From contig QCHN01000002.1 in the NCBI GenBank assembly GCA_003279565.1, positions 1 to 64,000 of the forward strand: a stretch of DNA of 64,000 nt. The letters run 5' to 3'. The position numbers and the translations under genes were made by a program. The stretch is from Prochlorococcus sp. AG-402-C09 (GTDB taxonomy: Bacteria; Cyanobacteriota; Cyanobacteriia; PCC-6307; Cyanobiaceae). Below, in pieces: positions 1-64,000 of this stretch (positions are counted from its first letter, which is position 1; every line of letters begins with the position of its first letter). The notes below the pieces were generated by a model that was not told the DNA's origin, did not search any database, and saw only the letters and a program-made list of their open reading frames with translations.

Positions 1-96
1 GTTATGAAAAAGATGTTAGAAGGCCAAGGCTTTAAAATAGAAACTTTTCAAAGACCTTTTTCTCCTGAGATAGGTGCTTACGAGTATGAGGATTGA
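1..96 (+). CDS. ureE: UreE urease accessory protein, C-terminal end only
   Basis: The window opens inside this gene; only its last 31 codons before the TGA stop are present. The tail has the residues PFSPEIGAYEYED, and a proline-rich end leading into PE.GAY is typical of the metallochaperone UreE, which delivers nickel to the urease active site. The tail lacks the His-rich extension found in some UreE proteins. The next gene is ureF only 12 bases downstream, followed by ureG, which strongly supports the call. The call rests on a short fragment plus context. Confidence 0.75.
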   Translation, partial: VMKKMLEGQGFKIETFQRPFSPEIGAYEYED

Positions 97-108
97 TTAA
101 TTCAGTTT

Positions 109-780
109 ATGAAACTTGAGCTTTTACAATTAATTAGCCCATCATTACCAGTTGGCGCCTTTAGTTACTCAGAAGGATTGGAGTGGCTTGTTCATAATAA
201 AAAAGTGTATGACGAGACAACACTTTTTAATTGGATTGAAAGTGAACTTTCTCGAGGTCAGATAACAATTGAGGCAAGCTCAATTTCTCACTTAATGCGA
301 GCCCTAGTAAATTGGAAGGATCACCAAGATGTTCAATATAAGTTAATTGTTCAAGAGTGGAATTCTTGGCTTGGTTCATTAAGAGATTCTCCTGAGGTTA
401 GATCTCAACAAAAACAAATGGGCGAATCTTTACTACAGCTTTTAATTGATATGGATTATCCTCTTCCTGGTAATGAAAAGAAATTTATATGGCCTATAGC
501 TTGGGCTTGGGCTGGAGTATGCTGGGATATAACCAAAATTGATATGGTGGAGGGTTATTTATATAGTTGGGTAGCCAATCAATTAAGTGCGGCATTAAGG
601 CTATTGTCATTAGGGCCAACAAAAGCTCAACAGCTTCAAAAAAAATCCCTATTACTTATTAAGTCTCAGGCAAGTTACTTGTCGCAACAGAATCCGAAAG
701 AAATTTGGATTAGCGATGTTGGCGCGATTATGGCACAACAATCTCATATAGAACTTTATTCAAGATTATTTAGAAACTAA
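109..780 (+). CDS. ureF: UreF urease accessory protein
   Basis: Cytoplasmic urease maturation factor. UreF forms a complex with UreD/H and UreG that loads nickel into apo-urease. The 223 residues match the family length, and the start [20 protein letters not shown] is the conserved UreF N-terminus. The protein is mostly helical, as in the family, and a typical segment at about residues 157-175 reads [18 protein letters not shown]. It lies between ureE and ureG and its TAA stop shares one base with the ureG ATG, so the two are translationally coupled. Without urease the genes would have no role, so the ureABC genes are expected nearby but outside this window. Confidence 0.96.
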
Positions 781-1388
781 TGGAAAGTAAATTGAGAGTT
801 GGGATAGCTGGACCAGTTGGATCCGGTAAAACGGCTATCATTCAGAGATTATGTGAAAACCTAAAAGATCAATTAGAAATTGCAGTTGTAACCAATGATA
901 TCTATACACAAGAAGATGCAAAATTTTTAACTAAATCAAAGGCGTTGGCTCCTGAACGAATCAAGGGAGTTGAAACTGGTGGATGCCCACATACAGCGAT
1001 AAGGGAAGATTGCTCTATAAACCGTATTGCGGTTGAAGAGTTAGAACAGAAATTTACTACTTTAGATTTAGTATTTGTTGAAAGTGGTGGCGATAATCTT
1101 GCTGCGAGTTTTAGCCCTGAGTTAGTAGATTTATGTATATATATTATTGATGTCGCGGCAGGGGACAAGATACCCAGGAAAGGTGGACCAGGTATAACAC
1201 GTTCGGATTTATTAGTCATCAATAAGATTGACCTCGCTGAAATGGTTGGTGCAAGTTTAAAAATAATGGAGAGGGATACTTTATTAATGAGGGAGAATCT
1301 TCCTTGGTGCTTTACCAATACAAAAACAGGTGAAGGGATAGAAATAATTGAAGAGTTTTTGTGTAATCAGATACCTTCTGTTCGATAG
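780..1388 (+). CDS. ureG: UreG urease accessory GTPase
   Basis: SIMIBI-class GTPase that hydrolyses GTP to drive nickel insertion into urease. The 202-residue protein has a P-loop GPVGSGKT at residues 11-18, the nickel-binding CPH motif ([13 protein letters not shown], about residues 66-78), the segment [11 protein letters not shown], and an NKID guanine-specificity motif at about residue 148. It starts at the ATG overlapping the ureF stop. It ends just before an NtcA box and the urtA gene, so urease maturation and urea uptake sit side by side. No anomalies are seen. Confidence 0.97.
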
Positions 1389-1391
1389 AAC

Positions 1392-1405
1392 GTATTAACA
1401 GATAC
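1392..1405 (+). promoter_or_regulatory. NtcA binding site upstream of urtA
   Basis: The sequence GTATTAACAGATAC is an exact match to the NtcA consensus GTA-N8-TAC. It lies four bases after the ureG stop and about 125 bases before the urtA ATG. NtcA is the cyanobacterial nitrogen-control activator and is known to drive urt genes, so control of urtA by nitrogen limitation is expected. A -10 element about 22 bases downstream is not clear-cut, so the transcription start near 1440 is inferred from usual NtcA spacing. Confidence 0.85.
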
Positions 1406-1529
1406 GAAAACTTATCTTCGTTTACTGAAATAGCCAGAACAGTTTCATTTGCTACAAAAAAAGGGGTGTTCAGTTGGATACTTTTCCTAAACCCCAAGGT
1501 GGGCAAACAACGAATTTAGTTAGTAATTC

Positions 1530-2807
1530 ATGAAGCTTTCAAAGCGCATTTTTGCAGGTTTAGCTACTGCCTCATTAGCAGTAACTGTTACTGCTTGTGG
1601 TGGATCAGATTCCTCAGGCAACTTTGATGACACCGTCACTGTTGGAATTCTCCACTCCTTGTCGGGGACAATGGCAATCTCCGAATCAACTCTTGTTGAT
1701 ACAGAGAAAATGGCTATTGAGGAAATTAATGCAGCTGGCGGTGTAACAGTCGACGGCAAAAGCTATAAAATTGAGTACATCGTTGAAGATGGTGCATCAG
1801 ATTGGCCTACCTTCGCTGAGAAATCCAAGAAGTTAATTGATCAGGATGGAGTACCAGTTGTCTTTGGCGGCTGGACTTCTGCAAGTCGTAAGGCAATGCT
1901 TCCGGTTTATGAATCTAAAGATGCATTCCTTTATTACCCTATTCAATATGAAGCACAAGAGTGCTCCAATAACATCTTCTATACAGGAGCGACTCCTAAT
2001 CAGCAATCTGAGCCTGCTACTGATTTCATGTACAAGCGCTCACCAGCGGCTGGAGGAGATTTCTTCTTAGTTGGTTCTGATTATGTTTTCCCAAGAACTT
2101 CTAACACAATTACTAAAGCTCAAGTTAAACAACTTGGAGGTAAAGTTGTTGGAGAAGACTATCTACCTTTAGGTAATACAGAGGTGGCTCCTATTATCTC
2201 CAAGATTAAAGTTGCTCTTCCTGATGGTGGAATCATCGTTAACACTTTGAACGGTGATCAAAACGTTGCTTTCTTTAAACAAATCCAGGACGCAGGAATC
2301 ACTCCTTCCAATGGTTATTACGTAATGAACTACTCCATTGCGGAAGAAGAGATTAGTACGATTGGACCTGAGTTCCTTGAAGGTCACTATGGTGCTTGGA
2401 ACTACATGATGTCTATTGATACTCCAGCCTCTAAGAAATTTGCTAAGAGTTTTAAGAAGAGATGGGGTAGTGATCGTGTCGTAGCTGATCCTCAAGAATC
2501 TGCTTATAACATGGTTTATCTTTGGAAGCAGGCAGTTGAAGATGCAGGAACATTTGATGACAATGCTGTTAGAGAAGCATTGGTTGGTCAGACATTCGAT
2601 GCTCCCCAAGGGCCAGTAGAAGTTATGGCAAATCATCACCTATCTCAAACAGTGAGAATCGGTGAAATCAACGCAGAGGGTGGATTTACTATCCTTGAAG
2701 AAACTGGAGTAGTTGAACCACAAGCATGGAACCAAAAACATCCAAGTTCAAAAGGTTACGCTTGTGATTGGACTGATCCTAAGAAAGGTGAAAAATATAG
2801 GATGTGA
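1530..2807 (+). CDS. urtA: UrtA urea ABC transporter substrate-binding lipoprotein
   Basis: Periplasmic, membrane-anchored urea receptor of the high-affinity transporter UrtABCDE. The 425-residue protein begins with a lipoprotein signal: basic MKLSKR, a hydrophobic stretch, and a lipobox VTAC with the lipidated cysteine at residue 23, followed by a GGSDSSG linker. The mature part is a type I periplasmic binding fold with the family start TVGILHSLSGTMAISE and the conserved VVFGGWTSASRKAMLPV segment. It stands alone before a strong terminator, so it is probably expressed well above urtBCDE, which is common for binding proteins. The NtcA box 125 bases upstream predicts induction when ammonium is scarce. 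Confidence 0.97.
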   Translation: MKLSKRIFAGLATASLAVTVTACGGSDSSGNFDDTVTVGILHSLSGTMAISESTLVDTEKMAIEEINAAGGVTVDGKSYKIEYIVEDGASDWPTFAEKSKKLIDQDGVPVVFGGWTSASRKAMLPVYESKDAFLYYPIQYEAQECSNNIFYTGATPNQQSEPATDFMYKRSPAAGGDFFLVGSDYVFPRTSNTITKAQVKQLGGKVVGEDYLPLGNTEVAPIISKIKVALPDGGIIVNTLNGDQNVAFFKQIQDAGITPSNGYYVMNYSIAEEEISTIGPEFLEGHYGAWNYMMSIDTPASKKFAKSFKKRWGSDRVVADPQESAYNMVYLWKQAVEDAGTFDDNAVREALVGQTFDAPQGPVEVMANHHLSQTVRIGEINAEGGFTILEETGVVEPQAWNQKHPSSKGYACDWTDPKKGEKYRM

Positions 2808-2837
2808 TTCAATTTTTGACTTATAAATAGATTCTAA

Positions 2838-2866
2838 TAAGGAGCCTTCGGGCTCCTTATTTCTTT
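2838..2866 (+). terminator. Intrinsic terminator between urtA and urtB
   Basis: A perfect 9-bp stem (2838-2846 with 2851-2859) closes a UUCG tetraloop with a C-G closing pair and is followed by a T-rich run, TTTCTTT. This is a textbook rho-independent terminator 30 bases after the urtA stop. As urtB begins only 20 bases further on with no other obvious promoter, the element probably lets a fraction of transcripts read through and sets the ratio of binding protein to membrane components. Confidence 0.88.
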
Positions 2867-2885
2867 AAAAAAATCAATCAAGCTA

Positions 2886-4043
2886 GTGCAACTTATTCTT
2901 GAAAGCCTTTTTAATGGCGTTGCTATTGGCTCAGTTTTGCTCGTCGCAGCACTGGGACTAGCCATTGTCTTCGGTTTAATGGGTGTCATCAATCTTGCTC
3001 ATGGGGAATTGATGATGCTTGGTGCTTATTCAACATACATAACCCAATTAATTTTCAAACAAGTTTCTTTCTTAAAACCTTTTTATGATTCGTATGTCAT
3101 AGTTGCAATTGGTATCGCTTTTTTAGTTAGTGGAACAGTTGGAATTCTTTTAGAGCGAACAGTTATTAGACGTCTCTATGGAAGTCCTCTTGAAACACTT
3201 TTAGCAACATGGGGAGTGAGCCTAATCCTTCAACAATTTGTTAGAAGTGTTCCGCTGGCCTATGCCAGTGGTTTGGTAATAGCACTTTTCTTTGGCCTAT
3301 TTACACCGCTATTTATTTCTGATGACTTACTTCATGGTGCAAAAGGTAAATTAATAAGAGCATGTACTTGGGGATTCTCAGCTTTATTAGGTGTAGCAAC
3401 AGGAGGTGTTTTGTCGTCTTTAGTAAGTAAACTTAGTCGCGCTAGTGCAAGGAATGTTGATGTTACAGCTCCCTCTTGGATGAGAGGTGGAATTGATTTT
3501 GTTGGAATTACTTTTCCTAAAACGCGTCTTTTAATAATCCTCATTACCTTAATATCTGTTTTAGTAGTAATTTTCTTTCTTGATAAAACAGCTTGGGGAA
3601 TGAGAATTAGAGCAGTAACTCAAAATAGACCAATGAGTGATTGTTTAGGTATATCCACTGAAACAGTAGATATTATTACTTTTGGAATAGGTTCTGGTCT
3701 CGCTGGTGTTGCAGGAGTTGCAGTTTCACTCCTTGGCTCAGTCGGACCAAATGTTGGTGGAAATTACATTGTGGGATGTTTTATGGTTGTTGTTCTTGGT
3801 GGAGTGGGCAATTTATTAGGAACAATCCTTGCTTCTTTCTCTATTGGAATAATGACTGATTTGATAGGAGCAGGACGACTACTTACTATTTGGCCAGATA
3901 TGCCTTCCCCTCTTTATTCAACAATAGATTTTTTTGCAACAACAAGCATGGCTAGAGTAATGATATTTGCTCTGATAGTAATATTCCTTCAATTTAAACC
4001 AACTGGGATGTTCCCACAAAAAGGAAGAATGGTGGAGTCTTGA
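2886..4043 (+). CDS. urtB: UrtB urea ABC transporter permease
   Basis: Inner-membrane permease of the branched-chain amino-acid/urea (LivH-like) family. The 385-residue protein has about eight hydrophobic segments and the LivH-type start VALGLAIVFGLMGVINLAHG within its first 40 residues, plus the late GVGNLLGTILASFSIGI region. A hydrophilic stretch at about residues 175-215 is longer than in LivH, as in UrtB proteins. It starts with GTG. Its stop is followed directly by urtC. It works with UrtC, which forms the second half of the pore. Confidence 0.95.
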   Translation: MQLILESLFNGVAIGSVLLVAALGLAIVFGLMGVINLAHGELMMLGAYSTYITQLIFKQVSFLKPFYDSYVIVAIGIAFLVSGTVGILLERTVIRRLYGSPLETLLATWGVSLILQQFVRSVPLAYASGLVIALFFGLFTPLFISDDLLHGAKGKLIRACTWGFSALLGVATGGVLSSLVSKLSRASARNVDVTAPSWMRGGIDFVGITFPKTRLLIILITLISVLVVIFFLDKTAWGMRIRAVTQNRPMSDCLGISTETVDIITFGIGSGLAGVAGVAVSLLGSVGPNVGGNYIVGCFMVVVLGGVGNLLGTILASFSIGIMTDLIGAGRLLTIWPDMPSPLYSTIDFFATTSMARVMIFALIVIFLQFKPTGMFPQKGRMVES

Positions 4044-4046
4044 TTG

Positions 4047-5174
4047 ATGAGTATTTTTTCTACAAAAAAAAGTTGGATTAACTTAACTATTTGGGTATTA
4101 CTTATTGCCCTAATTATTGCTGCACCCTCAGTGCTTCCTGTTTTTAGATTAAATCTATTAGGAAGATATTTATCGCTTGCAATAGTTGCATTAGGAGTGG
4201 ATTTGATTTGGGGATTCACAGGAATGTTGAGTTTAGGTCAAGGAATTTTCTTTGCACTTGGTGGATATTGTGCTGCGATGTTCCTCCAATTGAATAGTGC
4301 AGGAGAATTCCCAAATGGTATCCCTGAGTTTTTTGGTTTATATGGAGTCGAAAAGCTTCCATTTTTCTGGGAACCTTTTAAAAGTTCAATTTTTACTATT
4401 ATTTCCATTTGGCTGATACCGGCTATTATTGCTGGTCTTCTTGGGTATTTAGTGTTTAGAAATAGAATAAAAGGTGTTTATTTTTCAATCCTTACACAAG
4501 CGGCTCTTTTGGTTTTTTTTAATTTCTTTAATGGACAGCAGAAATTGATTAATGGAACAAATGGTTTGAAAACAGATGTGACTCAACTTTTTGGACAAAT
4601 GGTAGGTTCAGAAATAATGCAAAGATGGTTCTTTTGGATATCAGCTGTTTTAGTAATACTTGCCTGGTTTTTTGCCAGGTGGATTGTTCGAGATAGATTT
4701 GGAAATATCCTTATTGGAATTAGAGACGATGAAGCTCGAGTTCGTTTCACTGGTTATAATCCAGTAATTTTTAAAACAATAATATTTTCAATAGCAGGAG
4801 GCTTAGCTGGTATTTCAGGGGCTTTGTATACAGTTCAATCTGGAATAGTTTCTCCACAGTTTATGACTGTCCCTTTCTCTATAGAAATGGTTATTTGGGT
4901 TGCCGTGGGTGGGAGAGGAACTTTGCTAGGTGCAATACTTGGAGCTGTTTTAATTAATTATGCAAAAAGTTTGGTAAGTGAAGCATTACCAGCAAGCTGG
5001 ATGTTTATTCAAGGTGGATTATTTATTCTTGTTGTAACAGCTCTTCCAGAGGGGGTACTAGGATGGATTAGGAAAGACGGTCCAAAGAAATTATTGTTTT
5101 TACTTGGGATTAATAAAAAATTAGAAACATATCCAAGTCTTGAAGTCAATGAACAAGGTGAGGTGAAATCATGA
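4047..5174 (+). CDS. urtC: UrtC urea ABC transporter permease
   Basis: Second inner-membrane permease, LivM-like, pairing with UrtB. It has about eight to ten hydrophobic segments and the LivM signature LGVDLIWGFTGMLSLGQGIF near residue 50. The permease/ATPase contact region IGIRDDEARVRFTGY lies near residue 225. An in-frame TTG at 4044 touches the urtB stop, but the ATG at 4047 is the simpler start. The end overlaps urtD in an ATGA. There is nothing unusual about length or composition. Confidence 0.95.
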   Translation: MSIFSTKKSWINLTIWVLLIALIIAAPSVLPVFRLNLLGRYLSLAIVALGVDLIWGFTGMLSLGQGIFFALGGYCAAMFLQLNSAGEFPNGIPEFFGLYGVEKLPFFWEPFKSSIFTIISIWLIPAIIAGLLGYLVFRNRIKGVYFSILTQAALLVFFNFFNGQQKLINGTNGLKTDVTQLFGQMVGSEIMQRWFFWISAVLVILAWFFARWIVRDRFGNILIGIRDDEARVRFTGYNPVIFKTIIFSIAGGLAGISGALYTVQSGIVSPQFMTVPFSIEMVIWVAVGGRGTLLGAILGAVLINYAKSLVSEALPASWMFIQGGLFILVVTALPEGVLGWIRKDGPKKLLFLLGINKKLETYPSLEVNEQGEVKS

Positions 5175-5923
5175 CTTCTCCATTGCTAGAGCTAAAACAA
5201 ATTTCAGTTAGTTTTGAAGGATTCCTTGCTCTCAGAGATCTTAATCTGGTTTTGAATCAGGGTGATCTTAGAGCAGTTATTGGTCCCAACGGTGCAGGTA
5301 AAACTACATTCTTAGATGTCATTACAGGGAAAGTAGCACCTACAAAGGGTGACGTGATTTTTAAAGAAAAATCGTTGATTGGTCAAAAAGAGTTTTGTAT
5401 AGCGCGTAAAGGGATTGGAAGAAAATTTCAAAGTCCTAGGATATTTGAGAATTTATCTGTGCAAGAAAACCTAGCTCTAGCAGTGAGTAGACCTAAAACT
5501 CCTTTGTCTTTATTGATGAATAGTTTAAAGGTCAAGCATTTAGATCAAATTCAACATTTGATGAGTATTGTCAACCTTCAATCAAAAGCCAATATAAGGG
5601 CCGGAGCGCTTTCTCATGGTCAAAAACAATGGCTTGAGATTGCGATGCTAGTGGGACAAGACCCTGACCTTTTACTTGTTGATGAACCTGTTGCTGGTTT
5701 GACTGATGAAGAAACAGATTTAACTGCTGATCTTCTTAAATCTTTAGCGGGTGATCATACAGTTTTAGTCATTGATCATGATATGGAATTTATTCGTAGA
5801 CTTGATTGCCCTGTTAGTGTTTTACACCAAGGTCATGTATTGAAAGAGGGTTCCATGAGTGACATACAAAAAGATCCATTAGTGATAGAGGTTTATTTAG
5901 GTAAATCGGAGGAGGAAGAATAA
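5171..5923 (+). CDS. urtD: UrtD urea ABC transporter ATPase
   Basis: Cytoplasmic ATPase of the LivG type. Its 250 residues contain Walker A GPNGAGKTT (about 37-45), a LivG-like GIGRKFQSPRIFENLSVQEN segment, the ABC signature in the degenerate form LSHGQKQWLEI, Walker B LLLVDEP and the switch histidine in VIDHDMEF. The start overlaps the urtC stop by four bases, and the stop overlaps urtE by one base. This shows a coupled urtBCDE unit. The SHGQ version of the signature is usual for UrtD. Confidence 0.96.
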   Translation: MTSPLLELKQISVSFEGFLALRDLNLVLNQGDLRAVIGPNGAGKTTFLDVITGKVAPTKGDVIFKEKSLIGQKEFCIARKGIGRKFQSPRIFENLSVQENLALAVSRPKTPLSLLMNSLKVKHLDQIQHLMSIVNLQSKANIRAGALSHGQKQWLEIAMLVGQDPDLLLVDEPVAGLTDEETDLTADLLKSLAGDHTVLVIDHDMEFIRRLDCPVSVLHQGHVLKEGSMSDIQKDPLVIEVYLGKSEEEE

Positions 5924-6630
5924 TGACTATGCTTCAGATAAAAGGCTTGAATACCTACTATGGCGAAAGTCATATTCTTCGAGATGTTGATATGAATATC
6001 AATCAAGGTGAGATGATTTGTCTTATAGGTCGAAATGGAGTAGGTAAAACAACTTTGCTTAAATCTTTAATAGGGTTATTAACTCCACGGCGTGGAGAGA
6101 TTGTTTTTAATGGAGATTTGGTTAATAGAAAGCCACCTCATCAAAGGGCTCGTTCCGGAATTGCGTATGTTCCCCAAGGACGAGAAATAATACCTTATTT
6201 GACTGTCGAGGAAAATCTTCAACTTGGATTGGAAGCTTTACCAGGAGGTTTGGCAAAGCATAAACAGATTGATGAATTGGTATATGAACTTTTCCCTGTC
6301 TTAAAACAATTTCTAGCTCGTAAGGGAGGTGACTTAAGCGGTGGGCAGCAGCAACAACTTGCAATTGCTCGAGCATTACTTGGGAAACCAAAGTTGCTTT
6401 TACTTGATGAACCAACTGAAGGAATACAACCAAATATCGTTCAAGATATTGAGTCTGCAGTTAAAAGGATCATTAGTGAGACTGGTGTTGGGGTTTTATT
6501 GGTAGAGCAACATCTGCATTTTGTGAGGCAAGCAGATCGTTATTATGCAATGCAACGCGGAGGCATAGTTGCAAATGGACCAACTAGTGAATTAAGTAAA
6601 GCTGTGGTAGAGAAGTTCCTTAGTGTTTAA
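5923..6630 (+). CDS. urtE: UrtE urea ABC transporter ATPase
   Basis: Second cytoplasmic ATPase, LivF-like. Its 235 residues contain Walker A GRNGVGKTT at about 36-44, signature LSGGQQQQLAIARALL, Walker B LLLLDEP and the switch histidine in LLVEQHLHFV. UrtD and UrtE form the heterodimer that powers urea import. The ATG lies in a TAATG overlap with urtD, with another in-frame ATG two codons later. It is the last gene of the operon. A small gene on the other strand converges on it, its stop lying two bases past the urtE stop. Confidence 0.96.
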   Translation: MTMLQIKGLNTYYGESHILRDVDMNINQGEMICLIGRNGVGKTTLLKSLIGLLTPRRGEIVFNGDLVNRKPPHQRARSGIAYVPQGREIIPYLTVEENLQLGLEALPGGLAKHKQIDELVYELFPVLKQFLARKGGDLSGGQQQQLAIARALLGKPKLLLLDEPTEGIQPNIVQDIESAVKRIISETGVGVLLVEQHLHFVRQADRYYAMQRGGIVANGPTSELSKAVVEKFLSV

Positions 6631-6632
6631 GT

Positions 6633-6776
6633 CTATTTTGTTTGAGTAAAAGCAGTTTCTTGCTCTATTTTGTCTTGGCAAGTAGAGCAAAGAATATGAC
6701 CTTTTTTTTTCCAAAAAGTCTTTGTTGACCTTTCGATATTTTGTCCACAGCCAAGGCATTTGAAGAGTGGACTCAT
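6633..6776 (-). CDS. Small zinc-ribbon-like protein (47 aa), unknown function
   Basis: A 47-residue reading frame starting at an ATG and reading MSPLFKCLGCGQNIERSTKT at its N-terminus. It has two CxxC knuckles (CLGC at 7-10 and CSTC at 30-33), spaced as in a single small zinc ribbon. The rest is basic and hydrophilic. The gene faces urtE tail to tail with two bases between stops. Such stand-alone ribbons bind zinc and often nucleic acid or a protein partner, but no specific function can be assigned. The regular pairs of cysteines in a frame of this length are unlikely by chance. Confidence 0.7.
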   Translation of the reverse strand: MSPLFKCLGCGQNIERSTKTFWKKKGHILCSTCQDKIEQETAFTQTK

Positions 6777-6970
6777 TTATTACTGAATCTTTTTTATATA
6801 GTTATTTATCATACTATTTTCATTCTGTCTTAACAGATACAAGATTTTTGGGGCCGTAGACTTTGATTCTTAAAGATAATACTAATTTATTTGATTAACA
6901 TTAAAAAGCATTTTTTGATACTTGCTCTATTTGTTTAGTTTGTTATAAGTGGATCAGGTGATGCTATTGC

Positions 6971-7081
6971 ATGTCTTTCGAAAGATTAAGCAAAACTGAG
7001 ATAGTCAATGGCAGAATTGCAATGTCAGGTGTATTAGTTATTTTATTACTTGAAATAGTATCTAAGTTAAGTATTGCTTAG
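6971..7081 (+). CDS. hli: High-light-inducible (Hli) protein, minimal 36-aa form
   Basis: The 36-residue product contains EIVNGRIAMSGVLVILLLE, a good match to the chlorophyll-binding helix of the LHC/Hli superfamily (ExxNGRxAMxG). The Glu and Asn of the motif are chlorophyll ligands, and the Arg pairs with Glu of a partner helix. There is a single membrane helix and almost no N-terminal extension, so the protein must dimerise. Hli proteins sit in the thylakoid membrane and protect photosystems and chlorophyll-synthesis enzymes under light or nutrient stress. It stands alone, with about 190 bases of non-coding DNA upstream in which I see no clear promoter. Confidence 0.85.
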   Translation: MSFERLSKTEIVNGRIAMSGVLVILLLEIVSKLSIA

Positions 7082-7128
7082 ATACTATATATATGAAATT
7101 AATTTGGTTTTAATAAAGCCTACTTAAA

Positions 7129-7659
7129 TTAAGCTACTTTTAAAAATAGAGAATCTTTTATTCTTTTGATTTCTCCATCTTTCCATAACCAGATAATAGG
7201 CTCTGTAGATTTTGCTTGTTGTAGATCAATTCTGTTTTCAATACTTATAGGATTAAATTCTGTATTCGATTCAAATTGTGTGTCTCTAATTGCCTGATTG
7301 ATAACAATACTTCCATCTTTTCCAGATATTGATCTATGAAATGTACCGATAGGTATTTGAAGTGCACCCATGAATCTATGGAGATAAATTATGTGATGGG
7401 GTTCATCCCAAAGAGGATTTAATAGTGTGAAGGTTCTATCCCCCTCAAGTACAAGATTATTATCTGTTTGATGATGGTGTACATAATATTGCTCAAAGCC
7501 ATTTAAATCAGGAGGTGAAGTTGCTCCTCCTCTATGAATAACGACATCACTACCATTTGAACCTTCAACACTGGCATCTAAAAAAGTTACTTCAGGAGTC
7601 TCTCGAAAAATATTAACCGGTACAAAATTGAGTTTCATTAAAAAATTTATTTGTTCCAA
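7129..7659 (-). CDS. Cupin-like conserved protein, unknown substrate
   Basis: I recognise no named family for this 176-residue protein, but the middle third looks like a cupin barrel: YYVHHHQTDNNLVLEGDRTF, then PHHIIYLHR, then QIPIGTFHRSISGKDGS at about residues 100-115. The spacing of His-rich strand, glycine turn and the late PxGTxH strand resembles the two cupin motifs, so a metal site is plausible. There is no signal peptide. It starts at the ATG at 7659; a second ATG at 7638 would remove seven residues and cannot be excluded. It stands alone among very small genes. Confidence 0.75.
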   Translation of the reverse strand: MEQINFLMKLNFVPVNIFRETPEVTFLDASVEGSNGSDVVIHRGGATSPPDLNGFEQYYVHHHQTDNNLVLEGDRTFTLLNPLWDEPHHIIYLHRFMGALQIPIGTFHRSISGKDGSIVINQAIRDTQFESNTEFNPISIENRIDLQQAKSTEPIIWLWKDGEIKRIKDSLFLKVA

Positions 7660-7861
7660 ACATTACTGGAATAAATATATCTAACTGTATTAATTAATTC
7701 ACTTTTAGAGAATTAATTATCTTTTGTGAAAGAAGAATAGTATTTGATTTTACTAAAAGGCATCAAATATGATTTGTTCTAGTTAGCTCACAAAGCAATT
7801 AATGATACATAAGATTATGAAAAATATTAATAAGTTAGATCACATAAAATATTATTAAGTC

Positions 7862-7972
7862 ATGGCTAAATCAACTATTAAAAATAAAAAACTTTTGATT
7901 GATGAAATGATTAAAACCTTTAAATCTATCCCCGCAACAGCGATAACTTTTTCGAACATAAAAAAAAATTAA
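7862..7972 (+). CDS. Possible small basic protein (36 aa)
   Basis: A short ATG-started frame giving a lysine-rich 36-residue peptide that begins MAKSTIKNKKLLIDEMIKTF. It ends 22 bases before the next small gene. There is no clear ribosome binding site and no family is recognisable. The AT-rich setting makes such frames fairly common by chance. It is recorded because the start is sensible and it abuts another small gene; it may be spurious. Confidence 0.25.
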   Translation: MAKSTIKNKKLLIDEMIKTFKSIPATAITFSNIKKN

Positions 7973-7994
7973 ACTCATAACTTACGATACATTT

Positions 7995-8201
7995 TTGAGA
8001 TACTTTGCTAGCGGATTATTTTTATTATCTCATGGCCTCTTGGTTTTAGATCACCTAGGAGTAGGAGCAGCTCTGCACGGGGTCGGTGAGGTCTTTTTTG
8101 CTCCATGGGCTATTAAACAGAAAGCATGGGACTTGGTTTTTATAGCTTTTTTGTTTGGTGCGTTTGATCTTTGGGGAACTTTGAAACTGGGATTTAATTA
8201 G
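7995..8201 (+). CDS. Small membrane protein (68 aa), unknown function
   Basis: A 68-residue hydrophobic protein with two likely membrane helices (about residues 5-32 and 45-62) around a short loop containing APWAIKQKAWD. The start used is TTG at 7995; no ATG lies in frame near it. The first helix carries histidines (LLSHGLLVLDHLG, then ALHGVGE) that could bind a cofactor, but this is only suggestive. The coherent hydrophobic pattern and full-length frame support a real gene. No family is recognised. Confidence 0.6.
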   Translation: MRYFASGLFLLSHGLLVLDHLGVGAALHGVGEVFFAPWAIKQKAWDLVFIAFLFGAFDLWGTLKLGFN

Positions 8202-8243
8202 AAACTTTAATAGTTTAAATATTCTTTTCATTCAAGATTGAGG

Positions 8244-8317
8244 AGGGAGGTCAAAACCCTTCCCAGTAGTGCTGACCTCCCTACAGAAAACTTTGGAAGG
8301 GTTTTCTGATATATCAG
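8244..8317 (+). ncRNA. Candidate structured RNA with interleaved inverted repeats
   Basis: Three perfect inverted repeats interlock here. Segment 8244-8253 pairs with 8273-8282 (10 bp). Segment 8254-8263 pairs with 8295-8304 (10 bp, extendable by one). Segment 8284-8291 pairs with 8301-8308 (8 bp, loop 8292-8300). The first and second repeats are in A-B-A'-B' order, i.e. pseudoknot topology. Alternatively the first and third form adjacent hairpins whose loops carry complementary CCTTCC (8258-8263) and GGAAGG (8295-8300), a kissing-loop layout. A 12-base palindrome at 8306-8317 follows. No protein-coding frame covers it. It lies downstream of the small membrane protein gene and could be its 3' element or an independent small RNA. 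The strand is undetermined; + is given by default. Confidence 0.5.
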
Positions 8318-8399
8318 TTATAGTTAATTTAGATAATTAAGTTAAGACTTAATTGATACAAAATGAAAAATCTATCAATAATCAATTGAATCTATAAAA

Positions 8400-8609
8400 T
8401 TATTTAATTAATTCTTGATTAGTCAGAATTTTTTTTTGTTTAATTTTTTTTAATTCGTGCATGCCTTCTATTTGTTGATAGATGGCTTGTAGTTGTTTGC
8501 AAATATGCTCAGTGTTATCTACTTTGTGTAACCTAAGTAGCATTTTCTCTATTTGTTCTTTGCATTCTAAAAAGACATGACAATCAATTGTCCCTGGCTC
8601 ATATTGCAT
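8400..8609 (-). CDS. Small helical protein (69 aa), unknown function
   Basis: A 69-residue, ATG-started frame. It is rich in Glu, Lys and Gln with heptad-like spacing (EQIEKMLLRLHKV, KQLQAIYQQIEGMHELKK), suggesting two amphipathic helices or a short coiled coil. Cysteines at 10, 16 and 38 do not form a recognisable motif. No signal peptide or membrane segment is seen. I do not recognise a family. It is separated from its neighbours by about 100 bases on either side and is not obviously in an operon. Confidence 0.5.
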   Translation of the reverse strand: MQYEPGTIDCHVFLECKEQIEKMLLRLHKVDNTEHICKQLQAIYQQIEGMHELKKIKQKKILTNQELIK

Positions 8610-8725
8610 GTTAAAATTGAAATTAATATATAAATAAATAAATGAATTAATGCACTAAATCTGTATTTAATGATTCAAATAAATTAAATTGTATTTAAAT
8701 GGGTAATAAGTTATTTAATTATTAG

Positions 8726-8866
8726 TTAACCCATCTCGGCTTTCATCGCTTCATGAATTCGCTTACTCATGATTTCATGACCACAATATTGCAAGTGAAT
8801 TTCTTGTAATCCCTTGGAGGATTTGGTTTGTGTGTACTTGAGTCCTCTGTAAGTTAGCTCAGTCAT
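8726..8866 (-). CDS. DUF4278 small protein
   Basis: The protein starts MTELTYRGLKYTQTK, and the LTYRG.KY box near the N-terminus is the hallmark of DUF4278, a family of very short cyanobacterial proteins of unknown function. The start used gives 46 residues; an upstream in-frame ATG at 8881 would add MKINS and cannot be ruled out. The C-terminal part (CGHEIMSKRIHEAMKAEMG) is short and helical. It stands alone between small hypothetical genes. Confidence 0.7.
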   Translation of the reverse strand: MTELTYRGLKYTQTKSSKGLQEIHLQYCGHEIMSKRIHEAMKAEMG

Positions 8867-9095
8867 TGAATTGATTTTCATTGTTCAAGTCCCCGTTCCA
8901 TGGCTTGAATCAAACTGCGACTCAAATTGAGCTGAACGTCATTTGATGATACACAATACATTCCCAATCTGTTGAAGCTTCTTCAAAAAATTTTATCAAT
9001 CTGGATCTGAACTCGTAATTAATTAAAGAATTAGAAGCAGACAGATTGAATATTCAACATGAGAGATCTTACTAAATGAATAAAAAAGTAATTTA

Positions 9096-9725
9096 CTAAC
9101 GAGCCAATCTAGCAATATATGAATCTCGCGAACCGGCATTGATCCATCCGGTTGCAATAGTTTTTGGATGAGTCTTGTTAACTCGACCTCTATGAATATG
9201 TGTAAGACCAGCGGGAAAAATAACTAGTTTTCCTCGTTCCGCTGTCTCATGATATTCCTGCCAGTGAAATTCTGTTCCTCCTGAATCGACATCATTGCAA
9301 TAAAGAATCCAAGCTAAGACTCTGTGAACTGGTTCGGTCGCTTCTTCGCTAATAGTCCAGTCACAGTGCCATTTCTTAAACCCCTCCCCAGGAGCATAAC
9401 GTTGTAGATTGAAAATGGGATTAACAAAGAGAGATTGCTCAGGAGCGCATTCTCTAAAAAGTGGGCGTTCTTCAAGGTACTTTTGAAGACCAGCATTGAC
9501 TCCTCTTGTTATCACTTCAGACAAAGCAAATGATTCTGGATCAGTTCGATCTATTGCCACAAGGCTGATATCTGTAGAAATTTTTGCAGGATCTGATTCA
9601 TTATTTGCCCCATTACCGAAGGCGATTCCATTGCGATACAAGTCTGTGCGACGATCGAAAAATGACATCACGCCATCTGCAACAGATTCAAAACCTTTAT
9701 TTCTATAACTAGCTATTAAATTCAT
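9096..9725 (-). CDS. 2-oxoglutarate/Fe(II)-dependent oxygenase, prolyl-4-hydroxylase type
   Basis: A 209-residue cytoplasmic protein whose second half is a double-stranded beta-helix oxygenase. It has RYAPGEGFKKWHCDW with the iron-binding HxD at His120 and Asp122, the strand VLAWILYCNDVDSGGTEF, the distal iron ligand in PAGLTHIHRG (most likely His178), and a basic residue near 188 placed to bind the 2-oxoglutarate carboxylate. All three metal ligands are present, so it should be active. The substrate is unknown; relatives hydroxylate proline in proteins or peptides, or modify phage and host proteins. It is a single gene with no linked substrate candidate. Confidence 0.85.
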   Translation of the reverse strand: MNLIASYRNKGFESVADGVMSFFDRRTDLYRNGIAFGNGANNESDPAKISTDISLVAIDRTDPESFALSEVITRGVNAGLQKYLEERPLFRECAPEQSLFVNPIFNLQRYAPGEGFKKWHCDWTISEEATEPVHRVLAWILYCNDVDSGGTEFHWQEYHETAERGKLVIFPAGLTHIHRGRVNKTHPKTIATGWINAGSRDSYIARLAR

Positions 9726-9876
9726 AGAGTTTTTTAAGGTTTTTTGATCTCTGGAAACTCTAAATCGCTTGAAAGTACCATTTCAATGAAAATCCCAAAT
9801 GGACTTTTGCCCTCTCTTGGTTGGCTAGTTGTTATGTTTAATTTAGATGAAGTTGTTTTAATTAAAAGGCTATAAA

Positions 9877-10032
9877 TCAAGCTACAGCTTTGTCTTTAAG
9901 AGACCTTAAGTATCTCTTCCTTTGACCACTACCTTCTACTTCAAAATGCCAAGTAGGTTTTTTGTTGTCGGTTTTTTTTAAGTTAACGCCAGAATTGCTA
10001 GTGCTTAACTTCTTCTTAATCTGTGTATTCAT
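9877..10032 (-). CDS. Small basic protein (51 aa), unknown function
   Basis: An ATG-started frame too short for usual gene callers. The product is strongly basic (MNTQIKKKLSTSN at the start, later SGQRKRYLRSLKDKAVA) with a central KPTWHFEVEGSG that looks like a short beta strand pair. This pattern could suit RNA or ribosome binding, but no family is recognised. It has no membrane segment. The codon sense and the ordered composition make it more likely real than random. Confidence 0.5.
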   Translation of the reverse strand: MNTQIKKKLSTSNSGVNLKKTDNKKPTWHFEVEGSGQRKRYLRSLKDKAVA

Positions 10033-10159
10033 GGGACTATTAAAGCACATTCTCTAATTCTTTATGGTTCGGTCGTTACTTTTTCTTCTAGTAAATAGAT
10101 AATAAAAAAGAGGCTCACTTGAACCCCTCTTTGAAATTTAAAACAATTTTGACCTTAAC

Positions 10160-10303
10160 CTATGCAATTCCTCGGTTCTTATAAGGGTCATCTTTGAAAG
10201 GCTGCGCCTCAAAACTTGGAGGTGAGTTCTCTTTATAAGGATGAAATAGAGCATTTCCCATTGAAATGAGTAATTCTTGAAGCCAAAGAATTGTTTTTTT
10301 CAT
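10160..10303 (-). CDS. Small protein (47 aa), unknown function
   Basis: A 47-residue frame with a convincing ribosome binding site (AGAGGA, about five bases before the ATG). The sequence begins MKKTILWLQELLISMGNALF, an amphipathic or membrane-associated helix. It ends with a proline- and aspartate-rich tail containing FKDDPYKNRGIA. The clear Shine-Dalgarno sequence supports a real gene. A weak AAAGAGG/CCTCTTT hairpin at 10107-10132 lies just downstream and may mark transcript end. The function is unknown. Confidence 0.6.
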   Translation of the reverse strand: MKKTILWLQELLISMGNALFHPYKENSPPSFEAQPFKDDPYKNRGIA

Positions 10304-10449
10304 TGAGTCCTCTGGTGGGATATAAACATATATAAGTTATGTGGAATATTTATACATCAGTAAAAACTCCTCTTGTTGAATTTTTAATGTTCTAGCCAAC
10401 AGCAATCGAGCAGCTTTCGATTATCTATTGGAAATAAGAAATTTTGACC

Positions 10450-11523
10450 TTATCCGAATCCTTGAGGTGCTGTTTTTGTCCGAACCTTAAACTCCCAAAC
10501 CGTAATTCCTCCATTTGCATTTATTGCAGCCAAGGCAGTGTCATCAGGATGCCAAGCGATTTGGCTTACAAGGTCACCTGCAAATGCACCACCAACTGGA
10601 TCACCCTGACCATCTTTTTGGAGAAACCAAGAAAAAACTGAACCATCGCGCGCGCCAGAAGCTAAAAGCATCCCGCTATGTGAGAAAGCAAGGCATGAGA
10701 TGGGTTCGGTATGAAGCATTAACTCTCCTGGCACAGTGCCCTCAGGGCCATCGCCTTGAAAACTCCAAACCGTCACTCGATCACTACCCCCGGTAGCAAG
10801 GACTGTACCGGTTTGATCAAAAGCTAGATGGCTTGGTTTACCTGGGTAGCCTGTCATCTCTGAATCTTGATCAGTGGAACGACGCCAGAAATGAACAGAA
10901 TTATCTTGACTGCCGCATGCCACTATGTCTCCATCTGGACTAAGCACCATAGATACCAGTGAGCCTCGCCACTCCAACTTTTGATTGATCTTGTCGCCTA
11001 CTACATCATAAAAAGTTACTTGGCCGTAGCATGCTGTGGCTAATTCATTGGAATTAGACCAAGAAATCGCGCTGACAGTGCTGGGATGCTCCTCTGATCG
11101 CCAATGTTCTTGACCATTTTCATCAAAAACATAGACGTATTTAGTAAAAACTATTGCTAAAAATTTTCCGTCTGGGGACCACTTGATGTGTTCAACCCAT
11201 CCTTTCCCTAGTTCCAAATTTTTAGTTGACTTACCCTCTTTGCTTTCCCATATACACACATGTCCATCTTGGCCAGCAGTTGCAAAAGTATTTCCATCTG
11301 GATGAATAGACATTGCTAGTAAGCCACCTTTATGTATGTCTTTTGATTGCCAAATAAGCTTTCCAGATTTCCCCTCAAATGCGTAAAGCCCTCCAGCAAC
11401 ATCACCTACTAAAAAGGTTTTACCTTGTAGTGCCCAGCCGCAGACAATCGCATAGTCGTCAACTTGAGCAGACCAACCTTCATGAAGCATTCCTTTTGGA
11501 CTAAATGCTTCTATACCAGACAT
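10450..11523 (-). CDS. WD40 repeat protein linked to zinc GTPase
   Basis: A 357-residue cytoplasmic beta-propeller without signal peptide. About seven WD40 blades are visible, each with the usual hydrophobic-SPDG or HPDG turn followed by a W or F strand end: HPDGNTFATAGQDGHVCIW, SPDGKFLAIVF, SPDGDIVACGSQDNSVHFW, GTVLATGGSDRVTVW, SGMLLASGARDGSVFSW and HPDDTALAAINANGGITVW. Such propellers are scaffolds. The gene overlaps the upstream GTPase gene by 13 bases, so both are made from one message, and the propeller probably works with that GTPase in zinc handling. This functional link is inference from the overlap and neighbours. Confidence 0.9.
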   Translation of the reverse strand: MSGIEAFSPKGMLHEGWSAQVDDYAIVCGWALQGKTFLVGDVAGGLYAFEGKSGKLIWQSKDIHKGGLLAMSIHPDGNTFATAGQDGHVCIWESKEGKSTKNLELGKGWVEHIKWSPDGKFLAIVFTKYVYVFDENGQEHWRSEEHPSTVSAISWSNSNELATACYGQVTFYDVVGDKINQKLEWRGSLVSMVLSPDGDIVACGSQDNSVHFWRRSTDQDSEMTGYPGKPSHLAFDQTGTVLATGGSDRVTVWSFQGDGPEGTVPGELMLHTEPISCLAFSHSGMLLASGARDGSVFSWFLQKDGQGDPVGGAFAGDLVSQIAWHPDDTALAAINANGGITVWEFKVRTKTAPQGFG

Positions 11524-12893
11524 TTGTCAAACTCTTTACTCATTTCTGCTTCATCAAGATTTCTACCGATAAAGACGAGTTGGTTACGGCGAGGTTCATT
11601 GCCCCATTCTTTATCAGGTTGTGCTGTGAAGAGCATGTGTACTCCTTGAAAAACTATTCGCTTAGATTCACCCGCATAACTAATGAAACCTTTAGTGCGA
11701 AATATATCCACACCTTTCTCAGACAAAAGTCGACTTAGCCATCTATTGAGTTTCTCCGGATCTACATCACCCTCTCGCTCGATAGCGAATGAACCTACTT
11801 CGTCATCGTGTTCGTGTTCAGCTACCCAAACCCTCTCAGCTATTGGAGAAATTGTAGAGATGTTCTGATCATTATCTATCTCGTCTGTAGAAGGAGTATT
11901 TACTTTCGTTAATTTCATATTAAATTCTTCGGCTGTATGTTGCGTGAATAGGCCTATATCCCTTGCCTGATCAACATCTATGAAGAAGGACTTAGTCCCT
12001 TCGGATTGAAGTTGAAGGCTCACATGCTTACCGACTGGAACCAAATCCCCTGGATTCATAAGTTGTTCTTGTTCTGCGTAGAGTCTCACGCATGATTCAG
12101 CACCTGTGTTAAGTGCTGTCTCGTCTTTACCTTGGTCTAATAACTGGACGAGAGACATTGTGGGGTCTGGACCTTCTTCGAGCGTAAGTTCATAGCGACC
12201 TTTTTCAAGTGAAAAAACACCTGTCCACTCAAATGGGTATTCTGGTTCAAGAAAAGTTGGACGACGCTGAAGTACTTGATCTAGATCAAAAGCACTTAGA
12301 TTTAGCACAGTATCAATTGAGACGTCTGCTTGTTTACTGCGTATGACACGAGCCATACGATTCATATCGCGTAGCCGTGCTTCTAAGTTGTCGAGTGATT
12401 CATCTGAAACTAGATCTGTTTTATTTAGGACAAGGACGTCAGCAAAGGCAACTTGCTCCGAACTTTCATCACTTCGACCAAGTTGTTGCTCTATATGGGC
12501 TGCATCAACAAGTGTGACTATTCCATCAAGTGAAAACTCCTCACGGATTTCATCGTCCATAAAGAATGTCTGAGCGACAGGACCAGGATCAGCAAGGCCA
12601 GTAGTTTCAACTAATACATAGTCAAATTTGTCTCGCCTCTTCATGAGGTTTCCAAGTACACGAATAAGATCACCCCGAACGGTGCAGCAAATGCAACCAT
12701 TGGACATCTCGAAGACCTCTTCATCAGCATTGATGACTAATCCCTGATCAATGCCAACTTCACCATATTCATTCTCAATAACAGCTATTTTTTTACCGTG
12801 CTCTTCGCTAAGGATTCGATTGAGTAGGGTTGTTTTGCCAGATCCTAGAAAACCAGTAAGTATTGTAACCGGTACTTTTTGTGTGTTGATCAT
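11511..12893 (-). CDS. COG0523 (CobW/ZNG-type) G3E GTPase, putative zinc chaperone
   Basis: A metal-chaperone GTPase of 460 residues. The N-terminal G domain has Walker A GFLGSGKTT (14-22), the metal-binding CxCC motif (Cys67, 69, 70) that defines COG0523, ETTGLADP (96-103) and NKTD (157-160). The C-terminal CobW_C domain spans about 354-450 (RVWVAEHEHDDE to QLVFIGRNLDE). Between them, at about 219-328, lies an extra domain starting PFEWTGVFSLEKGRYEL and ending LFTQHTAEEFNM, which resembles an insertion in the adjacent ZnuA. Setting beside znuABC and zur argues for zinc rather than cobalt. It is probably co-transcribed with the WD40 gene. The client metalloenzyme is unknown. Confidence 0.92.
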   Translation of the reverse strand: MINTQKVPVTILTGFLGSGKTTLLNRILSEEHGKKIAVIENEYGEVGIDQGLVINADEEVFEMSNGCICCTVRGDLIRVLGNLMKRRDKFDYVLVETTGLADPGPVAQTFFMDDEIREEFSLDGIVTLVDAAHIEQQLGRSDESSEQVAFADVLVLNKTDLVSDESLDNLEARLRDMNRMARVIRSKQADVSIDTVLNLSAFDLDQVLQRRPTFLEPEYPFEWTGVFSLEKGRYELTLEEGPDPTMSLVQLLDQGKDETALNTGAESCVRLYAEQEQLMNPGDLVPVGKHVSLQLQSEGTKSFFIDVDQARDIGLFTQHTAEEFNMKLTKVNTPSTDEIDNDQNISTISPIAERVWVAEHEHDDEVGSFAIEREGDVDPEKLNRWLSRLLSEKGVDIFRTKGFISYAGESKRIVFQGVHMLFTAQPDKEWGNEPRRNQLVFIGRNLDEAEMSKEFDKCLV

Positions 12894-12947
12894 TTTCTTT
12901 AATTAACTATGTGAACAATGAGTGCTATCAAGAGAAATATCAGTTAG

Positions 12948-13160
12948 CTAATTCTTTTGGATACCCAACAATTCAAGTGATTTTAATTCAAAGTCATCAA
13001 GCTCATGATAATTGTAAGGAACTTTTAGTCTTACTGTAAGCTTGCTGTTCTCTTTTTTCAGCGAATGATTTGAAAATTGAAGTTCTTTTAGATTGTCATC
13101 AAAATCAGTTGCGACAGTAAGTTTTAATATCTTATCTTTATCCCATGGTGGTTTATCCAT
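12948..13160 (-). CDS. Small hypothetical protein (70 aa) between GTPase and znuA
   Basis: A 70-residue ATG-started frame, acidic and lysine-rich, with no cysteine and only two histidines, no signal peptide and no membrane segment. Its C-terminal half (KLTVRLKVPYNYHELDDFEL) looks like alternating beta strands. It reads in the same direction as znuA upstream and the GTPase gene downstream, with 54 bases to the latter. It may be part of the same zinc-responsive transcript, but that is inference. I do not recognise a family. Confidence 0.55.
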   Translation of the reverse strand: MDKPPWDKDKILKLTVATDFDDNLKELQFSNHSLKKENSKLTVRLKVPYNYHELDDFELKSLELLGIQKN

Positions 13161-13227
13161 GAAACTTGCTTGGTCTTCTCAGTGTTGTTTGTAAACTTTA
13201 TATCCTTTAGTTGGAAACATTTTTTTA

Positions 13228-13261
13228 AATCCCATCTACATTTAAAAATGTAGATGGGATT
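13228..13261. terminator. Strong hairpin downstream of znuA
   Basis: A perfect 15-bp stem (13228-13242 with 13247-13261) closes a four-base loop, 14 bases past the znuA stop. Its position fits transcript termination or 3'-end protection for znuA. However, on the znuA strand it is followed by an A-rich stretch rather than a T run, so it is not a canonical intrinsic terminator. It could instead be an attenuating or processing hairpin before the 70-residue gene. Confidence 0.5.
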
Positions 13262-13274
13262 GTATCTGTAAAAG

Positions 13275-14762
13275 TTAAGGATTAATTAAAGAATTCCATT
13301 TCCCCTCAAGTGCATCGCCCTCTTGCTCATTACATTCTCCACCAAGTGAATTAACAATTGTGCAGGTGTTATGTACAGCAACTGAAATAGTATTCCCTGT
13401 TGGCATTAGACCGTCAACATAGATTTGATTTGATGCGATAGGAGTGGAAGTTTGTCTACTGAGGTTTCTCAATAGCTTTGAAGGAGGCTTTTGCTCAGCG
13501 AATAAAACTTTCACGTTTTCTTCTTTAAGCTCAGCTAATACAGTTGAAATAGTTTGAGGCCTAAGGCTGGATGAATCACCAAGAACATCTAGTAGGCTCA
13601 TGGTCTTCAATCCAAATGCATCTCCATAATATTCCATGGCTTTGTGCTTAGAAACCATCGTCCTTTGATCAGAAGGAATAGTAGCTATTTGTTCTTGAGT
13701 CCATTGATCTAGATCTTCCAAAATGGAATTTACAGATTGAGTTCTTTCTTTTAAAACTTTTTTAGTTTCTCTATCAAAGAATGAAATCTTCTTGTTGATA
13801 TTTTTAGAAATTACATTTCCCATCTTGATGATGTTATGTGGATCATGCCAGATATGAGGATCTAAGCCTCCATGGTCATGGTGATGATGATCTCCTTCAT
13901 CTGGTACTTGGGCAATAGGTTCAACATCGTCGCCTGAAACATCTTTAAAGAAATGTTCATCGGCTTCAAATTCAAACGGCATATGCTCAGTAAAGAAAGC
14001 GTATTTACCAGATTTTTTAATTTCTACAGTAAATGTTGTGATATCTTTCTTTTCATTAAATGTAAGAAGGTAGGCTTTGTCCTGCGCAATAAGTTTGTCG
14101 TTATTGCGCTTAACTTCTGAATTTTTGGATCCTAATAATTCTTTAGCAAGCTCTTCTGATGCTTCAATATCACCAGACTTAAGAATAACCATTTTCATCG
14201 CAGGATCAGCATAGTCTCCATCAACTTTGGCGAAAGACCATTTGTAGACTCCTGCGGAAAGATCAAAAACACCAGCCCATTCAAAAGCTCCCTCTCCATG
14301 GGCATCGCCATGATCATCGTGGTCGTCATGATCATCATGCTTAGCAGCTGAATGATCGTCATGATCATCGTGGTCGTCATGATCGTCTATTTCTATTGCA
14401 CTTACACCAACGACAACAGTTAAGGGATTATCTAACCATTTTTTAATTGCAGGGGTCATCTCTGAACCTAAAGTAAATACTTGATTCGCACTTTTTAGTG
14501 TTTGAGCTTGCCTTGGGGTGATCTTGACATCATGAACATCTTGCTTTCTGTCAATTAAGCAGGTTACAGGCGTTGAGGGTGGTGCAATCGCAGAGACAAC
14601 ATCGCAAACCAATGGCTCTACAGCAACAATTGATTTTGTATTTGCCTGCGCTGTCTGATTGATTCCAGAAAATAAAAATGCTCCAGCAACAAGAGAACTT
14701 TTGAGAACTGTTTTATTGATTATGGGTTTAGCCTTTTTGGACTGATTTGAAAAATTCGACAT
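13275..14762 (-). CDS. znuA: ZnuA zinc ABC transporter substrate-binding protein with His/Asp-rich loops and an inserted domain
   Basis: Periplasmic zinc receptor, cluster A-I fold, 495 residues, much longer than the usual 300 or so. A signal peptide ends near AQA-N41. Likely zinc ligands are His77, His303 (in DPHIWHDP), His373 (SKHKAMEY) and Glu423 (FAEQKPP). There are two metal-rich loops: tandem DDH repeats at about 126-153 and DHHHHDHGG near 291-299. Between them, at about 159-268, sits an extra domain (FEWAGVFDLSAGVYKW to FFTEHMPFEF) that matches the one in the nearby COG0523 GTPase. It is divergent from znuC across a Zur-like box, so repression by zinc is expected. Confidence 0.95.
   Translation of the reverse strand: MSNFSNQSKKAKPIINKTVLKSSLVAGAFLFSGINQTAQANTKSIVAVEPLVCDVVSAIAPPSTPVTCLIDRKQDVHDVKITPRQAQTLKSANQVFTLGSEMTPAIKKWLDNPLTVVVGVSAIEIDDHDDHDDHDDHSAAKHDDHDDHDDHGDAHGEGAFEWAGVFDLSAGVYKWSFAKVDGDYADPAMKMVILKSGDIEASEELAKELLGSKNSEVKRNNDKLIAQDKAYLLTFNEKKDITTFTVEIKKSGKYAFFTEHMPFEFEADEHFFKDVSGDDVEPIAQVPDEGDHHHHDHGGLDPHIWHDPHNIIKMGNVISKNINKKISFFDRETKKVLKERTQSVNSILEDLDQWTQEQIATIPSDQRTMVSKHKAMEYYGDAFGLKTMSLLDVLGDSSSLRPQTISTVLAELKEENVKVLFAEQKPPSKLLRNLSRQTSTPIASNQIYVDGLMPTGNTISVAVHNTCTIVNSLGGECNEQEGDALEGKWNSLINP
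14304..14387 (-). repeat. Tandem repeat encoding DDH units in znuA
   Basis: About 84 bases of degenerate 9-base repeats (GATCATCGT/GGTCGTCAT-type units on the + strand) encode runs of Asp-Asp-His, interrupted by SAAKH and ending near HGDAHGEG. Repeats of this type expand and contract easily by slippage, so the loop length may vary between strains. The product is a flexible zinc-collecting loop. Confidence 0.85.
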
Positions 14763-14786
14763 TAAAAATATAAAGCGTATCTAAAA

Positions 14787-14801
14787 CGATAATCATTTTC
14801 A
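14787..14801. promoter_or_regulatory. Zur box in the znuA-znuC intergenic region
   Basis: On the minus strand the sequence reads TGAAAATGATTATCG, which agrees at 13 of 15 positions with the 7-1-7 palindrome TGATAATNATTATCA known for cyanobacterial Zur and Fur-family operators. It lies in the 89-base gap between the divergently transcribed znuA and znuC starts, about 25 bases from znuA, so one operator could serve both. A Zur gene is immediately downstream of znuC, supporting zinc rather than iron as the signal. Confidence 0.75.
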
Positions 14802-14851
14802 TTTGGTCTTGGCAAGTATATTATGTTTCTTGTCAGCAAATCCTCTAATTG

Positions 14852-15547
14852 ATGCCTAGCTTGATTGCTGAAAATTTGACATATTCTTATTCAAGTAAAA
14901 TTAAACCTGCTTTAAGCAAGGTTTCTCTAAAGCTTGAACAAGGTACTTTGATTGCTCTTGTTGGTCCGAATGGTGCTGGTAAGTCCACATTATTAAGCTT
15001 GCTGCAAGGCAGTACTAAGCCGGATCAAGGAGAAATTACTGTTGATGGAAAACCATTAAGAAATAATCGATCTCAAGTGGCTTTAATGCCTCAGAGGGGG
15101 AAGCTGAATTGGAATTTTCCAATTACTGTTGAAGGATTAGTTTCTTTAGGTCGAGTCAATCATTCGAGATCGACTTGTTGTGAATTAGAAGCGGCTCTTC
15201 AACGTGTTGGAATATCTCATTTAGCAAAAAGGCGACTTGATGCTTTATCAGGTGGACAGCAACAAAGAGCATTACTCGCAAAAACCTTGATGAATCCTGC
15301 CAAAATATTTCTACTTGATGAACCGTGTTCTGCATTTGACCCTCCTGCAAAAGAAGATTTCCTATTAATCATTCGTCAGTTAGCTGATTCGGGATTGACG
15401 GTGTTCGTTAGTAGTCACGATTGGGGGACGTCCTTAAATGCTTATGACAAGGTTGTCGTTCTAGATAAGATTATTTTGGCTTCTGGCAACCCTGAAGAGG
15501 TGCAGGAAAAACTTAGTTCAATTAATTATCTGAGATGGAAAATATAG
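14852..15547 (+). CDS. znuC: ZnuC zinc ABC transporter ATPase
   Basis: ATPase of the zinc/manganese importer. It contains Walker A GPNGAGKSTLL near residue 37, the family segment ALMPQRGKLNWNFPITVEGL, signature LSGGQQQRALLAKTL, Walker B IFLLDEPCSAFDP and switch histidine in SSHDWG. The ATG at 14852 is preferred over an overlapping TTG at 14849. It is divergent from znuA and followed by a convergent zur gene. The permease ZnuB lies beyond zur, so the transporter is split by a gene on the other strand. Confidence 0.94.
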   Translation: MPSLIAENLTYSYSSKIKPALSKVSLKLEQGTLIALVGPNGAGKSTLLSLLQGSTKPDQGEITVDGKPLRNNRSQVALMPQRGKLNWNFPITVEGLVSLGRVNHSRSTCCELEAALQRVGISHLAKRRLDALSGGQQQRALLAKTLMNPAKIFLLDEPCSAFDPPAKEDFLLIIRQLADSGLTVFVSSHDWGTSLNAYDKVVVLDKIILASGNPEEVQEKLSSINYLRWKI

Positions 15548-15573
15548 TTCTGATTTATCTTTATGCGCTTCCA

Positions 15574-15975
15574 TCAAGCATTCAATTCTTGGGAACAATT
15601 TTGGCAGAGGCCAAAGTATTCAAGAGTATGAAACAACAGCTCAAATTCTTTAGAGGCTTTTTGGGGTATGTGCATTGTTTTGACGGGGCATCCTTTCAAT
15701 TGAGTGGTTTCTCCGCAGCTTACGCAAGTTAAATGATGAATATCTCTTTCAACTGGGGCATAAAGGACCTCTCCGTTCGGAAGGTGCCTCGAGCGTATCA
15801 AGCCTTGTTTTACTAACGCTTGCAAGTTCCTGTATACAGTCGTTAGCCCCATTGTCTTTTCACCATTATGAAGTTTTCTATGCAGATCTTGTCCACTCAA
15901 CTCATCAGTGCATCTCTTAAGTTCATTGAGAAGCTGTTTCTGTCTCTTAGTGATGTCATGCTTGCTTGTACTCAT
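15574..15975 (-). CDS. zur: Zur-type FUR family repressor
   Basis: Ferric-uptake-regulator family protein, about 133 residues from the ATG used (MSTSKHDITKRQ). An upstream ATG at 16011 would add 12 residues but leave only 17 bases before znuB. The N-terminal winged helix includes MGLTTVYRNLQALVKQGLI. The C-terminal dimer domain has IHHLTCVSCG and GLCQNCSQE, giving two CxxC pairs that form the structural zinc site. Short length, both CxxC pairs and placement between znuC and znuB make Zur much more likely than Fur or PerR. It should repress znuA/znuC when zinc is ample. Confidence 0.9.
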   Translation of the reverse strand: MSTSKHDITKRQKQLLNELKRCTDELSGQDLHRKLHNGEKTMGLTTVYRNLQALVKQGLIRSRHLPNGEVLYAPVERDIHHLTCVSCGETTQLKGCPVKTMHIPQKASKEFELLFHTLEYFGLCQNCSQELNA

Positions 15976-16028
15976 TAGCAAGATCTTAATTTGATCTCTC
16001 CTACTGAACATACTGAATCATTTGCTTA

Positions 16029-16814
16029 ATGTCTTTTATCAATACAAATTGGTGGATAATTCCTCTTCTGATAACTTCCTTTTCAGGAGTGCTTTGCCCT
16101 GCCATGGGGACTGTATTGATAACTCATAAAAGGCTTCTTCAAGTTAATTTGATTTCACACTGTGTTTTGCCAGGACTTGCCTTGGCTATGGCGCTTGGGA
16201 TTGACCCATCTATTGGAGGTGTCTTAAGCGGATTAGTGGGAGCTATTGCAGCAGAAAGTTTGACAAATAAGAAAAATCAAAATTATGAAGCTGTAATGAA
16301 TACAATTCTTGCTGGTTCGATGGGACTTGGTGTTTTGCTTATACCTCTACTTGGAATCAGGATTGATTTAGAAGCTGTTTTGTTTGGAGATTTATTAACT
16401 GCAAATTTGAGCGATTTATTAAGAACTTTGATTGCGTTTTCGGCTTTCATTTGCCTAATGCTTTTTGGTTACGACAAGCTTGTTCATATTGGTTTGGACC
16501 CAGAAGGAGCTGCTTCAAGTGGAGTTAATGTCTCTTTTTTGAATCTAGCTCTGGGATTTACCACTGCACTTGTCATTGTGAGCTCAATGTCTGCAGTCGG
16601 AGTCATCCTCGTGATTGCGCTACTTTCAACTCCAACTTTGTTGGGTTTACAGAAGGCTAGATCTCTATGGGTTGCTATGGTTCGATCTTCCATATTTGGA
16701 TTGATTTTATCGATCATTGGTTTTTCAATTTCTATGTTTATGAATTTGCCTCCAGGGCCTCTTATTAGTGTTCTTTGTGTGATTTCATTGATCTTGCTTC
16801 CAAGAAGTAATTAG
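16029..16814 (+). CDS. znuB: ZnuB zinc ABC transporter permease
   Basis: Inner-membrane permease of the ABC-3 family, 261 residues with about seven to eight hydrophobic helices. The family's early segment RLLQVNLISHCVLPGLALA is at about residues 35-55, and the later GLDPEGAASSGVNV and VIVSSMSAVGVILVIALLSTPT are typical. The ATG lies close to the divergent zur gene, so it either has its own promoter overlapping the zur start or is reached by readthrough from znuC across zur in antisense. It pairs with ZnuC. Confidence 0.94.
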   Translation: MSFINTNWWIIPLLITSFSGVLCPAMGTVLITHKRLLQVNLISHCVLPGLALAMALGIDPSIGGVLSGLVGAIAAESLTNKKNQNYEAVMNTILAGSMGLGVLLIPLLGIRIDLEAVLFGDLLTANLSDLLRTLIAFSAFICLMLFGYDKLVHIGLDPEGAASSGVNVSFLNLALGFTTALVIVSSMSAVGVILVIALLSTPTLLGLQKARSLWVAMVRSSIFGLILSIIGFSISMFMNLPPGPLISVLCVISLILLPRSN

Positions 16815-16969
16815 ATTTAATTCAAAAATTTCCTTGATTTTTATTTTTTTCCTAAAGAAGACTATGTTTAGATGGAATTAGATCAAGAATTTTGAAAAAA
16901 TTAACGATTTTATTTTAGTTTTAATAAAGTTAGAACTGATTTCTAAATTCGTCCTTTTTTGATCTAATC

Positions 16970-17587
16970 ATGAAGAGAACGCAACTCAATGTAAGTATTG
17001 ACCCAAAACTTTTAGAAAAGATTAAAGAGAGTGCAAGGGTTTCTGGAAAGTCGTTGGTTAGTTATGTCTCTGATTGTTTTGTTAATCAAGTAAAGAATCT
17101 TCCTGTTGAAACACTAGATTCTCGATTTCAAATGATTGAAAAAAGGCTTCAATCAATAGAAAAGAAACTTGACTGTCCTGATTATGAAAGCCAAAGTAAA
17201 TCACTTTTCACGTCTAATGAATTACAGAATTTTAATGAATTCATCAAAGCTATTTTCAGAAAAGAGCTAATAAGGAAGGGATATAGATCAAAAAAAGAAG
17301 CATGGCATGATTTCATAAACCATATAAATTGTTTTGATCAATGGAGTGATACATGTTCTTTTAGGCTTAAAGAGTCTCTTTTTATTGAACATGCTGATCC
17401 TTTAACAAGTGAAGAAATCAATTACCTTAAAGAAGGACAAGTATGTCCTCAACCAATCCGAACAGGATTAATTAATTGGATAAACAATTCACAGAGGGGA
17501 GAATGTTGTTGTTCCGATAAAAAGTTCCCTTCAGAGAAACAAATTTGCGAAAAGGGTTCAATACTAGTCAAAGAAATATATTCTTAG
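16970..17587 (+). CDS. Ribbon-helix-helix protein with Cys-rich C-terminus
   Basis: A 205-residue protein starting MKRTQLNVSIDPKLLEKIKE, the strand-helix pattern of a ribbon-helix-helix DNA-binding domain (about residues 1-42). A short coiled coil follows at about 50-68 (MIEKRLQSIEKKL). The remainder is an unassigned helical region with nine cysteines in all, including a CCC run at 179-181 and Cys193 near the end. A DNA-binding head joined to a Cys-rich tail suggests a metal- or redox-sensing regulator, but this is inference. It directly follows znuB in the same direction after a 155-base gap. Confidence 0.7.
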   Translation: MKRTQLNVSIDPKLLEKIKESARVSGKSLVSYVSDCFVNQVKNLPVETLDSRFQMIEKRLQSIEKKLDCPDYESQSKSLFTSNELQNFNEFIKAIFRKELIRKGYRSKKEAWHDFINHINCFDQWSDTCSFRLKESLFIEHADPLTSEEINYLKEGQVCPQPIRTGLINWINNSQRGECCCSDKKFPSEKQICEKGSILVKEIYS

Positions 17588-17722
17588 ATTAATTCATATC
17601 ACTTTTTGAAAGTTAATTAAAGCCTAAGTTTTTATAAAAATAGGGAGATGTATTTGACTTTTTTGTACATATATTGCCAAGACGCTTATACAGCAACTTT
17701 AAATTCTTTAATAACTTTAATA

Positions 17723-18166
17723 TTAGTTTGGATTGATATGGCTTGCACAAGGCATCCATAATTTGCCCATCTTATGTACACCAATGCAACCTAAATTGTT
17801 GGCTTCGATCTCTGCCTGAGTTTTAGTTGGAAATGCATATAAGTTTTTTTGAGACGGAGAATTAGAACGATTGATTAATTCTTGATAAGCATTATTTCCT
17901 GGACTCCATACCTTTAGTCCCATGGTCGTTATACCTGCAGAAAATATTCCCATCCCGACTATGGATGCATTCACTACTCCCATGGCTACAGAACCAATAG
18001 AAACGACACCCATGGGAACAATCCCAATACTAATAATCCCCATGGGAACAATCCCAATGGAAATTAATCCAAATGGTGCTATTCCAAATGCAATTATTTT
18101 TGGTTTGCTTCCACAATGTGAATGCCCTTGGGGATTTTTCTGATCGGTACTATTTGAATTTTTCAT
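17723..18166 (-). CDS. Decapeptide-repeat membrane protein with C-terminal DUF3721
   Basis: A 147-residue protein in three parts. Residues 1-22 are hydrophilic and include HSHC. Residues 29-88 are six back-to-back 10-residue repeats of the form I-V-P-M-G-I-I-S-I-G, hydrophobic with a glycine every five residues, which should pack as glycine-zipper membrane helices or a hydrophobic solenoid. Residues 110-143 hold a DUF3721 motif (CIGVHKMGKLWMPCASH). The adjacent gene carries the same motif. Conserved Cys and His in the motif suggest metal binding, possibly copper or zinc; no function is established. Confidence 0.75.
   Translation of the reverse strand: MKNSNSTDQKNPQGHSHCGSKPKIIAFGIAPFGLISIGIVPMGIISIGIVPMGVVSIGSVAMGVVNASIVGMGIFSAGITTMGLKVWSPGNNAYQELINRSNSPSQKNLYAFPTKTQAEIEANNLGCIGVHKMGKLWMPCASHINPN
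17903..18082 (-). repeat. Six 30-base repeats inside the DUF3721 gene
   Basis: The decapeptide repeats correspond to 30-base DNA units. The best-preserved copies share the 20 bases from 18009 to 18028 and again from 18039 to 18058, exactly 30 bases apart. Outer copies are more diverged. This indicates growth by tandem duplication within the gene, and copy number may differ between relatives. Confidence 0.85.
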
Positions 18167-18179
18167 TATTTAATAATAT

Positions 18180-18428
18180 TCAGTGATGATGGTGATGCTC
18201 ATCATTATTTCTTTCCTCTTCATTAGCAGCATGAGTTTTACAAGGCATCCATAGCTCACCCATTTTATGAGCTCCGGTGCAATTGAAATCCATAGCTGCT
18301 TTCTCTGCTTCTGCTTTGGTCGAAAAGACTGCTTGTTTTCCACTTGTCTGAGAATTATTTGCACAACCAACTAAATAAAACGATAGAGAAAGAACCAAAG
18401 TCGAAACAATTGAGCTGAGATTACACAC
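18180..18428 (-). CDS. DUF3721 lipoprotein with His tail
   Basis: An 82-residue protein with a signal sequence ending in a lipobox-like LVGC (Cys18), so probably a periplasmic lipoprotein. The mature part contains FSTKAEAEKAAMDFNCTGAH followed by KMGELWMPCKTH, the DUF3721 motif with conserved Cys, His, Met and Trp. It ends in five histidines after acidic residues. The motif and tail suggest binding of a metal such as copper, zinc or nickel; this is inference. It reads in the same direction as the neighbouring DUF3721 gene with 13 bases between them, so the two form an operon. Confidence 0.75.
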   Translation of the reverse strand: MCNLSSIVSTLVLSLSFYLVGCANNSQTSGKQAVFSTKAEAEKAAMDFNCTGAHKMGELWMPCKTHAANEEERNNDEHHHHH

Positions 18429-18486
18429 TTTCTAGGTTTGTCTAGTTCTGCTAGGTTATAGTGTAATCCATTGTTTTGGATTTTTA

Positions 18487-18633
18487 TTAACAACTTGAAT
18501 TTTCAATAAACTGTTTTGACAAATTCAGATAAAGTTGTTGTAGCGCTGGATCTTTAAAAAAGTCTAGTTTATCAATTTGATCTTGTAAGAAATCAATAGT
18601 CCCAATGATTTTGAGATAGCATCTTGCTTCTTT
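18487..18633 (-). pseudogene. Possible remnant coding frame in the 315-base gap before folE
   Basis: The gap from 18429 to 18743 holds no normal gene. On the minus strand a 48-codon frame stays open from 18633 to a TAA at 18487. It reads like real protein (KIIGTIDFLQDQIDKLDFFK), yet it has no ATG or GTG, its only TTG is close to the end, and it is preceded directly by an in-frame stop. It may be the truncated end of a lost gene, or a small gene using a rare start such as ATT. The upstream part of the gap (18640-18743) shows nothing recognisable. Confidence 0.3.
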
Positions 18634-18743
18634 TTAGAGTAGTTACCCAACCTTTATTCCCAACTAATGAGCACCCATTGTGTTAGGGTCTCTTGGTTAT
18701 TGATTTAGTTAAGACTGCTTTTTAATTTTTTCATATACAAATT

Positions 18744-19478
18744 ATGACTTCTAATTCGACAGAGCAAGGTGTTAAAGAAAAAATATCTTTTCAACTAACT
18801 TCAGAAATAATTCGTCATCGTTTGAAATCAGAGGGTGAAAGATTTCACGCTAACGATAATATCTCTGATTACATTTTCCCAGGGGAACTTGAAACTCTTC
18901 AAGAAGAAGTTGAGATGCGAGTAAAAGAATTACTTAAGTCATTATTAATTGACATAGATAATGATCACAACTCTCAAGATACAGCGAAAAGAGTTGCAAG
19001 AATGTACTTAAACGAAGTTTTCAAAGGTAGATATCACAAACAACCTAACGTTACAGATTTTCCTAATGCTAGGAATTTAGATGAAATATATACTTTAGGA
19101 CCAATAAGTGTTCGCTCTGCTTGTTCTCATCATCTAGTACCAATTATCGGTGACTGCTGGATTGGAATTAAACCCGGAGATAAAGTTATTGGAATATCAA
19201 AGTTTGCTCGAGTGGCTGATTGGGTGTTTTCGAGACCACATATACAAGAAGAAGCGGTGATGATTCTTGCTGATGAAATTGAACGATTATGTGAGCCTAA
19301 AGGGTTAGCAATTCTTGTTAAAGCTAAACATTTTTGTATGTGTTGGCGAGGAGTTAAAGAACCTAATACAAGTATGATTAATTCAATAGTTAGAGGCGAT
19401 TTTAGACATGATCCAAGCTTAAAACAAGAATTCTTTGAGCTTGTTAAACAGCAACCCAATGGATTGGCTTGTAATTAG
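18744..19478 (+). CDS. folE: GTP cyclohydrolase I (FolE)
   Basis: Converts GTP to 7,8-dihydroneopterin triphosphate, the first step of folate/pterin synthesis. The 244 residues cover the family core plus a 50-residue N-terminal extension. The zinc ligands are present: Cys127 and His130 in SACSHH and Cys198 in HFCMCWRG. The active-site segment is GISKFARVADW, and RGDFRHDPSLKQEFFEL ends the core. This is the zinc-dependent type IA enzyme, and it sits at the edge of the zinc-uptake region. That placement fits a zinc client of the nearby COG0523 GTPase, but this is inference. Confidence 0.96.
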   Translation: MTSNSTEQGVKEKISFQLTSEIIRHRLKSEGERFHANDNISDYIFPGELETLQEEVEMRVKELLKSLLIDIDNDHNSQDTAKRVARMYLNEVFKGRYHKQPNVTDFPNARNLDEIYTLGPISVRSACSHHLVPIIGDCWIGIKPGDKVIGISKFARVADWVFSRPHIQEEAVMILADEIERLCEPKGLAILVKAKHFCMCWRGVKEPNTSMINSIVRGDFRHDPSLKQEFFELVKQQPNGLACN

Positions 19479-19529
19479 TTAGCAATAATAACTGTTGTTA
19501 TTTTTCATTGGATCTTAAGGGCTTGATTA

Positions 19530-19601
19530 TGCCGATGAGTGGAATTGAACCACCGACCTACTGGTTACGAATCAGTTGCTCTACCCCTGAGCTACACCGG
19601 C
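19530..19601 (-). tRNA. trnT: tRNA-Thr (anticodon CGT)
   Basis: A 72-base cloverleaf on the minus strand with a 7-bp acceptor stem (GCCGGTG with CATCGGC, one G-U), a D arm GCTC/GAGC, an anticodon loop TTCGTAA giving anticodon CGT (threonine ACG codons), and a T arm GGTGG/CCACT around TTCAATT. The discriminator is A and CCA is not encoded. The anticodon stem ACTGA/CCAGT has an A31-C39 mismatch where A-U is normal. Confidence 0.95.
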
Positions 19602-19634
19602 ACTAGAATAAAGTTATTAACTTTATTTTTGTTT

Positions 19635-19895
19635 TTGAGCAATTCTAATAAGCCTGAATCCAATTTGGATCCCAATTTAAGAGCTCGACTCTTGAAGGAG
19701 ACTAAAAATCCTTATCGGGGATTGAGGAGAGTTATTTGGGTGGCTCTCTTTGGGTCAGCAGCCCTGGGCTTATTTATTATGCTTACGAATATTATTGCGG
19801 GAGATACTGTATCTATCAATGATCTTGCAATCCAATCCTCAGCATTGGCAATTCTTGCCTTTTTGTTGTTTAAAGATAGGAGTAAAGAGGGCTGA
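19635..19895 (+). CDS. DUF3493 family protein
   Basis: About 86 residues from the TTG at 19635. The core LDPNLRARLLKETKNPYRG and LRRVIWVALFGSAALGLFIM are diagnostic of DUF3493, a cyanobacterial and plastid family whose function is not established here. Two membrane helices are likely (about residues 32-52 and 67-80), ending FKDRSKEG on the cytoplasmic or stromal side. The same frame extends upstream to an ATG at 19539, but that start lies inside the tRNA gene on the other strand and is rejected. Confidence 0.85.
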   Translation: MSNSNKPESNLDPNLRARLLKETKNPYRGLRRVIWVALFGSAALGLFIMLTNIIAGDTVSINDLAIQSSALAILAFLLFKDRSKEG

Positions 19896-19956
19896 AATTA
19901 GTTCTCTGGTTTTTTAAATTATCTAGTCAGGTTGTGGTTCTAAATAATAAGCTAGA

Positions 19957-22900
19957 CTAATTTGTTAATTTTCTTCTTTGAGTTACTAGCTTGAAAGCTT
20001 CGATTTGATCTCCTTCTTCCCAGTTCGCAAAGCGATCGCAACCTATTCCACATTCGAAACCTGTTGATACATCTTTGACATCATCTTTATTCCTTTTCAG
20101 TGAATCTAGATCACCCTCAAAAACGATTTGCTTTCCTCTTTTGACTCTGGCCCTGCAATTACGTTGTATTTTTCCAGTTGTTACATAGCAACCAGCAACG
20201 GCACTTTTGCCAATTGAGAATATTGCTCTAACCTCAGCCACTCCTAGAGCTTCCTCTATCATTTCTGGTTCTAGAAGACCCTCCATAGCTAATTGGATAT
20301 CTTCTAATAGTTTATAAATAACCTCGTAATCCCTTACATCAACACCATTTGCGTCAGCTGCGCGTTTGGCACCCGATGCCATAGAAGTGTTGAATCCAAC
20401 TATGACTGCACCAGAAGCCGCTGCTAAGTCAACATCAGTCTCAGTAATTTCACCTGGAGCTGATAGCAAAACTCTGACTTGGACTTCGTCTTTAGGAAGC
20501 TGTTCTAGAGAACCAAGTATTGCTTCTAAACTTCCTTGAACATCTGCTTTGAGGATAATGTTTAATTCCTTAAGTTCACCTTCACTTGCTTGGCCAGACA
20601 TTGAAGATAGCGATACTCGTCTTGAAGCCATTTGCTGAGCAAGTCTTGCGGCACGAGCATCTGTGGCGCGTTCTCCAACAACTGCTCTTGCTGCCTTTTC
20701 ATCTGGATAAACCTCGAACTCATCACCAGCTGTTGGAACCTCACTGAATCCAAGAGCTTCAACTGGACAAGATGGACCTGCTTCTTTGATCCTGGATCCA
20801 TTCTCATCTACCATTGCTCTCACTTTGCCAAGCACTGGTCCAGCTGCTACAACATCTCCTGACTTAAGGGTGCCGTTTTGAACTAGTAATGTTGCTACAG
20901 GCCCTTTAGCTTTGTCTAAGTGGGCTTCTATAACTGTGCCTTTTGCCAATCTGTCTGGGTTCGCTTGTAAATCTTCTACTTCAGTTACGAGCAAAACCAT
21001 TTCTAAAAGTTTATCTATGTTTTCACCTTTAATGGCACTTACTGGAACCATTACTACATCTCCACCCCACTCTTCTGACAATAAATCCTGCTCTGATAGT
21101 TCTTGTTTTACTCGGTCGGGCGAAGATCCTTCTTTATCAATTTTATTTATTGCCACGACAATCGGAACTTTTGCGGCTCTTGCATGGCTGATAGCTTCAA
21201 GGGTTTGAGGCCTAACTCCATCATCAGCTGCGACTACCAAAATCGCCACATCTGTAACTCTGGTACCTCTAGCTCTCATGGCTGTGAAAGCTTCATGTCC
21301 AGGAGTGTCAAGAAAAGTTAGTTTTTTTGTTGATCCATCATGTTCAGTCTCAATTTGATAAGCACCTATGTGTTGAGTTATTCCTCCAGCTTCTCCTGCG
21401 GCAACCCTTGCTTTTCTAATAGCGTCTAGTAAAGATGTCTTTCCATGATCTACATGCCCCATCACGGTAACGACTGGTGGCCTTCTTATGAGGTGTTTTA
21501 AATCTCCCTCCTCAATCATTTCAACTGTCTTCTTAGCAGCCTCTTCAACATCATCTTGAAGAACAGGTACGCCGAATTCCTCAGCGACTGTCTCTATTGT
21601 GGCTAGATCTAGTGATTGGGTGACAGTGGCAGTAATTCCTTTAAAAAATAATGATTTAATGATTTCGGAACTTTCAACACTCAACATATCAGCAAGCTCT
21701 TGAACTGTGAGATTGTCTTCTGGAACAACAATCATTTCAGGTCTTACAAGTTTTGCTTCCCTAGCGGCTCTTAATTCCATTGCACGTCTTCGTTGCCTTT
21801 GACGGGTTGTTTCTTTTTTACGTTTTTTAAGAGCAGTTAAAGGTTTCCCATTGTTCCTTTTGCCAGATTTAGGCTTCGATGGTCGAGCCAAGCTCGCAGA
21901 GAGAACGACTGCTTGTTGTTCTCCTGCAAATCCACTTGTCTCAGCAGTTAGAGCATCATCATTTTCTCCAATAATGTGAACTTTTTGGCGCTGTTTTTGA
22001 GGCGATTTGTTCCTTAAGGCATCAAGTTTTGCACTGTCATCCCAATCAGGTCTGCCTGTTCTCCTTGGAGGAGCGGCGGTACCACCTGGCCTGTGCGCTG
22101 GCTTCTTAGGAGCCGCTGGAGTTGGCCTATTGACTGGTGGCCTTGCTCCAGTTGAGTTTTCTCGTTTCGGTCTAGGACTAGTTGGAGAATCAGATTTCCT
22201 TTGAGGAGCATTTGGTCTGGCTTGTGGCTTCTGCAGTTGCATCAATTCACTAGGTGCAACTGGCTTTCTCATGCCAGATGGAACACCTGGACGATTATTA
22301 GAACGGTTTGGACCACCAGGTGCCCTGTTATGAACTCCAGGTCTATTTTGCAACCCTCCTCGATTCGAAGATCCAGAACGAACCGGCCCTCCAGCTCGAT
22401 TATTAGACCCTGCACGATTTTGACCTTGCATAGGTCGATTGCCTACTCCACCTCTATTAGGACCTTGCCTATTTTGTGAAATAGGACGAGTTGGCCCACC
22501 TCCACCTACTCTGTTATTAGAACCTGGTCGATTTGATAATCCTTGACGATTGAGAGAGACTGGTGGTTTTGGCGCTCCAGGCCTCGATGGCATTAATGGT
22601 TTGTTTCTTGCTTCGTTAGTCTGAGTTTTATTTATAGGTTTTTCTCTTCGTATTGGAGCACCAACGAGTTCAAGAGTATTTCCTTTTGTTGGAGGCTGTG
22701 GTTTTCTTGAAGACGAAATTTGTTTGTTTTGACTTTTGATCCTTTGTAAATTTCCAGGGCCAACTTTCTGAGGAGCAACATTACCTTGATTAATTCTTGC
22801 TTTAGTCTTTTGGTTGTCAGGTTGTAATTTTGTTTTATCTTGAATATTTATTTTTGGCCTGCTTGGCGGAGCCAATGGTCTCTTAGGTTCTTGACGAAAA

Positions 22901-23517
22901 GTTTGTTGTGTTTGAATATTTTGATTTTCAGCTGATTCAGAACTTCTGGTTTGATTTATGTTGTTTTTATCTTTCTTGAGTTCTGGAAGGGGAATGTTCC
23001 TATCAGATTGAGTTAGAGGCTTAGAAATAGTTGCTTTTACTTCTTGTCTTGGCTTAGGAGGTAATGGTTTGTTTGGTTTAAAAGGTGCTGTTATTTTTTG
23101 TTGCTGTGCTGGAAATTTGTTTTTTAAAGTTTTTGGGTTCTGGGATTGTGTGGATTCTTGAGTTCTAACTGAATCTTGACTTGGTTTTAACGGAACATTT
23201 AACTTTGCTTTTGAAAGAACTGATGGTTCAGGAGAATTTTGCTTACCTTCAGCTTTCTGATTCTTTGGAGTTTTGACGGGACTTTTTTTAACGGAAAGAA
23301 TTTCTTTTTCTAATTTTTTACTTGGTCTACTTTCAGTTTTGTCGTTATTACTTTTTTTAAGAAAATCTTTGATTCGATTTGCCTCAAGACTGCTTATAGA
23401 ACTGCTATGGCTCTTTGCTGCTATTGCAAGTTTTCGAGCTGCGTCTAGCACATCTTTATTGTCAAGGCTTAAGTCCTTGGACAATTCATAAATTCTGATT
23501 TTGCCGCTGCTGGTCAT
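19957..23517 (-). CDS. infB: Translation initiation factor IF-2
   Basis: GTPase that places initiator tRNA on the 30S subunit and promotes subunit joining. It has 1186 residues, long even for cyanobacteria because of a low-complexity N-terminal half. Residues 1-45 form the IF2_N helix bundle. About 336-417 is a run of Arg-, Asn-, Gly- and Pro-rich repeats (NRPG, NRAG, NRGG). A second IF2_N domain lies near 610-660 ([20 protein letters not shown]). The G domain starts at [18 protein letters not shown] near 688, with DTPGHEAF and NKID, followed by domains II-IV. It is the last gene of rimP-nusA-ylxR-infB. Confidence 0.97.
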
Positions 23518-23576
23518 TAATGTTGTGCTTGAACTTTAGATTTGGTTTTGAGTTGATTGAGTTCTCTTAATAAACA

Positions 23577-23852
23577 TCATGCCTCAGTATCTGAATCAAT
23601 GCAGGTATTAAGTTGTTTTTGGAGCATATTGAAAACGCTTGAGTGTATATCACATCTCAAAGCTTTTTGTAATCGTTTACGCTTCAAAGCTTCTTCAAAA
23701 CATGAATCAGTTGGACAGAGATAGGCTGATCTTCCCATCCCTCCTGAGAGAACCACTCCATTCTGAAAATCTCTAGTAACTTTTAAAAGAAACTTGCGAT
23801 CAAGAATTTTTTTGCAAGCTACACATCTACGCAGAATGGGGGTTTGACTCAC
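23577..23852 (-). CDS. ylxR: YlxR family RNA-binding protein (DUF448)
   Basis: A 91-residue protein starting SQTPILRRCVACKKILDRKF, the YlxR/DUF448 signature, with GGMGRSAYLCPTDSCFEEALKRKRLQKAL completing the fold. In other bacteria YlxR modulates RNase P or acts as a nucleoid-linked regulator. It sits between nusA and infB, its conserved position in most bacteria, and its ATG overlaps the nusA stop by four bases, so it is translationally coupled. Confidence 0.92.
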   Translation of the reverse strand: MSQTPILRRCVACKKILDRKFLLKVTRDFQNGVVLSGGMGRSAYLCPTDSCFEEALKRKRLQKALRCDIHSSVFNMLQKQLNTCIDSDTEA

Positions 23853-25342
23853 CGGGTTCCTTCCTCTTGTGAAATTATTTTATCTGCGTCTATATCCACA
23901 TCTTCGTTTGCTTCTTGAAAATTACTTTCATCAGCTTCAGTCTCTGTTCCCTCAGAATCAATGCTTGAATCATTCTCAGAAGATGCAGCTTCAGATTCAG
24001 TTCCATCATTGTCGAGATCTGATAATTGCTCCTCTTGAAAGTCTTCTTCGTCCTCTGGTAATGGATAAAGTTCTCGTAACCTTGCATCTTCTTCAGCTCT
24101 AGCTGCTTGTTCTGCCTCTAATCTCTGCTCAGCATCTCTCTGTAGAGATTCTTCTTCTTCCCTTTGAGAAATTAATTCTGCAACCTCTGAATCTTCAGTG
24201 GCTTGATCGTATTCTTGTGAATTTTTGATATCTATTTTCCATCCTGTAAGCCTTGCCGCAAGTCTTACATTTTGCCCTTCTCTGCCAATGGCAAGGCTAA
24301 GTTGATCTGGGGGAACTAGTACATGGGCATGCTGACCTTCTGGATCTACAAGTCTTACTACTTCAACCCTTGCAGGACTTAATGAGTTACAGATGTATTG
24401 AACAGGGTCAGAAGACCAACGAATTACATCTATTTTTTCTCCACGAAGTTCATTTACAACTTGTTGAATTCTAGATCCTCTGGCACCAATACATGCTCCA
24501 ACAGGGTCGACCTCTCTTTCAATACTATCAACAGCTACTTTTGTTCTAGGACCTACTGCTCTTGAAGGTGGATTTGCTTCGCGAGCAACAGCAACAATTC
24601 GTACTGAACCTTCTTGAATTTCAGGAACTTCATTTTCAAATAAATAGACAACCAGACCTGCATTTGACCTGCTAACAAAAAGTTGAGGCCCTCTCCTCGG
24701 GATCTCACTAACTTCTTTGAGGAATACTTTAAAAGTTGCGTTTGCTCGATAATTATCATTTGGCAATTGATCTCGTCTTGGAAGCTCTGCTTCTACTTCT
24801 GGTCTACCAAGACCAGAACTTACTGCCATAATTACTGATTGCCTTTCAAATCTTATGACCCTGGCAGTTAGGACAGGATCTTCTAGATCAGCAAATTCCT
24901 CTTGAATCATTCTCCTTTGCTGATCTCTCAATTTTTGGGCTAAAACTTGCTTGGTTGTAGCTGCAGCCATTCTTCCGAAATCTTCTTTCTCTGGAGTCAC
25001 GTCTAGGACAACGGTATCTCCAACTTGAGCATCATCAGCAACTTGCATCACCTCAGCTATTGATATTTGATGATCATCACTCTCAACTTCTTCAACTATT
25101 ATTTTACTGGCTAAAACCCTATAGCCTTCATCTTCTAAATCCAACCCAACATCAAAGTTACTGAAATAATCTTCTTCAAAAGGATCTTCGCTGATACCCA
25201 AGTATAGGGTTCTTCTATATCGTTCATAACCTTTAAGAAGTGCTTCTCTTAAAGCAACTTCGACAATTTGTGATGGAAGTTTTTTTTCCTCACTTATGTC
25301 TTCAATTAAGTTGTTTAAACCTGGGAGTAGAACAAGAGCCAT
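23849..25342 (-). CDS. nusA: Transcription termination/antitermination factor NusA
   Basis: Binds RNA polymerase and nascent RNA, affecting pausing, termination and antitermination. The 497 residues have the N-terminal polymerase-binding domain (about 1-130, with ALREALLKGYERYRR), an S1 domain (about 135-205) and two KH domains (about 205-350, including VGACIGARGSRIQQVVNEL and LSLAIGREGQNVRLAARLTG). The C-terminus from about 370 is very acidic and coiled (EEEESLQRDAEQRLEAEQ), without the repeated domains of E. coli NusA, as is usual in cyanobacteria. Confidence 0.97.
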   Translation of the reverse strand: MALVLLPGLNNLIEDISEEKKLPSQIVEVALREALLKGYERYRRTLYLGISEDPFEEDYFSNFDVGLDLEDEGYRVLASKIIVEEVESDDHQISIAEVMQVADDAQVGDTVVLDVTPEKEDFGRMAAATTKQVLAQKLRDQQRRMIQEEFADLEDPVLTARVIRFERQSVIMAVSSGLGRPEVEAELPRRDQLPNDNYRANATFKVFLKEVSEIPRRGPQLFVSRSNAGLVVYLFENEVPEIQEGSVRIVAVAREANPPSRAVGPRTKVAVDSIEREVDPVGACIGARGSRIQQVVNELRGEKIDVIRWSSDPVQYICNSLSPARVEVVRLVDPEGQHAHVLVPPDQLSLAIGREGQNVRLAARLTGWKIDIKNSQEYDQATEDSEVAELISQREEEESLQRDAEQRLEAEQAARAEEDARLRELYPLPEDEEDFQEEQLSDLDNDGTESEAASSENDSSIDSEGTETEADESNFQEANEDVDIDADKIISQEEGTR

Positions 25343-25397
25343 CGATGATGGGATATAAAGTTGTGAATGATTGGGCTAGATAGGTAATATCTAGATT

Positions 25398-25868
25398 TTA
25401 ACCAGAAGGTGTTGTAAGTCGGACTTCAATAATGTCTTCGACTGGTATTCGGTGTGTTTTCCCTTTTTGATTTATTTGTAAATCATTTTGTGTCCTTTTT
25501 AGAAGCAAACCATTCGTTTGTTGTTCAATTTTTTTTAAATCCTGATAAGTAACTTCAATTGGGAAACCTTTAAAAACTTGAAAATCTTTATCATCAGCTA
25601 AAATTTCACCAACTCCCTCGCTACTGATTTCTAGAGCGAAAGGTTGATCAAGGATTGAAGAACTTTGAATAGCTTCATCAATATATTGATTGAGGCTGGA
25701 ACAGTCATCAATGGTGACTTTCTTATTAGGATCTTTATGTCGGATATTTACTTGAATTGACAAGGGATTTAGATGAGTGAACATCTTGAAATCCGTTACA
25801 TCAAAGCCATAATTAGTGGCTGACTTTGCTGTAAGAACTTTCAATTCCGTAACGGTTTGATTAGACAA
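25398..25868 (-). CDS. rimP: Ribosome maturation factor RimP
   Basis: Needed for 30S subunit assembly. The 156-residue protein has the RimP N-terminal domain with DDCSSLNQYIDEAIQSSSIL and ALEISSEGVGEIL (usually S.PG in this position), and a small SH3-like C-terminal domain ending HRIPVEDIIEVRLTTPSG. The start is TTG at 25868. It heads the rimP-nusA-ylxR-infB operon and is preceded by a GC-rich structured leader region. Confidence 0.92.
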   Translation of the reverse strand: MSNQTVTELKVLTAKSATNYGFDVTDFKMFTHLNPLSIQVNIRHKDPNKKVTIDDCSSLNQYIDEAIQSSSILDQPFALEISSEGVGEILADDKDFQVFKGFPIEVTYQDLKKIEQQTNGLLLKRTQNDLQINQKGKTHRIPVEDIIEVRLTTPSG

Positions 25869-25883
25869 AAGACAGTGTCATAG

Positions 25884-25960
25884 TCGGGCAGGAAGCCCGA
25901 GCGGTTTAAGTTTTGACCCGCCCCTATTCAAAGAGGTACCGTCAGGCATTTAAATAGTAC
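25884..25960. other. GC-rich structured segment upstream of rimP
   Basis: In an otherwise AT-rich gap of 180 bases, this segment is markedly richer in G and C. It contains a 6-bp hairpin TCGGGC/GCCCGA with a five-base loop (25884-25900), an adjacent GCGG/CCGC pairing (25901-25904 with 25918-25921) and a GGTACC palindrome near 25935. On the minus strand it would be the 5' leader of the rimP-nusA-ylxR-infB transcript, ending about 16 bases before the start codon. On the plus strand it could be a small RNA upstream of htrA. Neither has direct support. Confidence 0.4.
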
Positions 25961-26042
25961 TAGATAATGGTTTCGGTTACCTCTAAAATCTAGTTCTGCT
26001 TATTTTGCATTCATCTACTTTATTGTTTCCATAAGTTTTTGA

Positions 26043-27194
<1,152 letters not shown>

Positions 27195-27230
27195 AAATCT
27201 TGCTACTGTCTTTTGAAAAGGTACGACTAA

Positions 27231-27941
27231 ATGGATCTTCAAAATCAAATGAAACAAGCAGTTGCTAAGGCTGCATTAGACCAAATTCAAAACGGGATGA
27301 TTCTTGGTCTTGGTTCTGGATCTACTGCCGCTTTGATGATTGAAGCTCTTGCTCTAAAAATAAAATCAGGAGAAATCAAAGATGTTGTTGGAGTTACCAC
27401 CTCTTTTCAGGGTGAAGTTCTTGCATCTGAATTAGGGATACCACTTAAATCTTTTTCTTCAGTTTCAGAAATTGATCTTGCAATTGATGGTGCAGATGAA
27501 GTTAATCCCAAATTTCAATTAATTAAAGGAGGAGGAGCTTGTCACGTTCAAGAAAAACTTGTTGCTGCTTTGGCTAAAAAATTTATAGTAGTGGTTGACT
27601 CAACAAAACTTGTTGAGAAATTGAACCTTGATTTCAAATTACCAGTAGAAGTTCTTCCTTCAGCTTGGCAGCAAGTACAAAAAACATTAAGAAATCTTGG
27701 AGGAGAAGGACATCTAAGAATGGCGCAGAAAAAGGCTGGACCAATAGTTACTGATCAGGGAAACTTGGTGCTTGATTTAACTTTTAGAAATGGTATCGAC
27801 CAACCTGAATTGTTGGAGAGTCAAATCAACAACATTCCAGGGGTGCTTGAAAATGGACTTTTTGTAAACCTTACAGATGAAGTTTTAGTTGGAAAAGTAG
27901 AAAATGACGTAGTAACTGTTGAAACACTTAAAAAGATTTAG
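27231..27941 (+). CDS. rpiA: Ribose-5-phosphate isomerase A
   Basis: Interconverts ribose 5-phosphate and ribulose 5-phosphate in the Calvin cycle and pentose phosphate pathway. The 236 residues include [16 protein letters not shown] (phosphate loop, near 27-42), [21 protein letters not shown] with the active-site Asp and Lys, and catalytic Glu in HVQEKLVAA. Length and motifs fit the RpiA family. Its end overlaps the convergent hisD gene by 14 bases. Confidence 0.97.
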
Positions 27942-29277
27942 AATCTCTTATTCGTATTGATTCTGCGTGACTGTGCAACCCTTCGCTATTGGCTAGATGT
28001 ACCACTGCATTTTTAGTCTCATTAAAGGCTTCTTTTGAAAAATCTATAATTGAAGTATTTTTCATAAAAGTTTCAACTCCAAGAGCACCAGCAAATCTTG
28101 CAGTCCCAGAAGTAGGAAGAGTGTGATTAGGCCCCCCAAGATAATCTCCAATAGCCTCTGGGCTCCATGGCCCCATAAATATTGCCCCAGCATTCTTGAT
28201 GTTTTTTGAAAATTCTTTTGGATCCTCTACGAGTAATTCAAGATGTTCTGGAGCAAAAGTATCACTTAATTTTGCACAAGTTTCTAAATCATCACAAAGA
28301 ACTATTAAGCCCCAGTTAGAGATTGATTCTTGACATATTTCCAATCTTGGATGATTAATTAATTGACGTTCAATTTCTGCTGGTAATTTTTTAGCTAATT
28401 CTTTATTAGTGGTTATTAGTATTGCGGAAGCTAAAGGATCATGCTCGGATTGAGCCAACATATCTGATGCAACATGTTCCAGTTTTGCTGATTGATCAGC
28501 GATTATTAGGATTTCACTTGGACCAGCTAAAGAATCAATTCCTACCTTTCCATAAACTTTTTTCTTTGCCAAAGTTACATAAATATTTCCAGGTCCAGTA
28601 ATTACATCTACTTTGGGAATTGATTCAGTTCCACTAGCAAGCGCGCCAATTGCTTGAGCGCCTCCAATACGAAAAACTTTATTGATACCTGTTATGTGTG
28701 CTGCAGCTAATACAGTTTTATTTAACTTCCCTTGAGAGTTGGCTGGAGAAACCATGATCGTTTGATTGACTCCGGCAACATAAGCAGGGATAGCATTCAT
28801 TAAAACTGTGCTTGGATAGGCGGCTCTTCCTCCAGGAATATATATTCCCGCTTTTTCAACAGGACTCCACCTTCGTCCAAGTGATTCTCCATGAGGTCCG
28901 GTATAAGTGATATTTTTTGGTACCTGAAGACTATGAAATTTTTCAATTCTTTTTTTGGCTAATAAAAGTGAATCTTGTAACTCCTTTGAAGTCTCTTCCC
29001 AAGCTTTCACTATTAAATCTGATGGAACTTGAAATTTTTCTGCTAGAAATCCATCAAACCGAGAAGTGTATTCTCTAAGAGCTTGATCCCCTCTATCACT
29101 TACGTTTTTAAGAATATCTTCAACTACCCTTATAGCTTGATCTTGAACAGTTCCAGATGTTCTATTAGTAATTTTCTTGAGCTCAATTTGAGCCTGATCA
29201 ATATTATTTGCCGTTGATATGGTCAATTTTTTTGAAGGGGTTTCTTGAACCTCATTTTTATTAATTATTTGCGTCAT
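27928..29277 (-). CDS. hisD: Histidinol dehydrogenase
   Basis: Zinc-dependent enzyme oxidising L-histidinol to L-histidine in the last two steps of histidine synthesis. The 449 residues include the NAD-binding region [21 protein letters not shown], the family signature ending [10 protein letters not shown], the zinc-site segment [11 protein letters not shown], and AFAPEHLEL and [21 protein letters not shown] further on. An N-terminal extension of about 20 residues precedes the core; the ATG at 29277 is the first available. It is a stand-alone gene. Confidence 0.97.
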
Positions 29278-29369
29278 GAACTTTTGGCTATTGGTTCAAT
29301 TTGATTATCTTATGCCTTAATTTTGATTTATGTAGATCTTCTTCATGGTCTTGAGGTAGTGTGGATTAA

Positions 29370-29690
<321 letters not shown>

Positions 29691-29733
29691 TAAAAAATAA
29701 ATTTAATATTGAAAGAACATTTTATTTTCCATC

Positions 29734-30525
29734 TTGAGCGATCCCAAAAGTTCAATAATTGATAGTCACTGTCATATTGTTTTCTCTAACTTTAATGAAG
29801 ATAGAGAGAAAGTTGCAGAAAGATGGCGATCACAAGGCGTTAAAGCTTTATTGCATGCTTGCGTAGAACCTTCTGAAATCCCTGCCATTAAGTCACTTGC
29901 TGATCAATTTCATGAGATGAGATATTCAGTAGGTGTACATCCATTGGATGCACACCATTGGGGACCTAAAACTGTAAGTGTTTTAAAAAAGGCAGCTCTT
30001 GATGACAGTCGAGTTGTTGCGATAGGAGAACTAGGACTTGATCTTTTCAAAGCAGAGAACTTGAATGAGCAGCTTTCAATCTTAATGCCGCAATTAAACT
30101 TGGCTTTTGAATTGAACTTGCCAGTCATCGTTCATTGCAGAGATGCCGCAAAAGAAATGTTAGAAGTTTTTTCTAATCTTTCAGAATCTGATTGCTGTCC
30201 AAAGGGTGTTATGCATTGCTGGAGCGGCAATGTCAAAGAGATGAGAGAGTTCCTTGATCTTGGTTTTTACATTAGCTTCAGTGGAAATGTCACTTTCAAG
30301 AACGCAACTGATATCCATGAATGCGCCAAAGAAGTTCCGCAAAGTAGACTTCTAGTAGAAACTGATAGTCCTTTCCTGTCGCCCGTTCCTCATAGAGGAA
30401 AAAGGAATGAACCTTCTTTTGTAAAGCACGTGGTAGATAAAATTTCAGATATTAGAGGTGAAAGCTTTTATGAAATTGCAGAACAAACCACTCAAAATGC
30501 AAGGGAATTGTTTGCGTTGCCTTAA
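29734..30525 (+). CDS. tatD: TatD family metal-dependent DNase
   Basis: A TIM-barrel hydrolase of 263 residues with 3'-5' exonuclease activity in characterised relatives. Metal ligands are visible: IDSHCHIVF near residue 10, IGELGLDLF near 97, VIVHCRDAAKE near 131, MHCWSG near 160 and ETDSPFLSPVPHRGKRNEP near 210. It starts with TTG at 29734. Between rpsT and rpoB this is a common cyanobacterial arrangement; it is followed by a 261-base gap before rpoB with only weak short inverted repeats. Confidence 0.93.
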   Translation: MSDPKSSIIDSHCHIVFSNFNEDREKVAERWRSQGVKALLHACVEPSEIPAIKSLADQFHEMRYSVGVHPLDAHHWGPKTVSVLKKAALDDSRVVAIGELGLDLFKAENLNEQLSILMPQLNLAFELNLPVIVHCRDAAKEMLEVFSNLSESDCCPKGVMHCWSGNVKEMREFLDLGFYISFSGNVTFKNATDIHECAKEVPQSRLLVETDSPFLSPVPHRGKRNEPSFVKHVVDKISDIRGESFYEIAEQTTQNARELFALP

Positions 30526-30786
30526 ATATCATGATTCCCACTAGTTAATTCTCTGATTTGAGTGTAAAGTTATTTATTGTCTTGCATTTGCGCGGTATCT
30601 CCGCTTAAACCTTTAAGGTTTTGCTTACCTTTTGAGTCAGTTTGTTCGTTGATTAAGTAAATTCAGTTCCAAATCTCAGTCTTTTAGGAGATTGATTTTT
30701 GTTTTTTTTTTCTTAGTAAAGATCATTTTTGACCTAAAGAACAAGACATTAATCCCGTCCTCTAAATATTAAACGCAGGTTCTCGA

Positions 30787-33700
30787 ATGAGCAGAAGCGC
30801 GATTCAGGTAGCCAAAGCAGCTACATATCTGCCTGATCTGGTTGAGGTGCAAAGATCAAGTTTTAAGTGGTTTTTGGATAAAGGCTTGATAGAAGAATTA
30901 GACAATTTTTCTCCCATTACTGACTATACAGGAAAACTTGAATTACATTTTATTGGAGCAGAATACAGGCTTAAGCGTCCTAGGCATGATGTAGAAGAAG
31001 CTAAAAGAAGAGATGCAACTTTTGCTTCTCAAATGTATGTCACTTGTCGTTTAGTTAATAAAGAAACCGGAGAGATAAAAGAACAAGAAGTTTTTATAGG
31101 TGAACTACCTTTAATGACTGAACGTGGAACTTTTATAATTAATGGTGCTGAGAGAGTAATAGTAAATCAAATAGTTCGAAGTCCAGGAGTTTATTTTAAA
31201 GATGAGCAAGATAAAAATGGTAGACGAACTTACAATGCAAGCGTTATTCCTAATCGCGGAGCATGGTTAAAGTTTGAAACTGATAAAAACGATTTACTGC
31301 ATGTTCGTGTAGATAAAACACGAAAAATCAATGCTCATGTCTTAATGAGGGCAATGGGTTTATCAGATAATGATGTTATAGATAAGTTACGACATCCTGA
31401 GTTTTACAAAAAGTCGATTGATGCAGCAAATGAAGAAGGTATAAGTTCGGAAGATCAAGCTTTGTTAGAGCTTTATAAAAAGCTAAGACCAGGTGAGCCT
31501 CCGTCAGTAAGTGGTGGGCAACAGCTGCTTCAAACACGATTTTTTGATCCAAAACGATATGACTTAGGTAGAGTTGGTAGATATAAAATAAATAAAAAAT
31601 TACGCCTAACGATTCCTGATAATGTAAGAACATTGACGAACGAAGATGTTCTATCAACTTTAGATTATTTAATTAATTTAGAATTAGATGTTGGTGGAGC
31701 AACTTTGGATGATATTGATCATTTAGGTAATAGGAGAGTCAGGTCAGTAGGTGAACTTTTACAAAATCAAGTTCGAGTTGGCTTGAATAGGCTTGAAAGG
31801 ATAATTAAGGAGAGAATGACAGTTGGGGAAACAGATTCACTCACTCCAGCGCAGCTCGTCAATCCAAAACCTTTAGTTGCAGCAATAAAAGAATTTTTTG
31901 GTTCAAGTCAATTAAGTCAATTTATGGATCAAACCAATCCATTAGCGGAATTAACTCATAAAAGACGTATATCTGCTTTGGGACCAGGAGGTTTAACTCG
32001 TGAAAGAGCTGGTTTCGCAGTTAGGGATATTCATCCTTCTCATTATGGAAGACTTTGTCCTATTGAAACTCCTGAAGGGCCAAATGCAGGCCTAATTAAT
32101 TCATTAGCAACTCATGCTCGAGTTAATGAATATGGTTTTATTGAGACGCCATTTTGGAAGGTGGAAAATGGAAGATTAATTAAAGAAGGAGATCCTATTT
32201 ATCTGTCCGCAGATTTAGAGGATGAGTGTAGGGTCGCTCCTGGTGATGTAGCAACAGACGAATCAGGAAAAATATTGGCAGAACTTGTTCCCGTTAGATA
32301 TCGACAAGATTTTGAAACTGTTTCTCCTGAACAAGTTGATTATGTCCAACTATCACCAGTTCAGGTTATTTCAGTAGCTGCATCGTTAATTCCATTTTTG
32401 GAACACGATGATGCTAATAGAGCTTTGATGGGTTCAAATATGCAAAGACAAGCAGTTCCTCTTTTGCGTCCAGAAAGACCATTAGTAGGAACTGGTTTAG
32501 AGACTCAAGTTGCTAGAGACTCTGGCATGGTTCCTATTTCAAAAGTAAATGGAACAGTGACTTACGTCGATGCAAATGCAATTGTTGTTACTGATGAGGA
32601 AGGGAATGACCATGCGCATTACTTGCAAAAATATCAGAGATCTAATCAAGATACTTGTTTAAACCATAGGCCTATAGTTTTCAATGGTGACCCAGTAATA
32701 GTGGGACAAGTTTTAGCTGATGGTTCAGCCTGTGAGGGAGGGGAAATAGCTCTTGGTCAAAATGTATTAATTGCTTACATGCCATGGGAGGGATACAACT
32801 ATGAAGATGCAATTCTAGTTAGCGAAAGGTTAGTTAAAGATGATCTATATACTTCTGTCCATATTGAAAAATATGAAATAGAAGCTCGTCAAACAAAGTT
32901 AGGTCCTGAAGAAATAACAAGAGAAATCCCAAATGTATCAGAAGAAAATCTTGGAAATTTGGATGAAATGGGGATTATTCGAATAGGAGCTTTTGTTGAG
33001 AGTGGAGACATTCTTGTTGGTAAAGTAACCCCCAAAGGAGAATCAGATCAGCCGCCCGAGGAAAAACTTTTAAGAGCTATTTTTGGTGAAAAAGCAAGAG
33101 ATGTCAGAGACAACTCTCTTCGAGTCCCTTCAACTGAGAGAGGGAGAGTGGTTGATGTCAGAATTTATACACGAGAACAAGGTGATGAATTACCACCTGG
33201 AGCAAATATGGTTGTCAGAGTCTATGTCGCGCAACGTAGAAAGATACAAGTTGGAGATAAAATGGCAGGTAGGCATGGAAATAAAGGGATTATCAGTAGA
33301 ATATTGCCAAGAGAGGATATGCCTTACTTACCTGATGGAACTCCTGTAGATATATGTCTTAACCCACTAGGTGTACCAAGTCGAATGAATGTAGGACAAG
33401 TCTTTGAACTCCTTATGGGTTGGGCTGCATCTAACTTGGATTGTCGAGTTAAAATTGTCCCTTTTGATGAGATGTATGGACCGGAAATGTCTAACCAGAC
33501 TGTTCAGGCCTATTTGAAAGAGGCGGCAAAGCAACCAGGTAAATCATGGGTATATAACCCTAAAGACCCTGGTAAGTTACTTCTTACCGATGGTCGAACA
33601 GGCGAACCGTTTGATCAACCGGTTGCCGTTGGCTACGCCCATTTCTTGAAACTTGTCCATTTGGTAGACGATAAAATTCATGCTCGATCTACAGGTCCAT

Positions 33701-34074
33701 ATTCTTTAGTTACTCAACAGCCTCTTGGTGGAAAGGCTCAGCAAGGTGGACAGCGATTAGGAGAAATGGAAGTATGGGCACTCGAGGCTTATGGAGCTGC
33801 ATATACTTTGCAAGAACTATTAACTGTAAAGTCTGATGACATGCAAGGTCGTAATGAGGCACTTAATTCCATCGTAAAAGGCAAACCAATTCCAAGGCCT
33901 GGGACTCCAGAATCTTTCAAAGTTTTAATGAGAGAACTTCAGTCATTGGGATTAGATATTGGAGTTTACACAGATGATGGGAAAGAGGTTGATCTAATGC
34001 AAGATGTTAATCCTCGTAGAAGCACGCCAAGTAGACCTACCTATGAATCATTAGGTAAAGAATACGAGGAGTAA
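30787..34074 (+). CDS. rpoB: RNA polymerase beta subunit
   Basis: Catalytic subunit of 1095 residues. Family landmarks include [19 protein letters not shown] near 117, the rifampicin-region segment around [59 protein letters not shown], and [19 protein letters not shown] near 825. The start ATG is used. It is followed by rpoC1 and rpoC2, the normal cyanobacterial order. No insertions are evident relative to cyanobacterial RpoB. Confidence 0.98.
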
Positions 34075-34115
34075 TTAACTCGATCGAAACAAACTTCTAA
34101 ACACCTTAAATTCTC

Positions 34116-36023
34116 ATGACTAATAGCAATCTACGTACGGAAAACCATTTTGATTACGTCAAAATCAAATTAGCTTCCCCTGAAAGAGTAATGGAATGGG
34201 GGCAAAGAACTTTACCTAATGGCCAGGTGGTAGGGGAAGTGACCAAGCCTGAAACAATAAATTATCGAACACTTAAGCCAGAGATGGATGGATTATTTTG
34301 TGAAAAGATTTTCGGACCATCTAAGGATTGGGAATGTCACTGTGGGAAATACAAGAGAGTTAGACATCGTGGAATTGTTTGTGAAAGATGTGGTGTTGAA
34401 GTAACCGAAAGTCGGGTAAGACGGCATAGAATGGGATTTATTAAATTGGCTGCTCCCGTATCACATGTTTGGTATCTAAAAGGCATACCAAGCTATGTAG
34501 CTATTTTGTTAGACATGCCACTGAGAGATGTTGAGCAAATTGTTTATTTTAATTGTTATGTTGTTTTAGATATAGGAGATAGTAAAGATCTTAAGTATAA
34601 GCAGTTATTAACAGAGGACGAATGGCTTGAGATTGAAGACGAAATTTATGCTGAGGATTCAACTATTGAGAATGAACCCATTGTTGGGATAGGTGCCGAG
34701 GCCTTAAAGCAATTACTTGAAGATTTAAATTTAAAAGAAGTTGCTGAGCAATTGAGAGAAGAAATTGCAACAAGCAAAGGTCAAAAAAGGGCTAAGCTTA
34801 TCAAAAGACTAAGGGTGATAGATAATTTTATTGCTACAAGTGCAAGCCCAGAGTGGATGGTTTTAGATGCCATACCTGTGATACCTCCTGATTTGAGGCC
34901 TATGGTTCAATTAGACGGGGGTAGATTCGCTACTTCAGATTTAAATGACTTATATAGAAGGGTAATTAATAGGAACAACCGTCTTGCTCGTCTTCAGGAA
35001 ATATTAGCCCCTGAGATAATAGTTAGAAATGAAAAAAGGATGTTACAAGAGGCTGTAGATGCACTTATAGATAATGGTAGAAGAGGAAGAACTGTTGTTG
35101 GTGCAAATAATCGTGCCTTGAAATCATTAAGCGATATTATTGAGGGTAAGCAAGGCAGATTTAGACAGAACTTGCTTGGGAAAAGAGTTGATTATTCAGG
35201 TCGTTCAGTAATAGTCGTTGGCCCCAAGTTAAAAATGCATCAATGTGGACTGCCAAAGGAAATGGCAATAGAGCTTTTTCAACCTTTTGTAATTCACAGA
35301 TTGATTCGCCAGAATATTGTAAATAACATAAAAGCGGCAAAGAAATTAATACAGAAAGCCGACGATGAAGTAATGCAGGTATTACAGGAAGTCATAGATG
35401 GTCATCCTATACTTCTCAATCGTGCACCTACTTTGCACCGATTAGGTATTCAAGCTTTTGAGCCTAAATTAGTTGCGGGTCGGGCTATACAGTTACATCC
35501 ATTGGTATGCCCAGCTTTTAATGCTGATTTTGATGGAGATCAGATGGCTGTTCATGTACCTTTAGCTATTGAGGCTCAAACAGAAGCAAGAATGTTAATG
35601 CTCGCAAGTAATAACATTCTCTCTCCCGCAACTGGGGATCCAATTGTTACCCCCTCTCAAGATATGGTTTTAGGCTCCTATTACCTAACCGCAATTCAGC
35701 CTCAAGCAAATCAGCCTAAGTTTGGAGATCATGCACATACATATGCATCACTTGAAGATGTTTTACAAGCTCTTGAAGACAAAAGAATAGATTTACATGA
35801 TTGGGTTTGGGTTCGATTCTCTGGTGAAATTGAGGATGACGATGATCTGCAGAAACCGCGTAAGTCCGAGACTTTGAAAGATGGCACTCGTATTGAAGAA
35901 TGGACATATCGTCGAGACCGATTAGATGAAGATGGAAGTTTAATCAGCCGTTACATCTTGACTACTGTCGGTCGAGTCGTAATGAACCATACAATTATTG
36001 ACGCTGTAGCCGCCACCTCATAA
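34116..36023 (+). CDS. rpoC1: RNA polymerase gamma subunit (RpoC1)
   Basis: The N-terminal half of beta-prime, a separate 635-residue protein in cyanobacteria and plastids. It has the four-cysteine zinc site ([20 protein letters not shown], near 71-90), the [16 protein letters not shown] segment and the active-site loop NADFDGDQM with the three magnesium-binding aspartates near 472. It lies 41 bases after rpoB. The split from rpoC2 supports the cyanobacterial assignment of the window. Confidence 0.98.
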
Positions 36024-36055
36024 CTCTTAGAACTAATCCACCCTTTTTTGAATAG

Positions 36056-40171
<4,116 letters not shown>

Positions 40172-40229
40172 ATCAATTTTTCTACAATACTCTTTTAAAG
40201 TTTCTAGTATTTAATTCTTCCACTGATAA

Positions 40230-41467
<1,238 letters not shown>

Positions 41468-41496
41468 CTGTAAAAATAAATTACTTTTGAGCTCTT

Positions 41497-43248
41497 ATGA
41501 CATTCATTGATTGGTTTATTTTATTTATTTATTTATTGTTTTCATTGGTTTTAGGGATTTACATATCACTAAAAAATCATAATGAAGCAGATTATTTTGT
41601 TGCAGGTCGACGCCTAAATGGTCTGCTTGCAGGCATGTCCATGGCTGCAACAACATTCTCAATTGATACCCCTCTTTATGTGGCTGGAATTATTGGTACG
41701 AGAGGCTTGGCAGGGAATTGGGAATGGTGGAGTTTTGGACTTGCTCATGTTGCTATGACAGTTATATTCGCTCCACTTTGGAGGCGTAGTGGAGTCTTAA
41801 CTGATGCAGCTTTCACTGAATTACGTTATGGCGGGAAAGCAGCAGCTTACTTAAGAGGTATAAAAGCTTTTTTGCTTTCTGTTCCCATCAATTGTATTGG
41901 TATTGGTTATGCTTTTTTGGCAATGCGTAAGGTTGCTGAATCATTAGGAGTCGTAGATGGTCATTTTGTATTTTGGATATTCACTGACACGATGATTTTA
42001 ATGATGTTAGTTGCTTTGTTTTTGCTTGTCTATACAGTCTTAGGTGGACTTTGGGCAGTAGTGGTTAATGACTTTGTCCAACTATTATTAGCTCTTCTAG
42101 GTGCTTTTGCTGTTTGCTATGTGGCACTAGATGCTTCAGGTGGCATGACGGATTTGTTGATAAAGTTAGAGGCATTAAATCGACCTGAGCTGCTTTCTTT
42201 ATTCCCTTGGACATTAAATAAAGATGGTTTCAATTGGTTGGATAGTTCAGGAATAAGTGTTACTACTTTTTTTGCTTTTATTTCTTTGCAGTGGTGGAGT
42301 TTTAGACGTAGCGATGGTGGTGGTGAATTTATTCAACGTTTATTGGCTACACAAAATGAAAAACAAGCAACTTTAGCAGGAATAGTTTTTTTAATTGTTA
42401 ATTACCTGATTCGTAGTTGGCTTTGGATTTTAGTTGGTTTGGCTGGTTTAGTCCTCTTGCCTTATCAAACTGACTGGGAATTAAGTTATCCAAATCTCGC
42501 GGTTACATATTTACCGCCTGTTGGACTTGGATTGGTTGTGGTTTCTTTGGTTGCTGCATTTATGAGTACGGTGAGTACTTCAATTAATTGGGGGGCAAGT
42601 TATCTGGCTCATGATCTTTATAAAAGATTTTTGAGACCATCGGCTGGCCCTAGAGAAATGATTCTTATGGGTCAGTTTGCAAGTATTTTCTTGCTTTTAG
42701 TTGGTGTCGTCACAGCTTTATTTAGTAACAGTATTAGTTCAATGTTTAGACTTGTCATTGCTATAGGTACAGGTCCAGGTGCTGTTCTTGTCCTTAGGTG
42801 GTTTTGGTGGCGAGTCAATGCTTTAGCTGAACTTTCTGCAATGCTTAGTGGCTTTTTTATAGGTTTAATTACTTCGGTGTCTCCTTATTTTTTTATTGAA
42901 GACTTTGGGACAAGACTCCTAGTTACTACTACATTTACAGCTATAATTTGGTTGCTGACTTTATTTTTTTCAGAGCCTGAGTCAGAGGAGACACTCAATA
43001 ATTTTGTTCTACAGGTTAAACCACCAGGCCCTGGTTGGGAAAAAATAAGAAAAAAATTGAATATTGATCCAGGTGACTCTTTTTTAATGCTTGGCTCTCG
43101 CTTCTTTCTAGGTTCAGGAATACTCTATGGTGGATTAGTTAGTGTTGGAGCATTCTTATTACATCAAGAAAGGAGCGGTTGGATTGCGCTCTCCATTACT
43201 GTCATTTGTGTGTTTTTAATGAAGAAAACAAGATTAATAACTCAATAA
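41497..43248 (+). CDS. Sodium:solute symporter family protein
   Basis: A 583-residue inner-membrane transporter with about 13 hydrophobic segments. The N-terminal pattern (NEADYFVAGRRLNGLLAGMSMAA in two parts near 28-50) and the sodium-site-like stretch FMSTVSTSINWGASYLAHDLY near 352 identify the SSS family. The substrate cannot be read from sequence; solutes of relatives include amino acids, sugars, urea, proline and choline. It is a stand-alone gene 29 bases after rlmN, and is not linked to any pathway gene that would suggest a ligand. Confidence 0.9.
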   Translation: MTFIDWFILFIYLLFSLVLGIYISLKNHNEADYFVAGRRLNGLLAGMSMAATTFSIDTPLYVAGIIGTRGLAGNWEWWSFGLAHVAMTVIFAPLWRRSGVLTDAAFTELRYGGKAAAYLRGIKAFLLSVPINCIGIGYAFLAMRKVAESLGVVDGHFVFWIFTDTMILMMLVALFLLVYTVLGGLWAVVVNDFVQLLLALLGAFAVCYVALDASGGMTDLLIKLEALNRPELLSLFPWTLNKDGFNWLDSSGISVTTFFAFISLQWWSFRRSDGGGEFIQRLLATQNEKQATLAGIVFLIVNYLIRSWLWILVGLAGLVLLPYQTDWELSYPNLAVTYLPPVGLGLVVVSLVAAFMSTVSTSINWGASYLAHDLYKRFLRPSAGPREMILMGQFASIFLLLVGVVTALFSNSISSMFRLVIAIGTGPGAVLVLRWFWWRVNALAELSAMLSGFFIGLITSVSPYFFIEDFGTRLLVTTTFTAIIWLLTLFFSEPESEETLNNFVLQVKPPGPGWEKIRKKLNIDPGDSFLMLGSRFFLGSGILYGGLVSVGAFLLHQERSGWIALSITVICVFLMKKTRLITQ

Positions 43249-43313
43249 GTTGACCCTTAATAGCCAAATGGTCAAAATTTAGAGGAGAATGAAGTTCTAA
43301 TTTCTTTGCAACC

Positions 43314-43439
43314 TTGGGTTTCTTAAGGACAACTCTTTTCCCTATTTTAATTGTTGTGCTTTTTGGTGTCGCTTTGTTTGCAGTCAGCGCTCGCATATGG
43401 CTGCCTGGGGACATGCTTGCACCAGCACCAGTTAATTAG
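43314..43439 (+). CDS. Small single-helix membrane protein (41 aa)
   Basis: A short frame starting with TTG at 43314. The product is GFLRTTLFPILIVVLFGVAL then FAVSARIWLPGDMLAPAPVN: one clear membrane helix followed by a proline-rich tail on the other side. No ATG is in frame because a TGA at 43290 closes the frame upstream. The size and layout resemble small subunits of thylakoid complexes, but I do not recognise one. The ordered hydrophobic helix supports a real gene. Confidence 0.6.
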   Translation: MGFLRTTLFPILIVVLFGVALFAVSARIWLPGDMLAPAPVN

Positions 43440-43462
43440 TTTGCTCTTTTTCTATCAGAGCT

Positions 43463-44272
43463 ATGAATGATGAAAATCAAAAATTAACTGATGAGAGGTT
43501 GGCTAATTTGGCTATAGACCCTGATCTTTTAGCCAGAGAATTAGCTGCTCAGTTGGCAGGAGATCCTTTAGATGAAATTGAATTAGATAAAACTGGTGAA
43601 GATGAAGGGAATTCATCAAAAGAATGTGATCTTGCTTTGAAATGGCTTCAATTAGGAAATAATGAGAGACTTCAGGGCTTAAGAGTTTTTTGCGAACATA
43701 GAGATCCTCGAGCTCTTCCATTCTTATTACCTTTACTTGAAGAGCCTTCACCAGTAATCAGGATGAGTGCTGTTTATGCTTTAGGTAGAAATCCTTGTCC
43801 AAAAGCAATAGATCTTCTATTGCATTTGTTGAGGTTTGATAGTAATGCTTATGTGCGAAAAGCTACTGCATGGAGTCTCGGAAATTACTCCGACGCCCAA
43901 GTCCTAGAACCTCTGATTAATGCATTAAAAGAAGATGTAGCTGCCGTGAGATTGTGGGCATCCAGCTCTCTAGCAGAGGTTGGACTAAATTCAGCAGATA
44001 GTTCCCCCCTAGCCGCGGATCAATTACTTGAAAGTTTGCAAGTTGATGGAGAACCAATAGTTCGAAGTAACTGTATTTGGTCTCTAGGCCGACTTTATGG
44101 CCTTTTGAGTGTTGAAATTCAAATTCAAATAGAAGAGATTTTTATTGCTGTTTTATTAAATGATAGAGAGCCTTCTGTCAGATATGAAGCTCGGACAGCC
44201 TTGGAGCAATTGAACAATCCAGAGGTACAAAAAAAATTAAAATTACTAATTGATGATGGTCAATTGGTTTAA
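43463..44272 (+). CDS. HEAT-repeat protein
   Basis: A 269-residue all-helical protein with five or so HEAT-type repeats from about residue 75: DPRALPFLLPLLEEPSPVIRM, CPKAIDLLLHLL, RKATAWSLGNYSDAQVLEPL, and RSNCIWSLGRLYG. Such proteins bind other proteins; in cyanobacteria related ones (CpcE-like) act as phycobilin lyases, but no lyase-specific feature is visible. The N-terminal 60 residues are acidic. It is followed after 89 bases by the DUF2997 gene. Confidence 0.85.
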   Translation: MNDENQKLTDERLANLAIDPDLLARELAAQLAGDPLDEIELDKTGEDEGNSSKECDLALKWLQLGNNERLQGLRVFCEHRDPRALPFLLPLLEEPSPVIRMSAVYALGRNPCPKAIDLLLHLLRFDSNAYVRKATAWSLGNYSDAQVLEPLINALKEDVAAVRLWASSSLAEVGLNSADSSPLAADQLLESLQVDGEPIVRSNCIWSLGRLYGLLSVEIQIQIEEIFIAVLLNDREPSVRYEARTALEQLNNPEVQKKLKLLIDDGQLV

Positions 44273-44361
44273 TTTTTGGTACAAAAACACTTCGTTGTAA
44301 TTAATAATTCGCGAATCTATACTTTTTTTCTATATCATCAGTGACTTAAGGCTTTTTTTAC

Positions 44362-44565
44362 ATGCCACAACGCACACTGCGCTTTAAAATCCGACAAGAT
44401 GGACGTGTTGAAGAAACCGTCGAAGGTCTAGTTGGTGAAGCATGTATCAATTTAACTGAAAAGCTTGAAGATGCCTTAGGCACTGTTGAGCGAAGAGAAC
44501 CCACATCTGATACCTTTCTTCGTGAAAAGGTTCAAAAACAGACTATTCCTGCAGAAATTCACTGA
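44362..44565 (+). CDS. DUF2997 family protein
   Basis: A 67-residue protein starting MPQRTLRFKIRQDGRVEETV with C-terminal TEKLEDALGTVERREPT, fitting DUF2997. Members are regularly encoded just before DUF1257/Ycf35, as here, with the stop and the next ATG overlapping in TGATG. The pair is probably functionally coupled, perhaps with the ferredoxin that follows. No catalytic residues are evident. Confidence 0.85.
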   Translation: MPQRTLRFKIRQDGRVEETVEGLVGEACINLTEKLEDALGTVERREPTSDTFLREKVQKQTIPAEIH

Positions 44566-44957
44566 TGTCACATTTCAGCACAGTAAAAACCCAACTTCGT
44601 AAAAAAGAGTTTTTAAAACAAGCTCTTTTGGATTTAGGTTACATTCCTAATGAAGGAGAAAATTTAGTTAGAGGTTATCGAGGTCAAACAGTCAAAGCTG
44701 AGATGACTGTTGAAATGAGCCAGGGATCAGATATAGGTTTTCGCTGGAATGAAGGCTCAAAATCATATGAACTTGTAACTGATCTTGATCTCTGGAAACA
44801 ATCAATACCAGTTGAAAGATTTCTAGCCCAGGTTACTCAACGTTACGCTTTAAATACTGTTCTTGATTCAACTGCTCAAGAGGGATTTCAAGTCTCTGAA
44901 CAAAAGAATCATTTAGATGGATCAATAGAATTAGTAGTTACTCGTTGGGACTCTTGA
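44565..44957 (+). CDS. ycf35: DUF1257 protein (Ycf35)
   Basis: A 130-residue protein starting MSHFSTVKTQLRKKEFLKQAL, the DUF1257/Ycf35 signature, with GFRWNEGSKSYELVTDLDLW in the middle and QRYALNTVLD later. It is also encoded in red-algal plastids. Its function is unsettled. It overlaps DUF2997 upstream and is followed after 15 bases by a ferredoxin gene, an arrangement that suggests a shared redox-related role. Confidence 0.9.
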   Translation: MSHFSTVKTQLRKKEFLKQALLDLGYIPNEGENLVRGYRGQTVKAEMTVEMSQGSDIGFRWNEGSKSYELVTDLDLWKQSIPVERFLAQVTQRYALNTVLDSTAQEGFQVSEQKNHLDGSIELVVTRWDS

Positions 44958-44972
44958 ATTTATTAATTAAAA

Positions 44973-45392
44973 TTGGCTTTTGACCCTAGCGCAGCTTTTG
45001 AAACTAGCTTTAGTGAATATCAGCAATTAACTGATATTCATGGGACGAATGCTGCATTCGAAGCTGCTAATAATGAAGATTTCGTGCTTAATGGTAGAGA
45101 TCCAGTCCTGGGTGGGAAGTTAAAGGAAAAAGCTGTTTGGGTTGATGAGAGAAAATGTATTGGCTGTACATATTGCAGCTCAGTTGCTACCAATACTTTT
45201 GCTATGGAGCCAGAACAAGGGAGAGCAAGGGCTTTTAGACAAGATGGAGATAGTGATGAATTAATTCAAGAAGCTATAGACACCTGCCCTGTTGATTGCA
45301 TAGAGTGGGTCTCTTTTGACGACTTAATTAAACTGGAAGAAGTTATAAAAAATCATCATTTTAGGAATTTAGGGTTACCACCGGTTACTTGA
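44973..45392 (+). CDS. [4Fe-4S] ferredoxin-like protein
   Basis: A 139-residue protein starting with TTG. After a 55-residue N-terminal part the ferredoxin core reads KCIGCTYCSSVATNTFAMEP, with Cys62, Cys65 and Cys68, and DTCPVDCIEWV, with Cys105 as the fourth ligand and Cys109 spare. This pattern is for one [4Fe-4S] cluster, as in the ferredoxin domain found near Ycf35 and in plastid J-domain proteins. It probably passes electrons in a small redox system with its neighbours. Confidence 0.92.
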   Translation: MAFDPSAAFETSFSEYQQLTDIHGTNAAFEAANNEDFVLNGRDPVLGGKLKEKAVWVDERKCIGCTYCSSVATNTFAMEPEQGRARAFRQDGDSDELIQEAIDTCPVDCIEWVSFDDLIKLEEVIKNHHFRNLGLPPVT

Positions 45393-45407
45393 TTTTTAAA
45401 TATAGAA

Positions 45408-46634
45408 GTGGGAAGAATTAAAGATATTAAAAACAATTCCATACCTAGAAGAAGATTTGGGCGAACAGAGATTCAGATGCCGGTCTTATCTCTTGGAGGG
45501 ATGCGCTTTCAACAAAGCTGGAAGGATTTAGATCCTAAAAAGATTAATAACCAACAACAAGATATCTTGCAAAAAACAATTAAGCATGCGTCGCAAAAAG
45601 GTATGCATCACATAGAAACTGCTCGTCATTATGGAACCTCAGAGCGCCAGATAGGTTGGGCCTTCGATCAAATCGATGACCCAAAAAGAATATTGCAAAC
45701 TAAAATCCCACCAAATAATGATCCTTCGATTTTCGAGCAAGAACTAGAGTTAAGTATGAGTAGATTAGGTTCCAAGAAAATAGATTTATTGGCTATACAT
45801 GGTATCAATCTTCCTGAGCACTTAGATATGACTATTCGTCCAAATGGATGTCTAGAGATTGTTCGTCGTTGGCAAAAAAATGGACTTGTTGGTCATATTG
45901 GCTTCTCAACTCATGCCAATGTTGATCTGATAATTAAAACAATTGAAACTGGTTTTTTTGATTATGTTAATCTGCATTGGTATTTTATTCGTCAGGAAAA
46001 CGAAAGAGCTTTACAAGCCGCAAGTGCAAATGACATGGGGGTTTTTATTATAAGTCCCACTGATAAGGGGGGACATTTACATACACCGTCATTGAAACTT
46101 TTAGAGTTATGCAGTCCTTTGCATCCAATAGAATTTAATGATTTGTTTTGTTTGAGTGATAAAAGAATACATACATTAAGTGTTGGAGCGTCAAAGCCTG
46201 AAGATCTGGATATTCATTTAAGTGCAATTTCTAAAATGGATAGAATGCATGGCTTGATTGATATTATTGATAAGCGACTAATGAATGCCTCCTACAGCTC
46301 GCTTGGAGAGTCATGGTTGACTACTTGGAAGATAGGTCTACCTAGGTGGGATCAAACTCCAGGTGAGATAAATTTACCTGTCTTGTTATGGCTAAATAAT
46401 TTGTTAGAGGCTTGGGATATGGAAAGCTTTGCTAAAGATCGTTATGGACTTTTAGGAAGAGGTGGGCATTGGTTCCCAGGCTCAAATGCAGACTGCATGG
46501 ATTGCGAAGTAAGCGAGGACGACTTGAAAAAAGTTTTGATTCATAGCCCTTGGAGCTCTGAAATACCTTTTGTACTTAGGAAATTGAAAGATAGATTGGG
46601 GGGAGAAAGAAGAGATAGATTATGGGGAATTTAG
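45408..46634 (+). CDS. Aldo/keto reductase family oxidoreductase
   Basis: A 408-residue protein starting with GTG. The N-terminal 300 residues form the aldo/keto reductase barrel: RRFGRTEIQMPVLSLGGMRF, ETARHYGTSERQIGWAF with the active-site Tyr, LLAIHGINLPEH and GHIGFSTHANVD. The C-terminal part normally carries CxxCxxxCP iron-sulfur ligands in this subfamily (COG1453), but only CMDC is seen (in NADCMDCEVSEDDL), so the cluster may be lost. The substrate is unknown. It overlaps the convergent rsmG by four bases. Confidence 0.9.
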   Translation: MGRIKDIKNNSIPRRRFGRTEIQMPVLSLGGMRFQQSWKDLDPKKINNQQQDILQKTIKHASQKGMHHIETARHYGTSERQIGWAFDQIDDPKRILQTKIPPNNDPSIFEQELELSMSRLGSKKIDLLAIHGINLPEHLDMTIRPNGCLEIVRRWQKNGLVGHIGFSTHANVDLIIKTIETGFFDYVNLHWYFIRQENERALQAASANDMGVFIISPTDKGGHLHTPSLKLLELCSPLHPIEFNDLFCLSDKRIHTLSVGASKPEDLDIHLSAISKMDRMHGLIDIIDKRLMNASYSSLGESWLTTWKIGLPRWDQTPGEINLPVLLWLNNLLEAWDMESFAKDRYGLLGRGGHWFPGSNADCMDCEVSEDDLKKVLIHSPWSSEIPFVLRKLKDRLGGERRDRLWGI

Positions 46635-47377
46635 TAACCTAAAGGCTGTTTTTTTGGTTTGCCAATTGATCTTGGGTATTGATTAGGACATTTATTAATA
46701 GTGCTAATCCTAATAATATTCCTAATACCTCGATTGTTAGGTAGTACGAATTCATGTTTTAGTTTGATCTCTGCATTAAGTTCATTTAAAGCTTTTTTTA
46801 GTATTTTATTCTCTGTTTCACTCCAGCCCCCTTTGAATATGAGTGCTTGACCTGTCGAATTTAAAAAAGGTACGAGATATTCTGCTACTACACTTGCAGA
46901 AGCAACTGCTCTTGCAATGGCATAGTCAAAATTACTTCGAAGGATTGGATCCCTTCCTGCTTTCTCTGCTCGTTCAGTTACGACTGTTATACGAGAATTT
47001 AATCCAATTTCTTTAGAAACTTCTTTCAGAAAAGTAGTTTTTTTACTTGAAGAATCTAAAAGAGTAATATTTGAATTTGGCATTGCTATAGCGATGGCTA
47101 TACCAGGAAATCCACAGCCAGAACCAATATCAATATATTTATGAGAAAGTTCTGGGGATTGAAGTTCTTCATGAAGTGGCATCAAGCTATCACATACTTG
47201 TGCAGTCCAGAAATCATCTCCATCGACTAAGCGAGTGAGGTTGCTCCTCATATTCCATTCTTTAAGTAACTCTTGCAAATGGACAAATTGAGCTAATTGT
47301 TTTTCACTAGGTACCCATTTAAGCTCATTCCATATCATGAGATGATTGGCTTTGTTGTTGTTTTTATCAGTAGACAT
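46631..47377 (-). CDS. rsmG: 16S rRNA m7G527 methyltransferase RsmG (GidB)
   Basis: Methylates G527 of 16S rRNA using S-adenosylmethionine. The 248 residues contain the SAM motif DIGSGCGFPGIAIAIAMPN near 95-113, LLDSSSKKTTFLKEV, and DYAIARAVA typical of RsmG. The N-terminal region (QFVHLQELLKEWNMRSNLTRL) is conserved. The start at 47377 may be 13 residues upstream of the true one (an ATG at MIWNELKW). Confidence 0.96.
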   Translation of the reverse strand: MSTDKNNNKANHLMIWNELKWVPSEKQLAQFVHLQELLKEWNMRSNLTRLVDGDDFWTAQVCDSLMPLHEELQSPELSHKYIDIGSGCGFPGIAIAIAMPNSNITLLDSSSKKTTFLKEVSKEIGLNSRITVVTERAEKAGRDPILRSNFDYAIARAVASASVVAEYLVPFLNSTGQALIFKGGWSETENKILKKALNELNAEIKLKHEFVLPNNRGIRNIIRISTINKCPNQYPRSIGKPKKQPLGY

Positions 47378-47454
47378 TTTGAATTTTTTTTGAAATAGTC
47401 AGTCCTGAGATATTTAGATAAAATTTATACATTATTAGATCATATTTTCTTTAG

Positions 47455-47895
47455 TTGACTCCTTCTCCCAATTGTTACGAATTGCTTGGTGTTTCTCCTT
47501 CTGCCAATAACGCAGAGCTCAGAAAAGCTTTCCGTCAATTAAGTAAGCGACTTCATCCAGATACGACATCTTTGCCAAGTGATGAAGCGACAAGGCAATT
47601 TCAAAATGTTTGTGAGGCCTATGATTTATTGAGTGATCCTGTCCTAAGGGCAAACTATGACTTGTTTATAGAGAAAGAGAATAATCTTATAAGTCAGAAA
47701 AAAGAACCATATTTAACAAATACAAGACCTGTACAATTCTCTAAATCGATAGGAGTAAGGCGACCATTATCAGGTGGAGAATTGTTTTCACTTCTTCTTT
47801 TAATTACATCTATTTTTTTGAGCCTGGCTTTAGGAGTGTTTATTGCTTTTTTAAGAGGCGGAAACTTGGAGTTTACTCCAAGTTGGTTGATGTAA
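47455..47895 (+). CDS. J-domain protein with C-terminal membrane helix
   Basis: A 146-residue protein starting with TTG. The N-terminal 65 residues are a J domain (NCYELLGVSPSANNAELRKA, then QLSKRLHPDTT with the HPD motif that stimulates DnaK). A hydrophilic linker follows, then one membrane helix near 110-130 (FSLLLLITSIFLSLALGVFI). It should recruit DnaK to the membrane. It lacks the Gly/Phe and zinc regions of DnaJ proper. Confidence 0.92.
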   Translation: MTPSPNCYELLGVSPSANNAELRKAFRQLSKRLHPDTTSLPSDEATRQFQNVCEAYDLLSDPVLRANYDLFIEKENNLISQKKEPYLTNTRPVQFSKSIGVRRPLSGGELFSLLLLITSIFLSLALGVFIAFLRGGNLEFTPSWLM

Positions 47896-47954
47896 GTTGA
47901 ATTTTTAGAAATAATTTTATAGCTAAGTGTTTAGAATCTTTATAAGAAAAAATC

Positions 47955-49280
47955 TTAGGATAGAGAATTTAACCCCTCTTGGATTCCAAAATAGCATTTC
48001 TCTAGTTCTTCATCTGTGATACAGAGTGGTGGCATTAGATAAACTACATCTCCTAATGGCCTGATGAAAACACCAACGCTCAATGCGCTCGCTTTCATAA
48101 TTTTTCCCACTGAACTTAAATACCCTTTTTTACCATTCACTTTAATATTAAAAGCAGCAATGGTTCCTATGATTCTTGGGCATTCGACTTTTGGATCTTT
48201 AGCTATTTCTTGTAGATGAGGTAGATGACGTGACTCAAAATCCAAATATTTTTGAGGGGAGTTTTCTAAAAGATCTAAGCTGGCATTGGCAGCTGCGCAG
48301 CCTAAGGGGTTAGCTGTGAAACTATGACCGTGCCAGAAAGTTTGCTTAGGATCTTCCCCCAGGAAGCCTTCAGAAATCCTTTTGCTGGACATAGTAACTC
48401 CCATCGGAAGAAATCCACCGGTTAACCCTTTTGAGAGTGATATAAGATCTGGCTTTAATCCTGCTCTTTGAAAAGCAAATAGTTCTCCACACCTTCCAAA
48501 GCCAGTTAATACTTCATCTGTTATAAGTAAGGAATTAGCCTGGCGAATTCTTTTTTCGACTTCTATTAAAAATTCTGAACGAACCATTCTCATCCCTCCT
48601 GCCCCTTGCACTAGTGGCTCAAGAATTACGCCAATAGTTGGTGTCTTCAAGAGTTGATCAAGAGTTTCTAAAACTTCCTTTTCTCTCCTCTCAAAATCTT
48701 CATCGCCCCACCATGTCTCAGGCCAAGGGACTCTGCTAACAGGAAAAAGCATTTGATCAAAAGGCTCGCTAAATATATTCCTTTCGCCTACTGCCATTGC
48801 TCCAAATGTATCTCCATGGTAGGCACCTTCGAATGCAATAATTTGGGATCTATTATCGCCTTTGTTTTTCCACCATTGACGAGCCATTTTTAACGCTACT
48901 TCTACTGCAGTAGAGCCATTGTCTGAAAAGAATAACTTTTCAAGACCTGTTAGTTTACTTAGTCGATTGGCTAATAGCTCAGCTTGAGGATGAGTGAAAT
49001 CTGCAAAGATGATTTGTTCTAATTGCTCTGCTTGAGTTGCGATAGCCTGCGCAATATATTTATTTGCATGACCGTGTAGCGTAACCCACCAGCTACTTAT
49101 GCCATCGATTATTGGAGTTCTGTCTTTAGGAAGCAAAAGGGCGTCTTTAGCTTTTTCAATTAATAATTGAGGCTGTGAGGATGTAAGTTGTGTGAAAGGT
49201 GGCCATATATGGGGATTCTGAATAGTTTGCTTTGAATCTTCTTTCTCATTCATCAAATTTAGTTTTCCCTCTTGTTTCAT
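47955..49280 (-). CDS. bioA: Adenosylmethionine-8-amino-7-oxononanoate aminotransferase
   Basis: PLP-dependent third enzyme of biotin ring assembly, turning KAPA into DAPA. The 441 residues include HIWPPFTQL, FFSDNGSTAVEVALKMARQWW, FEGAYHGDTFGAMAVGERN, LITDEVLTGFGRCGELFAF, and SLSKGLTGGFLPMGV with the PLP lysine. All are standard for BioA. The first ATG is used; another ten codons in gives the same core. It is the last gene of the biotin operon, 51 bases after bioD. Confidence 0.96.
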   Translation of the reverse strand: MKQEGKLNLMNEKEDSKQTIQNPHIWPPFTQLTSSQPQLLIEKAKDALLLPKDRTPIIDGISSWWVTLHGHANKYIAQAIATQAEQLEQIIFADFTHPQAELLANRLSKLTGLEKLFFSDNGSTAVEVALKMARQWWKNKGDNRSQIIAFEGAYHGDTFGAMAVGERNIFSEPFDQMLFPVSRVPWPETWWGDEDFERREKEVLETLDQLLKTPTIGVILEPLVQGAGGMRMVRSEFLIEVEKRIRQANSLLITDEVLTGFGRCGELFAFQRAGLKPDLISLSKGLTGGFLPMGVTMSSKRISEGFLGEDPKQTFWHGHSFTANPLGCAAANASLDLLENSPQKYLDFESRHLPHLQEIAKDPKVECPRIIGTIAAFNIKVNGKKGYLSSVGKIMKASALSVGVFIRPLGDVVYLMPPLCITDEELEKCYFGIQEGLNSLS

Positions 49281-49331
49281 TTAACTTGATTGAAGTCAAA
49301 ATAATCTATTGATTAAGAAAAAAATTAAATT

Positions 49332-49982
49332 TTAATTTCTTATATATTGTTTAAGCTTTTGATCTAAGTGCTGTTTATTCCATTCTTGTGAAAGTACTTC
49401 TGCGTTGACTTCATCAAAGATAGGAAGACTTGCAAGAATTTTAGTATCTCCAAATTGCTCTAGAGTTTTCGGATTGTCATTATGAGAAGGGCCGTTTAAT
49501 ACTATTCCTAATACATTTAAATTTCTTTGTCTCAAGGCTTCTAGGCTTAACAATGTATGATTGAGAGTACCAAGACCAGTTCTGGCTACAAGAATTATTG
49601 GAGCCCCCCAAACCTTTAATTGGTCTATTTGTAGCCAATTACGATTTAAAGGAACCATTAAACCACCTGCAGTCTCGATGATTATTAATTCATCTAAGTC
49701 AGGTAAGTATAAATTGCTTGGTTCAATAAACCTAGACTCTTTCTCGGCAGCCCAATGTGGAGAGACAGGAGCCTTAAATTTATATCTTTCAGAAAGATGG
49801 CGGTTAGGTGCAAGATTTAAGAGATTGCAAACCGTGTGGGTATCGGTGCCTTCCTCTGTTCCACTTTGAATGGGTTTCCAGTAGATACCTTTAAGACCTT
49901 GGACGAAAAAACTACTAACTATCGTTTTACCTACGTCTGTATCTGTACCACAAATAATAATTCTGTTTGAGAAAGCACTCAT
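49332..49982 (-). CDS. bioD: Dethiobiotin synthetase
   Basis: Closes the ureido ring of biotin using ATP and CO2. The P-loop is CGTDTDVGKTIVSS near the N-terminus, followed by WKPIQSGTEEGTDT, then IIIETAGGLMVPLN and APIILVARTGLGTLNHTLLSLEAL. The ATG at 49982 gives an ATGA overlap with the bioC stop and is preferred over an in-frame start 10 codons upstream. The length is about 216 residues. Confidence 0.95.
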   Translation of the reverse strand: MSAFSNRIIICGTDTDVGKTIVSSFFVQGLKGIYWKPIQSGTEEGTDTHTVCNLLNLAPNRHLSERYKFKAPVSPHWAAEKESRFIEPSNLYLPDLDELIIIETAGGLMVPLNRNWLQIDQLKVWGAPIILVARTGLGTLNHTLLSLEALRQRNLNVLGIVLNGPSHNDNPKTLEQFGDTKILASLPIFDEVNAEVLSQEWNKQHLDQKLKQYIRN

Positions 49983-50734
49983 CGCTTGATTAATAAAAAC
50001 TGAATTGACCAACTAAGGCTTAGTTGTTCATCCTTATTTGAAATTGGCCAAAAAGACAATAGATGACGCCAATCTGAAATATTTAATTGTTCCTTTTGAC
50101 TGCTTTGTGCTCCGACCTTGATCATCGGTTTCAATAAAGAAGTTGCTTTCTTAGCTGTATATTTAATAACTTCAATTTTATTATATATAATATTTTGTTT
50201 TGGAACGACTCTTATTAGTGAGTCGTATGATGGCAAATCAAGAGCCGTACATGTTAAATCTGCTTTTTTAGCAGCTTCATACCATTCTGGAAAACTTCCC
50301 TTGATTGGGATTGCTAAAGCAACCCATCCATTTAAGCTTAGAGAATTAAACCATTCTCTAAGTTGCTTTTGTGGATTATCAAGCCAATGTAAAACAAAAC
50401 TTGAGGCTAACAAATTTGGTTTCTTAGACCATTTAGGTAATCCAGTATTTAAATCCCAAAGTTGTTTAACACTCTTTTCTGAATGTTGATCAATCATCTT
50501 TTTAGAATTATCCAATCTCACTACATATTGATTTGGATGTAGATCTTCTAATGAATTGGCGAGTAGTCCAGTGCCAGAGCCAAGGTCAACCCATAGGCCA
50601 TGCTTAATTGAATGATTAGAGCATATTTTTGCAAGTTTTAAAGCAGTACTTTTTTGAATTGATGCTGATTCGTTATAACTTAATGCAGCTTTGTTAAAGT
50701 TTTTATTAACTTGGCTAGACCATGTTTGTTGCAT
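49979..50734 (-). CDS. bioC: Malonyl-ACP O-methyltransferase BioC
   Basis: Methylates malonyl-ACP to start pimelate synthesis. The SAM-binding motif LWVDLGSGTGLLANSLEDL is near residue 50, and ASSFVLHWLDNPQKQLREWF and LSLNGWVALAIPIKGSFPEW are typical of BioC. The ATG at 50734 is chosen over a TTG at 50740; its start overlaps the upstream esterase gene by 20 bases. It works with the esterase, which removes the methyl group later. Confidence 0.93.
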   Translation of the reverse strand: MQQTWSSQVNKNFNKAALSYNESASIQKSTALKLAKICSNHSIKHGLWVDLGSGTGLLANSLEDLHPNQYVVRLDNSKKMIDQHSEKSVKQLWDLNTGLPKWSKKPNLLASSFVLHWLDNPQKQLREWFNSLSLNGWVALAIPIKGSFPEWYEAAKKADLTCTALDLPSYDSLIRVVPKQNIIYNKIEVIKYTAKKATSLLKPMIKVGAQSSQKEQLNISDWRHLLSFWPISNKDEQLSLSWSIQFLLIKR

Positions 50735-51443
50735 GATCAAATTCTAGCCATTGTTTTATTTTTTTGATGTTTTTAATTTTGGTTATGAAATGCCCCTCTT
50801 CTTGAAGGTTGATTATTTTGGGTGCGGTCTCTAAGTGGTTTTTTAAATCTTTAACTAGCTTTGCTTTCGTTTGATTAGCCAAAATATAGTCTTCTTCACT
50901 GTTAACAATAAGCACTTTGGTTGAACTATTTAAGCCAATTGGTAGTGATTCTGAATTAATAAGAAGGATTAAATCATTTTTAAGTTTTAACCTTCCTAAA
51001 TCTGATATGTGAAGGAAATTTGATTCGATTGACTCTAAATCTATGTAATTAGGTTTATAAGCTTTTAGATAAAACTTTCTTAACATAGCTTTTTCATTGG
51101 GTGTATCAATTGCATTCATCATCTTGTTAAGCGCCAGTTTTACAGGGCGATTCTCTTTACTATTTGGAATAAATCGACTAAAACTATTTATTAATACAAG
51201 GTGAGTCGCTGATTGTAAAACTTGATTATCTATCATATGTGAACCAAGAGAGTGACATATAGCAACTCTTTTAAGTTTGACTTGATTTGAGTTGTGATTC
51301 CATTTGGGTTTTTGTGGGCTTATAGCTTTGTATCCGCGTTCAGCAGTTTGCCATTCCCAATCACAACTTTTAAATATCTTTACCCAATTTGACCATTGAT
51401 GACTATCACCAGCCCACCCATGCACAGCAATGATTTCTTTCAT
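50715..51443 (-). CDS. bioK: Pimeloyl-ACP methyl ester esterase, BioK type
   Basis: An alpha/beta hydrolase of 242 residues that frees pimeloyl-ACP from its methyl ester. The oxyanion segment is VHGWAGDSHQW. The nucleophile is Ser65 in CHSLG, where the first glycine of GxSxG is replaced by cysteine. Asp185 (SEEDYILA) and His218 (EGHFITK) complete the triad. It differs from BioH and BioG, and picocyanobacteria are known to use BioK for this step. It overlaps bioF by four bases upstream and bioC downstream. Confidence 0.85.
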   Translation of the reverse strand: MKEIIAVHGWAGDSHQWSNWVKIFKSCDWEWQTAERGYKAISPQKPKWNHNSNQVKLKRVAICHSLGSHMIDNQVLQSATHLVLINSFSRFIPNSKENRPVKLALNKMMNAIDTPNEKAMLRKFYLKAYKPNYIDLESIESNFLHISDLGRLKLKNDLILLINSESLPIGLNSSTKVLIVNSEEDYILANQTKAKLVKDLKNHLETAPKIINLQEEGHFITKIKNIKKIKQWLEFDHATNMV

Positions 51444-52582
51444 TTGTTTTTTAAAACTTTGATAAGTCTTTCGAAGGCCTTAATTGGAGTATTTCGCCTA
51501 ATAACCAACCTGAGTCTCGATTTGCCTTCAGGGACCGTTGGTGGACGGATCGCAACCGTAAGAAGGCCTTGTGCCTCAAGCTTTTTCTGATAATCCATGG
51601 CTAATTCGTCTGAACCTAGAATTATAGAAATTATTGGACCTCCCCCAACAGGTCGTTGCCACCCAATTTGAGACAATCTATCTCTTAAATCTATTGATTT
51701 CTCTTTTAGTTCTCTACCCCAGCTAGGGTTGTTTTCAATTAGATTTAACGCGGCTAAAGCACTTGCGCAGAGTGGAGGAGCTAAAGCAGTTGTATAGCGA
51801 AATGCCCCACAGTTTTGTATTAAATTTTCTCCTGTTATCTTGTCTGTTGCGAGAAATGCTCCCCCACTTCCAAATGCTTTACCGAAGGTCCCACTGATAA
51901 TTGATGTTGGTTCTTTGAGGCCAAATGATTCACCTCTTCCGTTTGGACCCATAATGCCAAAAGCATGAGCTTCGTCTATCAACAACTTTGAATCATACTT
52001 AATGCATAGCTTTGAAATTTCTTTTACGGGGGCTGTTGTACCCTCCATACTAAAAAGGCTTTCAGTGATGACTAAGGGTTTTTTTAGAGGATTCCTTTGC
52101 CTAGATTTTTTTAAAATTCTTTCTAATTCAGATAAATTATTGTGCTTGAATCTAATGAGCTTTGCTCCACTCGCTTTGACTCCAACGAGCAGAGAATGAT
52201 GTATTAGACGATCACAAATAACAGGCGTGTGACGATCAGTCAGTGCTAAAACTGCAGCCAGATTTGCCTGGAAACCACTAGGATAAAGTAGTACAACTTC
52301 CCGATCAAGCCATTCAGCAAGCTTCTTTTCAAGTCTCAGATGAATATTTCTACTACCAGTAATAAATCTTGATCCTCCAGAACCAACTCCATCAGTTTCT
52401 AAGGTTTGTCTTGCTGCCTCAATTAATAATGGATGTCTTGCCAGGTCTAGATAGTCATTACTAGCTAGGTCAATTAAAGTGATTTGATTTAGATTTTCAT
52501 CTACACCAATCAATTCTGATGATCTTTTTCCTGGGATCCAAGTCCTGAGTCTACGAATTCTAGAGTTAGGGATTTCAGGCAT
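51440..52582 (-). CDS. bioF: 8-amino-7-oxononanoate synthase
   Basis: PLP enzyme joining pimeloyl-ACP and alanine to make KAPA. The 380 residues include DLASNDYLDLARHP, GSGGSRFITGSRNIHLRLEK, DEAHAFGIMGPNGRGESFGL and SGTFGKAFGSGGAF with the PLP lysine. It starts the biotin operon bioF-bioK-bioC-bioD-bioA. bioB, the last enzyme, is not in the window. Confidence 0.96.
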   Translation of the reverse strand: MPEIPNSRIRRLRTWIPGKRSSELIGVDENLNQITLIDLASNDYLDLARHPLLIEAARQTLETDGVGSGGSRFITGSRNIHLRLEKKLAEWLDREVVLLYPSGFQANLAAVLALTDRHTPVICDRLIHHSLLVGVKASGAKLIRFKHNNLSELERILKKSRQRNPLKKPLVITESLFSMEGTTAPVKEISKLCIKYDSKLLIDEAHAFGIMGPNGRGESFGLKEPTSIISGTFGKAFGSGGAFLATDKITGENLIQNCGAFRYTTALAPPLCASALAALNLIENNPSWGRELKEKSIDLRDRLSQIGWQRPVGGGPIISIILGSDELAMDYQKKLEAQGLLTVAIRPPTVPEGKSRLRLVIRRNTPIKAFERLIKVLKNK

Positions 52583-52711
52583 ATTGTTATGTTGTTTTCT
52601 GTATTTAAAGATTTGGGTGCTGGCTTAACATTTTTTCTTTGTCTTCTTAATTTTATTATGTATCCAAGTCAAAAATCATGTGGTCATAGAAAATTCCCTT
52701 AGGATTTAGCA

Positions 52712-55489
52712 ATGACTTCATCAGAAAGAGATACGTCTGAGAACGAAATCCTCCAAAACAATTTAAATCCAAAGGAAATCTTTCCTTTTACATTGGATGA
52801 GTTTCAACTTAAAGCAATTGACTCACTCAATCAAGGGCATTCTGTAGTTGTTAGTGCTCCTACAGGATCAGGCAAAACCTTAATAGGAGAGTATGCAATT
52901 TATAGAGCGATTTCTCATAAGAATAAGGTGTTTTATACAACACCCTTAAAAGCTTTATCTAACCAAAAGCTAAGAGACTTTAGGAAACAATTTGGTTCAA
53001 GCAATGTGGGCCTTTTAACAGGTGATTTAAGCCTGAATAGAGAGGCTTCGATTCTTGTTATGACTACTGAAATTTTTAGGAATATGCTTTATGCAGCAGC
53101 AGATAGGAATGATGACCCTCTACTTGATATAGAAACTGTTGTTCTTGATGAATGTCATTACATGAATGATGCTCATAGAGGGACAGTGTGGGAGGAATCA
53201 ATTATTCATTGTCCTAAATCCGTTCAGTTCGTTGCTTTATCAGCAACTGTTGCAAATGCAGGTCAATTAACTGATTGGATTGAGCAAGTTCATGGACCTA
53301 CAGATTTGATATCTAGTGATTTAAGACCAGTTCCTTTGGAATTCAATTTTTGTAGTGCTAAAGGACTTCATCCATTACTCAATGATAAAGGAACTGGATT
53401 ACATCCAAACTGCAAGATTTGGCGTCCAACAAAATCTTTTAAGAAGAGAGGACGCTTATCCAAGCCTACTCAACCCGAGTCTCCTTCGCTGGGGTTTGTG
53501 ATATCGAAGTTGGCAGAAAGAAATATGTTACCAGCTATTTATTTCATCTTTAGTCGTCGTGGTTGTGACAAGGCTGTAAAAACAATAGCTAGCACTTGTT
53601 TAGTGAACCAAGAAGAAAGAACCTCAATTCAAGATCGATTTGAAAAATATACAATTTTAAATTCAGAAGGATTGAGAGATGATTTACATATAAAAGCTTT
53701 ATTTAATGGAATCGCCTCTCATCATGCAGGAGTTCTTCCTGCCTGGAAGGAGTTAATTGAGGAATTATTTCAAGAAGGATTGATAAAAGTTGTTTTTGCA
53801 ACTGAAACCTTAGCTGCAGGAATCAATATGCCGGCGAGATGCACAGTTATATCTACTTTGTCGAAGAGATCAGATAATGGACATCGTCAATTAATGGGGA
53901 GTGAGTTTTTGCAAATGGCTGGTAGAGCAGGAAGAAGAGGTCTTGATTCTAGAGGCTATGTAGTTACTGTACAAACTCGATTTGAAGGGGTTCGAGAAGC
54001 TGGTCAGTTAGCAACCAGCCCAGCAGACCCACTGATTAGTCAATTCATGCCAAGCTATGGCATGGTTCTGAATTTATTGCAGCGTTATAACTTAGATAAA
54101 TCAAAAGAACTGATAGAAAGAAGCTTTAGTAGATACTTAGCCAGCTTAGATTTAGTTGAAGAGGAAGAAGAACTATCTAGGTTAAAAAAAGAGTTTAAAG
54201 AATATAAAACCTTTTCAGAAGATATACCATGGTCAGATTTTGAAAGATATGAAAAAATAAAAAGTCATCTAAAGGAAGAAAGACGACTATTAAAAATCCT
54301 GCAAAAACAATCTGCTGAAACTTTGTCTAATGAATTGATCTTAGCCTTGGAATTTGCAAATAATGGAACCCTCATAAGCCTAAAAACCTCACAGCTAAAA
54401 GAGAAAGTTATACCTGCTGTGATTGTTGAAAAGATACAAAAAGGAGATCGACCGTCTCAATTATTATGCTTAACAGATGAAAATATTTGGATACTTATTT
54501 CTTGTAAGGAGGTAGTTAGTCTTTATGCAGACTTGGCATGTATAGACGTATCAAATATAACACCTCCTGATGTTAGTAGATTAGGTGAAATACATCATGG
54601 AGATACGTTGAGTAACGAACTAGCTTTAATAATTTCTAATCTGGCTAAGAAAAATAATATGAGAACTGCTCAATATGATCTTGCTAGTGAAGTTTTGTCT
54701 CAAGCTCAATTAGTTAAATCTCTAGATGATGAATTGCTGCTTCAGCCTGCTCATCGATGGGGAGATAAGAAAAAATTAAAGAAGCACAGACGTAAAATGA
54801 ATGAACTAGATGTTGAAATTCATGAACGTGAGGAGATTCTTTATGACAGATCTAATCGTCACTGGGAAACCTTTTTGTCACTGATTAAAGTCCTAAACTA
54901 CTTCGGTTGCTTGGATGATTTAAACCCAACTGAGATTGGTAGGGGTATTGGCTCCTTAAGAGGTGAAAACGAATTATGGTTAGGTTTGGTTTTAATGAGT
55001 GGACATCTTGATGAACTGACTCCGATAGAATTAGCTGGAGTTATTCAGTCAATTGTGACGGAAGTTAATCGTCCTGATTTATGGACTGGATTTATTCCAA
55101 GTGCTGTTGCAGACGAAGCTTTTAATGACTTATCAAATATACGAAGAGAATTATTTAGAGTACAAGAACGACTAGGTATAGAAGTTCCTATTTTATGGAG
55201 TTCAGAATTAATGGGTTTAGTAGAAGCATGGGCAAGAGGAAGTACTTGGACGGATTTAATTTCAAATACTTCTTTAGATGAGGGAGATGTTGTAAGAATC
55301 CTAAGAAGAACAAATGATTTGCTTTCACAGATTCCCTATTGCGAAACTGTTAGTAGGCAACTTAGGAATAATGCTAAGGCAGCGATAAAATTAATGGATA
55401 GATTTCCAGTTTGTGAAGCTGAAGATATTAATCAAACAAAAGGAAAAAATCATGAGGTTGTTAATCCGGCAACCGAAAGAAATAATTGA
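52712..55489 (+). CDS. Ski2/Mtr4-like DEAD-box RNA helicase
   Basis: A 925-residue superfamily 2 helicase. Motif I is APTGSGKT (49-56), motif II is DECH near 145 (LDECHYMND), SAT is in VALSATVANAGQL, and the C-terminal RecA domain has FIFSRRGCDKAVK, FATETLAAGINMPARCTV and QMAGRAGRRGLDS. The last 300 residues resemble the Ski2/DSHCT helical domain. Such cyanobacterial helicases probably remodel RNA during decay or ribosome assembly; the substrate is unknown. It stands alone and is divergent from bioF. Confidence 0.92.
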   Translation: MTSSERDTSENEILQNNLNPKEIFPFTLDEFQLKAIDSLNQGHSVVVSAPTGSGKTLIGEYAIYRAISHKNKVFYTTPLKALSNQKLRDFRKQFGSSNVGLLTGDLSLNREASILVMTTEIFRNMLYAAADRNDDPLLDIETVVLDECHYMNDAHRGTVWEESIIHCPKSVQFVALSATVANAGQLTDWIEQVHGPTDLISSDLRPVPLEFNFCSAKGLHPLLNDKGTGLHPNCKIWRPTKSFKKRGRLSKPTQPESPSLGFVISKLAERNMLPAIYFIFSRRGCDKAVKTIASTCLVNQEERTSIQDRFEKYTILNSEGLRDDLHIKALFNGIASHHAGVLPAWKELIEELFQEGLIKVVFATETLAAGINMPARCTVISTLSKRSDNGHRQLMGSEFLQMAGRAGRRGLDSRGYVVTVQTRFEGVREAGQLATSPADPLISQFMPSYGMVLNLLQRYNLDKSKELIERSFSRYLASLDLVEEEEELSRLKKEFKEYKTFSEDIPWSDFERYEKIKSHLKEERRLLKILQKQSAETLSNELILALEFANNGTLISLKTSQLKEKVIPAVIVEKIQKGDRPSQLLCLTDENIWILISCKEVVSLYADLACIDVSNITPPDVSRLGEIHHGDTLSNELALIISNLAKKNNMRTAQYDLASEVLSQAQLVKSLDDELLLQPAHRWGDKKKLKKHRRKMNELDVEIHEREEILYDRSNRHWETFLSLIKVLNYFGCLDDLNPTEIGRGIGSLRGENELWLGLVLMSGHLDELTPIELAGVIQSIVTEVNRPDLWTGFIPSAVADEAFNDLSNIRRELFRVQERLGIEVPILWSSELMGLVEAWARGSTWTDLISNTSLDEGDVVRILRRTNDLLSQIPYCETVSRQLRNNAKAAIKLMDRFPVCEAEDINQTKGKNHEVVNPATERNN

Positions 55490-55507
55490 CATGAAAAATC
55501 TATTTTT

Positions 55508-56902
55508 TCAATCAGTCCCAACCATGAATTTTGGATTAATGAGATTATCAAATTCTTCTTGATCGATATAGTTTAGTTGACTTGATGCTTCTCTTAGGCT
55601 GAGATTCTTTTCATGTGCTAATTGGGCAATTTGACTTGCTTTTTCGTATCCGATTGATGGAGCTAATGCAGTGACTAGCATCAAAGAATTATCTAGATAT
55701 TGTTTGATTTTTGCTTTATTGGGTTGAATACCTTCAATCATATTCTCTCTGCAACTTTTACATGCGTTTTGAAGAAGATTAATACTTTTTAAAATGTTGT
55801 ATCCAATTAGTGGCTTATAAACATTCATTTGTAGATGTCCACCACTTCCTGCTATGGATACTGAGGTATCCATACCAATTATTTGTGTACATACCATTGC
55901 CATGGCTTCGCATTGCGTAGGATTGATTTTTCCTGGCATTATTGAGCTACCAGGCTCATTAGCTGGTAGCTGGAGTTCTGATAAGCCGGCTCTTGGCCCA
56001 CAAGACAAAAGTCGAAGATCATTAACAATTTTGAGCAAAGTGACGGCTAATAATTTCAGTTGGGACATTATATTTACGAGACCATCATGACTAGCCATGA
56101 TGGCAAATTTATTAGTTGCAGTTTCAAAGGGTAAATTTGTTTTCTCAGAAATATCAAGAGCAATGAGATTATCGAAATTCTCAGGAGCATTTATTCCTGT
56201 TCCAATAGCGGTTCCTCCCAGTGGAAGTGAATAAAGTTCTTTGAGGTTGATTTGAATGCGTCCTAATGCATTCTCTAACTGAGCAGCCCAAGCAGAGACT
56301 TCTTGTCCAAGAGTAAGGGGTACTGCATCTTGAAGATGAGTACGTCCTACTTTTATAATATCTTTCCATTCTTGACTTTTTTGATGAAACAAATCAATGA
56401 GCTTTTTTAATTCCGGCATTAAGGTCTTTTTCAAGCTAAGTATTGTGGCTATCTGGATTGCTGCTGGGAAAACGTCGTTTGTAGATTGAGAGCGATTAAC
56501 ATGATCATTGGGATGTAATGGGTCATGACTACCTAAAGGATTATTTAAACTCTTTGAAGCTATATTGCTGATTACCTCATTAACGTTCATATTTGTTTGG
56601 GTGCCACTACCTGTTTGCCATACTTTTAAAGGGAATTGATCATTGTATTTACCTTCAATAATTGCTGAACTTGCTTCGGTGATAAATTGCGTGACTTCTG
56701 TATCTATTAGACCTAAATCATTGTTTACTCTGGCAGCAGAGGCTTTTATTTGGGCAATTGCATGAATAATCTCTAGAGGTACGAGCTCATCACCAATAGC
56801 AAAATTTAAAATTGATCTTTGAGTTTGAGCTCCCCATAGCGCATCCTCTGGAACAGAAATTGAACCTAAACTATCTTTCTCAAGTCGTTTCATCTTGGAC
56901 AT
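55508..56902 (-). CDS. fumC: Fumarate hydratase class II
   Basis: Iron-independent fumarase of 464 residues hydrating fumarate to malate. Diagnostic segments include WGAQTQRSILNF, QTGSGTQTNMNVNEVI, GRTHLQDAVPLTLGQE, and the superfamily signature GSSIMPGKINPTQCEAM near 318. Its active serine and lysine are in that signature. It does not show argininosuccinate- or adenylosuccinate-lyase features. It lies next to purB, a member of the same superfamily, in the same orientation. Confidence 0.97.
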   Translation of the reverse strand: MSKMKRLEKDSLGSISVPEDALWGAQTQRSILNFAIGDELVPLEIIHAIAQIKASAARVNNDLGLIDTEVTQFITEASSAIIEGKYNDQFPLKVWQTGSGTQTNMNVNEVISNIASKSLNNPLGSHDPLHPNDHVNRSQSTNDVFPAAIQIATILSLKKTLMPELKKLIDLFHQKSQEWKDIIKVGRTHLQDAVPLTLGQEVSAWAAQLENALGRIQINLKELYSLPLGGTAIGTGINAPENFDNLIALDISEKTNLPFETATNKFAIMASHDGLVNIMSQLKLLAVTLLKIVNDLRLLSCGPRAGLSELQLPANEPGSSIMPGKINPTQCEAMAMVCTQIIGMDTSVSIAGSGGHLQMNVYKPLIGYNILKSINLLQNACKSCRENMIEGIQPNKAKIKQYLDNSLMLVTALAPSIGYEKASQIAQLAHEKNLSLREASSQLNYIDQEEFDNLINPKFMVGTD

Positions 56903-56945
56903 TGATCTTGGTTTGAAAATCTAAAGTTTCACAGGGAGTAATGAT

Positions 56946-56982
56946 TATAGCTATGTATTTTAGTTAAATCTATAGCTATGTA
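56946..56982. repeat. 12-base direct repeat between fumC and purB
   Basis: The 12 bases TATAGCTATGTA occur at 56946-56957 and again at 56971-56982, 25 bases apart, in the 116-base gap between the fumC start and the purB stop. Each copy contains the palindrome ATAGCTAT. The position would place them upstream of fumC. They may be paired operator half-sites or a small duplication. Confidence 0.6.
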
Positions 56983-57018
56983 CTTTTGAGAGCCTACTAA
57001 TTGATTTAATTCTTGCAG

Positions 57019-58314
57019 TTATATTCCAAGTCTATCCCAAATAACCTTCAAATTCGATTGATGTAATTCAGTTGAAAAGCATTCAGAAAGTTTTTTTGGT
57101 GAGAGACTATTCATTACCTCTGGATCATTCTCAAGGTTTTTTTTGAAATTGCCCTCTGGTTGATTCCATGCTGTGTGAGCATGTTTTTGGACTAATCGAT
57201 AAGAATCTTCGCGACTCATCCCATTCTCAACTAAACCCAAAAGAACTCTTTGACTGAAAACAACTCCTCCATAAACATTTAAATTATTCAGCATATTATT
57301 TGGATAAACGCCAAGTCCTTTAATGATCGCAGTCATTTCAGTGATCATAAAATGAAGTGTGATAGACGTATCTGGAAGCATTAATCTTTCATTGGAACTG
57401 TGGCTAATGTCTCTTTCATGCCATAGAGCTACATTCTCGAGCGCTGCTACTACATAACTTCTTAAAACTCTGGAGAGACCGCTTACTCTTTCACTACGTA
57501 TGGGATTTCTTTTATGAGGCATAGCAGAGCTACCTTTTTGACCTTTCGCAAAGTTTTCCTCTACCTCAAGTACATCTGTTCTTTGAAGGTTTCTGATTTC
57601 TGTAGAAAAACGATCTAATGAAGACCCAATCAAAGCAAGAATCTGTACATAATTAGCATGCCTATCTCTTGAGATAACTTGAGTACTAGCGGTGTCACCC
57701 TCTAGCCCCAAAAGTTCGCAAGTTAATCTCTCTATTTCAGGGTTGGTGTTCGCATAAGTTCCCATGGCACCACTAATTTGACCAACGGAGATATCCTTTT
57801 CGAGACTGTCTAGCCTGCCTTTGTTCCTAAGAGTTTCGGCTAGCCATCCTGCAAGTTTGAATCCAAAAGTAATAGGTTCTCCATGAATCGCATGAGAACG
57901 GCCAATCATTACGGTGCTCTTATGCTGTTTTGCTAAATTTCTAATAGCTTCTTCAAGTAAGAAAAGTTCTTTTTTTAAAAGCTTTACTGATGACTTTAAT
58001 TGAAGTGCTAGGCCAGTGTCGAGGACATCGCTACTTGTCATTCCAACATGAATATATCGGCCTGCATCCCCAACATATTCATTCACATTAGTTAGAAAAG
58101 CAATTACGTCATGTCGAACTTCTGCTTCTATTTCAAGGATCCGTTCGGGGGTGAAACTTGCCTTTGATCGAATAGTTTCCATTGCATCAAGAGGGATGTT
58201 CCCTAATTTGCAATTAGCCTCACATGCGGCTATTTCAACATCAAGCCAAGTTTGGTACTTGGCTTGATCAGACCAAATATTTCCCATCTCTGGGTTTGTG
58301 TAACGCTCAATCAA
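57019..58314 (-). CDS. purB: Adenylosuccinate lyase
   Basis: Catalyses two fumarate-releasing steps of purine synthesis. The 431 residues include MIERYTNPEMGNIWS, EVRHDVIAFLTNVNEYVG, HVGMTSSDVLDTGLALQ, GRSHAIHGEPITFGFKLAGW and the signature GSSAMPHKRNPIRSE near 270. Length and motifs match the shorter bacterial PurB class. It is 115 bases upstream of fumC, which uses the fumarate produced. Confidence 0.97.
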   Translation of the reverse strand: MIERYTNPEMGNIWSDQAKYQTWLDVEIAACEANCKLGNIPLDAMETIRSKASFTPERILEIEAEVRHDVIAFLTNVNEYVGDAGRYIHVGMTSSDVLDTGLALQLKSSVKLLKKELFLLEEAIRNLAKQHKSTVMIGRSHAIHGEPITFGFKLAGWLAETLRNKGRLDSLEKDISVGQISGAMGTYANTNPEIERLTCELLGLEGDTASTQVISRDRHANYVQILALIGSSLDRFSTEIRNLQRTDVLEVEENFAKGQKGSSAMPHKRNPIRSERVSGLSRVLRSYVVAALENVALWHERDISHSSNERLMLPDTSITLHFMITEMTAIIKGLGVYPNNMLNNLNVYGGVVFSQRVLLGLVENGMSREDSYRLVQKHAHTAWNQPEGNFKKNLENDPEVMNSLSPKKLSECFSTELHQSNLKVIWDRLGI

Positions 58315-58357
58315 AGTGCTACAAAGTTAAAGGTTACTTTAATTTAGGTCGTCAAGG

Positions 58358-58618
58358 TCAAGCTGACTTGAGTCTATTGTGTTCAACTTCCCAATGAACA
58401 TATCTTCCCCAAGTCTGCTGCCTTACCCTGCATCTCCCCCCTTTGCAATCAATTACTTGAAAGGGAGGCAAATCATTAGGTTGATTTGTGAATTTTGCAA
58501 AACTTCCTGGAGGCAAAAGTTCAAGTACTTCTCCAGTTTGCTTTTTTGGGGTTAGATGAAAATGACCATGACTAGATAGCTCATTTTCATTAGTGGGATG
58601 ACTGAGCTTTTTAGACAA
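58358..58618 (-). CDS. Conserved small protein (86 aa), unknown function
   Basis: An 86-residue protein with a histidine-containing N-terminal part (SSHGHFHLTPKK) and a compact C-terminal region PPFQVIDCKGGRCRVRQQTW followed by GRYVHWEVEHNRL, which looks like a small SH3-like beta barrel. Such proteins are found among picocyanobacteria next to purB. No signal peptide or membrane helix is seen, and no function can be given. Confidence 0.75.
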   Translation of the reverse strand: MSKKLSHPTNENELSSHGHFHLTPKKQTGEVLELLPPGSFAKFTNQPNDLPPFQVIDCKGGRCRVRQQTWGRYVHWEVEHNRLKSA

Positions 58619-58713
58619 AACCTTTGGTCAATTGATTAGATTCTCTATTGAAAAAGAGGATTTTTACGACTTCTGCGGTTTTTGTTCCGTTTCCTGTTTG
58701 TTTTTGTAAACAA

Positions 58714-59508
58714 ATGACTAAAAAATCGCGATTAGATCTTCACTTGCTGACTAAAGGATTAGTTAAATCTCGTCAAGAGGCGCAGAAGCTTATCAGGGCT
58801 GGCAAAGTTAAAACGATCAATGGACAAATCCTTGATAAGCCAGGCCATGAAGTTTTAAAAGATCTTGAGATAGAAGTTATGCAGCCTTTGAAGTATGTAT
58901 CGCGTGGAGGTGAAAAGTTGGCTGCAGCGTTTAATCAATTTCCTCTTGATATCAAAAATCGAGTTTGTTTAGATGCTGGGATTTCAACTGGTGGTTTTAC
59001 AGATTGTCTTTTGCAATTAGGAGCAGCAAAGGTTTATGGAGTTGATGTTGGTTATGGTCAAACTGCGTGGAGTATTAGAAATGATCCAAGAGTGGTTCTG
59101 ATGGAACGCACTAATATTAGACATTTAACTCCTGAAAAATTATTTAATGCTGGAGACCCAATACCAGACTTCGGAGTGGCTGACTTATCTTTTATCTCTT
59201 TAAAAATTGTTTTACCTAGTTTGAAAGCTCTTCTTCACAATGTCCAATCTGAATTACTCGTATTAGTGAAACCTCAATTTGAAGTTGGTAAAGACAAAGT
59301 TGGCAAAGGAGGAGTCGTTCGTGATCCTTCTCTTCATCTTGAGGCTATAACAGGCGTAGTAAACGAATCTAAAAAATATGGATGGTATCCAAAAGGACTA
59401 ATTCCATCACCTTTAAAGGGACCTGCTGGTAATCAAGAATATTTACTGTGGATGGACGATAATTCTAAAGGAACAAATAATATTGAAAAATTGATAGATT
59501 TTTTGTGA
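58714..59508 (+). CDS. tlyA: TlyA-type rRNA methyltransferase (S4-FtsJ)
   Basis: A 2'-O-methyltransferase of the TlyA/hemolysin A family, about 264 residues. The start ATG at 58714 gives MTKKSRLDLHLLTKGLVKSR, the usual N-terminus. An S4 RNA-binding domain covers about 4-60. The FtsJ-like domain has KYVSRGGEKLAAAF, then CLDAGISTGGFTDCLLQLGA as SAM motif, and VLVKPQFEVGKDKVGKGGVV. An upstream TTG at 58648 would add 22 hydrophobic residues not typical for the family and is rejected. Confidence 0.93.
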   Translation: MTKKSRLDLHLLTKGLVKSRQEAQKLIRAGKVKTINGQILDKPGHEVLKDLEIEVMQPLKYVSRGGEKLAAAFNQFPLDIKNRVCLDAGISTGGFTDCLLQLGAAKVYGVDVGYGQTAWSIRNDPRVVLMERTNIRHLTPEKLFNAGDPIPDFGVADLSFISLKIVLPSLKALLHNVQSELLVLVKPQFEVGKDKVGKGGVVRDPSLHLEAITGVVNESKKYGWYPKGLIPSPLKGPAGNQEYLLWMDDNSKGTNNIEKLIDFL

Positions 59509-59510
59509 GT

Positions 59511-59855
<345 letters not shown>

Positions 59856-59889
59856 TTAAGTGATTTAATAAATTTTAAGTAATTTTTGA

Positions 59890-60198
59890 TCAGATTTTGT
59901 CTATTTGGCTAAGAGAATTGATGAAAGTTATATTTAGTCCAGCATTTGTTGCATCTTCTCCAAGCATTTGTGCATCTTTTCTAGGAAGTATTACTAAACC
60001 ATCACTAATTAATTCCCAATGCACGGATTCGAAATGAGTTTGTAGCCAAAGGATTCCATGAACAGTTTTCGGCTCTATCAGAGTTCCATTTCTCTTTTCA
60101 GAGAGATTAATGTCCATACGAAAATTAATTGATATATCTATTAGGGGGGGTAGCGGGGATTGAGTTTGTACTGAATGATACAAATTTGCTTTTTCCAA
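59890..60198 (-). CDS. Conserved hypothetical protein (102 aa)
   Basis: A 102-residue protein of alternating strands and helices (RMDINLSEKRNGTLIEPKTV, ILWLQTHFESVHWELISDGL, VILPRKDAQMLGEDATNAGL). It has no membrane segment and only generic features. It sits immediately upstream of glnB in the same direction and may be co-transcribed, but a role in nitrogen signalling is not shown. I do not recognise the family. Confidence 0.75.
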   Translation of the reverse strand: MEKANLYHSVQTQSPLPPLIDISINFRMDINLSEKRNGTLIEPKTVHGILWLQTHFESVHWELISDGLVILPRKDAQMLGEDATNAGLNITFINSLSQIDKI

Positions 60199-60297
60199 CC
60201 ATTTAGATGCTTATTAATTAGAAGAATTTATTTGAGGATTGAATTTTTAAACAAGCTTTTATGTAGTGTGTGATTTATGTAATATTAAAATTTACCT

Positions 60298-60714
60298 ATG
60301 AGTGAAGAAGGTACTAAAGAGGAAATTATGTATGGGGAAAGGGAAATAGCGTCTGGTAGCTTAATTTGTTTCCCTAATCCAAATACAAATAGAGACTATG
60401 AAATATCAGTAGATTTCCCTGAATTTACATGTAAGTGTCCTTTCTCGGGCTATCCAGATTTCGCGACTTTGAGAATTGTGTACCAACCAAATGAGAAGGT
60501 TATTGAATTGAAAGCAATTAAACTTTATTTAAATAGTTTTCGTGAAAAGAAAATCTCTCATGAAGAAGTTACAAATAAAATAATAGATCAGTTTGTTGAA
60601 GTTGCTGATCCTAAATGGATACAATTAGAAGCTGATTTTAACCCTCGGGGAAATGTTCATACTATCATTAGAGTTTGTCATGGAAAAAGAAATGATTTAG
60701 AGTTAATTATCTAG
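60298..60714 (+). CDS. queF: NADPH-dependent 7-cyano-7-deazaguanine reductase
   Basis: Reduces preQ0 to preQ1 in queuosine synthesis. This is the short, YkvM-like type of 138 residues. Its catalytic cysteine is in [16 protein letters not shown] (Cys47 by comparison with the family; Cys45 is adjacent), with Asp54 as the proton donor. The NADPH-binding motif [13 protein letters not shown] is present. There is no preQ1 riboswitch visible in the 99 bases upstream. It converges on ccs1, overlapping it by 12 bases. Confidence 0.95.
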
Positions 60715-61983
60715 GAAACTAATAATTCTTGGTAATTCTTTCGAGAGGCCAGAAAGATTTCTATTGCTTAATCCACCTATATAAATAAGCGATTTTCCCT
60801 TTTCTTGTAATACCCAGATTTTCTTAGTGGAAATTATACTTAGTGAACCACCTATAATAATTATAGCAAAACTGGTATAGACAAGAGGTACTCCAGGATC
60901 ACGTTTTAAAAGTAATCCACTACTTGGAATTATATTTATTATCTTAATTAAAGTATTTTTTAATTCTGCTTCATTATTTATACCTAATTTTGTAATTCTT
61001 GTACCATCATTATCGTAAATTGTTACTGGTCCTAATTCACTCTCAACTGTTAATAAGATTTGGTCTTCTCCGTTTTTCTTGGTGGGTATAACAGTGCCCC
61101 AAACTTGTTCACCTAGATCAGGAATAGATCTTATTGGAATTTGTAATTTGGGACTATTCTCAATTTGAATAGTTATTGCTGCCAATGACCAGTCGGCTTG
61201 ATATAATGTTAATCCTTTGTATCTTAATGGATTATTAACACTGATTTCTTTCTCTTCCTTATTGCCATTTGGTTCTAAAATTTTTACTATCGATCTATAC
61301 TGCTCAGCTCTTCCTTGAGGGTCTCTTTCAATTTGAAACTTTTGCAATTTAATAGTTAATCCTTTTTCTTCATTGTTGTTTAGTAAATCTATTGATCTTC
61401 CGGGGGCTAGGAATCTTTCTATCGTTTTTCCATTTAATGATCCGTATGTTGCTCCTATCATCAATAGGATCATACCTAGATGAATTAATATAGGTCCTAA
61501 TCTACCGATTACTCCTTGACGAGCAGCTATTCTTCCATCTGTTTCTTTAACATTCCAACCTTGCCTTTTTAAATTAATTGAAAATTGTTCTAAGCTTTTC
61601 GAAGGGTTTTTAGTTTGAATCGTCTGAGCGATGGAAAGTTTTGCTATTTGACGGGGCGATTTGTAATCAATCCATTTTAATGCTGATTTAAGTATAGGTA
61701 ATTGACGTCTAAAACTACAAACTGCAAGAGCCAAACCAAGCCAAGTTAGTAGCAACAAAAACCAAAAACTTGTATAAATATGATTTAATTCAAAAAGTAT
61801 TAATATACTTCCATTGATTAGTCCAAGAAGAGGATCTTTATTGAAATTATCATAATAGAATTGATCTGTTTCTTGTTGAGGAATAAACGTTCCCAGTGCA
61901 CAAGAAATTGCTATTAATAATAATAGTAAAATCGCAATCTTTAAGCTAGAAAGCCAGTTTAAAACTTGGCTAATTTTTTTCAT
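60703..61983 (-). CDS. ccs1: Cytochrome c biogenesis protein Ccs1 (ResB)
   Basis: Membrane protein of the system II cytochrome c maturation pathway, which with CcsA carries haem to the thylakoid lumen and attaches it to apocytochromes. The 426 residues have hydrophobic helices near 10-30, 55-90 and 160-185, a large soluble domain and a last helix near 370-390. Typical ResB sequences include [20 protein letters not shown] and [21 protein letters not shown]. It follows ccdA in the same direction after five bases. Confidence 0.93.
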
Positions 61984-61988
61984 TTAGT

Positions 61989-62729
61989 TCATATCCAATT
62001 AGAAAGAAGGCTTAAAAGGCCTATGGTTAATAAAATCACTCCACTAATCGGTGGAACCCATTTCCCAATAGGTCGTAAGGATAATAATTTTGGAATACTT
62101 GCGGCAAAAGTACCTGCGATAAATAAAGGAATAATTTGCCCAATGGCAAAGCTTGCAAGAAAAATAGTGCCAAAAAGAGGGTTGCCTTGCTTGGCAACCC
62201 AGCCAAGAAGAACAGCAAGGACAGGCGTTGTACAAGGAGAGGAGGCTAAGCCAAAAGCCAAACCTGCTGAAACTGGTGCAAAAGCAGGCGGAACTTGGCT
62301 TGTCCAAGTCTCAGGGTCAGGACCAGATGGAAGTGAGAATTTTAAAAGTCCAAGAAGATTAAGACCCATAATTATTGCTAGAAGACTGATTAATATTGAA
62401 AAGTAACCAGGTAATTGGCCATAAATTTTTCCTAAAAAACCGCTTAGACTTCCAAGTACGACTAGTGATATAACTATTCCGCTGCAGAAACTAATAGTTT
62501 TCTGTAAGGGGTTTTGTTTGTTTTTGAATCCAGCTAAATATGCAACTGTTATAGGTAAAAGTGATAATGAGCAGGGTCCCAAACTAGTCAAAAGTCCTCC
62601 AGTAAACACTATTAGTAGTGTTAGAGGTGTTGGGTTGATAAGCCCATTATTTATTATCTGCTCGCCATGACGAGTCAAATCAGTGAAAATTAAACTTATA
62701 GAAGAAATGCTCAAAAAAAGATTGGCCAC
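61989..62729 (-). CDS. ccdA: CcdA thiol-disulfide transporter for cytochrome c maturation
   Basis: An inner/thylakoid membrane protein of 246 residues with about six helices, carrying reducing equivalents across the membrane to keep apocytochrome thiols reduced. Two conserved cysteines lie in GPCSLSLLPI (Cys53) and SSPCTTPVLAVLLGW (Cys166), as in CcdA/DsbD transmembrane domains. It lies five bases upstream of ccs1, a typical pairing, and works with it in system II maturation. Confidence 0.95.
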   Translation of the reverse strand: MANLFLSISSISLIFTDLTRHGEQIINNGLINPTPLTLLIVFTGGLLTSLGPCSLSLLPITVAYLAGFKNKQNPLQKTISFCSGIVISLVVLGSLSGFLGKIYGQLPGYFSILISLLAIIMGLNLLGLLKFSLPSGPDPETWTSQVPPAFAPVSAGLAFGLASSPCTTPVLAVLLGWVAKQGNPLFGTIFLASFAIGQIIPLFIAGTFAASIPKLLSLRPIGKWVPPISGVILLTIGLLSLLSNWI

Positions 62730-62763
62730 ACCAAGTTCCTTCTCCAGATTATCTATTTAAAAG

Positions 62764-63981
62764 TTAATTGGAAGGATTTTCAACTAATAAATCTGAAGAT
62801 TCAATAGATGTTCTGACCAATAAGGCAGCTATTAGTAAGCTTGAAATTAATGAGTTTCCCCCATAACTGATCAAAGGGAACGGTAGACCGGTCGTAGGCA
62901 TTGCTCCTGAAGAAACTGCAATGTGCATTATTGATTGGCCTACAAGAATAGTCCCTGATCCAATAGAGATTAGTTTAGAATAATTATTCCTACAATTCAG
63001 GGAGATTTTAAGAGTTAAATATGCTACTACAAGTAGAAATAATAAAAGTAAAATAGATCCAAAAAATCCAAATTCTTCAGCAAAAACAGCAAATATAAAA
63101 TCAGTACTTCTATATGGTAGATATTGTAATTTTTGCATTGACAAACCATATCCTTCTCCGAATAATCCACCCGACCCAATAGCATAAAGACTCTGAATTA
63201 ATTGATATCCACTTTCTTGAGGATCTTTCCATGGGTTAATAAATGACAAAACTCGACTTTGTTGATAAGTATTAAAAAAAATACTTATTGAACCAATAGT
63301 CAATCCTGATAAAGCCGTGTTAAAAAGATGGCGGAAATTAATACCAGCTGCCAAGGCAATCATCCAAAGTAATATTCCTGTTAATGCCGCGGTACTTAAA
63401 TTGGGCTGTTTTATAATTAACAAAATAATGGAAGCAAAAATAGTTAACCAAAAAAGCTTCTTTTCTGAATTTATTCTTTCCCATTGACCAAAAAGTTTTG
63501 CACTTTGAAGAATAATAAAAGGTTTGATTAATTCCGATGGTTGAACTTGGATGGGTCCAATAATCAACCATCGAGTAGATCCATTAACAGTACTACCGAA
63601 AAAACTTGTTGATGCAATTAGAAGCATTCCTATCAAAAGGCAAGGGCCTGAGAGCCTAAGCCAGCTTTTTAGTTTGATATTGATTGCAAAGTAAAAAATG
63701 CTCCAACTAGCTATCAGCCAAATTATTTGTCTTTTTATGTAATAAGAACCTTCACCCATTTCTCTAGTGGCAACCCACCAACTAGCTGATCCAAGTATGA
63801 AAATCCCTGAAATGCTCCAAAAGGCTATTAATCCTATGATTAATCTTCCCTCCTTTGGCCAAAAAGGCCAAGGCAAAGGAAGAATCTTTTTGTTTATTAA
63901 ATTACTCAGATAATTTTTTGATTCGTGAGTATTTTTCATTCTTGGTTCTGAATGAATTTTTTTATTAGAAATATTACTCAA
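62764..63981 (-). CDS. ftsW: FtsW/RodA family cell division protein
   Basis: Septal peptidoglycan glycosyltransferase of the SEDS family, 405 residues with about ten helices. Family landmarks include GSTRWLIIGPIQVQPSELIK, GYQLIQSLYAIGSGGLFGEG, DFIFAVFAEEFGFFGSILLL and TTGLPFPLISYGGNS. The N-terminal 45 residues are hydrophilic. The start is uncertain: TTG at 63981 or ATG at 63939. The first option is used because an in-frame stop lies only four codons further upstream. It precedes ccdA by 34 bases. Confidence 0.94.
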   Translation of the reverse strand: MSNISNKKIHSEPRMKNTHESKNYLSNLINKKILPLPWPFWPKEGRLIIGLIAFWSISGIFILGSASWWVATREMGEGSYYIKRQIIWLIASWSIFYFAINIKLKSWLRLSGPCLLIGMLLIASTSFFGSTVNGSTRWLIIGPIQVQPSELIKPFIILQSAKLFGQWERINSEKKLFWLTIFASIILLIIKQPNLSTAALTGILLWMIALAAGINFRHLFNTALSGLTIGSISIFFNTYQQSRVLSFINPWKDPQESGYQLIQSLYAIGSGGLFGEGYGLSMQKLQYLPYRSTDFIFAVFAEEFGFFGSILLLLFLLVVAYLTLKISLNCRNNYSKLISIGSGTILVGQSIMHIAVSSGAMPTTGLPFPLISYGGNSLISSLLIAALLVRTSIESSDLLVENPSN

Positions 63982-64000
63982 AGGATCTGAAGCTTACATA

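Follow-up and report, generated by a model that had tools for sequence, protein, structure and literature searches.

The delivery of metal to ZnuA-type substrate-binding proteins and to COG0523 GTPases is largely an open question. As described in the consulted portion of one report, AztD passes zinc to the substrate-binding protein AztC in a transfer that requires the flexible loop of AztC, and ZinT provides a case of a metal-binding domain in fusion with a ZnuA-type protein (PMC6689063). For the GTPases, the available part of Haas et al. (2009) gives WD40 genes and znuABC as neighbors of COG0523 subfamily 5, assigns most eukaryotic COG0523 members to that subfamily, and predicts several of its members downstream of a Zur site (PMC2770081). 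Among cyanobacteria, excerpts of the literature describe the zinc exoprotein ZepA, which has an Ig-like domain (PMC10957091). For Prochlorococcus, the consulted part of a review reports near absence of the main ZnuA cluster, alongside a different, widespread binding protein that is annotated for Zn or Mn and whose metal the review leaves unresolved (PMC8786288).

The locus studied here lies in a stretch of 64,000 nucleotides from Prochlorococcus sp. AG-402-C09 (contig QCHN01000002.1), referred to as the window. It encodes a COG0523 GTPase and a ZnuA-like protein, each with an inserted segment (Table 1). The GTPase matched the CobW nucleotide-binding domain (E 1.3e-61) and CobW_C (E 2.4e-26), both above the Pfam cut-offs, and it carries the CxCC metal motif (Cys 67, 69, and 70). 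The ZnuA-like protein scored 164.2 bits against PF01297 (cut-off 29), divided into stretches of 119.4 and 50.2 bits. The His-rich flexible loop, a trait of zinc-specific ZnuA, is present on both sides of the insert (Table 1); by this loop the protein would be of the zinc-specific type, with zinc as its putative cargo. WD40 and znuABC genes lie near the GTPase gene, which is the neighborhood of COG0523 subfamily 5. The WD40/GTPase gene pair is already known (PMC2770081). What sets the window GTPase apart is the inserted domain, which is not mentioned for subfamily 5 in the available part of Haas et al. (PMC2770081).

Table 1. Gene and domain features of the cluster, in window coordinates
Feature	Position	Strand	Description
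WD40 beta-propeller gene	10450..11523	-	13-base overlap with the end of the GTPase gene; orthologues pair with domain-bearing GTPase
COG0523 (G3E) GTPase	11511..12893	-	460 aa; G domain 8-184, inserted domain ~219-330, CobW_C 367-459; GCICC motif
Inserted domain, GTPase copy	11898..12239	-	Linker between G domain and CobW_C
70-aa ORF	12948-13160	-	Between the ZnuA and GTPase genes
ZnuA-like substrate-binding protein	13275..14762	-	495 aa; insert splits PF01297 into two stretches
His-rich stretch following ZnuA insert	13836..13898	-	Eight His, residues 292-309
Inserted domain, ZnuA copy	13944..14288	-	Within His/Asp-rich loop
His/Asp-rich stretch preceding ZnuA insert	14292..14390	-	Nine His, residues 128-155
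ABC ATPase, ZnuC candidate	14849..15547	+	PF00005
Fur-family regulator, Zur candidate	15574..16011	-	PF01475
ABC-3 family metal permease, ZnuB candidate	16029..16814	+	PF00950

A domain of about 115 residues common to the COG0523 GTPase and ZnuA was confirmed. The initial annotation, which had placed both genes correctly, proposed that a single domain had been inserted in two distinct zinc proteins, one on each side of the membrane, and BLASTP and cross-profile searches bore out the shared domain in these two metal proteins. The FEW motif begins at residue 221 in the GTPase and at residue 160 in ZnuA. When the whole proteins were compared by BLASTP, the sole significant alignment joined GTPase residues 218-324 to ZnuA residues 157-265 (E 1e-5, 26% identity), and the two domain copies are 26-28% identical. 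Their Smith-Waterman score was 78, with both segments chosen before the test; 2000 shuffles averaged 27.7 (sd 4.7) and peaked at 60. The match between profiles and segments, a check that had been proposed with the annotation, was significant in both directions. Run against the 163 ORFs of the window, a profile of 78 GTPase inserts alone found ZnuA at E 3.4e-15 (best reversed decoy 0.058), and a profile of 37 ZnuA inserts alone found the window GTPase at E 3.5e-7 (best reversed decoy 0.97). Profile-profile comparison of the two insert families gave a probability of 98.6 and an E of 7.7e-16 over 105 columns. Either window copy, used as query, also retrieved the other protein type in related genomes. 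Shuffles, independent profiles, and decoys together ruled out chance or composition as the cause of the likeness.

The two copies were also modeled with AlphaFold2 from separate alignments, giving pLDDT values of 90.8 and 82.8. Compared by element order, the models share a predicted topology of three strands, a helix, and more strands, so that the main elements follow the same order, as had been expected of a common fold. They differ slightly, in that the ZnuA copy has one more short strand (71-73) and only the GTPase copy has a final strand, at 114-117. Neither model matched a PDB entry at E 0.001 or better in Foldseek. The weak matches of both include p24 GOLD domains, with TM-scores of at most 0.44 among the matches shown; we note this weak likeness to GOLD-type beta-sandwich domains and claim no membership. 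The inserts of the window proteins had no significant match in Pfam, NCBIfam, or a PDB sequence search, these searches did not link the domain to ZinT, and the window ZnuA matched neither the AztD profile nor AztD structures. No such domain is named in the literature searched, which consisted mostly of open-access titles, abstract beginnings, and in part top-ranked entries. The shared domain is established and is unnamed.

The domain is much more widespread than the cluster of the window. In a scan across 84,980 species genomes, at least 544 relatives were confirmed, a listing biased toward GTPases since a GTPase led the query. Among the best 80 of the at least 544, which were inspected, 77 frames contain the COG0523 P-loop and the other three are cut at a contig end. 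Domain loci and tree rows together represent eight phyla: Cyanobacteriota, Acidobacteriota, Chloroflexota, Planctomycetota, Actinomycetota, Pseudomonadota, Gemmatimonadota, and Binatota. Recurrence in other COG0523 and ZnuA proteins, also anticipated, was found in many genomes. In whole-genome samples, the domain occurred in 2/299 Pseudomonadota (one being the centre), 5/149 Actinomycetota (one the centre, one discarded as chance), 16/221 Chloroflexota (counting the centre and two genomes already known), and 18/244 Cyanobacteria. The discarded Actinomycetota match (L247, E 9e-4) has a stop in frame and lies opposite a long surface-protein-like ORF. Cyanobiaceae were much richer, with 99/250 genomes positive, 82 of them with two or more matches and 17 with one. 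Nine of these 17 are larger genomes (2.3-3.3 Mb) from two genera, and at least eight are small, Prochlorococcus-like genomes with the domain in a single place only. Two of the small genomes (G159 and G211) are 99% complete and have the GTPase-type match only. A phage or viral origin was considered and rejected; no phage record matched, and none of the 16 viral stretches that fit the pattern was confirmed.

Carriers of other kinds were found as well. With the Alicyclobacillus copy as query, 11 of 72,556 plasmid records matched, that of the Alicyclobacillus protein included. The haloarchaeal matches are four ZnuA-type proteins and three hypothetical proteins, and the GTPase matches come from Pantoea agglomerans and from Paraburkholderia, where the protein as annotated starts too late to include the P-loop part. 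A further match in Pantoea soli, just 5' of a short ORF annotated as GTP-binding, is perhaps a remnant, and an annotated nickel-transporter gene is close by. The three haloarchaeal hypothetical proteins are lipoprotein-like: each starts with a signal that contains RR and a Cys in a lipobox-like setting (both judged by eye), followed by HEHEH, the domain, and a His-rich tail. For the Natrinema member, Pfam listed nothing up to E 10 and NCBIfam gave nothing at 0.01; its gene comes directly 3' of ureF, after a urease operon. Two haloarchaeal ZnuA copies adjoin a cobalt-factor methyltransferase gene. The Alicyclobacillus carrier is a membrane protein of 303 aa in which hydrophobic segments flank the domain on both sides, and a divalent metal transporter, cation transporters, and a metal-sensitive regulator are encoded nearby. 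It had no significant match in Pfam or NCBIfam, the NicO/UreH nickel-cobalt permease included; its HSILPDH stretch presumably resembles that permease.

Conservation was assessed over 55 copies below 85% identity (41 GTPase, 10 ZnuA, 3 lipoprotein-like, and 1 membrane protein). These were drawn from 168 distinct copies spanning at least 90 profile positions, a set that omits partial and weaker copies. Four polar residues, E5, D30, H113, and E117, are invariant in all 55. W6 and F118 are kept in 54/55 copies, and M33 is replaced by Ile in 6. The conserved columns, which include no Cys, fall into the motifs [FW]EWxG, G-P-D-P-x-M, and H-x-x-x-E-F. In the predicted models the four invariant residues are at or beside strand ends. 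A natural guess from this pattern is a metal site built from E, D, H, and E; alternatively, these residues could be structural or make up a protein-binding face. The mean number of His per copy is lower in GTPase copies (2.8) than in ZnuA copies (4.5).

The insertion sites are repeatedly associated with His-rich sequence. GTPase residues 215-362 occupy the place of six residues in YjiA, between the G and C-terminal domains. One haloarchaeal COG0523 protein lacks the domain, and its His run falls in this same linker. His-rich runs flank the domain on both sides in two haloarchaeal ZnuA as well as in the window ZnuA, and the same holds for most of the ZnuA and lipoprotein-like carriers. Two Prochlorococcus ZnuA relatives (L155 and L315) lack the domain and have long His/Asp repeats in its position; the former and the window ZnuA share 83% identity over the C-terminal lobe. 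Repeats and domain are not strict alternatives, because another relative (L312) has both. The insert was ruled out as a general ZnuA trait, since the second PF01297 protein of the same genome (a 343-aa frame) lacks it. The insert is likewise absent from the readable PF01297 frames of Synechococcus-type relatives, and one genome (G196) encodes a domain-bearing and a domain-less ZnuA. Other Prochlorococcus ZnuA carry tandem pairs of diverged copies (L157, L176, and L183), and in L157 little His precedes the first copy, so that His runs are not always two-sided. An 873-aa double-domain ZnuA of G108 contains a run of X and was rejected as an assembly artefact. Absence from close relatives such as L155 and L315, together with the tandem pairs, might be expected of a rigid spacer or solubility element that is tolerated in loops of metal proteins and binds no ligand. 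We regard such a role as highly improbable, given four polar residues that stay invariant over four host types in bacteria and archaea.

The initial annotation had also suggested domain transfer within the cluster, and the history of the copies does not favor this. In a tree of the 55 non-redundant copies, with long branches flagged, the Prochlorococcus ZnuA copies (100/100) group with haloarchaeal ZnuA and lipoprotein-like copies (99/93). The picocyanobacterial GTPase copies group with copies from Chloroflexota, Gemmatimonadota, Binatota, and gammaproteobacteria (91/91). Constraining the Prochlorococcus ZnuA and picocyanobacterial GTPase copies to one clade made the tree 28.3 log units worse, with an AU p of 0.09. 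The AU test gave p 0.66 for all ZnuA copies as a single clade and p 0.39 for the Prochlorococcus ZnuA copies with all GTPase copies. The ZnuA copy could in principle have arisen by duplication from the neighboring GTPase gene, or the reverse; the genes are adjacent, and the AU p value is not below 0.05. The low identity of the window copies, the 99/93 grouping with haloarchaeal copies, and the cost of the constraint speak against it, so local copying between neighbors is unlikely. The stem of the ZnuA copies is long (1.71), which is a caveat on their placement in the tree.

Taken together, these observations suggest that the domain is, on balance, probably a portable beta-sandwich module for binding and handing off divalent metal. 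This reading is drawn because all four host types (COG0523, ZnuA, lipoprotein-like, and membrane protein) are metal-linked by family or by neighbors, because the domain sits between His-rich runs or where domain-less relatives have them, and because E, D, H, and E are invariant. It is weakened by the lower His content of GTPase copies, by His runs that are not always two-sided, and by the at least eight small genomes in which the domain occupies one place only. A common ligand, as first proposed, is plausible, since the invariant residues and the metal-linked hosts agree with it. Zinc as the necessary ligand is not supported, given the urease operon, nickel-transporter, and cobalt-factor methyltransferase neighbors. 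The module is likely not tied to zinc; zinc would probably serve in some hosts, and nickel or cobalt would fit other neighborhoods. In ZnuA, the domain would capture periplasmic metal from within the flexible His-rich loop above the metal cleft and, with its flanking His runs, deliver it to the cleft. In the GTPase, the domain in the inter-domain linker would take up or present metal, which would then be loaded onto clients with the WD40 propeller as partner or scaffold. Movement of metal between domain and host, and a metal identity (Zn, Co, or Ni) that varies by host, are what we infer from these settings. More broadly, and only as a tentative possibility, the copies may represent an undescribed superfamily of metal-binding beta-sandwich domains, a hand-off module that bacteria and archaea would use on either side of the membrane. 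It would replace or extend His-rich loops of uptake proteins, lipoproteins, a membrane protein, and G3E GTPases, related domains would relay metal from periplasm to cytoplasm, and the host would set which metal (Zn, Co, or Ni) is handled.

The pairing of the GTPase with a WD40 protein was examined across loci. In all 81 loci a WD40 gene follows the GTPase gene; in 78 the two overlap or are at most about 130 bases apart, and in L141, L148, and L172 the distance is about 1.5-1.7 kb. A second set gave 22/25, one locus of which (L324) duplicates a place of the first set; the WD40 gene was not seen within the short flanks of L201, L244, and L334. Of the 250 genomes of Cyanobiaceae, 99 have the WD40 orthologue (E up to 1e-40), and these are the very 99 in which the domain occurs. 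This near-perfect pairing also fits a protein-docking role, in which the domain would bind the WD40 propeller and clients in the GTPase and another partner in ZnuA. Docking is the main rival to metal hand-off, and we consider it doubtful. The WD40 protein has no signal peptide by eye, which makes it an improbable partner for the copies in ZnuA or in the lipoprotein-like proteins, and the invariant residues with their His-rich surroundings fit metal better.

Metal hand-off draws further support from the loop that holds the domain in ZnuA, because in a Dehalococcoidia ZnuA (L122) the same loop between the lobes, with His-rich flanks, contains AztD (E 3.6e-31 to PDB 6cmk; NCBIfam 1.3e-36). The systems are alike in that AztD, as far as the consulted text describes it, is a metal carrier acting on a ZnuA-like protein via a flexible loop (PMC6689063). 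They differ in that AztD is a beta-propeller of about 350 residues, whereas the inserted domain is a predicted sandwich of 115 residues. By analogy, AztD in the same loop may be the best guide to what the new domain does. With its four invariant polar residues, this small domain provides a testable site for metal delivery to ZnuA and COG0523 GTPases. Bacterial GTPases that are subfamily 5-like by neighborhood, contain a candidate metal domain of their own, and have a constant WD40 partner provide a handle on how such GTPases are loaded. Prochlorococcus inhabits metal-poor ocean water, and the domain may govern which metal it takes up. Upstream of the window ZnuA gene, a possible Zur box CGATAATCATTTTCA (14787-14801) was scored against a Zur-box consensus. 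It has 2 mismatches, and with 12 matches in the window against 9.3 expected only its location speaks for it; the site was rejected. In a second Dehalococcoidia contig (L123), AztD (1.5e-34) and, after it, the C-terminal lobe of ZnuA share one frame, and the N-terminal lobe lies upstream in another frame.

Fusion of AztD, the beta-propeller zinc chaperone, ahead of the ZnuA C-terminal lobe was found in Dehalococcoidia, and at locus L122 AztD is clearly inserted between both ZnuA lobes. No paper on an AztD-ZnuA fusion was found in a literature search of titles and the starts of abstracts. The domain-less Prochlorococcus ZnuA relatives hold long His/Asp repeats where the domain would sit, and one genome (G196) encodes both a domain-bearing and a domain-less ZnuA. 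An apparent 873-aa double ZnuA in genome G108 (L312:6727-9345) was rejected as not being a real protein, its frame holding a run of X from an assembly gap.

Features of the window and of related loci
Feature	Location	Strand
ZnuA with two diverged domain copies in tandem	L157:2406-4253	
Same	L176:2410-4254	
Same	L183:1099-2943	
AztD-ZnuA fusion	L122:829-3300	-
Same	L123:1686-3629	+
Prochlorococcus ZnuA relative without the domain	L155:2793-3962	+
Same	L315:5388-6557	+
Haloarchaeal lipoprotein-like protein with the domain	L207:3872-4423	+
70-aa ORF between ZnuA and GTPase genes	window 12948-13160	-
147-aa protein, repeated IGIVPMGxxSIG-like units	window 17723-18166	-

A urease accessory operon lies directly upstream of the haloarchaeal carrier, a placement that suggests a possible nickel link.

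In the window, a perfect 16-nt hairpin (13228-13261) immediately follows ZnuA. A Fur/Zur-box-like candidate (14787-14801), with 2 mismatches to the consensus, lies within the divergent znuA/znuC promoter. The repeat protein is apparently membrane-bound.
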